Shown here one piece after another: positions 1 to 43,505 of a stretch of DNA of 43,505 bases; within the stretch, counting starts at the first letter, position 1, and each line of letters opens with the position of its first letter. The notes beneath the pieces are model-generated. The model made no database searches. It was not told where the DNA came from and was given only the letters and a program-made list of their open reading frames with translations. Position numbers and translations under genes: made by a program. This DNA comes from Pseudomonadota bacterium (lineage in GTDB: Bacteria > Desulfobacterota > Desulfobacteria > Desulfobacterales > RPRI01): assembly GCA_018901125.1 (NCBI GenBank), contig JAHIFE010000038.1:1-43505 (forward strand), written 5' to 3'.

Positions 1-87
1 AAGCTATTTACATAAATTATATTGTGTCCACATATATTATTTTTTATTATGTTATATTTCAATTTATATTAATTAGTTATACCATAT

Positions 88-216
88 ATGCATAATATAT
101 CAGGGGGAAGATCCGTTACAATGAAAGAGAATTTTCCTGTGGCTGATACTGACATCTGTATTACTTGTTTTTGCTGTCAGGAGATCTGTCCTGAAAAGGC
201 GATGGCTCTGAAATAA
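88..216 (+). pseudogene. C-terminal remnant of a DUF362-like 4Fe-4S protein
   Basis: A 42-codon reading frame opens at ATG 88 (a second ATG lies at 121) and ends at TAA 214-216. Its only recognisable part is a ferredoxin-like cluster motif, CITCFCCQEICPEKA, i.e. C-x2-C-x2-C-x3-C-P. Proteins of the DUF362 family (COG2006) typically end in a motif of this kind after several hundred residues of other sequence, which is absent here because an in-frame TAA lies at 70-72. I read it as the broken tail of such a gene; a free-standing mini-ferredoxin is less likely because only one cluster motif is present. No good ribosome binding site decides between the two ATGs. Confidence 0.45.
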
Positions 217-270
217 TATCAATGCGGCTTAACTTCGACTCCAAATAATTGTTGCAGGATTAATTGGAGG

Positions 271-288
271 ATGATTTGAAACTGGCTC
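271..288 (+). mobile_element. Solo terminal remnant of the GAGCC/GGCTC MITE family
   Basis: The bases ATGATTTGAAACTGGCTC match the right end of the element copy at 23943-24053 with one mismatch. No left end is recognisable upstream, so this would be a decayed or truncated copy. It lies between the DUF362 remnant and the end of the ispH-ubiA gene. Confidence 0.35.
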
Positions 289-308
289 TGTGGTATGAGT
301 CTTTTTTT

Positions 309-2030
309 TCAGGCACCCGGCCAAAACATAGCTATTATACCGGTCATTATAATATGGGATTCAACCAGAAATTCAAACTTTGTTCCTGAATGCATATAAC
401 CCTGTTCATGCCTCAGGAGCAGGAAAAATAAAGATAAAGGGCAAATAAAAAGAACAAAGCCAAGCTTTGAGATTATATTGAATGAGCTTGAAACAAGTAA
501 GATAGCTGCCATCGAAATAAGAATGGCTTTTAAAAGGCGTACCGTTCGCTCTTCCCCAATAATAATCGGAATCGTTTCCCTTCCTACAATACGGTCGCCC
601 TGCATATCAAGAATATCAAAAAATGAAGTTCTCACAAAAGCCATGCACACAGACCATGTGAAAACAATAATAATTCCGGGGCTTATTTTTAAAGACAAGG
701 CAGGCAGAAGCGATGTTACAACTCCCCATGCTGCAGAAATAAGGGCGGTTTTAGAGCCTGGGATATCTCTTATACTCCTGTATTTCCCCTTTGTTATTTT
801 CCCGGGGGTAATCCTGAAATTGTAGGAAAGGCCCATTAAGCTGATAGAGGAAAGAACAATAAAAGGAGCAAGGCCTATGGAATATGCAGTTAAAATACCT
901 GCGCCTCCTGCCGAGATTGCAAGAATAGCGAGAAGTATTTTGTATTTATTGTAAAAAGACGCTCTGTCAGGATCATTGTAGTAGTCGGCATTCATGCCTG
1001 TAAGATTATTTATGATATGCATGGAAAAAACATAGAGCATTGACATGACAACATATGGGAAATAATTTGTTGCACCAAGGAGTTTAATGTTCGCGTAGCA
1101 AAGACACCCTGCTCCTATGGATACAAAGATATTTGCCATAAGAAGAGAATATTGTAGTGTATAAATGTGTTTGCGCCAGCCGCGGGCATTGTTATAGGAC
1201 AAATCTTCCAAAGACCTGTAAACCCTTTTAATCAACCAGTTCGGTGTAGAAGCACCCGCTGTTATTCCAATATTATGTGCCGAAGAGAGGATGTTCAAGT
1301 CAAGCTCGGATTCAGTTTCAATCTGATAAGCCGGCTTTCCTGCCTGTATAGCCGCTTCCGCAAGTCTTTGTGTATTTCCGCTGTTATGTCCCCCCACTAC
1401 TACTATTGCATCTACCAGCTCTGCGAGTTCTTTAACTTCGGCCTGTCTCATGGACGTTGAGTTGCATATAGTATCATAAAGCATAAAATGAGGATATTTG
1501 CTTGCAACCAATTGTTTTACTTTTTCATAAAAAACAATGTTCTGTGTAGTCTGGGCGACAACTATTGCCTTCTCAAATTCCGGAAGTGCTTCAAGTTCTT
1601 CTATGCTTCCTACTGCACATCCTTTACCCCTGGCGTATCCAAGCAAACCAATTACTTCCGGGTGATTTTTATCTCCGATAATTATGGAAGTATACCCATC
1701 TTTTGCATGTTTACCTATTATTGTCTGGACTTTAATAACACGGGGACAAGTAGCATCGATTACTTTGAAACCTGAATCTTTAAGGCTTTTTTTTGTGCCC
1801 GGCGGTACTCCGTGCGCTCTTATAAGAACTGTTCCAAAACCATTTTCAGGAATATCATTGATAATCGAAATGCCCTTTTCATTAAGCAGATCAAGTACCT
1901 GGGGATTGTGGATAAGCGGCCCAAAAGTAAAGATAGGTCCTTTGTGCTTATTGGGCAGGTCAAGAGCCATTTCGACGGCTCTGCGTACACCCATACAAAA
2001 GCCCGCTGTCTTGGCTACAAGAATTTTCAT
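309..2030 (-). CDS. ispH: IspH (HMBPP reductase) fused to a UbiA-family prenyltransferase
   Basis: Two-domain protein of 573 residues. Residues 1-275 are 4-hydroxy-3-methylbut-2-enyl diphosphate reductase, the last step of the MEP isoprenoid pathway. The three cysteines that bind its iron-sulfur cluster are visible at C12 (GFCMGV), C95 (DATCPRV) and C189 (YDTICNST), with H41, H74 and the TAGASTP motif. Residues ~285-573 form a multi-helix membrane domain with UbiA prenyltransferase signatures: an aspartate-rich first motif at N347-D355 (NADYYNDPD) and a second at D472-D479 (DILDMQGDR) followed by GRETIP. IspH is normally ~310 residues, so the second half is a genuine fusion in one frame. It could couple IPP/DMAPP production to membrane prenyl transfer; the acceptor is unknown. 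The start overlaps the stop of the CooT-like gene (TGATG), indicating translational coupling. Confidence 0.93.
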   Translation of the reverse strand: MKILVAKTAGFCMGVRRAVEMALDLPNKHKGPIFTFGPLIHNPQVLDLLNEKGISIINDIPENGFGTVLIRAHGVPPGTKKSLKDSGFKVIDATCPRVIKVQTIIGKHAKDGYTSIIIGDKNHPEVIGLLGYARGKGCAVGSIEELEALPEFEKAIVVAQTTQNIVFYEKVKQLVASKYPHFMLYDTICNSTSMRQAEVKELAELVDAIVVVGGHNSGNTQRLAEAAIQAGKPAYQIETESELDLNILSSAHNIGITAGASTPNWLIKRVYRSLEDLSYNNARGWRKHIYTLQYSLLMANIFVSIGAGCLCYANIKLLGATNYFPYVVMSMLYVFSMHIINNLTGMNADYYNDPDRASFYNKYKILLAILAISAGGAGILTAYSIGLAPFIVLSSISLMGLSYNFRITPGKITKGKYRSIRDIPGSKTALISAAWGVVTSLLPALSLKISPGIIIVFTWSVCMAFVRTSFFDILDMQGDRIVGRETIPIIIGEERTVRLLKAILISMAAILLVSSSFNIISKLGFVLFICPLSLFFLLLRHEQGYMHSGTKFEFLVESHIIMTGIIAMFWPGA

Positions 2031-2224
2031 CAGGGATTATGAGGTTTTAAAAATATTTTATGATCTACAAGTGATAGGGAATAAACACTGGCTTTTATGA
2101 ATTTCTGATCTCCGAATATATTAACCAGTCTGACTCCGTCACCTTCCGGTTCAACAGTATCGACGGCTTCCATTATCAGTTTATTGTCGTTGTTTTCGAT
2201 AAGATAAGCATTGGCTTCGCACAT
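2030..2224 (-). CDS. CooT-family small nickel-binding-type protein
   Basis: A 64-residue protein beginning MCEANAYLI with a central VEPEGDGVRLVNIFG segment. This is the typical pattern of the CooT family (PF10133), whose founding member takes part in nickel delivery to carbon monoxide dehydrogenase and whose Cys2 is the metal ligand. Cys2 is present here. Many genomes carry CooT-like proteins far from CODH genes, as here, so the role in this organism is open; it may be a general metal-binding regulator. It sits directly upstream of ispH-ubiA with a one-base overlap, so the two are probably co-transcribed. Confidence 0.75.
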   Translation of the reverse strand: MCEANAYLIENNDNKLIMEAVDTVEPEGDGVRLVNIFGDQKFIKASVYSLSLVDHKIFLKPHNP

Positions 2225-2317
2225 TATGACCTTCCTTTTATAATTATATTGTTCTTTTCACACAATACCAATCTATTGGTGGACTTTGTATATTCCATCC
2301 TTTTTACCTGATATTGT

Positions 2318-2761
2318 TCAATGGTTGTTTTTTATATACTCTTTAAGATTTTTATCTATCATTTCCTCGATCAGATGGGGAAACGGTGAAGAAGAAACCC
2401 CAATTATTTCAATATTTTCCTGAGAAAGAGGAAGAAGAAGCTTTTTTGCGCTGCATGCTGAAACAGATTGTGCTATTTGAGGTGTTACCTCACCCATCAT
2501 GGCATTAGCTATAATTATGCCTATAGGTCCGATAACAATGTCTGCCTGTTTTACAGTATGAACTATGGAGTTTTCGCCTGATGCACCACGGTTTGCTCCG
2601 GCTTTCAGCATCTGAGATGTTGCTATGGCATTTGTGCCAAGCGCAAGTATTTCAACGGTTTCATCAATAACTTCTCTCAGTCTTTTAATTATTGCGCTTC
2701 CGATTCCGCCGCCTTGTCCGTCAATAACACAAATTCGTTTTATTTTTGTTTCTTCTGCCAT
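2318..2761 (-). CDS. DUF3842 family protein
   Basis: A 147-residue soluble protein. An N-terminal VIDGQGGGIGSAII segment resembles a glycine-rich Rossmann-type nucleotide-binding loop, followed by hydrophobic strands (ILALGTNAIATS, ADIVIGPIGIIIANAMMGE) and a serine/cysteine-containing stretch (SACSAKKLLLP). I recognise this as the DUF3842 family, found mostly in anaerobic Firmicutes and Deltaproteobacteria, with no established function. The gene starts 16 bases after the gatB stop on the same strand and so probably belongs to the gatB transcript. Confidence 0.75.
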   Translation of the reverse strand: MAEETKIKRICVIDGQGGGIGSAIIKRLREVIDETVEILALGTNAIATSQMLKAGANRGASGENSIVHTVKQADIVIGPIGIIIANAMMGEVTPQIAQSVSACSAKKLLLPLSQENIEIIGVSSSPFPHLIEEMIDKNLKEYIKNNH

Positions 2762-2777
2762 TATTATTGATACCTTT

Positions 2778-4214
2778 TTATGAGCCAGTCAACAGTTTTT
2801 CCTTCAGTATCCTGTTTACTATTTCCGGATTTGCCTTCCCTTTTGTTTCCTTCATAATTTTTCCCACAAAAAATCCGAGTACTTTTGTTTTGCCAGCCTT
2901 GTATTCCGCAGCCTCTTTAGGGGATGAGGCTATTAATTTTACCGCAATATCTTCAAGTAAGGCCTCATCCGTAACCTGGATCAGATCCTTTTCTTTTATT
3001 ATTTCTTCCGGTGGTTTTCCGGTTTTTGCCATTTCTTCAAAAACCGTTTTAGCTATCTTGCCACTTATTACATTTTGATCGATAAGCTTTAATAATCCTG
3101 CAAGGTTTGATGGAGATATGGGAGATTCTTCTATAGTTTTGCCTTCGGCATTGAGAAGCCCTAAAAGTGAACCCATTATCCAGTTGCTTACCTGCTTTGG
3201 ATTATTAAATTCTTTTGCGCATGATTCAAAATAACCGGCAAGTTCGACAGCGCTTGTCAGAACATCGGCATCGTATTCAGGGAGTCCATATTCCGCAACA
3301 AAACGCTCTTTTTTTTCATCAGGGAGTTCAGGAAGTTCTTCCTTTAATTTTGTAATCCAGCTATCATCTATTGAAAGAGGAAGAAGATCGGGATCGGGAA
3401 AGTACCTGTAATCATGCGCATCCTCCTTGCCTCTCATGGATATGGTGTTGTTCTTTTCAGGGTCCCATAGCCTTGTCTCCTGAATAACCTCTTCTCCATC
3501 ATATATAACATCTTTTTGCCTTTCAATTTCGTACAAAATTGCTTTTTCAACATTTTTGAATGAGTTGAGGTTCTTAAGTTCGGTTCTTGTTCCAAAAGGC
3601 TGGCTGCCCTTTTGTCTGATGGAGATATTTGCATCACATCTGAAACTTCCCTCTTCCATGTTTCCGTCACAAATATCAAGATATCTTAAAATAGATCTTA
3701 TTTTCCTGAGGTAGGCACCGGCTTCATCAGATGATCGTATATCTGGCTCACTTACTATTTCAATAAGGGGAACGCCTGTTCTGTTGAAATCCACCAGTGA
3801 GAAAGGGCGGGAATTATCGTGTATAAGTTTGCCGGCATCTTCTTCCATATGGATTCTTGTGATACCGATTCTTTTTTTTGAGCCGTTAGTTTCTATATCT
3901 ATATAGCCATGCTCACAAATGGGAAGCTCATACTGAGAAATCTGGTATCCTTTGGGAAGATCCGGATAAAAATAGTTTTTTCGGGCAAACCGGCTGTTTT
4001 TTGAAATTGTACAGTTTGTAGCTATTCCCATGAGCATGGCATATTCGACAACTTTTTTATTTAGCACCGGAAGCACACCGGGCATGCCAAGACAGACAGG
4101 GCAAGTGTGGGTGTTAGGGGGTGCTCCAAAAGAAGTAGGGCATGAACAGAATATTTTTGTTTTGGTTTTCAACTGGGCATGAACTTCAAGCCCAATTACA
4201 GCTTCAAATTCCAT
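2778..4214 (-). CDS. gatB: Asp-tRNA(Asn)/Glu-tRNA(Gln) amidotransferase subunit B
   Basis: GatB is the kinase/transferase subunit of the GatCAB complex that converts misacylated Glu-tRNA(Gln) and Asp-tRNA(Asn). The N-terminus [15 protein letters not shown], the CSCP...CPVCLG cysteines (zinc-binding type), the [12 protein letters not shown] core and the C-terminal YqeY-like tail domain ([17 protein letters not shown]) are all present in about 478 residues, the usual length. An upstream ATG at 4256 would add 14 residues, but it has no Shine-Dalgarno sequence, whereas AAGGAAC precedes the ATG at 4214; the latter start is used. gatA and gatC are not in the window. Confidence 0.95.
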
Positions 4215-4319
4215 ATTTAAGTTCCTTGTTCCATTACCTGCGGTTGCAGATTGCATGAGATTCAGACTGCATTATTTTTCAAATATAAAGAGGTGGTATC
4301 TTAGTGTCAAGTTATAAGG

Positions 4320-4649
4320 TTATAAGCCAGCAATTCTCGGTGAATGTAATTTATAATCAGCAGGTTTTGGTGCATGGAAAGATTTGCTGAAAAAATATGA
4401 TAGTCTAACTGCTACGTCTTTTCTCAAATACGCTTTATTCAAACCATCGTAAAAGTTTTCTCGAAAACAGTTCTTTTCCGGATCGTAATTTACTAAATCA
4501 ACTTGGATAGAACTATCGATCGCATGGATATTGATAAGCCCGGCTTCCCTAAATTTCTTTTCAACAACGTTTGACTTTGCAAGAGTATTTGAAAATGACA
4601 AAAGCGCTAAGACAAGCAATAAAATTGACAGTGTTATAATTCTATTCAT
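4320..4649 (-). pseudogene. Truncated D-Ala-D-Ala dipeptidase (VanX/DdpX, M15D) fragment
   Basis: The 109 residues begin with a signal peptide (hydrophobic core ITLSILLLVLALLSFS, cut near TLAKS). They continue with a segment resembling the N-terminus of M15D dipeptidases: IQVDLVNYDPEKNCF followed by AYLRKDVAVRLSYFF. Family members run to about 200-230 residues, and the zinc-binding histidine/aspartate motifs lie in the missing C-terminal half. The frame ends in PRIAGL and stop, with no continuation visible downstream. I read it as a decayed gene, possibly shortened by recombination at the edge of the AT-rich patch. It is six bases from the YdjM-like gene. Confidence 0.5.
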
Positions 4650-4655
4650 AAAAAT

Positions 4656-5207
4656 TCATGTAATCTGGATAATAGATTTGTTTTGTCCCAAGTATTCTCT
4701 GATTATAATGATGAAAGCTGTTGCAACAATAATGATTTCAAAAAGAAACGTCCAATGAAAAATAAAATTCCAAACCCACCAATTATGACATGCCGGAACA
4801 TGAAAAAAAACAAAATCATGCGAAGAAAATGGATACAGCCATCTGATTTTGCCGACTATTGTATCTAAAAATAAATGAATAAATATATTTAATGAAAATA
4901 CAAATAGATAAATTATCTGTGAGCGTTTTCCGCAAGCAATGAAAATTAAAAAAATGAGTAAAATAATGCTCAACCAGTAAAATGGAATATGAGTCCAATA
5001 TCCATGATGGAGATGTTGTTTTTTATCAATTAAGTAAAAATAAAACATATCTAAATCAGGAAATATACTGCCAAATATTCCCCAAAACATTGCAAATTGT
5101 ATGCGAATATTTTCAATATAACGGTGGGGTAGAATTTGAAAAACAGTTTTTGTACTTATGTAACCCGCAGGGATATGTCCAATAAACAATGTAGCACCTA
5201 AAATCAA
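4656..5207 (-). CDS. YdjM/DUF457-type inner-membrane metal-dependent hydrolase-like protein
   Basis: A 183-residue multi-spanning membrane protein. It has an early GHIPAGYI segment, an acidic FPDLDMFYFY motif, a histidine cluster (HLHHGYWTH) and IHLFLDTIVGKIRWLYPF. This His/Asp pattern in hydrophobic helices matches the YdjM/YbcI family (PF04307), annotated as putative metal-dependent membrane hydrolases; their physiological substrate is not established. It lies immediately upstream of the truncated dipeptidase on the same strand, in a markedly AT-rich stretch, so lateral acquisition is possible. Confidence 0.65.
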   Translation of the reverse strand: MILGATLFIGHIPAGYISTKTVFQILPHRYIENIRIQFAMFWGIFGSIFPDLDMFYFYLIDKKQHLHHGYWTHIPFYWLSIILLIFLIFIACGKRSQIIYLFVFSLNIFIHLFLDTIVGKIRWLYPFSSHDFVFFHVPACHNWWVWNFIFHWTFLFEIIIVATAFIIIIREYLGQNKSIIQIT

Positions 5208-5228
5208 ATTTTATTAATAAAAATAATA

Positions 5229-5273
5229 GTCGTTGAGTTCACTGGTGAGCTACAGCGAGTCCAGTGAAACGAC
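5229..5273. repeat. Strong hairpin between ankyrin and YdjM-like genes
   Basis: GTCGT at 5229-5233 and TTCACTGG at 5238-5245 pair with CCAGTGAA at 5261-5268 and ACGAC at 5269-5273, with a four-base bulge and a 15-base loop. There is no T-run right after it on either strand, so it is at best an imperfect terminator or a REP-like palindrome. Confidence 0.5.
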
Positions 5274-5299
5274 TTGAAACGACTGGTTTGTATAGTCTT

Positions 5300-6292
5300 T
5301 TAACTACTATCACCAATAAAAAGTATTAGAATAAATCCTGCAACTATTATGTGCGGTTGTAATGCACCAGCGGTTATAAGAAATACATCTTTTTTTACCA
5401 CACCTGTTAAGCAAGCAATCAACGTAGGTAACATAAGAATTATAAATAGAAATGGATATTTTGTAATAAAATTTATCTTATATGCAGGTAAATATATACC
5501 ATACCTATAAAGTATTGACTCTATACGTCTATCTTTATAAGTAAGCGTCGTCCTTTCGCTGGTGTATGAAGAGAGTGAAGCTGTACTATTACTTTTTTCA
5601 AGAATTTTAAGCAACTTTAAATCGTTATAGCCTTTTGCTAAATCAATAGCAGTTTTGCCATAATCTTTTTTATAGTTTTTAACACGTGGGTTAGCTCCAC
5701 CGGCAATTAAAGCCTCAATCGTTTCATATGATTTGCTTCTTCTTGACTTATAAATAGCCTGATGCAACGGTACGCCTTGCCGCGAGAAAATATTTACATT
5801 GGCCCCATTTTTTATTAGTATGGTAGATAGCTTTGCATCTCCGCAACGAGCTGCCCTTAATATTGCAGTTTCGCCAAGTATTGTTCTCGCATTTACATCT
5901 GCACCATATTTAATAAGTAATTTGACGATGTCTCGTGCAGTATCTTTGCTGCGATTAAACCTTGGGTAGCATACTCTTGAAGCTGCTTCACAAATAATTG
6001 GTCGATCCGCAAAATCACTTCTTGCATTTGGGTTAGCTCCCTTTTCGAGGAGTTCTTTCGTAAAATTGTAATTAACCTCATCGACAGCAATCGATAAAGG
6101 GGTATTTCCCGAACCGTCTTTAATTTCAAAATCTTCTGTTTCTAATAAAGAATTAAACGTATGAGGGTCATTTTGTTTGATTGCGCAGGCTAATGGTGTG
6201 TCTTTGATATAGAACCATCCTGGTGCGGTTAACACATAAAAAAATGAGTACAATACAATTGAGAGTATTAAAACAGTTAAACGAGTTAGCAT
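5300..6292 (-). CDS. Membrane-anchored ankyrin-repeat protein
   Basis: About 330 residues. An N-terminal hydrophobic segment (LTVLILSIVLYSFFYVL) is followed by five or so ankyrin repeats, seen as GNTPLSIAVDEVNYNF, LLEKGANPNAR, LLIKYGADVNAR, GETAILRAARCGD, LIKNGANVN and ALIAGGANPRVK. Two hydrophobic C-terminal segments come last (FLFIILMLPTLIACLTGV and HIIVAGFILILF). Ankyrin repeats mediate protein binding; no enzymatic domain is seen. A TTG at 6304 would add four residues, but the ATG at 6292 is preferred; its ribosome binding site is weak. It lies 38 bases past the end of the truncated creD, possibly at the junction where creD was lost. Confidence 0.75.
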   Translation of the reverse strand: MLTRLTVLILSIVLYSFFYVLTAPGWFYIKDTPLACAIKQNDPHTFNSLLETEDFEIKDGSGNTPLSIAVDEVNYNFTKELLEKGANPNARSDFADRPIICEAASRVCYPRFNRSKDTARDIVKLLIKYGADVNARTILGETAILRAARCGDAKLSTILIKNGANVNIFSRQGVPLHQAIYKSRRSKSYETIEALIAGGANPRVKNYKKDYGKTAIDLAKGYNDLKLLKILEKSNSTASLSSYTSERTTLTYKDRRIESILYRYGIYLPAYKINFITKYPFLFIILMLPTLIACLTGVVKKDVFLITAGALQPHIIVAGFILILFIGDSS

Positions 6293-6330
6293 AGTAACTA
6301 CCAATAAATATTGACAATCATAATTATTTC

Positions 6331-6513
6331 TTATTTCTGGTTTATTTCTCGAACCACAGAGTCTCTTCTTGATTCCCTTTCTCTCATCACCGATGATATC
6401 ATTGATGTTGGGATCAGAAGGATTAGGACCAGTAATCCAATGCCGAATATTTTTAGTGTTGCAGAGTTTCGAATAAAATCGCCGGATTTTTTTATGGTTT
6501 CTTGTGTATTCAT
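6331..6513 (-). pseudogene. creD: Truncated creD (inner-membrane protein CreD)
   Basis: Only 60 residues remain: a short N-terminus, one transmembrane helix (IFGIGLLVLILLIPTSMI) and the segment SVMRERESRRDSVVREINQ, which resembles the CreD N-terminus just after its first helix. Full CreD proteins are about 450 residues with more helices. A stop follows QK directly, and the next gene is an unrelated ankyrin protein. Position supports the call: it lies just downstream of creC, and its ribosome binding site AAGGAG overlaps the creC end. In Enterobacteria CreD is a CreBC regulon member. Confidence 0.6.
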
Positions 6514-6516
6514 AGA

Positions 6517-7953
6517 TTAATCTCCTTTTACGGGAAGAACCAGTGTTGCAACTACTCCTTTGCTGGAACGATTTTCAAGAAACACATCTCCATTATGAAG
6601 AAGCGCCACTTGTCTGGCAAAATTTAATCCCAGGCCTGTGCTTTTCTTGCCTGTGTCAGGCCGCTGAAGAGAAAAGAATTTATCAAAGATTTTATCCACG
6701 GCATAATCCGGAATGCCGGGGCCATTGTCGGCCACTTCAAATATTACGTTATCTTCCTCTGTTCGGACAGTTAATTCAATTTGTTCATGTTTGGGGCTGA
6801 AATCAACGGCATTTTGAATAAGATTTGAAATTGTCTGATGAAGTAAAAAGGAATCTCCCCGGATAAATATGTCTTCTTTTATCTTAACAATTAACCCAAG
6901 CTGCTTTATGGAAATGCTTGCTTTTTTACTTTCAAGTACGGTTTTTACAAGTGAATGGATAGACAGGATCTCTGATTTCTGTAGATTTTTTAAGTTCTCC
7001 AGGACGGATAATTCCAGCATCTGATCTACGATTCCCTGAATGCGATTTGTTTCAAACCTGATATTTGCTAAAAACTGCACGCGTTTATGAGGCGGTATAT
7101 CTTCTTCTAACAATTCGGCTGCTCCGCGAATACCTGATAATGGGCCTTTTATTTCATGAGTCAGGTTCTGGATATATTGCTCCACATATTTTTTGCCTTC
7201 CAGCGCTTCCTGCATTTTTATAAAAGCATTTCCCAGCTCTCCGACTTCGCTTTTATCAAGTTTAGGGAAAGCCGGTCTTTTTCCTGCTCCAATATCATTG
7301 GCATAATTGGTTAGCCGTATAATCGGGCGGGTTATCCAGATAGAAACCAGGTATGCTAATAATATTGCCGCTAAAAGAGAAACAACGCCAATCCCTAATA
7401 TCCGGGGTTTGGCCCTTCTTAAAAAATTATTGATATTTGTTGTGGGTTTTGCCACGGTAAGTACCCCGGCAATCTTGTCCTTAACCATTATGGGCGCGGC
7501 CACATAAAGAACGGAAGATGTTGAGTCATCTTCATTTTCAAGAGTAGATCTTGCTCCATATTCACCGCCTAATGTCTTATAGACATCCCGCCAATTTGAA
7601 TAATCTTTCCCCAATTCATCACTGAAAAATGAATTGAAAATAACCTTTCCGGTGTTGTCAGTAATATATACCCGGATATCCACTTCTTTTTTTAAAAGGT
7701 TGTAGATTCTGGCAGAAAAATTACGCGCATAGACCTTTTTAAAGGCATTATCATATATTTCAGAATTAAAAGTTCCTGATTCCATTTCCTGCCCCACTAT
7801 TGATGCCAGTATATTTGCCTGATCCACCAACGGGTCTTCAACGCCTTCCAGATAACGGATGCGAAGATTATCAAGTATCCAGTTTATGGGAGGATAAAAG
7901 CACACAACAAATATTAAAAGAGAACAGATAAAGATTTTTACTCCTAATTTCAT
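6517..7953 (-). CDS. creC: CreC-like sensor histidine kinase
   Basis: A 478-residue membrane sensor kinase. It has an N-terminal helix (residues 5-25), a periplasmic sensor region of ~160 residues, and a second helix (~185-206, ILGIGVVSLLAAILLAYLV). HAMP linker follows, then the phospho-acceptor H-box with H266 (NLTHEIKGPLSG) and a HATPase_c domain with N-box (TISNLIQNAVDFSP), DNGPGIPD and STGLGLNFARQ. The gene overlaps creB by four bases (ATGA). The assignment to CreC rather than a generic kinase rests on pairing with a CreB-like regulator and the CreD fragment. It probably signals through 7950-8645 and may control the adjacent exosortase module. Confidence 0.8.
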   Translation of the reverse strand: MKLGVKIFICSLLIFVVCFYPPINWILDNLRIRYLEGVEDPLVDQANILASIVGQEMESGTFNSEIYDNAFKKVYARNFSARIYNLLKKEVDIRVYITDNTGKVIFNSFFSDELGKDYSNWRDVYKTLGGEYGARSTLENEDDSTSSVLYVAAPIMVKDKIAGVLTVAKPTTNINNFLRRAKPRILGIGVVSLLAAILLAYLVSIWITRPIIRLTNYANDIGAGKRPAFPKLDKSEVGELGNAFIKMQEALEGKKYVEQYIQNLTHEIKGPLSGIRGAAELLEEDIPPHKRVQFLANIRFETNRIQGIVDQMLELSVLENLKNLQKSEILSIHSLVKTVLESKKASISIKQLGLIVKIKEDIFIRGDSFLLHQTISNLIQNAVDFSPKHEQIELTVRTEEDNVIFEVADNGPGIPDYAVDKIFDKFFSLQRPDTGKKSTGLGLNFARQVALLHNGDVFLENRSSKGVVATLVLPVKGD

Positions 7954-8645
7954 AGGCCCTCTTTCAGTGAATATCCCGTTCCGCGATGGGTTACAATGGG
8001 ATCGGTTTCACTATTAATGCTTTTCAGCTTGGCACGGATATTTTTGATATGAGCATCAACGGTTCGATCCATACTGGCTTCCGGTTCGTCCCATACAAGA
8101 TCCATGAGCTGATCACGAGTATAGACCCGTCCCGGCCTTTGGATGAATGTTTTCAGGATTTTATACTCATAACGGGAAAGCTCTAACGGCATATCAAAGT
8201 AGGAAATACGGCGCTTTGATTCATCTATTTGAAATGTTTTTGATTGAAATGCACCGGCCAAGGGCGCTGAGGTTTTTGAGTTTGATACCCGCCGTAATAC
8301 TGCTTTAACTCTTGCGGTAAGCTCTCTGGGGCTGAATGGCTTAACAACATAGTCGTCTGCGCCGATTTCAAGACCTACCACCCGATCTACTTCATCTGCT
8401 CTTGCCGTTAAAAAAATTATAGGAACCGTGTAGAGCTTTCGGATCTCTTTACATAGTTCAAGACCATTTATATCCGGCAAACCAATGTCAAGGATTATGA
8501 GGTCCATATTCTTGCCGGATAATAACTGCATAACCGGAATGCCGGATGAAAGGCAACTCACATCAAACCCGTCTGTCTCAAGGGCATACTGGATTGAATC
8601 TACAATTGTAGGTTCATCTTCAACAATCAGGATCTTTGGTTTCAT
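7950..8645 (-). CDS. creB: CreB-like OmpR-family response regulator
   Basis: A 231-residue regulator. The receiver domain has the acidic pocket E9-D10, phospho-acceptor D53 (LIILDIGLPD), the conserved T80 and K102 (VVKPFSP). The C-terminal half is an OmpR/PhoB winged helix (LSRYEYKILKTFIQRPGRV, MDRTVDAHIKNIRAKL, IVTHRGTGYSL). It is translationally coupled to creC. In E. coli CreB activates genes with a cre tag; no such tag was looked for systematically here. It is the promoter-proximal member of this three-gene unit. Confidence 0.85.
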   Translation of the reverse strand: MKPKILIVEDEPTIVDSIQYALETDGFDVSCLSSGIPVMQLLSGKNMDLIILDIGLPDINGLELCKEIRKLYTVPIIFLTARADEVDRVVGLEIGADDYVVKPFSPRELTARVKAVLRRVSNSKTSAPLAGAFQSKTFQIDESKRRISYFDMPLELSRYEYKILKTFIQRPGRVYTRDQLMDLVWDEPEASMDRTVDAHIKNIRAKLKSINSETDPIVTHRGTGYSLKEGL

Positions 8646-8765
8646 GATATTGGTCCATATATAAAAATAACATTGTTCAAGGATTCATTAATTCAAGTGT
8701 CTTGCGGGCAACTGCATACAGAGGTTCCGGTTGCAAAACTCTTCTTCCCCCACAATTCTGGAGGT

Positions 8766-9596
8766 TTATCTGATCGTTTTATGGATTGGGATCTTAACTT
8801 TTAATTTCATAAAAAACAACCGAATACATAAGAACGTCAGACAGATAAAAGCACAAATCACCATCACTGTAGCAGCATGTTCCCAAAAAAGATTTCCGCT
8901 TTTTTTAAATCCGCCATTTAAGAATGGAACCCCCAGCGTTATAAGCCAGTACCAGATCATAGGAATCAAAATGTTTAAAGCCCGGTATTCTGCAAATGGC
9001 TGCAAAGACGTTTTGGCCTGTTCTGTTTTCTTTTTTACTGCTTTGAGTTGATATTTACGAAGAATCAATTGAACCGCAAAATAGGCACCATAAAGACAGG
9101 ACACATAAATAAAGATTCCTGCGGTCAGATGAATACGAGATGGTGTAAACCATCCTATATTAATCCGGGATTCATATAAATAAATGGATAAGATGATTCT
9201 AAAAGCGTTTATAACAAGCGTTATGACATACGAACCAGTCAGGCTGAAAAAAAACCATAAGAACTTTTCCTTATTATTATATAAGCAATGGGTTCCGTAA
9301 AAGGCAATCATGCAGAAAGAGATGATCATAAAATTTACACCTGCACAAGCGGGTGCTATGACAATGCTGTGTTTACGACAGATAAACCCCTGATCTTTTT
9401 CCAGTTCAAAATCAACCGGCAAAACCATTTCCACCAGACCTGCCGTCGGAGCCAGAATCCAAACCAGATCATTCGCATCCGCATGGCTGTAATGATATTT
9501 AAGACCAAAAGCGATAACCAGTGCAATTGCAAAAAAAACAAGATTTTGCGGAAGAAAATATCTTTTTAAAAAAATCTCTTTCATAATTTTATCCAT
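8766..9596 (-). CDS. xrtK: Exosortase (XrtK-like)
   Basis: A 276-residue polytopic membrane protein with the exosortase/archaeosortase catalytic triad in order: C84 (APACAGVNFM), R133 (NAFRIILS) and H156 (RIHLTAGIF), all in or next to hydrophobic helices. Exosortases cleave and probably transfer proteins bearing a C-terminal PEP-CTERM-type signal at the membrane. The protein encoded immediately upstream (9723-11747) carries such a signal, so the two form a likely enzyme-substrate pair. I attach the K subtype because of this dedicated-partner layout next to a CreBC system; the subtype is less certain than the family. The start may instead be the ATG at 9584. Confidence 0.75.
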   Translation of the reverse strand: MDKIMKEIFLKRYFLPQNLVFFAIALVIAFGLKYHYSHADANDLVWILAPTAGLVEMVLPVDFELEKDQGFICRKHSIVIAPACAGVNFMIISFCMIAFYGTHCLYNNKEKFLWFFFSLTGSYVITLVINAFRIILSIYLYESRINIGWFTPSRIHLTAGIFIYVSCLYGAYFAVQLILRKYQLKAVKKKTEQAKTSLQPFAEYRALNILIPMIWYWLITLGVPFLNGGFKKSGNLFWEHAATVMVICAFICLTFLCIRLFFMKLKVKIPIHKTIR

Positions 9597-9619
9597 AAGG
9601 GTTCAAGGCTTCGAGGATT

Positions 9620-9682
9620 CCAGGGTTCGAGAGCAATAATGAAAAGGGTTTCCTTTGATTACTTGGCCTCTCGATTCCCTGG
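9620..9682. repeat. Inverted repeat between exosortase and VIT/vWA genes
   Basis: CCAGGGTTCGAGAG at 9620-9633 pairs with CTCTCGATTCCCTGG at 9668-9682 (one extra base in the right arm), loop about 34 bases. It could attenuate read-through between the two genes; no U-tract follows. Confidence 0.4.
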
Positions 9683-9722
9683 ACTCTCAGGCCATCGGCT
9701 TTACTCGATGGCGGTTGATAAT

Positions 9723-11747
9723 TTAATGTTTTCTAAAATCAGGTTTTGTCAACAGTACTTTTTTAAACATAGAAACACCGCCCGCAATAAAGGCAAACGC
9801 TATAATCAGGATCAATATATCCGGCTCCGGGACACTGGCCATGTCGCTGCCTACCGCAAGATTGGAAACATTTTCCGGTAATGGCAGTGGCTGGTCTACA
9901 TCCTTGCTATGTCCCTCAGGATTAACCACAACTTCACGGACTGCTACAAAAGAAGTGTTTGCAGTAAGCAGATTGTATGAAATCCCCAGAGACGTTACTT
10001 CTGCTTTATTCTCTTCACTGTTTGCATTGAAGTTAAAATCCGAAAGCTGCGCAATACGAGTTCTTGCCCACAAATATCTAAGAGCATGGTTTGTTTCCGA
10101 AGGTTTAGTATCAGATACATTGATTGTTTGCACATATTCTCCCGATCCGCTTTGTCCGCTAATTTCGATAACACCCTCTGCATGATTCCGGTATTTCCCG
10201 AACACAACCACCGGTCTTTTTGCAAATAGATCAGGGATACTTGCCGGTTCTACGTCATATGCGTCAAACCCCCATTTGTTGAGCTCAATGCCGGTTAATA
10301 CAGGAGACTGAATATACTGCCTGAATTTTTCTGCGATTTGATTGGATTCTTCCGGTTTTGTAACAATAAAGGGTTCGCCCAATCCAGCTTTAGCAATGCC
10401 TTCTATCAGATATCGGTTTACACTGCTTCCGATACCGAAAGAAAAAACGTTTGTCCGGTTAAGGTTGTTATGAATCAGATCAAAAACATCCTTTTCAGCA
10501 CTGATATAGCCGTCTGTCACGATTATAATACTTCTTGAAAATGATTCATCCTTGTCAATATCCATGCCCCTTTTTAATGCTGCGTATAACTCCGTGCCGC
10601 CTCCGCCGGATTGCTCATCTATCAATTGTATAGCCTTATCAATATTCTCCTTATTTGCAGGGAATGAATAAGGCGACATTAACTGTGAACAACCCGAAAA
10701 TAATATCACATTAAATTTGTCGGTTGACCGGAGATTTCCGATAAGATTTCTTAGAAGTTGCTTGGAAGTATTTAAAGGAAAACCGTGCATAGAGCCTGAA
10801 ACGTCAACTATAAATATATATTCACGTCCCGGAATATCTTCCGGCAAAACCCGTTCCGGCGGTTGAACCATAAGCAGAAAAAAGTTTTCGTCTTCACCTT
10901 CATAGAGCAAAAGCCCTGATTCAATTTCTTCCCCAGCCAGTCGGTATTTTAAGATATAATCCCGGTTTCCGCCAAAATCTTCCGGGTTTTCCAGGCTGAT
11001 ATCGGCAACGGAATCACTTTCATAGTTAATATTGGTTTTATGCGATGTGCAAACCACTTCCTGAAGCGCAATTCCTGTTGAGACATGTGAATTAATATTA
11101 AAAATCGTATGAGGCAAAGCTCCTTCTTTAAGATAGGGATTTTTAACCCATAGATCGGTTTCAGGCGATTTCGCTTCCACCTGGCTGGAATAGCGGGGCC
11201 CCACAACCGTTGGGTAGACAAATGAATAAATACCGTCTGTAGGCACCAGAAGCTCCGTATACCTTAATTCAACACTGATCGAAGCATCCGGCATAATATT
11301 AGCCACATTCATGGAAAAAACATTGGGTCTCTGCTGTTTTAGCAGAGTTGCGCTTTTACCTTGTCTTTTTGCCGTGTCAAAGGTCTTTTGGGCGGCTTGC
11401 CGTTCTTCAATCTTCGCATTGATTATCTCGTTTCCTATTATCATTTTCATACCGTGAACCGCGGCTCTGGTGGATGCCGGAAAAACATAGCTCGCACTAA
11501 TGGGTTTTGTCCCATTGTTTTTATACTTCTGCGCAACAACCACCTCAGCAATCACGCCCGTAATATTGACTGTCACGTTCGTTTCTTCCAGCGGAAAATT
11601 ATCGACAGAGGAATCACCGTTTTCGACATAAAAATAAGGCGAAAGTGTTTTGTCTTCTTCACCTTCCGCAAACCCTGTTGCGGTAAAACAAAAAACCAAA
11701 AAACCTGAGATTAGAATAATCCAACATCTTTTAAATTTAATACTCAT
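9723..11747 (-). CDS. VIT and vWA domain protein with PEP-CTERM-type sorting signal
   Basis: A 674-residue exported protein. It has a signal peptide (CWIILISGFLVFCFTATGFA) and an inter-alpha-trypsin-inhibitor VIT domain at about residues 35-170 (KYKNNGTKPISASYVFP). A von Willebrand A domain follows at ~308-480 with MIDAS residues DVSGSM (D315), GGGTELYAAL and VTDGY. The C-terminus has VPEPD, one hydrophobic helix (ILILIIAFAFIAGG) and a basic end (FKKVLLTK...FRKH), the layout of a PEP-CTERM sorting signal. The ATG at 11747 is chosen because GGGGGA precedes it; an upstream in-frame ATG at 11798 would push the signal peptide inward. It is the likely sole substrate of the neighbouring exosortase and probably ends up anchored at or beyond the outer membrane. 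Confidence 0.85.
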   Translation of the reverse strand: MSIKFKRCWIILISGFLVFCFTATGFAEGEEDKTLSPYFYVENGDSSVDNFPLEETNVTVNITGVIAEVVVAQKYKNNGTKPISASYVFPASTRAAVHGMKMIIGNEIINAKIEERQAAQKTFDTAKRQGKSATLLKQQRPNVFSMNVANIMPDASISVELRYTELLVPTDGIYSFVYPTVVGPRYSSQVEAKSPETDLWVKNPYLKEGALPHTIFNINSHVSTGIALQEVVCTSHKTNINYESDSVADISLENPEDFGGNRDYILKYRLAGEEIESGLLLYEGEDENFFLLMVQPPERVLPEDIPGREYIFIVDVSGSMHGFPLNTSKQLLRNLIGNLRSTDKFNVILFSGCSQLMSPYSFPANKENIDKAIQLIDEQSGGGGTELYAALKRGMDIDKDESFSRSIIIVTDGYISAEKDVFDLIHNNLNRTNVFSFGIGSSVNRYLIEGIAKAGLGEPFIVTKPEESNQIAEKFRQYIQSPVLTGIELNKWGFDAYDVEPASIPDLFAKRPVVVFGKYRNHAEGVIEISGQSGSGEYVQTINVSDTKPSETNHALRYLWARTRIAQLSDFNFNANSEENKAEVTSLGISYNLLTANTSFVAVREVVVNPEGHSKDVDQPLPLPENVSNLAVGSDMASVPEPDILILIIAFAFIAGGVSMFKKVLLTKPDFRKH

Positions 11748-11949
11748 AATATCCCCCTTTTGTTTGAAAGTTAAAAGCTGCAATTTTGATATTTTCAATT
11801 AATGGGGATTATGGATTTGAAATATGAAATGATTATGAAATGAAAATGAAATTTTGAAGAAAAATTGAGGATACAAAAGTTTAGGGTTTTAATTTTAAAA
11901 CTTACTTATACGGCTGTAAAAATTTATCATGTGCAATGGAAGCCGGGCT

Positions 11950-14900
11950 CTATTCGATATTTGTATTTTTATACCAGTCCTCATCGCCATACATTTCTTT
12001 TACGCATACCGGGCACATGCTATGAGTAAATGAGGCATCAGTGTGAGTTTGAATGTAGACCTCTATCTGGCTCCAATAACCTTTATCGGTACGGATTTTT
12101 TTGCATTTGGAGCAAATAGGCAATAACCCTTTCAGCGTTTTGATATTATTAAGAGCATTTTGAAGTTCCAGGATCAATTCTTCACGTTGTTCTTCAACTT
12201 TTTTGCGTTCAGTGATATCTAAAAGACACCCTATATTTTTGATGGGGACACCTCTATCATCCAATATCGTTTCCCAATAAGATAAGATAACTCGCTCTTC
12301 GCCATCAGTCCGGATAATTCTGAATTCTTTCGGACCGATTTTGTTCCCAGCTTCCATCGCTTGGTATCCTTTTTCAATATAATCTCTGTCATCCGGATGA
12401 ATCCATTGATACAAACGATCTTCGGGATCAACTTTATCCCGGGTAATACCGAAAATCCGGAATAATTCATCGGACCGTTCGAAACGATTTGTTCTTATGT
12501 CATATTCATATGATCCGAGATGCGCAAGCTGCTGGGCTTGGTCTAATAAATTTTTACTCTGCCGGAGTTTTTCCTCTATCTTTTTATGTTCGGTAATATC
12601 TAAAACACTTCCTATGCTTCTAATGGGGGTACCCCTATCATCAAGCATTACTTCTTCATCGCTTAAGAGATACCTCTCTTCGCCATCAGGCCGGATAATT
12701 CTAAATTTCTTTGCACCTGTGCTAAGCCCTGACATAGTATCTTTATAGCCTTTTTCAATAAAATTTTTGTCATCAGGATGAACCCATTTGAACAAAGTCT
12801 CATCAGGAGCAACTTTATCCCTGGTAAGACCGAAAATCCGGAATAATTCATCGGAACGATCGTAGCGTTTGTTAATTATATCCCATTCATAGGAACCGAG
12901 ATGAGCAAGCCTCTGCGCTTGCTCCAACAAATATTGTTTCTGCCGGAGTTCTTCCTCCGCCTTTTTACTTTCGGTGATATCCAAAATGCATCCTACTATT
13001 TTTACCGGGGCGCCTTTATTGTCAAAGCTCACATCTGTAATGGCTGAGATAAATCGCTCTTCACCGTCAGGTCTGACAATCCTAAATTCAACTCTTTCAC
13101 AGCTAATCCCTTCATATAGCAGTTGATAATTATTTTCGACGAAACTTCTGTCATCCGGATGAATCCATCGGGTCAAATTATCTTCGGGATTAACTTCATT
13201 CCTGCTAATACCGAAAATCCGGAATATTTCATCGGATCTTAGGTAGCGATTATTAATTATATCATATTCATATGATCCGAGATGCGCTAGCTGCTGGGCT
13301 TGGTTTAACATGCTTTCATTCTGCCGGAGTTCGTCTTCCGCCAGTTTACGTTCAGTGATATCCAGAACAGACCCTATCATTTTACTTGGCACACCACTAT
13401 CGTCCAAAATTGTTTTGGCATTGGCAGAAACAATCCGCTCTTCGCCGTCAGGCCGGATTATTCTGAATTCAAACAGATCGGTGCTATTTCCTGTTAGCGC
13501 CAGGTTAAACTGCTTTTCCACATTACTACTGTCATCCGGATGTATACATTTGAAAATACGTTTTTCGGCGTTCACTTCATCCCGGTTAATACCTAAAATC
13601 CGGAATAGTTCATTAGACCGTTTGAAGCGGTTTGTTTTTATGTCGTATTCATATGATCCTAAATGTGAAAGCTGCTGGGCTTGGTTTAACAAATATTCAC
13701 TCTGCCTGAGTTCTTCCTCCGCCTTTTTACGTTCGGTGATATCCAAGAGATAACCTGTTCTTTTAATGGGTACACCGCTATCATCAAATGTTATTTCCGC
13801 ATTGGCAGAGACAACCCGCTCTTCGCCGTCAGGCCGGATTATTCTAAATTCAAAGGCCCCTATTTTATGCCCTGATTCCAATAGCTGAAAAAGCTTATCT
13901 AAATGATTTGTATCATCCGGATGAACACATTTGATTATACGTTCTTCAGGATTAACTTCATCCTGGTTAATACCTAAAATCCGAAATAATTCATCGGAGC
14001 GTTCGAAACGATTTCTGCTCATATCAAACTCATATGATCCTATATGCGCAAGTTTCTGAGTTTGTTTTAACAGAATTTCGCTCTGGCGGATCACTTTCTC
14101 AGCCCTTTTACGTTCGGTAATATCCTGAACATATCCTATGAACTTAACTGGCATACCGTTATTGTCCAATATTACTTCCGAATTGGCCGAGGCAACCCTT
14201 TCTTCGCCATCAGGCCGGATTATTCTGAATTCAACCGGCCCCTCGTGATTTCCTGTTAGTGACAGTTTAAACTGCTGTTCTATATAATCCCTGTCATCAG
14301 GATGTATGGTTTTGATTATACGCTCATTGGAAACAACTTCATACCGAGTAATGCCGAAAATCCGATATATTTCATCGGAACGTTCGAATTTATTGCTAAT
14401 CATATCAAATTCATATGATCCAAGATGTGCAAGTCTCTGTGTTTGGTTTAACAGTGCTTCTCTCCGCAGGAGTTTTTCCTCTGTCTTTTTACGTTCGGTA
14501 GTATCAATAAAATAACCTATTATCTTAATTGGTATGCCGCTATCGTCAATTATTATTTCCGCATTGGCAGAGACAATCCGCTCTTCGCCGTCAGGCCGGA
14601 TTATTCTAAATTCAACCAGACCGACTCTATTCCCTGCTAACAGCAGTTTTAACTGCTTTTCCACGTATTCCCTGTCATCCGGATGAATTCTTTTGATTAT
14701 ATCCTCTCTGGAGTCAACTTCATCCCGGTTAAGACCGAAAATCCGGAATAATTCATCGGAACGTTCGTAATCGTTAATATTTATATCCAGTTCGTATGAT
14801 CCAAGATGCGCAAGCTTCTGGGCTTGGTTTAACAAATATTCCCTCCTCCTGAGTTTTTCTTCCGCATTTTTACGTTCGGTAATATCATAAGAGATAACCA

Positions 14901-15390
14901 TTAGAATTGAGTTACCATCTTTATCTTTTATGGGTTGAGCATGAGACCAATACCATCTTTTTTTGCCGAAAAATTCAATGGGGATTTCATAATCAGCTGG
15001 TTGTCCCGTCTCAATAATATTTCGATTTGTTTTCACCAGGTCTTCAGCCATGGGAGATACGAAAATTTCCGTTAGCTTTTTTCCTATAAGACTTTCGGGC
15101 TTATCGCCAATAATCTCAGCTGTTTTCCGGTTCATTAATATGAGCCTTGATTCTCTGTCATAAACATGGATCGGGCTGTTATAAAGATCGATTAGCTGTC
15201 GATATAAGTTATCAGTATTCTGTTCAATCCGTTCAACCTCTTTGAATCCTGTAGTATCCGAACGGATACCATTACCTGCTGTATCTTTTGTCGGATCCGC
15301 ATGCATACGTATTGCTTTTAATTCAATTAATTCTTTTTCTAATTTTTTTACCTTTTGTACCAATTCTTCATAGGTCGGCTTTGTATCCAT
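11950..15390 (-). CDS. Multi-PAS sensor protein with C-terminal cysteine-rich module, no kinase
   Basis: About 1146 residues. A short coiled coil (YEELVQKVKKLEKELIELKA) and one divergent PAS domain are followed by seven closely similar PAS/PAC units of ~130 residues. Each begins LNQAQxLAHLGSYE, contains IHPDD and FRIIRPDGEER, and ends LDITERKKAEEELRQ. There is no histidine kinase, GGDEF, EAL or methyl-accepting domain. The C-terminus is a C-x2-C ... C-x2-C module (LPICSKCKKIR ... SMCPVCVKEMYG), a tail I associate with deltaproteobacterial PAS and receiver proteins, possibly zinc-binding. The ATG at 15390 has GGAGG upstream and is preferred over 15420. It may act as a signalling scaffold or ligand-sensing platform. 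The near-identical units point to recent internal duplication. Confidence 0.85.
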   Translation of the reverse strand: MDTKPTYEELVQKVKKLEKELIELKAIRMHADPTKDTAGNGIRSDTTGFKEVERIEQNTDNLYRQLIDLYNSPIHVYDRESRLILMNRKTAEIIGDKPESLIGKKLTEIFVSPMAEDLVKTNRNIIETGQPADYEIPIEFFGKKRWYWSHAQPIKDKDGNSILMVISYDITERKNAEEKLRRREYLLNQAQKLAHLGSYELDININDYERSDELFRIFGLNRDEVDSREDIIKRIHPDDREYVEKQLKLLLAGNRVGLVEFRIIRPDGEERIVSANAEIIIDDSGIPIKIIGYFIDTTERKKTEEKLLRREALLNQTQRLAHLGSYEFDMISNKFERSDEIYRIFGITRYEVVSNERIIKTIHPDDRDYIEQQFKLSLTGNHEGPVEFRIIRPDGEERVASANSEVILDNNGMPVKFIGYVQDITERKRAEKVIRQSEILLKQTQKLAHIGSYEFDMSRNRFERSDELFRILGINQDEVNPEERIIKCVHPDDTNHLDKLFQLLESGHKIGAFEFRIIRPDGEERVVSANAEITFDDSGVPIKRTGYLLDITERKKAEEELRQSEYLLNQAQQLSHLGSYEYDIKTNRFKRSNELFRILGINRDEVNAEKRIFKCIHPDDSSNVEKQFNLALTGNSTDLFEFRIIRPDGEERIVSANAKTILDDSGVPSKMIGSVLDITERKLAEDELRQNESMLNQAQQLAHLGSYEYDIINNRYLRSDEIFRIFGISRNEVNPEDNLTRWIHPDDRSFVENNYQLLYEGISCERVEFRIVRPDGEERFISAITDVSFDNKGAPVKIVGCILDITESKKAEEELRQKQYLLEQAQRLAHLGSYEWDIINKRYDRSDELFRIFGLTRDKVAPDETLFKWVHPDDKNFIEKGYKDTMSGLSTGAKKFRIIRPDGEERYLLSDEEVMLDDRGTPIRSIGSVLDITEHKKIEEKLRQSKNLLDQAQQLAHLGSYEYDIRTNRFERSDELFRIFGITRDKVDPEDRLYQWIHPDDRDYIEKGYQAMEAGNKIGPKEFRIIRTDGEERVILSYWETILDDRGVPIKNIGCLLDITERKKVEEQREELILELQNALNNIKTLKGLLPICSKCKKIRTDKGYWSQIEVYIQTHTDASFTHSMCPVCVKEMYGDEDWYKNTNIE

Positions 15391-15821
15391 TATAAATCCT
15401 CCAATTGGTGAAAATCTCAATTCAGCTTTTCTGCGTTCCGTTTAACAGTTTGAACGATAGGCTGTATGTCACTTAATATACAAAGGATAATTAATTGATT
15501 ATAAGAATAAGTATTGAATCCAAATGAAATTAATATTTCTATAGGGATTTATTTCATATTTAACCTGCAATTGCGAGCCCATACCCGATACTTGCAGCGG
15601 GGGGCTTCAATTCTTGGTTTAGTGACAATTATTATTTTATATAATTATTAGTGAATAAAGAACATGTTTACCGGGAAGCAGAAAAGGGAGAATGAAATAA
15701 AAAAATTCCTAGTAGGTAATAGTTTATATGAAATTTCTTTGAGTTGTAAAGGTAATTTTAATAAAAAAGATAAACCTTTTAATGGCTTCTAAACTTTTTT
15801 TGCCTTTCTTTTCTCGCGGTT
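15391..15821. other. Gene-free stretch upstream of the multi-PAS gene
   Basis: Holds the GGAGG ribosome binding site of the multi-PAS gene and presumably its promoter, then AT-rich sequence with no convincing reading frame, repeat or hairpin with a T-run. Base composition shifts to GC-rich just after 15,800, where the LapA-domain gene ends. Confidence 0.4.
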
Positions 15822-16322
15822 TCAGGGATTTGGGCTGGGAGTTATGCCTTGAGTTCCACTTTCGATCCTATCTTCCAGTTCACCAATGTATGCGGCGAGG
15901 GTGTTCCCCGACTGTTCTACTGCAGAGCGGAGATCACGATCGAGTTGATCAAGCCTTACCATTAGGGCAGCGCTCGACTCTGCGCCTGAGTTTGCCTGTC
16001 TCTTCAATTCTGCCTCTACGAACTCCCGCAGTTCGGTGAAACGTGAAGTCTCGGCTTGGTTGGCAAGCTCTCGATTGGCATGCAGCTCCCGCGCATGCCG
16101 GCGGGCTTCCAAGAGTACCGACGTCTGCAGATAGATTACAAACACAAGGAACACCGCAGATAGAAAGGCCAGCAGTCCAAGCATCACTAATCCTAGCGGG
16201 GCTTGAATTACAGTAACTCCCAAGGAAAGAGTTGCCGGCGTCGTGAATACGCTCCAGTTGAGCGCGGCAAAAGCGGTAATTGCGACCAGGATAATCAGCA
16301 AAAACAATGTGCGAATCTTCAT
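15822..16322 (-). CDS. LapA-domain (DUF1049-like) membrane protein
   Basis: A 166-residue protein with two N-terminal membrane helices (LFLLIILVAITAFAALNW and LGLVMLGLLAFLSAVFLVFV), spaced as in the LapA family (PF06305), and a long charged, probably coiled-coil cytoplasmic tail (residues ~75-150). The ATG at 16322 is chosen because AAAGGAGG precedes it; an earlier ATG at 16355 has none. LapA proteins pair with LapB in LPS-assembly control in E. coli, but no LapB is nearby, so only the fold-level assignment is made. The gene is visibly richer in G+C than everything around it, which suggests lateral acquisition. Confidence 0.7.
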   Translation of the reverse strand: MKIRTLFLLIILVAITAFAALNWSVFTTPATLSLGVTVIQAPLGLVMLGLLAFLSAVFLVFVIYLQTSVLLEARRHARELHANRELANQAETSRFTELREFVEAELKRQANSGAESSAALMVRLDQLDRDLRSAVEQSGNTLAAYIGELEDRIESGTQGITPSPNP

Positions 16323-16594
16323 ATTGACGAGCCTCCTTTGCAGATTTGCAGGCATGTATACTTATTAGTCTCTTAACACATTTACAAAAAGCAACCATAA
16401 TGGTTCCGTATAGGGTTAAATAGTATGGACAGAGAATATGAAGTTAATTCGGTTCAAGTCCTGAAATTGTTCCAAGATAATGGTTGTTCCGCATATAGCC
16501 AGTGTGTGGCGTTCGTGCCGATATGATATTGCATGTTGCCGTGTCTGTTTCATAATATAGCATCGGCAACAACTGCGTTATCTCCAATTCAAAG

Positions 16595-19333
16595 CTATTT
16601 GTCTTTTTTCTTTTCAAGAAGAGCTGCATGAGCGGCTGCAAGTCTAGCAACCGGAACCCTGAAGGGCGAACATGAAACATAGGTAAGCCCGAGTTCATGA
16701 CAGAGCATAATGGATTTTGGATCACCTCCGTGCTCGCCGCAAATACCGCATTCCATATCCGGTTTTACTGAACGCCCTTTCTTTATTGCGATTCTCATCA
16801 GCTCGCCAACTCCATCCCTGTCTATGGTTGCAAAAGGATTGTCCGGCAAAATGCCGGAACCAAGGTATTCAACTAAAAATCCGGATTCGGCGTCATCTCT
16901 TGATATGCCATATGTTGTCTGGGTTAAGTCGTTTGTTCCAAAAGAAAAGAAAGACGCATATTCTGCTATATGGTCGGCAGTCAGAGCCGCGCGCGGAAGT
17001 TCAATCATGGTTCCGAACTGGTAATCAATATGCATATCCTGTTCTTCCATGACCTTAAGCGCCTCGGCCTCAAGCGTTGCACGCTGTACTTTAAGCTCAT
17101 TTACATGGCTGGTAAGAGGTATCATAACCTTAGGATGAACTTTTATACCCTCTCTTGTTACAATGCACGCAGCTTCGAAAATCGCCCTGACCTGCATTCT
17201 GGTAAGATCGGGAATACGGATTCCAAGACGTACTCCTCTCATTCCAAGCATTGGATTATACTCCTGCAGGCTTTCCACCCGTTTAAGAATATTTTCCTTT
17301 GTTCTGATTTTCTGGAGAAGCTCATTGATTTCATCAAGGTTTGCAGCTTTTTGTATCCTGATTTTCAGATCCGAAAGGTCACGCATAAGTTCAATATTAT
17401 TAGGTAAAAATTCATGCAAAGGCGGATCAAGCAATCTTAATATAACCGGAAGATCATCCATGATTCGAAACAGATCGGCAAAATCATCCCGCTGAAAAGG
17501 CAGTATTGCATATATGGCCTCACGCCGTTCAATCGAAAAATCAGTCATAATCATTTTTTGAATATAAGGAAGGCGTTCGGCTTCAAAAAACATATGCTCC
17601 GAACGGCAAAGTCCTATGCCTTGCGCTCCATAGTCGCGGGCTCTTTTAGCATCACGGGGATAATCGGCATTCGCCCAGACTCCAAGCCGTCTGAATTCAT
17701 CCGCCCATGAAAGAAGCTTTATCAGCCAGGGATCTTTTATATCAGGAATGGTTGTAGCTAATTTATCAATATAAACTTCTCCGCTTGTTCCATCAATCGA
17801 TATCCAGTCGCCTTCATGAATTATGGTATTTTTAACAGTCATCCGGCGTCTGGTAAGATCTACCGTAAGAGAAGACACACCAACAACGGCAGGCTTTCCA
17901 AACTGGCGCGCAACAAGCGCGGCGTGACTTGTTCTTCCTCCGCGGGTGGTAAGAATGCCCTTTGCAGCAAGCATTCCGTGAACATCATCAGGCCGGGTTT
18001 CGGGGCGAACCATTATAACCTCTTTGCCTTCTTCTCTTGCCCATGTTTCTGCACGATCTGCATCAAAGGCCACAACACCGACGGCTGCACCAGGGGAAAC
18101 ATTAAGTCCGGTCGCCAGCAATCTGCCTTCTGCTTTTGCAGCTTCAATTGTTTTACGGTCAAACTGGGGATGGAGAAAGAAATCCACTTGTTCAGGACTG
18201 ACTCTGAGAACCGCCTCTTCGCGTGTGATAAGACCTTCTTCGGCCATATCAACGGCAATACGCACTGAAGCCTGGGCAGTACGTTTTCCATCTCTTGTCT
18301 GGAGCATCCAGAGTTTGCTTTTTTCAATGGTAAATTCCACATCCTGCATGTCACGGTAGTGTTTTTCAAGCTGTGCGGCCACTTTTGCAAATTCATCGTA
18401 AGCAACCGGCATTTCCACTTTTAATTCCGAGAGATCTTTGGTGAGGCGAATTCCTGCAACAACATCTTCTCCCTGAGCATTTACAAGATAATCTCCTTCA
18501 AGCTTGTTTTCTCCGGTTGAACCATTACGGGTCATTGCAACACCGGTTGCGCTGTCATTTCCCATATTACCGAAAACCATAGCCATAATAGTAACTGCTG
18601 TTCCAAGATCGTTTGCGATACCGGCTGCATTACGGTAATCAATAGCGCGCTTCCCGTTCCAGCTTTTGAAAACGGCTTCTGTCGCAAGACTCAATTGTTC
18701 GTAAACATCAGAAGGAAATTCTCTTTTTGCATGTCGTCTGAAGATTTCTTTAAATTCTTCAGTTACTTTTTTCCAAACATCTGCGGAAAGCTCAGCATCG
18801 GTTTTAACTTTTGAAACTGTGCGTGCACGGGTAATAATGTCTTCGAATTTTTCATCGGGTATTCCCATTACAACGCTTCCAAACATTTGTACAAACCGGC
18901 GGTATGAGTCATATACAAAGCGCTCATCACCTATTTGTTTGGCAAAACCTTTTGCTGTTTCATCGTTTAAGCCGATGTTTAATACGGTATCCATCATTCC
19001 GGGCATTGAAAATTTTGCACCTGACCTGCAGGAAACAAATAAAGGATTGTTGGTGTCCCCAAATATTTTCCCTGCTGCATTTTCTATCTCCTTGAGAGCC
19101 TCCATCTCCTGCTCCCACATATCATCAGGGAAAGCTCCGCCTTCTGCCAGATACGCGTTACATGCTTCGGTTGTTACCGTAAAACCGGGTGGAACAGGAA
19201 CACCTATACGTATCATCTCAGCAACATTTGCACCTTTTCCTCCGAGCAATCCGCGAACATCTTCCCAGTTTCCTCCGACATATTCTTCGGCAAGGTCAAG
19301 TCTATCAAACATGTAAACCCATTGTTTTGACAT
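16595..19333 (-). CDS. ppdK: Pyruvate, phosphate dikinase
   Basis: A 912-residue enzyme that interconverts pyruvate, ATP and phosphate with PEP, AMP and pyrophosphate; in anaerobes it links glycolysis and gluconeogenesis. The N-terminal ATP-grasp domain has GGKGANVAEM and later NGSTGENKLEGDYLVNAQGEDVV. The phosphohistidine domain has GGRTSHAALVARQFGKPAVVG, with the catalytic His in TSHAAL. The C-terminal PEP/pyruvate barrel has FGTNDLTQTTYG and the catalytic-cysteine region MECGICGEHGGDP. The length is normal for the family, and AAGGAG precedes the ATG. It is the last gene of a likely operon with the zinc-ribbon and PK_C-like genes, whose products may affect pyruvate/PEP flux. Confidence 0.96.
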   Translation of the reverse strand: MSKQWVYMFDRLDLAEEYVGGNWEDVRGLLGGKGANVAEMIRIGVPVPPGFTVTTEACNAYLAEGGAFPDDMWEQEMEALKEIENAAGKIFGDTNNPLFVSCRSGAKFSMPGMMDTVLNIGLNDETAKGFAKQIGDERFVYDSYRRFVQMFGSVVMGIPDEKFEDIITRARTVSKVKTDAELSADVWKKVTEEFKEIFRRHAKREFPSDVYEQLSLATEAVFKSWNGKRAIDYRNAAGIANDLGTAVTIMAMVFGNMGNDSATGVAMTRNGSTGENKLEGDYLVNAQGEDVVAGIRLTKDLSELKVEMPVAYDEFAKVAAQLEKHYRDMQDVEFTIEKSKLWMLQTRDGKRTAQASVRIAVDMAEEGLITREEAVLRVSPEQVDFFLHPQFDRKTIEAAKAEGRLLATGLNVSPGAAVGVVAFDADRAETWAREEGKEVIMVRPETRPDDVHGMLAAKGILTTRGGRTSHAALVARQFGKPAVVGVSSLTVDLTRRRMTVKNTIIHEGDWISIDGTSGEVYIDKLATTIPDIKDPWLIKLLSWADEFRRLGVWANADYPRDAKRARDYGAQGIGLCRSEHMFFEAERLPYIQKMIMTDFSIERREAIYAILPFQRDDFADLFRIMDDLPVILRLLDPPLHEFLPNNIELMRDLSDLKIRIQKAANLDEINELLQKIRTKENILKRVESLQEYNPMLGMRGVRLGIRIPDLTRMQVRAIFEAACIVTREGIKVHPKVMIPLTSHVNELKVQRATLEAEALKVMEEQDMHIDYQFGTMIELPRAALTADHIAEYASFFSFGTNDLTQTTYGISRDDAESGFLVEYLGSGILPDNPFATIDRDGVGELMRIAIKKGRSVKPDMECGICGEHGGDPKSIMLCHELGLTYVSCSPFRVPVARLAAAHAALLEKKKDK

Positions 19334-19343
19334 TTCGATCTCC

Positions 19344-19658
19344 TTAATTTTTCGGCTTTCCGCAGTATGGGCAAAAAATAAAATCTACCTGCAATTTTTT
19401 GCCGCAATTGTTACATGTTACAATTTTATTAGCTTGTAAGGAGTTATCTCCGAATCCGAACTCCTTCATTTCCTGCTCACATTTTTCACACATTAAAAAA
19501 TCTTCACCTTTTTTGACCCGAAACAGCGGAATAAAAAACAGAGTGAAATAATGGTCAATGCGTCTGTAGTATGCTCTTGCCAGACCGCATACGGGGCATA
19601 ATTTCTTGTGTTCATCTATTGCTATGGTTTTGGGAGAGATTCCTGCTATAAAAAACAT
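19344..19658 (-). CDS. Small double zinc-ribbon protein
   Basis: A 104-residue protein with four C-x2-C knuckles in two pairs: CPVC with CEKC in the first half, and CNNC with CPYC near the end, the usual zinc-ribbon arrangement. Between them is a hydrophobic/aromatic stretch (HYFTLFFIPLFRVKKG) of the kind seen in zinc-ribbon proteins that sit next to membranes. It begins two bases after the PK_C-like stop and ends ten bases before the ppdK start, so it is in the same transcription unit. Its function is unknown. Confidence 0.7.
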   Translation of the reverse strand: MFFIAGISPKTIAIDEHKKLCPVCGLARAYYRRIDHYFTLFFIPLFRVKKGEDFLMCEKCEQEMKEFGFGDNSLQANKIVTCNNCGKKLQVDFIFCPYCGKPKN

Positions 19659-19660
19659 TT

Positions 19661-20209
19661 CTAAAATGTTCTTGGTTTGCAGACAATTTCCCGAATCCGC
19701 ATGTTGAATAAATCAGATTGATTAGCGGGAGTTAATACAAGTGCGGAATCAGCTCCTTTGCTAGTGCCGCCTATGGCAATTATATCGTTTCCTGCAAGTA
19801 CGCCTGCATCGGCAGCCATGATCGAAACTTCAACAGCCACTTTTACACCCTGGCCGAACAGCCTCAATGTTTCGGCAATCAGCAGGGTTGGATAAAGACC
19901 GCTGAATTTTTTTGCAATTGATCTCTCAACCCCTGATAATGCATGAGTTGCCGAGATAACAATAGCTCCTCTTTCTTCAAGATGTTTTTTTGCAGAGTCA
20001 GGCATTACCCGTTTAAAAGGTTCAAGGAAACCACTGTGATATGTGACCACAACAACTTTAAACCCTTCAAATACTTCAAGGGCCTTTTTTGCAGTATCTC
20101 CTTTGGACGAAGCAACGACAACCTCTTTTATTCCCAGAGCCTTTGCTCGTTCAAAGGCAAGATTAAGAGTTTTGCCAGTATTTATTTTACCAGGTTTATC
20201 AAAATACAT
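19661..20209 (-). CDS. Pyruvate kinase C-terminal-like (PK_C) domain protein
   Basis: About 182 residues without a catalytic TIM barrel. Motifs such as NTGKTLNLAFERAKALGIK, VVVVTYHSGF, GAIVISATHALSGVERSI and the ending IAIGGTSKGADSALVLTPA correspond to the stand-alone relatives of the pyruvate kinase C-terminal domain (PF02887), which bind allosteric effectors or nucleotides. The ATG at 20209 is chosen because GGAGG lies seven bases before it; an ATG at 20221 overlaps that site. It heads the operon ending in ppdK, so a regulatory role in pyruvate/PEP metabolism is a reasonable inference, but not shown. Confidence 0.7.
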   Translation of the reverse strand: MYFDKPGKINTGKTLNLAFERAKALGIKEVVVASSKGDTAKKALEVFEGFKVVVVTYHSGFLEPFKRVMPDSAKKHLEERGAIVISATHALSGVERSIAKKFSGLYPTLLIAETLRLFGQGVKVAVEVSIMAADAGVLAGNDIIAIGGTSKGADSALVLTPANQSDLFNMRIREIVCKPRTF

Positions 20210-20466
20210 ATTGACCTCCATTGTTACATATTGTTGAATATATATGATTAGTTTTTTCAGTCAATATCAAAAATGAGCTCTCTTGAATAACGCTTATTTT
20301 GGTCGTATTAATCTGTAGGTGTCAGGGATCGGGGGTCAGGGTTCAGGCAAAAGATTCAGGGGAAAGATAGCTGATAAGTTTATGAATTGGTAATAAAAAT
20401 GAATGCGAACAGCAAACTTTGCTGTGCTATTTTCGCTGTTCCATATTCGAAGAAGGAGTCTTAGAG

Positions 20467-21306
20467 GTGGTTATTGATTTTCATGCACATATATTTCCGG
20501 TAAAGATTTCAGGAAACAGAGAAAAATATTTTCAATCTGAACCCGCCTTTAAGCTTCTATACGATTCCCCAAAATCCAGACTGGTTGATGCAGAAACACT
20601 TATTGAAGCAATGGATAAAAACGGGGTTGATAAGACAGTTGTTTTTGGCTTTCCCTGGAAAAATGATGAAGTTTTTGTGTTAAATAATAATTATATAATT
20701 GAATCGGTTGCAAAATATCCTGATCGTCTGATTGGGTTTGCCTGTTTTGATCCATTTAATATTAAGGCTGAAAAGGAGGCCGAAAGATGCTTAAAGGATG
20801 GTCTTTGCGGAATCGGCGAACTTGCTTTTTACGAATCGGGTATTGATGAAAAAACTTTGCAACAGTTAAGCCCTATTATGGATATCTGCCGAACAAAAAA
20901 TGTACCTGTATTAATCCATACAAATGAGCCAGTGGGGCATAATTATCCCGGTAAAACCCAAAATACTCTTTTTCAGATATATAGTCTTATTAAAAAATTT
21001 CAGGATAATAAAATAGTTCTTGCCCACTGGGGAGGCGGAATATTTTTCTTTAATCTTTTGAAAAAAGAAGTAAAAGAAAAAATGAAAAACGTATATTTCG
21101 ATACCGCCGCATCACCCTTTCTTTACGACTCCCGGATTTACCTCAAGGCAAAAGAACTTGCCGGCATCGACAAGATTTTGTTTGGAAGTGATTTTCCTCT
21201 AATAAACCCCTCAAGATATTTTTCAGAAATTGAAAGCGCAGGCCTTGAAAAAGAAGATATCGAAAAGATATGTGGATTGAACGCAGGAAAACTTCTCTTC
21301 GGATAG
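20467..21306 (+). CDS. Amidohydrolase family (amidohydrolase_2) metal-dependent hydrolase
   Basis: A 280-residue TIM-barrel-type hydrolase. The metal-binding HxH motif is at the very start (VIDFHAHIFP). Later histidines and the terminal aspartate are in VLIHTNEP, VLAHWGGG and ILFGSDFPL, the standard order for PF04909 enzymes. No ATG lies suitably; the GTG at 20467 is chosen because AAGGAG sits eight bases upstream and HxH is then close to the N-terminus. The substrate is not identifiable. It is transcribed alone, divergent from the PK_C-like gene and convergent with etfB, with a MITE copy in between. Confidence 0.8.
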   Translation: MVIDFHAHIFPVKISGNREKYFQSEPAFKLLYDSPKSRLVDAETLIEAMDKNGVDKTVVFGFPWKNDEVFVLNNNYIIESVAKYPDRLIGFACFDPFNIKAEKEAERCLKDGLCGIGELAFYESGIDEKTLQQLSPIMDICRTKNVPVLIHTNEPVGHNYPGKTQNTLFQIYSLIKKFQDNKIVLAHWGGGIFFFNLLKKEVKEKMKNVYFDTAASPFLYDSRIYLKAKELAGIDKILFGSDFPLINPSRYFSEIESAGLEKEDIEKICGLNAGKLLFG

Positions 21307-21395
21307 CCTGATATTTATGCCTAAAGACAACAATTTAAATATAACGTATAAAATTATTAAGTTACTATTTATAGTGCCAAAATAAATTATAATTA

Positions 21396-21537
21396 GAGCC
21401 ACTTTCAAAACGTTTCAGTTTGGTCAAGGTCAAGGCGGATGAAAATTTTAACCGCACGAATACATGGAGTATTTCGAGGATTAAAAATTTCACCCAACGC
21501 AGAGATCGGCCAAAATGGGACGTTTTGAAACTGGCTC
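21396..21537 (-). mobile_element. MITE-like palindromic element, copy A (142 bp)
   Basis: Starts GAGCCACTTTCAAAACGT and ends ACGTTTTGAAACTGGCTC, an inverted terminal repeat of about 28 bases. It lies in the opposite orientation to the other copies. It is flanked on both sides by ATTA, a 4-bp target-site duplication, and sits between convergent genes (amidohydrolase and etfB). Confidence 0.85.
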
Positions 21538-21541
21538 ATTA

Positions 21542-22333
21542 TTATAATATTTGATCTTCTCTGAGTTTGACGGCAAGCTTGGCTCCGGCTTCTTTATAAG
21601 AATCTGCCTTTATATAATTGCATTCAACCTCATAGTCCGGAACAAATATCTTTTCCCAGCTTATTTTTTTTAAAACGGATGATTCTATCTCAAGGTCTTT
21701 GGCTGTCCATATGACAGCAGGCTTATTTCCGGCGCCTCCAGTCTGCTGCAAATCGGCTTTTCTTAAATCCCCTCCACCGGTTATCGATAATAAAGACGGC
21801 ATACCAACTTCAAGTACTTCATAGCCATCCGGCAGGCTTCGCTCCACCCGTATGCTTTTTTCAAAGAGTTCCACTTTTTTAATAAGATTGATACAGGGGA
21901 TATCCAGAAAACCTGCAATATAATGCGGCACTACTGCCGAGTCCGTATCTCCTGCCTGCCTTCCGGCGAGCACAAGATCATAATCTCCAAGTTTTTTTAT
22001 ACCCTCAGAAATGACATAAGCTGTGCTTCGGCTGTCAAGGTTTTCAAAAGACTTATCCTGTAAAAAAACCAGATTGTCTGCACCTGCCTTCAGAGCTTTT
22101 CCCATTACTGCTTTTGAGAGGTTTTTCCCCACGCTTATCACGGTTATCCTTGCTTGCCAGGCATCCTTTATCTTAAGTGCAGTTTCAAGGGCATTCTCAT
22201 CATACGGATTTATTGCAGGAGGCACGCCTTTTGGAAGTATTATCTGTCCGGTATCGGAATTTACGCCATAACCGGATGCAGGTCCCTCCGGGTCGATTAT
22301 TTGTTTTGCGCAAACAATAATGTGAAGACTCAT
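21542..22333 (-). CDS. etfB: Electron transfer flavoprotein beta subunit
   Basis: A 264-residue EtfB: N-terminal HIIVCAKQIIDPEG, NPYDENALETALKIKD, then LVLAGRQAGDTDSAVVP (the conserved region around the AMP/FAD site) and GMPSLLSITGG. It carries electrons, with EtfA, between acyl-CoA dehydrogenases or other flavoenzymes and the quinone pool, or takes part in electron bifurcation. The ATG at 22333 is chosen for its AAGGAG. It is downstream of etfA in the same orientation. Which partner dehydrogenase it serves cannot be told here, since none is adjacent. Confidence 0.93.
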   Translation of the reverse strand: MSLHIIVCAKQIIDPEGPASGYGVNSDTGQIILPKGVPPAINPYDENALETALKIKDAWQARITVISVGKNLSKAVMGKALKAGADNLVFLQDKSFENLDSRSTAYVISEGIKKLGDYDLVLAGRQAGDTDSAVVPHYIAGFLDIPCINLIKKVELFEKSIRVERSLPDGYEVLEVGMPSLLSITGGGDLRKADLQQTGGAGNKPAVIWTAKDLEIESSVLKKISWEKIFVPDYEVECNYIKADSYKEAGAKLAVKLREDQIL

Positions 22334-22412
22334 GTATTTTTCTCCTTGCTTTTGCAAATTATTACTTATTAAAGAAATATTTTACCTGATGACTATAAAA
22401 GGCTTTTTGCTT

Positions 22413-23411
22413 CTATAACGCATTCAATTCCCTGAGTTTTTCAGTAAAGCCCGGCAGGATTTCTTCCCAGTCTCCTACAACACCGTATCGGGATACTCTG
22501 AATATATTTGCTGCGGGATCATTGTTGATAGCAACTATATTTTTTGAACCTATGCATCCGGCCAGATGCTGGGATGAGCCTGATATTCCAATGGCTATAT
22601 AAACATTTGGAGCTACTATCTTTCCGGTAAGTCCCACTTTTGATGTTGCAGGCACCCAGCCGTTATCTGTGGCAGGTCGTGAGCCGCCAACAGCTCCGTT
22701 CAATATTCCGGCAAGTTCTTTCAAATGTTTGAAGTTTTCCTTGCTACCTATACCCCTGCCCCCGCTAACAACTACAGGGGCGTTCTCCAATCTTATTCCT
22801 TCAGTTTCTTCCTTTATTTTTTTAACAACTTTTATTCTAATCAACGCAGGATCAATATTAACTTTAACAGGAATAATCTCTCCCTTCCTGCTGTCATCTC
22901 TTTCAAGGGGTTCGATTGATTTTTGTCTTAAAGTTAACACAAGCTGCGAACCTAATGGGGAAAAAGCGGCATGAATTTTACCGCCATATATTGGATGAAT
23001 GGGAATAATCGAATCAGTTTCTTTGTTAACGTTTATCTCAACACAATCTGTAACAAGATCGCAGCCAAGTTTAAATGCCAGGCGGGGTGCAATGTCTGCT
23101 CCTGTTGAGGTCTGACCTAAAATTATACATCTGGGCGCAGTTTGTCTGACTATTCGATCAAGGGTAATGCTGTATACATCCGGGTTATATTTTTTAAGCA
23201 GAGGATCATCGGCGACAAAAACATTATCCGCGCCAAAGGCAACAGCTTCTTTTAGCGTTTTGTTCAGGCCTTCGCCAAAAAGTATGCAATTGACTTTCTC
23301 ATTGAATCCATCAGCCAACTTTCGGGCACAGGCAAGCAATTCGATTGTTCCAGACATCAATTTATCTTCGGAAACGCTATCAAAAACAGTAATTCCGGAA
23401 AATGCAGTCAT
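22413..23411 (-). CDS. etfA: Electron transfer flavoprotein alpha subunit
   Basis: A 332-residue EtfA. The N-terminal half has VFVADDPLLKKYNPD and LGQTSTGADIAPRLAFKL. The C-terminal FAD-binding domain has VVSGGRGIGSKENF, GGSRPATDNGWVP, GLTGKIVAPNVYIAIGISG and INNDPAANIF. There is no additional N-terminal ferredoxin domain, unlike some bifurcating EtfA forms. The ATG at 23411 is preceded by GGAGG. It precedes etfB with a gap of about 80 bases, so the two are probably one operon. Confidence 0.95.
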   Translation of the reverse strand: MTAFSGITVFDSVSEDKLMSGTIELLACARKLADGFNEKVNCILFGEGLNKTLKEAVAFGADNVFVADDPLLKKYNPDVYSITLDRIVRQTAPRCIILGQTSTGADIAPRLAFKLGCDLVTDCVEINVNKETDSIIPIHPIYGGKIHAAFSPLGSQLVLTLRQKSIEPLERDDSRKGEIIPVKVNIDPALIRIKVVKKIKEETEGIRLENAPVVVSGGRGIGSKENFKHLKELAGILNGAVGGSRPATDNGWVPATSKVGLTGKIVAPNVYIAIGISGSSQHLAGCIGSKNIVAINNDPAANIFRVSRYGVVGDWEEILPGFTEKLRELNAL

Positions 23412-23539
23412 TGTTACCTCCATGCTTAAAAAACTGTGATTTACTTCATATACGCCAAAGCCTCATCCAGATGTGAAAAAGAGTTCTTGAATGGTCTCAA
23501 GATATTAATTTGGTTGAAATGATAAGCTTTCTCAAACTT

Positions 23540-23569
23540 GAGCAAACTGAAACGTTTTGAAAGTAGCTC
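23540..23569 (+). mobile_element. Solo right-end remnant of the MITE family
   Basis: GCAAACTGAAACGTTTTG and AAAGTAGCTC match the right end of copy C (37531-37672) nearly base for base, but no left half is recognisable upstream. It is a truncated or eroded copy in the long gap between etfA and the M23 gene. Confidence 0.6.
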
Positions 23570-23780
23570 AATAGTGTAAATAAGAATAATACTAAAAAGA
23601 AGTTAAAGATTAAACCACAAAATGCAGATATAAGATAAATAAACTATAATATCTTTAAAAACCGGGTATAAAAGGAAAATATAAAAACGACTTGAGTCCG
23701 GATAAGAATGACGGCCGTTTTTAAAAGGACATGTGCAGATGATTCCAATATAGTTAGGCTTTAAGGACACTATAAAAAAC

Positions 23781-23809
23781 TTGACAGGTTTTTTGCTTTA
23801 TGATATCTT
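23781..23809 (+). promoter_or_regulatory. Sigma70-like promoter candidate upstream of the M23 peptidase gene
   Basis: TTGACA at 23781-23786, a 17-base spacer and TATCTT at 23804-23809. It points toward the M23 gene 268 bases downstream. The full MITE copy E is inserted between this promoter and the start codon, so it would be transcribed as part of the leader. Confidence 0.35.
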
Positions 23810-23942
23810 TCTGCAAATTTTTAAATAAAATCTGGTGGTTATGTGCTGCCAGCTTATTGCGCTTTTTCAATCAACTTTTGAAAAGATAGCTAAATAATAA
23901 AAGTCATATAGCATAGTTATTAAATTACCAATGTTATAGTTA

Positions 23943-24053
23943 GAGCCAATTTTAATGTTGGGCTCAAATCTTAATCCTTAAAATACTCAATGTATTTATG
24001 TGTTTAAAATTTCTGCCTGTCTTGACCAAGCTAAAATGGTTTGAAACTGGCTC
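23943..24053 (+). mobile_element. MITE-like element, copy E (111 bp, internally deleted)
   Basis: Begins GAGCCAATTTTAATGTTG and ends AATGGTTTGAAACTGGCTC. Flanked by GTTA on both sides (4-bp duplication). It is about 31 bases shorter than the complete copies, with the loss in the left arm. It ends 23 bases before the start codon of the M23 peptidase gene. Confidence 0.8.
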
Positions 24054-24076
24054 GTTAGCGTAAGGATGCATTCGGC

Positions 24077-24997
24077 ATGAAAAAGAAAGAAATATCTTTA
24101 ATATTGTTAAACAATACAGGTTCAACAATAAAAAAAATATCTGCTTCCGACAAGGCAGTCCGTTCCGCCTGCTTTTTTCTTGTATTATTTGTGATTGTTA
24201 TGGGGTATTTAGTTCATGATTATATCTCGCTGAAAAGAGCTTCATTAGATAATGTATATCTTCAGGACAAGGTTTCAGTACAAGAGGATGAATTGGTCAA
24301 CCAGCGAAAACAGATACAGTTTTTTGCCAATGAAATCAAAACCATTAAATCAAAACTTACTGACTTACATAATTTCGAAAAAAAAATAAGAGCGATGGCT
24401 AAAATTAAAAAGAATAAGCGATTTATTGGTATCGGAGGTTCTAATCCTGATACTATAGATACGGCAATAGCTCTTACTGAAAGACATGACAGTCTGATGC
24501 AGGAAATGCATGTTCAAGTAGCAGAGATTGATTTTGCTGCAAGCAGACAAAAGGAAGGGTTAAAATCGGTAGTTTCTTTTTTCGAGGAACAACGGAATCT
24601 CCTTGCCGTATCTCCTTCAATTCGACCGACATTTGGAAATATTACATCAACTTTTGGTTATCGCACTTCACCTTTTACAGGTTTGCGGGAATTTCACAAA
24701 GGGATTGATATTGCTGCTCCTGGTGGAACACCCATTATTGCAACAGCTAACGGCGTTGTTTCTGAAGCGGGTTATCTTGGGTCTTTAGGTAATGCAATAG
24801 TGATTAATCATGGGTATGGAATGGTAACCTGCTATGGGCATGCCAGTAAAATATTAAAGAAGCCCGGCAGTTTTGTAAAAAGAGGTGAAATCATTGCCCG
24901 TGTCGGTAACACCGGACGAAGCACAGGGGCTCATGTCCATTATGAAATCCATCATAATGGTATTCCTGTTAATCCAAGTAATTATTTGTTAAACTGA
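24077..24997 (+). CDS. M23-family murein endopeptidase, membrane-anchored
   Basis: A 306-residue protein. A single N-terminal transmembrane helix (residues ~31-47, CFFLVLFVIVMGYLV) is followed by a coiled-coil region (~60-110). The C-terminal M23/LytM domain has zinc ligands in FHKGIDIAAPGG (H-x3-D) and HVHYEI (HxH), preceded by TSTFGYRTSPFTG. Such proteins cut peptide cross-links in murein or activate amidases. The glycine-rich metal-site motifs are intact, so it may be active. The gene lies upstream of secA in the same direction; the gap of 376 bases suggests separate transcription. Confidence 0.88.
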   Translation: MKKKEISLILLNNTGSTIKKISASDKAVRSACFFLVLFVIVMGYLVHDYISLKRASLDNVYLQDKVSVQEDELVNQRKQIQFFANEIKTIKSKLTDLHNFEKKIRAMAKIKKNKRFIGIGGSNPDTIDTAIALTERHDSLMQEMHVQVAEIDFAASRQKEGLKSVVSFFEEQRNLLAVSPSIRPTFGNITSTFGYRTSPFTGLREFHKGIDIAAPGGTPIIATANGVVSEAGYLGSLGNAIVINHGYGMVTCYGHASKILKKPGSFVKRGEIIARVGNTGRSTGAHVHYEIHHNGIPVNPSNYLLN

Positions 24998-25373
24998 TAT
25001 AGCATACTATATTTTTCATTCCGGCTCGATGAGTTAAAAAATGGCCCATTTACAATGATGTTATATTCTTTGTTTTCATCAAATCCCTATAAAGCCATTC
25101 TTTGTTTTACATTTAAAGCGAATTACTTTATCCTATGTCCACCCGAAAGCCTAAACCGTCATATAAATATCATAAAAACTGGTTTTAAAGTTATTGGGGT
25201 TTAGATTGGTATTAGAAATTTAATTACTTGTATTTGCTAAAAAGTCGGCATTTTTTAATATCACGGGGTTGATAATCTGACTATAGCACTTTGCGAAAAT
25301 GAGGGGTTAAGGATTACTTCCAACAAAAAATCTACTGTTGCAACGACAGGTTTTTAAGCTCAAGGAAATATAA
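24998..25373. other. Gene-free interval between M23 peptidase and secA
   Basis: AT-rich with no convincing reading frame, no MITE copy and no hairpin with a T-run that I can support. It presumably carries the secA promoter; the secA ribosome binding site AAGGAAA lies just before the ATG. Confidence 0.4.
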
Positions 25374-27899
25374 ATGATAGGAAGCTTACTTACAAAAATA
25401 TTCGGCAGCAAAAATGACCGGGAAATTAATAAGTTAAAACCGATTGTTGAAATTATTAACTCGCTGGAGAACAAAATTCATTCCTTAAGTGATGATGAAT
25501 TGAAAGCCCACACCGCACTTTTCAGGGAGCGAATCGAACGCGGAGAAAGTCTCGATGAAATACTTCCGGAAGCTTTTGCAGTGGTTAGGGAGGTTTCTAT
25601 CAGAACCCTTCATATGAGGCACTTTGATGCTCAGTTAATCGGAGGAATGGTCCTTCATGCCGGTAAAATAGCTGAAATGAAGACTGGTGAAGGCAAGACG
25701 CTTGCTTCAACGTTGCCAGCATATCTGAATGCTATATCCGGAAAAGGAGTTCATATCGTAACTGTAAACGATTATCTTGCCAAACGGGATACCGAGTGGA
25801 TGGGAAATATCTATAGTTTTCTTAATCTTTCAGTCGGTACAATTTTGCACGGTTTATCGGATTATGAACGTAAAACATCTTACTATTCTGATATTACTTA
25901 CGGTACAAATAATGAATTTGGGTTTGACTATCTAAGAGACAATATGAAGTACGACAGGGAATCCCTTGTTCAGCCCGAACTAAATTTTGCGATAGTAGAT
26001 GAGGTGGATAGTATATTAATTGATGAAGCAAGAACTCCGCTTATTATTTCAGGCCCTGCTGAAAAATCGACCGATTTGTATTACATGGTTAATGGAATAG
26101 TTCCCAACCTTAAGAATGAAAAAGATTATTCAATTGATGAGAAAGCCAGAGCAGTAGCATTGACTGAGGAGGGTATTGCTAAAGCCGAAAATTTGTTGAA
26201 AGTAACTAATATATATGATCCTAAAAACATAGAATTATTGCATCATGTTAATCAGGCATTAAAAGCCCATACTTTGTTTAAGCTGGATGTTGATTACATT
26301 ATTAAAGATGGAGAAGTTATAATTGTTGATGAATTTACGGGTCGCTTGATGCCCGGGCGGCGCTACAGTGATGGTTTGCATCAGGCTCTCGAAGCGAAGG
26401 AAAATGTAAAGATTGAAAATGAAAACCAGACCTTAGCTACTATCACATTTCAGAACTACTTCAGGATGTATAATAAGCTTGCAGGTATGACAGGAACAGC
26501 GGATACCGAAGCCGCCGAATTCAAGAAAATTTATAATCTTGATGTCGTTGTTATTCCAACAAATATGCCAATGATAAGAAAAGATAATCCGGATGTTATT
26601 TATAAGACAAAAAAGGAGAAATTTGAAGCGGCTCTGGATGAAATTGCTGAACTCAATAAAAGGGGCCAGCCTGTTCTTGTGGGTACAGTCTCAATTGATG
26701 TTTCGGAAAGCCTGAGTATAAAGCTTAAAAAAAGAGGAATTAAACATACAGTATTGAATGCTAAAAACCATGAAAAAGAAGCTGAAATTATTTCTATGGC
26801 GGGCCAGAAAGGAGCCGTAACCATTTCGACAAACATGGCAGGACGCGGAACAGACATTGTTTTGGGAGAAGGAGTTACTGAGCTTGGCGGACTTCATGTA
26901 TTGGGAACGGAAAGACATGAAAGCAGGCGCATAGATAATCAGCTTCGCGGACGTTCAGGCAGGCAGGGTGATCCGGGGTCTTCCCGGTTTTTTCTTGCTC
27001 TTGAAGATGATTTGCTCAGAATTTTTGGTGGAGAACGCATTACCGGAATAATGGAAAAACTAGGTATGCAGGAAGGAGAACCTATAGAGCACAACCTTAT
27101 TAGCAGAGCAATTGAAAATGCCCAGGCGAAGGTTGAAGGACATAATTTTGATATAAGAAAGCAACTTCTCGAATATGATGATGTAATGAACCAGCAAAGA
27201 GAAGTTATATATAAACAGAGGCGTGAGGCACTAAATGGGCAAAGTCTTAAACCTTCTATCGAAAGCATGATACGTGAAAAGGCAGAGGAAATTGCCTTTT
27301 TATATGCAGACGCGAAAGTGCTTCCTGAAGAGTGGGATATAAAGGGGCTTTCAGAAGCGGTTTTTAAACACTTCAATTTTCGACTGAATAACATAAGCGG
27401 TGAAACTCTTGAAAAATTGAATAAAGAAGTTCTTGATCAGATTATATATGATGAAGCCATGTCGGTTTATAACCAGAAAGAGGCACTGGTAGGAGATGAA
27501 AACTTCAGGCATCTTGAACGAATGGTTATGTTGCAGACAGTGGATAGCATGTGGAAGGATCATCTCCTGTCGATGGACCATCTCAAAGAAGGTATAGGGC
27601 TAAGAGGTTATGCTCAGCAAAACCCACTTATTGTATATAAAAAAGAAGGTTTTGAGCTGTTTCAGGATATGATATCCAGGGTAAAGGATGAAGTTGTTAA
27701 CATACTGTTTAGGATCCAGATATCCGAGCCGAAAAAAATAGAAGATATCAATAAACCGAAGGAACAGAAACTCATATTCTCCGGCGGAGATGATAGTGTT
27801 TCAAAGAAGCCGGTAAAACGAGACGATAAAAAAATTGGAAGAAATGATCTTTGTTCTTGTGGAAGTGGGAAAAAATTTAAAAAATGCTGTGGGAAATAA
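25374..27899 (+). CDS. secA: Preprotein translocase ATPase SecA
   Basis: An 841-residue motor ATPase of the Sec export system. Walker A lies in [13 protein letters not shown] and the DEAD-like box in [16 protein letters not shown]. The preprotein cross-linking region is [19 protein letters not shown], and the helicase II segment includes [17 protein letters not shown] and [17 protein letters not shown]. The C-terminal zinc-binding tail [19 protein letters not shown] is complete. Length is normal. It would drive export of the many signal-peptide proteins encoded in the following 10 kb, although it is a general housekeeping gene. Confidence 0.97.
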
Positions 27900-27999
27900 G
27901 CCATAAATATATATAACCATACTAACTAAATTTAACTGTTAAAATAATAATTTGTAACCGCGCACCATTTTTACGTTTTTTATGAGGGAGGAATGAACT

Positions 28000-28560
28000 G
28001 TGAAAAAATTAATGCTGATCAATATTTTAATTTGTGTGGCTCTTATTGCAGGATGCCATTCGAGATCGCAAGCCCCGAAATCAGAAAAATATATGCAGGA
28101 AGACAACGGGGTTAATGCTGATATTATATCTGAAACTGCTACAGGAGACAAAAACCTTAACATATCTGTTTTAATGGATATAGGAGATGATAATTTGTCT
28201 CAGCCTCAGATTGATCAGAGGGAACAGTTGAATGACTGGATGGGCAAGGATCTCGTAAGAATGCTAAATAAAGCAGGCTATAAAGCGAATCTGATTGAAA
28301 AACGCAGCCAGCATAAACCCGGTATTTATCTACTTAAAGTTACCATTGTCAGATATAGTGCTGGAAGTAAAGCCGCACGAATAATTGTTGGATTCGGTGC
28401 CGGAGCGGTTTCTCTTGATACACGGTATGAACTTTTTGCGCCATCTGGTAATCTTATTCTTTCTGATGAGCATGGGGTTGGCTCAAGTATTGAATGGACA
28501 TCCTGCGCAAGAAAATTAAATAAACAAACTCTTAATGCAGTTTCAAACAAAATTAAATAG
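28000..28560 (+). CDS. DUF4410-type lipoprotein
   Basis: A 186-residue lipoprotein. The GTG start at 28000 is supported by GGGAGG upstream; a lipobox (LIAGC) with C19 follows a short signal peptide. The body resembles DUF4410: a predicted alpha/beta core with LVRMLNKAGYKANLIEK and LLKVTIVRYSAGSKAARIIVGFGAGAVSL, the latter a glycine-rich hydrophobic hairpin seen in this family. Function unknown; members are periplasmic or outer-membrane lipoproteins. A MITE copy is inserted three bases after its stop codon. Confidence 0.65.
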   Translation: MKKLMLINILICVALIAGCHSRSQAPKSEKYMQEDNGVNADIISETATGDKNLNISVLMDIGDDNLSQPQIDQREQLNDWMGKDLVRMLNKAGYKANLIEKRSQHKPGIYLLKVTIVRYSAGSKAARIIVGFGAGAVSLDTRYELFAPSGNLILSDEHGVGSSIEWTSCARKLNKQTLNAVSNKIK

Positions 28561-28563
28561 TAG

Positions 28564-28706
28564 GAGCCAGTTCCAAAACGTCCCATTTTGGCCGATCTCT
28601 GCGTTGGGCGAAAAATATTAATCCTCGAAATACCCCATGTATTCCTGCGGTTAAAATTTTCACCCGCCTTGACCTTGACCAAACTGAAACATTTTGAAAG
28701 TGGCTC
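28564..28706 (+). mobile_element. MITE-like palindromic element, copy B (143 bp)
   Basis: Begins GAGCCAGTTCCAAAACGT and ends TGAAAGTGGCTC. Exact 4-bp duplication GTAG on both sides. The left copy of the duplication overlaps the stop codon (TAG) of the DUF4410 gene, so the insertion fell exactly at the gene end without disrupting it. Confidence 0.85.
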
Positions 28707-28735
28707 GTAGGTATTATAATAAGAAATATACTTTT

Positions 28736-28767
28736 CACTCATCGGTAAAGGGCTTTCCCGATGAGTG
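28736..28767. terminator. Perfect hairpin, possible bidirectional terminator
   Basis: CACTCATCGG at 28736-28745 pairs perfectly with CCGATGAGTG at 28758-28767. The loop contains a further AAAG/CTTT pairing, and flanking TTT/AAA extends the stem. No long T-run follows on the plus strand, so termination strength is uncertain. Confidence 0.45.
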
Positions 28768-29207
28768 AAATAAATTAAAGAATTCCGCCGCGAACTGATC
28801 GTAATCTTCAACCATAAGGAATTTTGATCTATTTTAGTTTTGCTTACTCCCCACACACAAACAAGCTTCGGAAAATTTGCTCGCCTGTTGCGGAGTATTT
28901 CTATTATAGAACCAGGCCGGTACTTATACACCATCGGCCTGTTGGAGGACTTTAACAAGCCCCTCAATAATTTAATAAATTTAATGTATTATATCTATTT
29001 GATTATATACATTAAATTAATTGATAATAAGCCTTGTTCTTGCGGAAATTTATAGATAAATATATATTGATTTATAAGTGATAACTAAATAGAATCATAC
29101 TGGAGTTGTTTTGGGCAAAATCAATAAACTGCAAAAACTCAATATGTCTCCGATCCCAAATAAACTCTCTATAATTTTAGATGCTGTTATTCGATTTTAC
29201 CCTGTTA
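28768..29207. other. Long gene-free stretch upstream of the repeat-protein locus
   Basis: AT-rich sequence with no supported gene. It contains an AT-only inverted repeat (AATTTAATGTA at 28978-28988 with TACATTAAATT at 29008-29018). A 44-codon frame at 29111-29242 starts with TTG behind GGAG but has no recognisable product. The stretch separates the DUF4410 gene and MITE copy B from the fibre locus. Confidence 0.35.
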
Positions 29208-29250
29208 ATATTTCACAAAACAATTATGACGGTTTTCACTGACAACAAAA
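29208..29250 (+). promoter_or_regulatory. Shared upstream motif pair of the 36-residue-repeat genes (copy 1)
   Basis: ATATTTCACAA at 29208-29218 and TTCACTGACAACAAAA at 29235-29250, 16 bases apart. Both blocks recur unchanged with the same spacing upstream of the second repeat gene (31626-31668). This strongly suggests a common operator/promoter or common ancestry of the two upstream regions. Distance to this gene's start codon is 172 bases. Confidence 0.6.
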
Positions 29251-29422
29251 CGGAAATATATTACAAGTAGGACAAACAGAGAAAAGCAATGTTAACTAAA
29301 ATAAAACATAAAGATTAAACCACAAAACGCATATAGAAGATAAAATACCTGTATTAAGGAGTTGTGGCGGTTTCAGTGGTTTTTATCTTGGTAATAGGCG
29401 GAAATGTATAAGGAGGTTACTT

Positions 29423-31477
29423 ATGAATAATATTCAAAAAATTCTGTCTGTAGCAATAACCGGCCTTTTGTTAAATTCGACAGTGGGGTATGCCGGTTCG
29501 GATATAAAAGGAGCTGTTGTAAACACCTCGAATACAAAGAATAAGGTTAACGTTGCTTTAGGTTCTGATAGCAAAGCCAATCTTGATTCAGTAGCGTTGA
29601 AGAACAGTAGCGTTACAGGTGCGGTAATAAATACTCCCGCAGGGAAAACTTCCGTAAACGTTGCCCTCGGAAGCAACAATAAGGCAAACCTCAGTTCAGT
29701 TAACATGGAAGGAAGCAGTGTAAAAGGAGCTGTTGTTAATACTTCTGCAGGACAGACCAGTACTAATGTTGCTTTAGGGAGTTCTAATGCTGCAAACCTT
29801 GGGGCTACAAATATGAAAGGAAGTGACGTTAAAGGAGCTGTGATTAACACGGCAGCCGGTCAGGTACTGACTAATGTTGCTTTAGGAAAAGACAATAAAG
29901 CCAGTCTTGGAGCAACCAATTTGGAAGGAACAAGTGTAAAGGGAGCGGTGGTAAATACTGCAGCGGGCCAGGTTCTGACAAACGTTGCTTTGGGAGCCGG
30001 GAATAAAGCCAGCCTTGGCGCAGTAGATATGAAAGGAAGCGATGTTAAAGGAGCTGTGATTAACACGGCAGCCGGCCAGGTACTGACCAATGTTGCTTTA
30101 GGAAAAGACAATAAAGCCAGTCTTGGTTCTGTTGAAATGAAAAACAGCGAAATTAAAGGTGCTATTGTTAATACTACTGCGGGACAGGCAGTTACCAATG
30201 TTGCAATTGGAGCTGGAAATAAAGCTGATCTTGGCGCTGTCAATATGAGTTCAAGCAGTATGAAAGGGGCTATCGTAAACACTACTATGGGTCAAGCAGT
30301 TACAAATGTTGCGATTGGAAAAGATAACAAAGCCAGTCTTGGAGCTGTGAATATGGAATCGAGCAACATGAAAGGAGCTATTGTAAACACAACAATGGGT
30401 CAAGCAGTTACCAATGTTGCAATTGGAGCCGGTAACAAGGCCAGTCTTGGTGCCGCTGACCTTAAAAATAGTGATGTGAAAGGCGCAATAGTAAATACTT
30501 CAGTTGGAGCTGCTTTAACAAATGTTGCCATAGGTAAAGATAATAAGGCCGGACTTGCTTCAGCGAATATAGAAGGCAGTAATGTTAAGGGCAATATAAT
30601 CAACACAGCAGCAGGCGGAGCTGTAACTAACGTTGCAATAGGAAAGGGAAATAAAGCGAATCTGTCTTCTGTTGATATGAAAAACAGCACTATGAAAGGA
30701 AACATTGTAAATACAGCAGCAGGTGGAGCCGTAACTAACGTTGCTATAGGCAGTAATACCAAAGCAAGTTTATCTTCTGTTGATATGAAAAATAGTAATA
30801 TGAAAGGAAACATTGTCAACACAGCAGCAGGTGGAGCTGTAACAAATGTTGCTATAGGCAGTAATTCTGCGGCAAATTTATCTTCTGTTGATATGAAAAA
30901 CAGCACTATGAAAGGAAACATTGTAAATACAGCAGCGGGTGGAGCCGTAACTAACGTTGCTATAGGCAGTAAATCCAAAGCAAATCTTTCTTCAGTTAGT
31001 ATGGAAAACAGTAATATGAAGGGAAATATAACAAATACAACTGTTGGAGGGGCTGTAACTAATGTTGCTTTAGGCAGCAATACAAAGGCTAATTTAGGCT
31101 CTGTGGATATGAAAAACAGCAATGTGCAAGGAAATATTTCAAACAGGGCGGCAGGAGGAGTTATGACAAATGTTGCTGTAGGAAGCAATTCCAAGGCAAA
31201 TCTTGGTTCGGTTGTTCTTGAAAATAGTACTGTGCGTGGCAATATATCAAACAGGGTCAGCGGAGGTGCAGTAACAAATGTTGCTGCAGGATCAGGAAGC
31301 GAAGCAAATTCGGGATCCGTTATTGTTAAGAATCGTGACATAGGAGGCGCTAGCACAAGTTCAGGAACAGGTCTTGTTATCAATGACGTCAGGGTTCCTT
31401 TCGGTGGAATGGGTGTTCATAACACCAATGTTGCTATAGGTGGAACTTCAAACAAAAATTCAGTTGTTTACAAGTAA
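29423..31477 (+). CDS. Exported 36-residue tandem-repeat protein, candidate fibre subunit (large)
   Basis: A 684-residue protein with a Sec signal peptide cut near GYA-GSD (residue 24/25). From residue 30 to 641 it is exactly 17 tandem repeats of 36 residues with no net insertion or deletion, followed by a divergent 43-residue tail ending NKNSVVYK. A typical unit reads GAVINTAAGQVLTNVALG then KDNKASLGSVEMKNSEIK. The protein has no aromatic residues in the repeats and is rich in Gly, Ala, Asn, Val, Ser and Thr. The invariant core N-V-A-x-G-x-x-x-x-A-x-L resembles curli-type G-x-x-N-x-A spacing. I infer a beta-solenoid or amyloid-like extracellular polymer subunit; the family itself I do not recognise. 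AAGGAGG precedes the ATG. CsgG-like and LPP20-like genes downstream suggest its export route. Confidence 0.85.
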   Translation: MNNIQKILSVAITGLLLNSTVGYAGSDIKGAVVNTSNTKNKVNVALGSDSKANLDSVALKNSSVTGAVINTPAGKTSVNVALGSNNKANLSSVNMEGSSVKGAVVNTSAGQTSTNVALGSSNAANLGATNMKGSDVKGAVINTAAGQVLTNVALGKDNKASLGATNLEGTSVKGAVVNTAAGQVLTNVALGAGNKASLGAVDMKGSDVKGAVINTAAGQVLTNVALGKDNKASLGSVEMKNSEIKGAIVNTTAGQAVTNVAIGAGNKADLGAVNMSSSSMKGAIVNTTMGQAVTNVAIGKDNKASLGAVNMESSNMKGAIVNTTMGQAVTNVAIGAGNKASLGAADLKNSDVKGAIVNTSVGAALTNVAIGKDNKAGLASANIEGSNVKGNIINTAAGGAVTNVAIGKGNKANLSSVDMKNSTMKGNIVNTAAGGAVTNVAIGSNTKASLSSVDMKNSNMKGNIVNTAAGGAVTNVAIGSNSAANLSSVDMKNSTMKGNIVNTAAGGAVTNVAIGSKSKANLSSVSMENSNMKGNITNTTVGGAVTNVALGSNTKANLGSVDMKNSNVQGNISNRAAGGVMTNVAVGSNSKANLGSVVLENSTVRGNISNRVSGGAVTNVAAGSGSEANSGSVIVKNRDIGGASTSSGTGLVINDVRVPFGGMGVHNTNVAIGGTSNKNSVVYK
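29510..31345 (+). repeat. 17 tandem 108-bp coding repeats
   Basis: The DNA repeats with a period of exactly 108 bases, encoding 36 residues. Neighbouring units differ mostly at third positions and at the residues after NVA-x-G (KDNKAS, AGNKAS, SNTKAS, SNSKAN). Units 1-10 carry GAxxNT and units 11-16 mainly GNIxNT, so two sub-families expanded in blocks. Confidence 0.9.
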
Positions 31478-31625
31478 TTTAATTCGACAAAAGGCTATAA
31501 ATAAACAACGCTATGCTAAGAAGGGTTATTTCTTTACAAATTAATAATTATATGATTTATGCCGTTGATGTGCATAGAAAGGAGAGAATAAAAACAGATA
31601 AAAATCGATAGCATTATTAAAGTAA

Positions 31626-31668
31626 ATATTTCACAATAATAGTGAGTAATTATTCACTGACAACAAAA
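31626..31668 (+). promoter_or_regulatory. Shared upstream motif pair of the 36-residue-repeat genes (copy 2)
   Basis: ATATTTCACAA at 31626-31636 and TTCACTGACAACAAAA at 31653-31668, with the same 16-base spacing as at 29208-29250. Distance to the start codon is 77 bases. Confidence 0.6.
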
Positions 31669-31685
31669 ACTATAGCAAGTATAAA
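31657..31685 (+). promoter_or_regulatory. Sigma70-like promoter candidate for the small repeat gene
   Basis: CTGACA at 31657-31662 (inside the shared motif), a 17-base spacer and TATAAA at 31680-31685. This would place the shared ATATTTCACAA block just upstream of the -35 element, where an activator commonly binds. The equivalent -10 for the large gene is weaker (TACAAG). Confidence 0.4.
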
Positions 31686-31745
31686 TAAACTCAAAACCAA
31701 GGTGTAAATTTAACAACAACAACAACAAACAAGAAGGAGTGTAAA

Positions 31746-32564
31746 ATGAAAAAAGCGTTATTAGTAATCGGTGTTCTTTTTATTAGTGTTTCAATGGCTT
31801 ATGCAGGTTCTGATGTAAAGGGTGCCATAATCAACAAGTCTGATGTAAAAGGTGCAGCAAACGTAGCAATGGGCGAAGGCGCCACTGCTGACATGGGTAC
31901 AGTCAAGATGAAAGATTCTAGCCTGAAAGGCGCTATTATCAATCAGTCAAGTGTAAAGGGTGCAGCCAACGTAGCAATGGGCAAAGGCGCAACAGCTCAG
32001 ATGGGTACTGTTGATTTAAACAAGTCTGATGTAAAGGGTGCTATCATCAATCAGTCTGATGTAAAGGGTGCAGCCAACGTAGCAATGGGCCAGGATGCAA
32101 CAGCTCAGATGGGTACTGTTAGTATGGACAAATCTGACCTTAAAGGTGCTATTATCAACAAGTCAAGTGTAAAGGGTGCAGCCAACGTAGCAATGGGCAA
32201 AGGCGCAACAGCTCAGATGGGTACTGTTAGTATGGATAAATCCAGTGTAAAGGGTGCTATCATTAATCAGTCTGATGTAAAGGGTGCAGCCAACGTAGCA
32301 ATGGGCCAGGATGCAAAAGCTCAGATGGGTACTGTTAGTATGGATAAATCTGACCTTAAGGGTGCTATTATCAACAAGTCAAGTGTAAAGGGTGCAGCCA
32401 ACGTAGCAATGGGCAAAGGCGCAACAGCCAGGATGGGTACTGTTAGTATGGATAAATCCAGTGTAAAGGGTGCTATCATCAATCAGTCTGATGTAAAGGG
32501 TGCAGCCAACGTAGCAATGGGAAAAGGTGCTGAAGCCAATATGGGTTCTGTAGTGGTTGAATAG
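31746..32564 (+). CDS. Exported 36-residue tandem-repeat protein, candidate fibre subunit (small)
   Basis: A 272-residue protein with a signal peptide cut at AYA-GSD (residue 20/21), giving a mature start GSDVKGAIIN very like the large protein's GSDIKGAVVN. Residues 26-241 are six exact 36-residue repeats and 242-272 a seventh cut at 31 residues. A unit reads GAIINKSDVKGAANVAMG then EGATADMGTVKMKDSSLK. Compared with the large protein the G-A-x-x-N, N-V-A-x-G and G-x-V positions are kept, but N is replaced by A after the glycine turn and Met is common. Units alternate between KGATAQ and QDATAQ types, so a 72-residue double unit has duplicated recently. AGAAGGAG precedes the ATG. It is probably a partner or paralogue of the large subunit (for example nucleator versus major subunit); which is which is unknown. 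Confidence 0.85.
   Translation: MKKALLVIGVLFISVSMAYAGSDVKGAIINKSDVKGAANVAMGEGATADMGTVKMKDSSLKGAIINQSSVKGAANVAMGKGATAQMGTVDLNKSDVKGAIINQSDVKGAANVAMGQDATAQMGTVSMDKSDLKGAIINKSSVKGAANVAMGKGATAQMGTVSMDKSSVKGAIINQSDVKGAANVAMGQDAKAQMGTVSMDKSDLKGAIINKSSVKGAANVAMGKGATARMGTVSMDKSSVKGAIINQSDVKGAANVAMGKGAEANMGSVVVE
31821..32561 (+). repeat. Tandem 108-bp coding repeats (6 full, 1 partial)
   Basis: Period 108 bases with a higher-order 216-base period; long blocks such as GGTGCAGCCAACGTAGCAAT recur unchanged in nearly every unit, indicating recent expansion or gene conversion. Confidence 0.9.
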
Positions 32565-32591
32565 TTGTGATTCTAAAGTTTAAAGATTAAT

Positions 32592-32630
32592 ATTGGTAAG
32601 GCTGCCGTTGTTTGTTGCAGCCTTACCAAT
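32592..32630 (+). terminator. Perfect 14-bp hairpin after the small repeat gene
   Basis: ATTGGTAAGGCTGC at 32592-32605 pairs perfectly with GCAGCCTTACCAAT at 32617-32630 around an 11-base loop. It begins 27 bases after the stop codon. No T-run follows, so it may protect or process the transcript rather than terminate it outright. Confidence 0.6.
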
Positions 32631-32668
32631 AAGTACAGACAAATATACGAAGTACAGACAAATATACG
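32631..32668 (+). repeat. Tandem 19-bp direct repeat
   Basis: AAGTACAGACAAATATACG occurs twice with no spacer (32631-32649 and 32650-32668), directly abutting the hairpin. It could be a slippage duplication or a regulatory iteron. Confidence 0.75.
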
Positions 32669-32855
32669 TTGCTAACTGTTTAATAAATCAGTTAAAACAA
32701 CAAGCGCTTTTTGAAGCCCCTCATAATCAATGATAAAACAGATATTTTACTATGGGGCGTAGACGACCATATTCCAAATAATATAGCATAGCCGTTTTGC
32801 TATAATGCACTTTATGTAACAAACGTTTTAGATTATCAGTTGTAAGGGGGGGTAT

Positions 32856-33191
32856 ATGTTTAAGAAATGGCTTATGTTGTTTTGTTGTGTTATTATCGTT
32901 CCGGTTACGTTTGCAGGATACTGCCGAGGTGATGACCTGGATGATGAGATTTCGACATATACTGATGATTCTGTAAGTAAAGACGATGAAATGGGTAAAA
33001 AAGACAATAATATCAATTTTATTGTTCTTGAAGCTATTGCAGCTGCAAAAATGAAAGCAAAACAGGGCGATCAGGCGGCTTCAGGAAAAAGCGGTAGCGG
33101 TGATATAACGGGAGATAAGAATGAGAACAGTGTCGTGGTAGGTCCTGGTACCCAAACTGGAAATATATATAACATTCAGATTATGAAATAA
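32856..33191 (+). CDS. Small secreted protein with amyloid-like C-terminal motif
   Basis: A 111-residue protein with signal peptide (KKWLMLFCCVIIVPVTFAG). The mature part opens with an acidic segment (DDLDDEISTYTDDS) and a short amphipathic stretch (FIVLEAIAAAKMKAKQG). The last ~30 residues are polar and Gly/Asn-rich (GDITGDKNENSVVVGPG, TQTGNIYNIQIMK). The alternation N-S-V-V-V-G-x-G-x-x-x-G-N-I-Y resembles short beta-arch amyloid motifs, so a nucleator or cap role is possible; this is inference. I recognise no family. GGGGGG precedes the ATG. It sits between the repeat genes and the CsgG-like gene, the position an accessory factor would take. Confidence 0.6.
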   Translation: MFKKWLMLFCCVIIVPVTFAGYCRGDDLDDEISTYTDDSVSKDDEMGKKDNNINFIVLEAIAAAKMKAKQGDQAASGKSGSGDITGDKNENSVVVGPGTQTGNIYNIQIMK

Positions 33192-33265
33192 GATGTGGTG
33201 GAATCTGTTTTGTTCTAACTATCTGCAGCTTTTTCAAATAAAATATTCTTATTAAAGAGGGGGAA

Positions 33266-34645
33266 ATGAAATACATATTCTGGAATAATAAAGCCTGCAA
33301 GAAAATGCAAAATATTTTGACTATAATATCATTTTCCTTGCTTCTTGCTTCTTGTGCGTCAGTCGATCCGGCAAAAACTGATGTTGAACTTAAAACCGAG
33401 CCACCTGCTGCACAGATCACTACATTTACGCAGGCTCTTGCGGACCTGGGCTTGATGACGGAAATTTATAATGTTGACGTTGTTAAAATCCAGAGTAATC
33501 CTATAGGGGATAATACCGGCGCAGCTGGCGCTACCGGAGCAGAAATACCGAGAGATATAACCGAAATGATAAAGAGCTGTCTTAATTCAATCGGTGGGAG
33601 AGTTACCTTTATTCCTTATGATCCTTCATTTATTCAAAACCAGATGGTAACCGGTTATTCCAGCTTTGATGAAAAACTTATACCTGATGTGGTAATAAGT
33701 GGCGGTATTACAGAGTTTGACAGGGGTTTGGAAACAAGGGGTGATGGCACTGATGTCAGTGCCGGTGCCGAGTTTACCGGGTTGCCTGATTATCTTCCTT
33801 CAAAGGAAGTTAAACTCAGGTATGGAGATGCCGGGAAAACTGGCTTGGCCAGCATAACTCTCGATTTTAACCTTCTTAATTTCAGAACTATGGCAGGAAT
33901 ACCCAGAATGAGCTCAATTAACAGTATGAAGGTATCAAAAGCCATGAATGAAAGGGAATTAGGAATAAGCCTTTTTGGCCAGACTTTCGGAAGAAAGGGT
34001 TCTATCAAGAAGGTTCAGGGAAGGCACCATGCGGTAAGGCTTCTTGTTGAGTTGAGTATGATCCAGATTGTTGGAAAATACAATGGCCTTCCTTATTGGA
34101 CGTTGCTCGGTGAAGATGCGATGCCTGATAAGGACGTAGAAAGTGCTGTAAAGAAGTTTTACTACAAACTATCTGATTCAGACCGATTGTTCAAGATTCA
34201 GGAATGGCTGTATCTCCACGGATATGAAGTTGTGCTTACTGGTCAGCTTGATAATGCGACTGTTTCTGCATTAAAACAGTTTGACAGCAGCTATAATCCG
34301 GCAAATAAAATAGATGCGGATATATTCCTTAAAATATATGCTTCAATTCCTATAAAAGAAAGTACATTAGGCAGAAGAAACCAGCTGGATAGGATAATGG
34401 GCCAGGCTCCTCAAGCAGTTGAAGCCAGCAGTGTACCTGCTCAGCAACCGCCTATGCAACAAGCAGCCCAGGCAGCCGCACCTCAACAATCGGCACCTGT
34501 TGCCGCTCAGGCTGCACCACAGCCTGCTGCTGCTCCGGCTGTATCAAAGCAGCAACGAGCTGTTGCTGCCCCTGCTCCGGCCGCTGCTAGCAGTGTGAGG
34601 AAAAAGAGTGCTATCGGTAGAATACTTACAGATGAAGAGTGGTGA
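33266..34645 (+). CDS. CsgG/HfaB-like outer-membrane secretion lipoprotein with PG-binding-like domain
   Basis: A 459-residue lipoprotein (lipobox LLASC, C30). Residues ~50-282 have the layout of CsgG-type channels: IYNVDVVKIQ, a helix before FIPYDPSFIQNQMVTG, DVVISGGITEFDRGL (compare I-x-x-G-x-I-x-x-Y-E), a variable Gly-rich membrane-hairpin region, ASITLDFNLLNFRT, and a final helix RHHAVRLLVELSMIQIVGKY. Residues ~300-360 resemble a PG_binding_1 domain (LFKIQEWLYLHGY, TGQLDNATVSALKQF). The tail is Ala/Gln/Pro-rich (381-445). CsgG assembles a nonameric pore that exports curli; HfaB does so for the Caulobacter holdfast. Here the extra domain could anchor the pore to murein. I see no CsgE or CsgF. 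The CsgG assignment rests on motif layout only. Confidence 0.55.
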   Translation: MKYIFWNNKACKKMQNILTIISFSLLLASCASVDPAKTDVELKTEPPAAQITTFTQALADLGLMTEIYNVDVVKIQSNPIGDNTGAAGATGAEIPRDITEMIKSCLNSIGGRVTFIPYDPSFIQNQMVTGYSSFDEKLIPDVVISGGITEFDRGLETRGDGTDVSAGAEFTGLPDYLPSKEVKLRYGDAGKTGLASITLDFNLLNFRTMAGIPRMSSINSMKVSKAMNERELGISLFGQTFGRKGSIKKVQGRHHAVRLLVELSMIQIVGKYNGLPYWTLLGEDAMPDKDVESAVKKFYYKLSDSDRLFKIQEWLYLHGYEVVLTGQLDNATVSALKQFDSSYNPANKIDADIFLKIYASIPIKESTLGRRNQLDRIMGQAPQAVEASSVPAQQPPMQQAAQAAAPQQSAPVAAQAAPQPAAAPAVSKQQRAVAAPAPAAASSVRKKSAIGRILTDEEW

Positions 34646-34650
34646 TATAT

Positions 34651-35247
34651 ATGGGCTTATGCCGCAGGATTGTTTCTGCTGTAATTATTATTTTTATAAT
34701 ATGCCTTTGTACCTCAGCGTTTGCCGGGAATAAGAAAATGGTAATCAATAGAACTGAGGAAATGGATGAGCAAAATAAACAAATGGTCAGACAGATTCCA
34801 AACTTGCCGGAAACGGGTAAAATTGATGCAAAAGCCAGAGTTGTTAATGAGGGTGGCAATTTAATATTTGATATTTACCATGTTAAAACATCTGTTAAGG
34901 AAGAAAGTATTGACCTTAGCGGGAAGCAGCAAAAAGAAGAAGCAAAAGAGGAGTTAACTTCAGAACCTGAGAAAAAAAAAGATAGTTCAAACTTAAACGG
35001 CAATCAACAAAAAGAAGAAATAAAAGAGGATTTAAACTCTGATATACTGGATAAGAATGAAAACCTTAATATAGTTCGTGAACAAAGTGAAGAAGGAACA
35101 AAGCAGGAGATAATATCTGATACTCAGGGGAAGAATAAAGATAATAAAATTATAAATGATAAGCAGCAAAAAGAGTTAGCAAGTGAGACAACAGTAACCA
35201 ATATTCAGAAACAGGGTAATGCCGGCTCGTTAGAATTAAACGAATAA
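34651..35247 (+). CDS. Secreted charged low-complexity protein
   Basis: About 198 residues. The ATG at 34651 is used; a GTG at 34639 inside the previous gene is possible. A signal peptide (VSAVIIIFIICLCTSAFA) is followed by GNKKMVINRTEEMDEQNKQM, then a long hydrophilic Glu/Lys/Gln/Asn region with three loose repeats around KQQKEEAKEELTSE, NQQKEEIKEDLNSD and KQQKEL. It is probably disordered. The mature start AGNKKM is shared with the next protein (35356-36099), which suggests a common sorting or processing context. No family recognised. The start lies six bases after the CsgG-like stop, indicating co-transcription. Confidence 0.6.
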   Translation: MGLCRRIVSAVIIIFIICLCTSAFAGNKKMVINRTEEMDEQNKQMVRQIPNLPETGKIDAKARVVNEGGNLIFDIYHVKTSVKEESIDLSGKQQKEEAKEELTSEPEKKKDSSNLNGNQQKEEIKEDLNSDILDKNENLNIVREQSEEGTKQEIISDTQGKNKDNKIINDKQQKELASETTVTNIQKQGNAGSLELNE

Positions 35248-35355
35248 ATATCTGAATAGCAAACATAATAAATAATATTTATTGATCAGGTGAAAAAGAA
35301 ATAAATAAGACGACAAAGGCCATGAATTACTCCAAAAAAACAGGAGGTAAGCTGT

Positions 35356-36099
35356 ATGATTTCTAGATGTTTTAAAAGTATTTTAATTTTGTTGATTTGT
35401 TTGACATTTTCAGCGCCCAACGTATTAGCCGGTAATAAAAAAATGATGGCTATCATGGCAGCAAAAAATGATGCGATGAGGGGGCTAACAGAACAGGTAT
35501 ATGGCCTTAAAATCCGTTCCTCTGAAGAAGTAAAAAATATGGCTGCTGATAGCTATATCGGAACTACCGATTCCAAAACATCAGCAACCATGTCAGGAAT
35601 TAAGATTTCGGATGTAATCTATGATCCAAAACAAGATATCGCAAGAGCCACAGCAACAATGACCTCAAACCAAATTGTAAATATTGAGGGTGCAAATGTT
35701 GCTTTAAGTGGCAAGGTATTTAAACATGTTGGTTTTGGGGCAAGCTCTCCTTCTAGTGCCGGACCTTTGAGAGCTTTAAGAGCAGCTCAGATTGATGCAT
35801 ATAAACAATTGGCGCAACAAATAGCAGGTTTTACTCTTGAAAGCCAGTCAACAGTAGAAAATTACATGCTTAAATCAGATTTTATTAAGACAAAAGTACA
35901 GGCATCACTTGCTTTTGCTGAGGTTGTGGACTTTGGATGGGATCAGTCTGGTGACGCCTATGTAAAGATGGTAATAAAGGTAGATGACGTGGCAGCTATG
36001 CTTGGTGAACCTGTTGTAGGCGCCGGAGAACTTGTCGAGGTAGAAGGACAGGGTGCCATGAAAAATGATTTCAGTAAACCTAAGGCCGCTAAGAAATAA
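35356..36099 (+). CDS. LPP20-like periplasmic/outer-membrane protein
   Basis: A 247-residue protein with a cleavable signal (ILILLICLTFSAPNVLAG) and no lipobox. It carries two LPP20-like segments (PF02169 type). The first is degenerate (residues ~30-110, AAKNDAMRGLTEQVYGLKIR ... ISDVIYDPKQDIARATATM). The second is clear (~135-215, LRALRAAQIDAYKQLAQQIAG ... FAEVVDFGWDQSGDAYVKM). LPP20 proteins such as FlgP and FlgO form outer-membrane rings or support surface structures. A C-terminal lysine-rich tail ends the protein. AGGAGG precedes the ATG. Next to a CsgG-like pore, an outer-membrane or pore-accessory role is reasonable. Confidence 0.7.
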   Translation: MISRCFKSILILLICLTFSAPNVLAGNKKMMAIMAAKNDAMRGLTEQVYGLKIRSSEEVKNMAADSYIGTTDSKTSATMSGIKISDVIYDPKQDIARATATMTSNQIVNIEGANVALSGKVFKHVGFGASSPSSAGPLRALRAAQIDAYKQLAQQIAGFTLESQSTVENYMLKSDFIKTKVQASLAFAEVVDFGWDQSGDAYVKMVIKVDDVAAMLGEPVVGAGELVEVEGQGAMKNDFSKPKAAKK

Positions 36100-36180
36100 T
36101 AAACAGTTAGTTTAGCTGGTAATAAAATAATTGATGCCCAGTATTTGCTAACACAATCCCGATGAATATTATATGATATA

Positions 36181-36237
36181 AAAATCCCCTTCTTATCCCT
36201 TCTTTATATGAAGGTGTCGAGACGGGGATTTTTTTTT
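36181..36237 (+). terminator. Rho-independent terminator after the LPP20-like gene
   Basis: AAAATCCCC at 36181-36189 pairs with GGGGATTTT at 36224-36232, with an internal CTTC/GAAG helix. An uninterrupted T-run ends at 36237. It closes the likely operon containing the CsgG-like, charged and LPP20-like genes. Confidence 0.8.
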
Positions 36238-36393
36238 GGGCGTTGCCTAATGGTAGGTTATGGTTCCAGCTGGTTGCATATACCCACATATCCAGTCAAT
36301 TTGAACTATCAGGAATCGGGACATTATTCTGACTAATGTTATATACCGGCTTAATAATTATGCCGAGCTGTTCAACGCATATTCCAGTCTATT

Positions 36394-36535
36394 GAGCCAA
36401 TTGCAAAACGGCCTATTGTGGCCGATCTCAGCGTTGGGTTAAAATTTTAATCCTTAATAAACTCTATGTATTCCTGTTGTTAAAGTTTTAGCCCGCCTTG
36501 ACCCTGACCAAATTGAAATGTATTGAAACTGACTC
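36394..36535 (+). mobile_element. MITE-like palindromic element, copy D (142 bp, most diverged)
   Basis: Begins GAGCCAATTGCAAAACGG and ends GTATTGAAACTGACTC. Similar along its full length to copies B and C but with more substitutions, including in the right terminus. No exact 4-bp duplication remains (TATT left, CTGT right), as expected for an older insertion. Confidence 0.8.
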
Positions 36536-36683
36536 CTGTTTAATATGTTTGTTTAAACAAAAAACAGGGTATTATATAAGTTGATTGCAAAAAGTGAGCT
36601 AATGTAATAAAAATTATAAACATCTGATATGTTGTGGCCATTAAATATTAAAGCTTGTCTATAATTAGGAAAGGAGAATATAT

Positions 36684-37475
36684 ATGAAATCAAATAGATA
36701 TTTTATATTAATACTGTTTATTATTTCTATTGTAATGCTGTTTGCCATAAAACAAACTTATGCTGGCGGAATATCCATAAATTTAGGTGATGGCAGTGCT
36801 GGGGATATATCAATTGATGGAGGTGTAGCACGTTCTGGGAATATATCAATTGATGGGAACGTAGTAAACTCTGGCGGTACTGGCTGTGGTAACGGTATTG
36901 AGGGAAATGGAATTGATAAGACAGAAAAAAGAAGCGTATCGACATTTACATCTGTAGAGGTAGACGGAGCTTTTAATGTTTATATCGAATGCCAAAAGAA
37001 AAATAGCATAGAGGTTAGAGGTGACAGTAATATATTGCCTTATATAACAACAAAAGTAAAAGGGAATACTCTGCAAATTACTTCGAACAGAACAATATGT
37101 CCAAAAAAATTACTGGAAATCAAAGTATCTGCCGATAATATAGAAAGAGTTTCTGTATCGGGTGCTGTTGATCTTTCAATTTCCGGTGTAAATAATAAAA
37201 GTCTTGATATTGAGGCAGATGGGGCAGTAGATATAAAAGCATCCGGGAAAACAAAGAATTTGAAGATTAGTGTATCCGGGTCAGGCGATGTGAAAGCAAA
37301 AGAGCTTAAAGCTGAAAATGTAGATGTGTCGGTTAACGGAGCCGGAGATGCGGTCGTATACGTTTCACAAAAACTAAAAGCGGAGATAAACGGAGCCGGA
37401 GATATTACATACTATGGTAACCCTAAAGAAGTAATTAAAGATGTTTCCGGAGCCGGAGATATTATAAAAAGGTAG
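36684..37475 (+). CDS. DUF2807 (head GIN domain) secreted beta-rich protein
   Basis: A 263-residue protein with signal peptide (YFILILFIISIVMLFAIKQTYAG). The mature N-terminus has two short repeats (GDISIDGGVARS, GNISIDGNVVNS). From residue ~78 it matches the DUF2807/head GIN pattern: FTSVEVDGAFNVYIECQ, SIEVRGDSNILPYI, then repeating V-S-G-x-x-D strands (VSVSGAVDLSISG, ISVSGSGDVKAKE, VSVNGAGDAVVYV, AEINGAGDITYYG, VSGAGDIIKR). These form a right-handed beta-helix in known structures; function is unknown, sometimes annotated as an adhesin head. AAAGGAG precedes the ATG. It is separated from the fibre locus by a terminator and a MITE, so membership in the same system is uncertain. Confidence 0.8.
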   Translation: MKSNRYFILILFIISIVMLFAIKQTYAGGISINLGDGSAGDISIDGGVARSGNISIDGNVVNSGGTGCGNGIEGNGIDKTEKRSVSTFTSVEVDGAFNVYIECQKKNSIEVRGDSNILPYITTKVKGNTLQITSNRTICPKKLLEIKVSADNIERVSVSGAVDLSISGVNNKSLDIEADGAVDIKASGKTKNLKISVSGSGDVKAKELKAENVDVSVNGAGDAVVYVSQKLKAEINGAGDITYYGNPKEVIKDVSGAGDIIKR

Positions 37476-37530
37476 CATTATATTTTTAATTTAACAAATA
37501 AAGACCATTGACAAAATACCTCATACTGAT

Positions 37531-37672
37531 GAGCCAGTTTCAAAACGTCCCATTTTGGCCGATCTCTGCGTTGGGTGAAAATTTTAATCCTCGAAATACT
37601 CCATGTATTCCTGCGGTTAAAATTTTCATCCGCCTTGACCTTGACCAAACTGAAACGTTTTGAAAGTAGCTC
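37531..37672 (+). mobile_element. MITE-like palindromic element, copy C (142 bp)
   Basis: Begins GAGCCAGTTTCAAAACGT and ends ACGTTTTGAAAGTAGCTC; exact 4-bp duplication TGAT on both sides. The two arms pair along almost the entire length around a central CATG (for example TGAAAATTTTAA in the left arm with TTAAAATTTTCA in the right), so the whole element can fold into one long imperfect hairpin. Confidence 0.9.
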
Positions 37673-37733
37673 TGATACTTTTTGATTTGCATTATTCTGC
37701 TTTGAAGCTATCAATGATAAAAGCGTAAACGGC

Positions 37734-37763
37734 TTGACACCAGCGGGTGGTATATGATAGATT
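37734..37763 (+). promoter_or_regulatory. Weak sigma70-like promoter candidate
   Basis: TTGACA at 37734-37739, an 18-base spacer and TAGATT at 37758-37763, about 70 bases upstream of the acidic protein gene. The -35 is perfect, the -10 weak. Confidence 0.3.
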
Positions 37764-37830
37764 CCAAGTTATTGTGGGGACTTGATTAATTCCCGTATTT
37801 TGAAAAAACCTTTTAAAAATAGGGGGCACA

Positions 37831-38346
37831 ATGGATGAAAAGGATAATTCGGGGAAAGAATCTTCTGAAAATGAATCTTTTAATGACCCGGAATTGATGA
37901 GTCTGATTAATGATATGAAAAATGCCATTGATGAAGAAGATGAAATCATCGAACTTACTGACGTTATTGATGTTGCCGGTGTAGTAAATCCTGTTGAGAA
38001 TGAACAGGACGTTGTAATGAAAGATCTTGAGGAAGATATGTGTTCTGATGAATACGTAAAAGATGACTTTGCCGCTTCCATGGGAATGAAAATTGATAAT
38101 GAATTAGATTCTCAGGATTGTTTAAGCGAAGACAAAGGCTTGGATTTAGAAACAGAATCCCAAGAAGAGTATGGGAAGCTTGCTGTTTCACCGCAACAGG
38201 TCGAAGCAGCCGTTGAGCGTGTGGTTCACAGGATATTGGGAGATAAAATTGACAGTATACTGATCGAGGTAATAGAAAGGGCCGTTACACAAGAAATTAA
38301 TAGACTAAAAAATATTCTTCGTGTTACTGAAAATGATTTTGACTAA
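37831..38346 (+). CDS. Acidic conserved hypothetical protein upstream of valS
   Basis: A 171-residue soluble protein. The first ~115 residues are strongly acidic and probably disordered (EEDEIIELTDVIDVAG, VVMKDLEEDMCSDEY). The last ~50 form a likely amphipathic helical module (QQVEAAVERVVHRILGDK, IDSILIEVIERAVTQEINRL). I have the impression that similar C-terminal modules occur in deltaproteobacterial proteins, but I cannot name a family; it does not resemble a DNA-binding domain. GGGGGC precedes the ATG, and a terminator follows, so it is likely monocistronic. Confidence 0.65.
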   Translation: MDEKDNSGKESSENESFNDPELMSLINDMKNAIDEEDEIIELTDVIDVAGVVNPVENEQDVVMKDLEEDMCSDEYVKDDFAASMGMKIDNELDSQDCLSEDKGLDLETESQEEYGKLAVSPQQVEAAVERVVHRILGDKIDSILIEVIERAVTQEINRLKNILRVTENDFD

Positions 38347-38361
38347 TTATAATTATTTATT

Positions 38362-38432
38362 AAAGAGATCGCCCTTTTATATAATTTATTATTTATCTTA
38401 AGTTATATCCCTTTTGTCAGGCGGTCTCTTTT
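38362..38432 (+). terminator. Terminator hairpin after the acidic protein gene
   Basis: AAAGAGATCGCC at 38362-38373 pairs with GGCGGTCTCTTTT at 38420-38432 (one T-G pair), with a long AT-rich loop. The right arm ends in a T-run. The first base lies 16 past the stop codon. Confidence 0.6.
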
Positions 38433-38472
38433 CTGTATGGCAGAAAGAAATTGCTTATTATAGATTTTGGGA

Positions 38473-38506
38473 TACCCCGTAGCTTGCTGCGGGGTAGTTT
38501 GTTTTT
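38473..38506 (+). terminator. Second terminator: short GC hairpin with T-rich tail
   Basis: TACCCCG at 38473-38479 pairs with CGGGGTA at 38490-38496; GTTTGTTTTT follows. The rest of the interval to the valS start (38507-38756) holds no supported gene and presumably the valS promoter and leader. Confidence 0.65.
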
Positions 38507-38756
38507 ACGGGGGCTAAAATTCGTTTAAAGACTTTAAGGACGTTATTTAAGATGAAAACATTAAAAGACATCGGTTTTATTAAAAGATCATCTTAAGTTG
38601 CTCTTCATCTTTTGTTATTGCAGCGTACGAATAAGTTTGCTTTATTCCCTCCGATTCGTATGCTTTGCAAATAAAGCTATTTATAAAACCAGCTAAATTG
38701 GGAATTTTTACAAGTCTATCTGGTTTGATTTGGGATTTATTTCGGGAGTGTTGTTT

Positions 38757-41423
38757 ATGAGTTCTGATTTGATGGAAAAGAGTTATGAGCCTAAGGAAGT
38801 TGAGAAACACTGGTATGAATTCTGGGAGAAAGAAGAACTTTTTGCAGCTAGTGAATTAAGTGATAAAAAAAGTTATTCAATAGTTATTCCGCCTCCTAAT
38901 GTAACGGGTGTGCTTCATATGGGACACGCGCTTAATGTTACAATGCAGGACATACTATGTCGTTATAGAAGATTGCGTGGCGATAACGTGCTTTGGATGC
39001 CGGGAACGGATCATGCCGGAATTGCAACACAAAATGTTGTTGAGAAGAAACTCACAGCCGAAAACACAAACAGGCATGAACTCGGTCGGAAAAAATTTAT
39101 CGAGGCAGTTTGGGAATGGCGAAACCAATATGGGAGTGCAATTATTAACCAATTGAAACGGCTGGGAGCCTCCTGTGACTGGAAGCTGGAGCGTTTCACC
39201 ATGGATGAAGGCCTTTCAATTGCGGTCCGCAAGGTTTTTGTTCAGCTTTATAATGAAGATCTTATTTACCGTGGAAATTATATAATAAACTGGTGCCATC
39301 GGTGTCATACCGCTCTTGCTGACCTTGAGGTGGAATATGAGGAAATCGAGGGCCATCTTTATCATATTCGATATCCTTTCCCGGACGGTTCAGACGGTAT
39401 TATTGTTGCCACAACGCGCCCTGAAACTATGCTTGGCGACTCCGGTGTTGCTGTAAATCCCGATGATAAGAGATATCAGGACATAAAATCTTCTTCGGTT
39501 ATACTCCCTATTCTAAACAGACAGATACCCATAATCACCGATACTTATGTTGATATGTCTTTTGGGACCGGGGCTCTTAAAGTTACTCCAGCGCATGATC
39601 CCAATGACTTTGAAATAGGAAAACGGCATGGACTTCCTGAAATTAAAGTAATAGATGACAACGGCAAAATGACATCGGATGCCGGAAAATTTGAAGGGCT
39701 TGACCGGTTTGAATGCCGGAAAGCCGTTATCAAAGCTTTAAAAGAAGATGGGTTGCTGATAAAAGTTGAGCCGATAAAACACAATGTGGGTCACTGTTAC
39801 AGGTGCAAGACAATTATTGAACCTAATCTATCAAAGCAGTGGTTTGTAAAGGTTAAGCCTCTTGCTGAAAAGGCAATTGAGGCTGTCAAAAATAAAAGCA
39901 CAAGAATTGTGCCGGAAATGTGGACAAATACCTACTATGACTGGATGAATAATATAAGAGATTGGTGCATTTCCCGCCAGATCTGGTGGGGGCATCAGAT
40001 ACCTGCATGGACATGTGAAAAATGTCAGAATCTTGTCGTAGCAATGGAATCGCCGTCAATATGTCCCTGTTGCGGATCAAACAGCCTTGTTCAGGAGACC
40101 GATGTTCTTGATACATGGTTCAGCTCGGCTCTGTGGCCCTTTTCTACAATGGGCTGGCCGGAAGAGACCAAGCTGCTTAAAACCTTTTACCCTACATCTG
40201 TTCTTGTTACAGGCTTTGATATACTTTTTTTCTGGGTGGCGCGCATGATGATGATGGGGCTACATTTCATGAATGATGTCCCGTTTAAAGATGTATATGT
40301 TCATGCGCTGGTAAGAGATGAAGATGGCAAGAAGATGAGCAAGTCAAAAGGAAACGTGATTGATCCTTTAAGCATCATAGATAAATACGGAACTGATTCT
40401 TTTCGTATGACACTCGCCGTATTTGCCGCGCAGGGCAGAGATATAAAGATGTCGGAAAAAAGAGTGGAAGGTTATCGCCATTTTGTAAACAAGTTCTGGA
40501 ATGCCGCCCGTTTTGCACTAATGCATTTGACTGAAAATCACTCTGAGTTGAAATTTGAAAGCATGTCTTTGCCGGATAAATGGATACTTACAAGGCTTAA
40601 GAATGTTACTGATATAGTTTCAGACGCTATTGACAGCTACAGATTTAATGATGCGGCAAGTACTCTATATAAATTCGTATGGCATGAGTTATGTGACTGG
40701 TATCTTGAAGCCATAAAGCCTTGTCTATACGGAAATAAGGGAGAAAAGAAAAAAGAAGCGGCTCTTAGTGTTTTACAGCGTGTATTTCATGATGTGCTTA
40801 TTCTGCTTCATCCTTTCATACCCTTTGTAACAGAAGAAATCTGGCATAAGCTTCCCGGAACAGAAGGCTCAATTATGAAGGCAGTGTTCCCTGCTGATGT
40901 TAATGACTTTGAATCTCTATTATGCGATTTAGCCTCAGAACCGATGATGGATATTGTTATGGAGGTTATTACCGGGATAAGAAATGTAAGGGGTGAAATG
41001 AATATTGCGCCTTCAGTATCGCTACATGTAATCTTACATTCGGACAATGACTTTCTCGGAAGTATAGTGTCAAATAACGAAGATATTATTATCAATCTTG
41101 CCGGACTTAAGTCTTTTGCATCGGGAAAACCTGGTATAAGGCCAAAGAAAGCAGCAACTACAGTGATTGGCGATGCAGTAATTTATATTTTACTGGAAGA
41201 CGTAATTGATTTTGCTAAGGAAAAAGAACGCCTTGAAAAAGAACTTGCAAAACTGAAAAATGAGATATCAGGATTAATTAAAAAGCTTAACAATGAGGAC
41301 TTTCTCAAAAAAGCCCCCGATGATGTAGTAGAAAAAGTAAAGGATAAACACAATTTAGCACTGGCGAAACAACAGAAAATTATTTCCAATCTTGAAAAGA
41401 TAAAAAGTATTGAAGAAGAATAA
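38757..41423 (+). CDS. valS: Valyl-tRNA synthetase
   Basis: An 888-residue class I aminoacyl-tRNA synthetase. The HIGH motif is in NVTGVLHMGHALN and KMSKS in GKKMSKSKGNVIDP. The editing (CP1) domain has VATTRPETMLGDSGVAVNP and GTGALKVTPAHDPNDFEIG. Zinc-type cysteines are seen (CEKCQN, CPCCGS). An anticodon-binding domain and a C-terminal coiled coil (KEKERLEKELAKLKNEISG) end the protein. The ATG at 38757 is chosen because GGGAG lies eight bases upstream; an ATG at 38730 has no site. It is followed closely by nadC. Confidence 0.97.
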   Translation: MSSDLMEKSYEPKEVEKHWYEFWEKEELFAASELSDKKSYSIVIPPPNVTGVLHMGHALNVTMQDILCRYRRLRGDNVLWMPGTDHAGIATQNVVEKKLTAENTNRHELGRKKFIEAVWEWRNQYGSAIINQLKRLGASCDWKLERFTMDEGLSIAVRKVFVQLYNEDLIYRGNYIINWCHRCHTALADLEVEYEEIEGHLYHIRYPFPDGSDGIIVATTRPETMLGDSGVAVNPDDKRYQDIKSSSVILPILNRQIPIITDTYVDMSFGTGALKVTPAHDPNDFEIGKRHGLPEIKVIDDNGKMTSDAGKFEGLDRFECRKAVIKALKEDGLLIKVEPIKHNVGHCYRCKTIIEPNLSKQWFVKVKPLAEKAIEAVKNKSTRIVPEMWTNTYYDWMNNIRDWCISRQIWWGHQIPAWTCEKCQNLVVAMESPSICPCCGSNSLVQETDVLDTWFSSALWPFSTMGWPEETKLLKTFYPTSVLVTGFDILFFWVARMMMMGLHFMNDVPFKDVYVHALVRDEDGKKMSKSKGNVIDPLSIIDKYGTDSFRMTLAVFAAQGRDIKMSEKRVEGYRHFVNKFWNAARFALMHLTENHSELKFESMSLPDKWILTRLKNVTDIVSDAIDSYRFNDAASTLYKFVWHELCDWYLEAIKPCLYGNKGEKKKEAALSVLQRVFHDVLILLHPFIPFVTEEIWHKLPGTEGSIMKAVFPADVNDFESLLCDLASEPMMDIVMEVITGIRNVRGEMNIAPSVSLHVILHSDNDFLGSIVSNNEDIIINLAGLKSFASGKPGIRPKKAATTVIGDAVIYILLEDVIDFAKEKERLEKELAKLKNEISGLIKKLNNEDFLKKAPDDVVEKVKDKHNLALAKQQKIISNLEKIKSIEEE

Positions 41424-41447
41424 TAACTTTTTTTGGGATGTTATAAT

Positions 41448-42272
41448 ATGCACTCATTAAAGCATCTGATTCAAATCGCACTCGAAGAAGACATAGGCTC
41501 CGGTGATATCACCACGGACTATACTGTTGATCCAGAAATAAAAGGCAAAGGCATAATTGTTGCCAAAGAATCACTTATCATAGCAGGTCTTGAAGTAGCC
41601 AAGGATGTTTTTACTTTTATCGATCCTGAAGTTATTTGCAGACCTTTTTTTAAAGATGGTGATTTGGTCAAAAACGGCGACACAGTTATGGAGATTGAAG
41701 GAAAACTTCGTGTCCTTTTAATAGGTGAGCGTACGGCTTTAAACTTTATGCAGCGCTTATCAGGAATCGCAACAAACGTGCGATCGTATGTCGAACTTTT
41801 TGGCAATAAAAAAATTCGTCTTGTTGATACACGTAAGACCATACCGGGATGGAGAGTTTTGGAAAAATATGCTGTTCGGGTTGGAGGAGCATATAACCAT
41901 AGAATCGGATTATATGATGGTGTTTTGATAAAGGATAATCATATTGTTGCTTGCGGTGGTATTTCAAAAGCAATTGAACGAATTCGTGACAAAGTATCAC
42001 ATCTTGTAAAAATAGAAGTTGAAGTTTCAGACCTGCCTTCCGTAAAAGAAGCTCTTGCTGCAAAAGCAGATATTATAATGCTCGACAATATGGATGTCCA
42101 TCATATAAAAGAAGCGGTTGCTCTAATCAACAAGAAGGCAATAGTTGAAGTTTCGGGCGGTGTTACAAAGGAAAATCTGAATTTCCTTTCCGATACGGGT
42201 GTTGATATTATTTCAATCGGTGCGCTTACCCATTCTGCAAGAAGTATGGATTTAAGTATGCGTATTATTTAA
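41448..42272 (+). CDS. nadC: Nicotinate-nucleotide pyrophosphorylase (carboxylating)
   Basis: A 274-residue quinolinate phosphoribosyltransferase, which makes nicotinate mononucleotide from quinolinate and PRPP in NAD synthesis. Visible motifs: LEEDIGSGDITTD, GERTALNFMQRLSGIAT, RLVDTRKTIPGWRVLEKYAV, GGAYNHRIGLYDGVLIKDNH, KIEVEVSDL, IIMLDNM, EVSGGVTKENL and ISIGALTHSA. The ATG at 41448 is used; a TTG at 41433 would add five residues. The stop overlaps the next start by one base (TAATG), so nadC and the rhomboid gene are translationally coupled. Confidence 0.96.
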   Translation: MHSLKHLIQIALEEDIGSGDITTDYTVDPEIKGKGIIVAKESLIIAGLEVAKDVFTFIDPEVICRPFFKDGDLVKNGDTVMEIEGKLRVLLIGERTALNFMQRLSGIATNVRSYVELFGNKKIRLVDTRKTIPGWRVLEKYAVRVGGAYNHRIGLYDGVLIKDNHIVACGGISKAIERIRDKVSHLVKIEVEVSDLPSVKEALAAKADIIMLDNMDVHHIKEAVALINKKAIVEVSGGVTKENLNFLSDTGVDIISIGALTHSARSMDLSMRII

Positions 42273-43243
42273 TGATACCACTTCGTGATACAATAACTTC
42301 CAAAAATTATCCGGTAGTAAACAACGCCATAATAGGTATTAATATAGCTGTGTTTCTAATGCAGCTTTTCCAGGGCCAGAATCTATACAATTTTGATTAC
42401 TTATACGGCCTTGTGCCAGCGCGTTACTCCATACCCCGGATCTCCTCTGATTTTACAGCTACAGAGCAAATATTTCCCTTTATATCTTTCATGTTTCTCC
42501 ACGGAGGTTTCCTGCATGTTTTGGGTAATATGTGGACCCTGTATATATTCGGCGATAATGTTGAAGACCATATGGGTCCTTTTCGCTACCTTATATTTTA
42601 TCTTGCATGCGGGCTTATATCAGGATTGACGCATCTTAGTTTTAATTTTTATTCCAATTTTCCTACAATAGGAGCAAGCGGAGCTATTGCAGGGGTAATG
42701 GGCGCTTATTTTATTTTATATCCTAATGCAAAAATATTAACGCTGATTCCTATTATTATAATTCCATGGATTATTGAGATACCGGCTTTTTTCTTTTTGA
42801 TTTTCTGGTTTTTACTTCAGATCTTAAATGCTGCCGGAAGCAGCGGACAAGCCGGAGGAATCGCATGGTGGGCACATATCGGCGGATTTATATTCGGAAT
42901 GATCTGGATTAAAATGTCGTCATTTGTACCGGAAACCGGTTTAACCGGAATAACAAGACATCTTACAGGAAAGAAGAAAAGCCACAGGCTACAGGTTATA
43001 AGACCGGTCAGTACGGGAAACGACGGCTATCTATACGGCATTCTTCAAATTACTCCGTATGAGGCAGCAATGGGGACACAAAAAATTGTCAGCATCTCAC
43101 ATGGATTTAAAAAAAAATTTTATAAAGTAGTGGTGCCGGCCGGAGTTTCCGAGGGAAGCATACTTCGATTAAAAGGATTTAGCTATCAGGCAGAAAATGG
43201 CTTAAAAGGTGATCTATTCCTTAAAATGGTTATTGAGGAATAG
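42272..43243 (+). CDS. Rhomboid intramembrane protease fused to a DnaJ C-terminal-like domain
   Basis: A 323-residue protein. Residues ~10-215 are a six-helix rhomboid protease: [20 protein letters not shown] (loop 1 and helix 2), the catalytic serine in [14 protein letters not shown] and the catalytic histidine in [12 protein letters not shown]. Residues ~245-323 contain [19 protein letters not shown] and [20 protein letters not shown] followed by [11 protein letters not shown], the pattern of the substrate-binding C-terminal domain of DnaJ/CbpA (V-x-V-P-x-G-v-x-x-G-x-x-x-R-L-x-G). There is no J-domain or HPD motif. Rhomboids cut membrane substrates; the extra domain may present unfolded substrates. 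The remaining 262 bases of the window after the stop hold nothing recognisable. Confidence 0.85.
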
Positions 43244-43505
43244 CAGGTACAAGTTGGGTGGACGAAGAGGGCATTGCGGATACAAATTTAATCACAAGCC
43301 GAAAACCGGATGACCTTTCAGCTATGCAATATTATTAGGTTGCATTTTTGATACTGACAACCTTCTTCCTGTAATGTAGCATTCGGTAATTTTGCAGTGT
43401 ATCCAACATTTCAAGCTGTAAGTAATGAATCGATCATTTCCATTAAACTAATAGATTTCTAACACAAATCATGATAATAACATATTGCAAGTAAAAGGTT
43501 GGTTA

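What the first reader, a model, noticed from the sequence alone, without database searches (positions are those of the whole stretch)
29208..36237. Candidate undescribed curli-like fibre export locus
Six consecutive plus-strand genes (29423-36099) all encode exported proteins. Two have perfectly periodic 36-residue repeats with N-V-A-x-G-x-x-N-x-A cores. They are followed by a small secreted Gly/Asn protein, a CsgG/HfaB-like lipoprotein, a charged secreted protein and an LPP20-like protein, closed by a Rho-independent terminator at 36181-36237. Curli and holdfast loci pair repeat subunits with a CsgG-type pore. Here the subunit repeat is 36 rather than ~22 residues, and no CsgE, CsgF or CsgD-like protein is visible. 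The combination suggests a separate class of surface fibre or functional amyloid.
Basis: partly seen in the sequence, partly recalled or inferred. Interest (0 to 1): 0.88.

Follow-up and report, generated by a model that had tools for sequence, protein, structure and literature searches.

The report
CsgG-type locus for solenoid surface fibres
A cluster of six genes in a draft bacterial genome looks like a machine that pushes long, regularly folded repeat proteins through a curli-type pore to the cell surface, probably to build a fibre unlike the known curli and Fap fibres; no experiment has been done on it.

Summary
Six plus-strand genes at 29423-36099 read as exported proteins, in order: two 36-residue repeat proteins, a small protein, a CsgG/HfaB-like lipoprotein, a charged protein and an LPP20 protein, then a terminator. 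The lipoprotein model matches CsgG best among solved structures; sequence support is weak. The shorter repeat protein is predicted with high confidence as an uncapped beta-solenoid, one rung per 36 residues. The set is conserved: 15 of 19 relatives of the lipoprotein gene have a repeat gene within about 3 kb, a genome of the L004 (Nitrospiraceae) phylum sample has the same six-gene order, and the 9 distinct genomes with repeats in three samples all carry the lipoprotein. CsgE, CsgF and curlin repeats were not found. The repeat meets neither the published curli nor the Fap minimal motif, but its long form misses the Fap one by one residue of spacing. I read it as a third arrangement of amyloid/solenoid fibre secretion: CsgG-type pore, own subunits, own accessory proteins. 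Locus identity is well supported by comparison; export route, fibre and amyloid nature are inferred.

The parts
29423..31477 (+). P1: long, capped repeat subunit, 684 aa; 17 x 36-residue units (residues 26-637) and a C-terminal cap ending SNKNSVVYK
   Evidence: cap found once per genome in 11 of 24 genomes
31746..32564 (+). P2: short, uncapped repeat subunit, 272 aa, 7 rungs; predicted beta-solenoid
32591..32631 (+). RNA hairpin (15 pairs) between the repeat genes and the rest; candidate mRNA-stability or attenuation element
   Evidence: -24.0 kcal/mol, z -6.0, 0 of 200 shuffles as stable; function inferred
32856..33191 (+). P3: small secreted protein, 111 aa; C-terminal NxNSVV motif like the P1 cap
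   Evidence: no Pfam family at E<=0.01 in 16 members; hhalign to P1 cap prob 58, E 1e-4 over 20 columns
33266..34645 (+). P4: CsgG/HfaB-like outer-membrane lipoprotein with a peptidoglycan-binding-like domain and a Pro/Ala-rich tail, 459 aa
   Evidence: lipobox by eye
34651..35247 (+). P5: charged secreted protein (listed ORF begins at GTG 34639); conserved in about its first 100 residues only
35356..36099 (+). P6: LPP20-domain protein related to the flagellar ring lipoprotein FlgP, 247 aa
   Evidence: Pfam LPP20 4.7e-9, 16 of 16 members at E<=0.1; profile to PDB: putative lipoprotein 9hmf 2.7e-6, FlgP 8z5n 9e-4
36180..36233 (+). Rho-independent terminator

Best explanation
The locus encodes an outer-membrane export and assembly line for a beta-solenoid surface fibre. 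All six proteins leave the cytoplasm by Sec (signals read from the sequence). P4 is sorted as a lipoprotein to the outer membrane, where it forms a CsgG-type oligomeric pore tied to the cell wall by its peptidoglycan-binding-like domain; P6, a relative of FlgP, makes a periplasmic collar on it; P3 and P5 take the places of CsgE/CsgF as small accessory proteins (all inferred). P1 and P2 pass through P4 unfolded and fold outside into beta-solenoids of one 36-residue rung per layer. P2-type subunits have a whole number of rungs and no caps, so they can stack end to end into one continuous solenoid; the single-copy P1-type subunit carries a C-terminal cap and would begin or end the fibre, as CsgB is known and FapB proposed to nucleate CsgA and FapC. 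Likely role: attachment or biofilm matrix (inferred).
For: CsgG fold: Foldseek's 25 best PDB rows for the P4 model are all CsgG or curli secretion-complex entries (E 3e-7 to 5e-5); VIA-align Z 16.1 over 198 residues at rmsd 6.9. Weak sequence support in the 19 members of the P4 alignment (window and 18 relatives): Pfam CsgG in 10 of 19 at E<=10, best 3.7e-4; NCBIfam HfaB in 11 of 19 at E<=1, best 1.5e-4; PG_binding_1 in 8 of 19 at E<=10, best 4.4e-5. P2 model: mean pLDDT 92.7, mostly 95-98 through the repeats, five short strand stretches per rung (the fifth two to three residues). Rung count: from first rung to C-terminus 18 of 23 uncapped subunits with a recognised start measure exactly 36n-1 residues, n = 2 to 10; with the one residue left after the presumed cleavage site the mature protein is 36n. 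Cap: one place in each of 11 of 24 genomes, while G307 has three uncapped genes. Co-occurrence. P6 and FlgP.
Against: No experiment. The window's P4 itself lists PG_binding_1 below its cut-off and no CsgG or HfaB, the genome search with Pfam CsgG does not ring on it, and hhalign of its family with E. coli CsgG alone is weak (prob 19, E 0.0013). The P4 model is of middling confidence (mean pLDDT 64), with uncertain stretches in the part that would hold the membrane hairpins; other proteins with the same core fold (FlgT, TolB, LptE) reach Z 9 to 11.6. Solenoid folding was predicted, polymerisation was not tested. Whole-unit gain and loss by recombination would keep rung phase without selection for stacking, and the sequences are related. 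One relative (L017/G313) has P4 but no repeat gene in its draft genome. Roles of cap and helpers are assigned by analogy.
Confidence: 0.58

Rival explanations
1. P1 and P2 are exported by P4 but are single folded solenoid adhesins or a surface coat, not subunits of a polymer.
For: VIA-align's best matches for the P2 model are beta-helix proteins such as Vag8 and pertactin (Z 15.2 and 13.2); long P1-type proteins of up to about 23 rungs could be adhesins on their own; DUF2807, described as a putative adhesin domain, lies next door.
Against: P2-type subunits have no cap at either end and, in 18 of 23 rows, whole rung numbers; one has only two rungs (93 aa with signal, L059), too small to be a stable solenoid alone (inference).
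Confidence: 0.22
2. It is a holdfast-type anchor: the CsgG/HfaB-like pore places repeat proteins on the surface to hold a polysaccharide, as HfaABD does in Caulobacter.
For: HfaB is the commonest NCBIfam match among P4 members (11 of 19 at E<=1). HfaB, HfaA (curlin-like) and HfaD form an outer-membrane anchor (PMC6707917, passages read).
Against: P1-P3 list no HfaA or HfaD family of NCBIfam at E<=5; I recognise no polysaccharide synthesis or export gene in the window (by reading, short ORFs not covered).
Confidence: 0.12
3. The repeat proteins stay in the periplasm and P4 and P6 form an envelope ring like FlgT/FlgP of flagella.
For: FlgT is the next fold after CsgG for P4 (Foldseek 5.6e-4; Z 11.6, 144 residues at rmsd 3.7); P6 is FlgP-like.
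Against: CsgG scores above FlgT in E-value, Z and aligned length (its rmsd is larger); I recognise no flagellar gene in the window (by reading); repeats and P4 go together.
Confidence: 0.06
4. P1 and P2 are pentapeptide-repeat proteins.
For: P1 scores 23.8 bits to Pfam Pentapeptide, over its cut-off of 20.2, though no single stretch passes.
Against: Identity at lag 5 and lag 20 is at background (9% and 9% in P1) against 64% at lag 36, which is not a multiple of 5.
Confidence: 0.02

Closest known systems
Curli (CsgA/CsgB with CsgG, CsgE, CsgF)
   Same: Repeat subunits rich in Asn and Gly, a CsgG-fold outer-membrane lipoprotein, small accessory proteins, two related subunits.
   Different: CsgE and CsgF not found (0 of 24 genomes) nor Curlin_rpt (0 of 23); 36- not ~22-residue repeat; curli motif QxGxxN absent from P1 and P2 (one occurrence in 22 repeat proteins, in L004); P4 has a peptidoglycan-binding-like domain; LPP20 protein added.
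Fap (FapB/FapC with FapF), Pseudomonas
   Same: Repeat of similar length (38-39), an N-V-A-x-G-x-x-N core (FapC: N-psi-a-a-G-x-g-N, PMC12392863), two subunits, one layer of five short strands per repeat.
   Different: Fap minimal motif G-x4-N-x3-G-x6-N absent from 22 of 22 proteins; G-x4-N-x3-G-x5-N occurs instead in 7 of 8 P1-type rows (9 in P1) and in 0 of the other 14. Repeats are contiguous, 2 to about 23, not mostly 3 with linkers. Pore is CsgG-type, not the FapF channel (FapF recalled, not compared). The repeat profile does not match the FapC chains of the PDB at E<=10.
Holdfast anchor HfaABD, Caulobacter
   Same: HfaB is the nearest named family by sequence for P4's relatives.
   Different: No HfaA or HfaD match listed for P1-P3; different small proteins and repeats.
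FlgT/FlgP flagellar rings
   Same: FlgT fold next after CsgG for P4; FlgP among the nearest for P6.
   Different: No flagellar gene recognised in the window; partner proteins are solenoid repeats.

Membership tests
Curli system | CsgG-fold outer-membrane lipoprotein | tested here: met
   (fold); lipobox by eye; sequence weak
Curli system | Curlin repeat subunits (PF07012; motif X6QXGX2NX10) | tested here: not met
   PF07012 in 0 of 23 genomes at E<=0.1, E. coli control positive; QxGxxN 0 times in P1 and P2
Curli system | CsgE (PF10627) | tested here: not met
   0 of 24 genomes at E<=0.01, E. coli control positive; draft genomes
Curli system | CsgF (PF10614) | tested here: not met
   0 of 24 genomes at E<=0.01, E. 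coli control positive; draft genomes
Fap system | FapB/C repeat G-x4-N-x3-G-x6-N, mostly three with linkers | tested here: not met
   0 in 22 of 22 repeat proteins examined; no match of the repeat profile to FapC chains 9u4u and 9nqd at E<=10
Fap system | FapF, FapA, FapD and FapE partners | not tested
   no model was run
Holdfast anchor (HfaABD) | HfaB | tested here: inconclusive
   NF037935 in 11 of 19 members at E<=1, best 1.5e-4, not in the window protein; its cut-off was not shown
Holdfast anchor (HfaABD) | HfaA and HfaD | tested here: inconclusive
   no such family listed for P1-P3 at E<=5 in NCBIfam; whether models for both exist there was not checked
Pentapeptide-repeat proteins | five-residue period | tested here: not met
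   lag-5 and lag-20 identity at background
Functional amyloid | cross-beta fibres, dye binding, detergent resistance | not testable with these tools
   needs protein

The most novel reading that the evidence does not exclude
A third class of bacterial solenoid/amyloid fibre, separate from curli and Fap: a CsgG-type pore tied to the cell wall and ringed by an LPP20/FlgP-like collar secretes subunits whose mature length is a whole number of 36-residue rungs, so that uncapped subunits of any size stack into one seamless solenoid, with a single-copy capped subunit at one end.
Probability: 0.42. Interest if true: 0.82.

Novelty: new variant of a known kind. Interest (0 to 1): 0.68.

Why it matters
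Few bacterial fibre-secretion routes of this sort are described (curli, Fap; the holdfast anchor is a relative). A route with a CsgG-type pore but without curli's known helpers, shared by genomes that I take from their record titles to be Desulfobacterota and Nitrospirota, would show which parts of curli secretion are essential. Its modular subunits (2 to about 23 rungs of one size) would be a simple material for fibre design and for testing how repeat number sets fibre growth.

Tried and rejected
Pentapeptide repeats: rejected on period. Single-sequence PDB search with P4 gave nothing relevant, and a profile search mainly ribosomal-protein matches to the C-terminal part, no CsgG. P1 matched no PDB sequence at E<=10. 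Pfam hits of P2 (ATP_synth_reg and others) I take for composition matches. P3 against E. coli CsgF and CsgE: nothing. Repeat profile against E. coli CsgA: prob 2.4, E 0.019, not taken as homology. Foldseek of the P2 model gave no match at E<=0.001; CsgA and FapC were not among the 50 rows shown, which excludes nothing. No RNA family in the window at gathering scores or around the locus at E<=1, so no known riboswitch was found. Promoter-like sites are no more than chance (37 against 31.8, sd 5.9). Plasmid search with P4: one distant match, Azospirillum, 24%.

Literature: ten searches of open-licence PMC papers; several lists were cut at 12 of up to 2,329 papers. No title or abstract start that I saw describes this locus. 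Subscription papers and most preprints are absent, so this is a limited check. A 2025 review reports curli and Fap operons in Desulfobacterota and Nitrospirota (PMC12822426, passages read); whether any of its hits overlap this locus could not be checked, but curlin repeats, CsgE and CsgF were not found in the genomes here.

ORFs under 50 residues were not searched.
Full report
What is there. The window is one whole contig (C78) of a draft genome of 4.45 Mb. Between secA and valS (my reading of the translations) lie six plus-strand genes at 29423-36099 with a terminator at 36180-36233. P1 holds 17 and P2 holds 7 consecutive units of exactly 36 residues. Identity at lag 36 is 64% and 71% against a best shuffled lag of at most 15% and 19%. 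Units differ from each other mostly at third codon positions, so the repeat is maintained as protein. A 15-pair hairpin follows P2.

The pore protein. P4 alone shows no CsgG match in Pfam and is not found by the Pfam CsgG model in its own genome, where ten other places pass the cut-off. The alignment of P4 with 18 relatives does better, but weakly: CsgG in 10 of 19 members at E<=10 (best 3.7e-4) and NCBIfam HfaB in 11 of 19 at E<=1 (best 1.5e-4). An AlphaFold2 model from those 19 sequences (mean pLDDT 64; parts of the core over 80) gives CsgG or curli secretion-complex entries as the 25 best Foldseek matches (E 3e-7 to 5e-5), then FlgT at 5.6e-4. VIA-align gives Z 16.1 to CsgG (198 residues, rmsd 6.9) and 11.6 to FlgT (144 residues, rmsd 3.7); TolB, LptE and other proteins with the same core lie at 9 to 11. 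The parts of the model that would correspond to CsgG's membrane hairpins include uncertain stretches. After the CsgG-like part comes a helical domain that matches PG_binding_1 in 8 of 19 members at E<=10 (best 4.4e-5) and a Pro/Ala-rich tail. Direct comparison with E. coli CsgG is weak (prob 19, E 0.0013), so kinship rests mainly on the fold.

The subunits. P2 with 10 relatives gives a confident model: mean pLDDT 92.7, mostly 95-98 in the repeats, five short strand stretches per 36-residue rung (the fifth of two to three residues), a regular beta-solenoid. Foldseek finds no solved match at E<=0.001; VIA-align's best are general beta-helices (Z 15.2 to Vag8), near the range where repeats match by arrangement only. 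Repeat proteins fall into two kinds. Capped ones like P1 end in a conserved stretch closing with S-N/H-K-N-S-V-V-x-K; the cap profile matched at one place in each of 11 of 24 genomes, and two further weak matches fall inside P3 genes. Uncapped ones like P2 end at the last residues of a rung. From the first rung to the C-terminus, 18 of 23 uncapped subunits with a recognised start measure exactly 36n-1 residues, with n from 2 to 10; one residue remains in front of the first rung if the signal peptide is cut where I read it, so the mature chain would be 36n. This fits stacking without a seam, but whole-unit recombination would also preserve the phase, and the proteins are related. P3's C-terminal half resembles the cap (hhalign prob 58, E 1e-4 over 20 columns).

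The other parts. P6 has an LPP20 domain in 16 of 16 members of its alignment at E<=0.1, and its profile matches a putative lipoprotein of known structure (2.7e-6) and FlgP (9e-4), a flagellar ring protein. P3 has no Pfam family at E<=0.01 in any of 16 members. P5 is conserved only in about its first hundred residues.

Conservation of the set. A scan of genome contigs, based on six short P4 peptides, returned 19 loci. With profiles built here, a repeat gene lies in 14 of 19 loci, P3 in 15, P5 in 10, P6 in 15 (a weak P6-like match 3 kb away on the other strand in L005 is not counted); a 15th repeat gene, cut by the contig start of L012, shows. Of the four loci left, L002 starts 194 bases before P4 and L009 389 bases before P3; the L009 genome has a repeat gene that ends 321 bases from the end of another contig, and the L016 genome has P1-P2-P3 ending 357 bases from the end of another contig. 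L017 has no repeat gene in its genome. G521, from the phylum sample around L004, has P1-P2-P3-P4-P5-P6 in the same order as the window. L004 and L010, titled as Nitrospiraceae and Thermodesulfovibrionia, have repeat-P3-P4 only, with diverged repeats of about 38 residues. The smallest common set is therefore repeat, P3 and P4. Phylum names in this report are inferred from record titles.

Do repeats occur without the pore? In 297 genomes of the window's phylum, repeats were found in 3 and P4 in 7 at E<=1e-5, 4 of them below 1e-100. All 3 with repeats are among those 4; the fourth, G281, has two diverged repeat genes directly before P3 and P4. G138 and G165 have distant P4 relatives (1e-25, 3e-23) and no such repeats; G260 matches only in the peptidoglycan-binding part. 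In 295 genomes of the phylum of L004's genome (which include the genomes of L004 and L008), repeats were found in 3 and P4 in 5, all 3 included; the other two are G490, where the P4 frame is short and near a contig end, and G399, which matches only in the peptidoglycan-binding part. In 395 genomes around G299, which overlap the first sample, repeats were found in 5; P4 was not searched there, but was read next to the repeats in G935 and G994, G299 and G298 were known to have it, and G698's hit has the contig number and place of G090's. So 9 distinct genomes with repeats all have P4, near a repeat gene in 8; in G298/G232 the P4 contig starts 194 bases before P4. Five of the 9 had been found through P4; G090, G521, G935 and G994 had not been chosen for it. 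Several genomes also hold repeat genes away from the P4 locus: one search shows uncapped ones in G307 and G302 and capped ones in G307, G302 and G299.

What it is not. CsgF and CsgE were not found in 24 genomes and curlin repeats not in 23, each with E. coli as positive control. The curli minimal motif (from PMC3521004, passages read) is absent from P1 and P2 and occurs once in 22 repeat proteins (L004); the Fap minimal motif (from PMC3792158, passages read) is absent from all 22. Seven of the 8 P1-type rows have the Fap pattern with one residue less between the last Gly and Asn (9 times in P1, 0.23 in shuffles), none of the other 14 do. FapC's published consensus N-psi-a-a-G-x-g-N (PMC12392863, section 6 read) is close to N-V-A-x-G-x-x-N here, and FapC also stacks one repeat per layer in five short strands (same paper, passages read). 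The repeat profile does not reach the FapC chains in the PDB at E<=10 (chains identified), so this is likeness, not shown kinship.

How it most likely works. Shown by comparison: a CsgG-fold protein with a lipobox and solenoid repeat proteins form one conserved locus. Inferred: passage of unfolded subunits through P4, folding outside, end-to-end stacking of uncapped subunits, a capped subunit at one end, P6 as collar, P3 and P5 as helpers, and a role in attachment. The source title of one close relative (marine rock biofilm, L001) agrees with a biofilm role but proves nothing.

Verdict. Fibre and amyloid nature are open and easy to test.

Noticed in passing
L062:499-1605 (G000:C69); also L063:3900-4847, L092:1872-2822, L097:4396-5088: A FecR-domain protein (Pfam FecR 4.7e-11 in L062, 1.8e-13 in L063; the other two not scanned) with two to three of the same 36-residue repeats at its C-terminus, directly before a gene I read as lnt, in the window's genome and in three close relatives. 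It could be a cell-side anchor for the fibre.
   Followed up: partly
21493-21515(-), 28586-28608(+), 36416-36438(+), 37553-37575(+): A MITE-like element of about 144 bases; three copies aligned (88% mean identity), one with imperfect 28-base inverted ends; copies sit on both sides of the locus and elsewhere in the genome (L021, L025, L062), none in the ten relatives' loci examined.
   Followed up: partly
8766-9596(-) and 9723-11798(-): An exosortase K gene (TIGR04287, 2.7e-37) beside a VIT/VWA-type protein (TIGR03788 marine sortase target, 2.2e-122, below its cut-off) whose C-terminus I read as a PEP-CTERM-like sorting signal: a second surface-protein system in the window.
   Followed up: partly
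36684-37475: DUF2807 protein (E 2e-38) just past the terminator; a relative follows P6 in 5 of 19 related loci, so it may belong to the same function.
   Followed up: no
L060:8502-9800 and L061:8399-9703: In G138 and G165 a distant P4 relative follows small secreted proteins that end in a single rung-like stretch, beside a larger exported protein; perhaps a simpler relative of the system.
   Followed up: no
L058:7530-9078 (G281): Two strongly diverged repeat genes with G-x-x-N-x-A-N-x-A-S-[IV]-like units before P3 and P4; one has a long Thr/Asn/Asp-rich stretch before its repeats.
   Followed up: no
G000, several contigs: The genome has ten places over Pfam's CsgG cut-off, none of them the P4 gene; their roles were not studied.
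   Followed up: no
28000-28560: A DUF4410 lipoprotein (5e-11) between secA and the locus; an exported protein of similar beginning sits after a secA-like end in L091:1382-1978.
   Followed up: no
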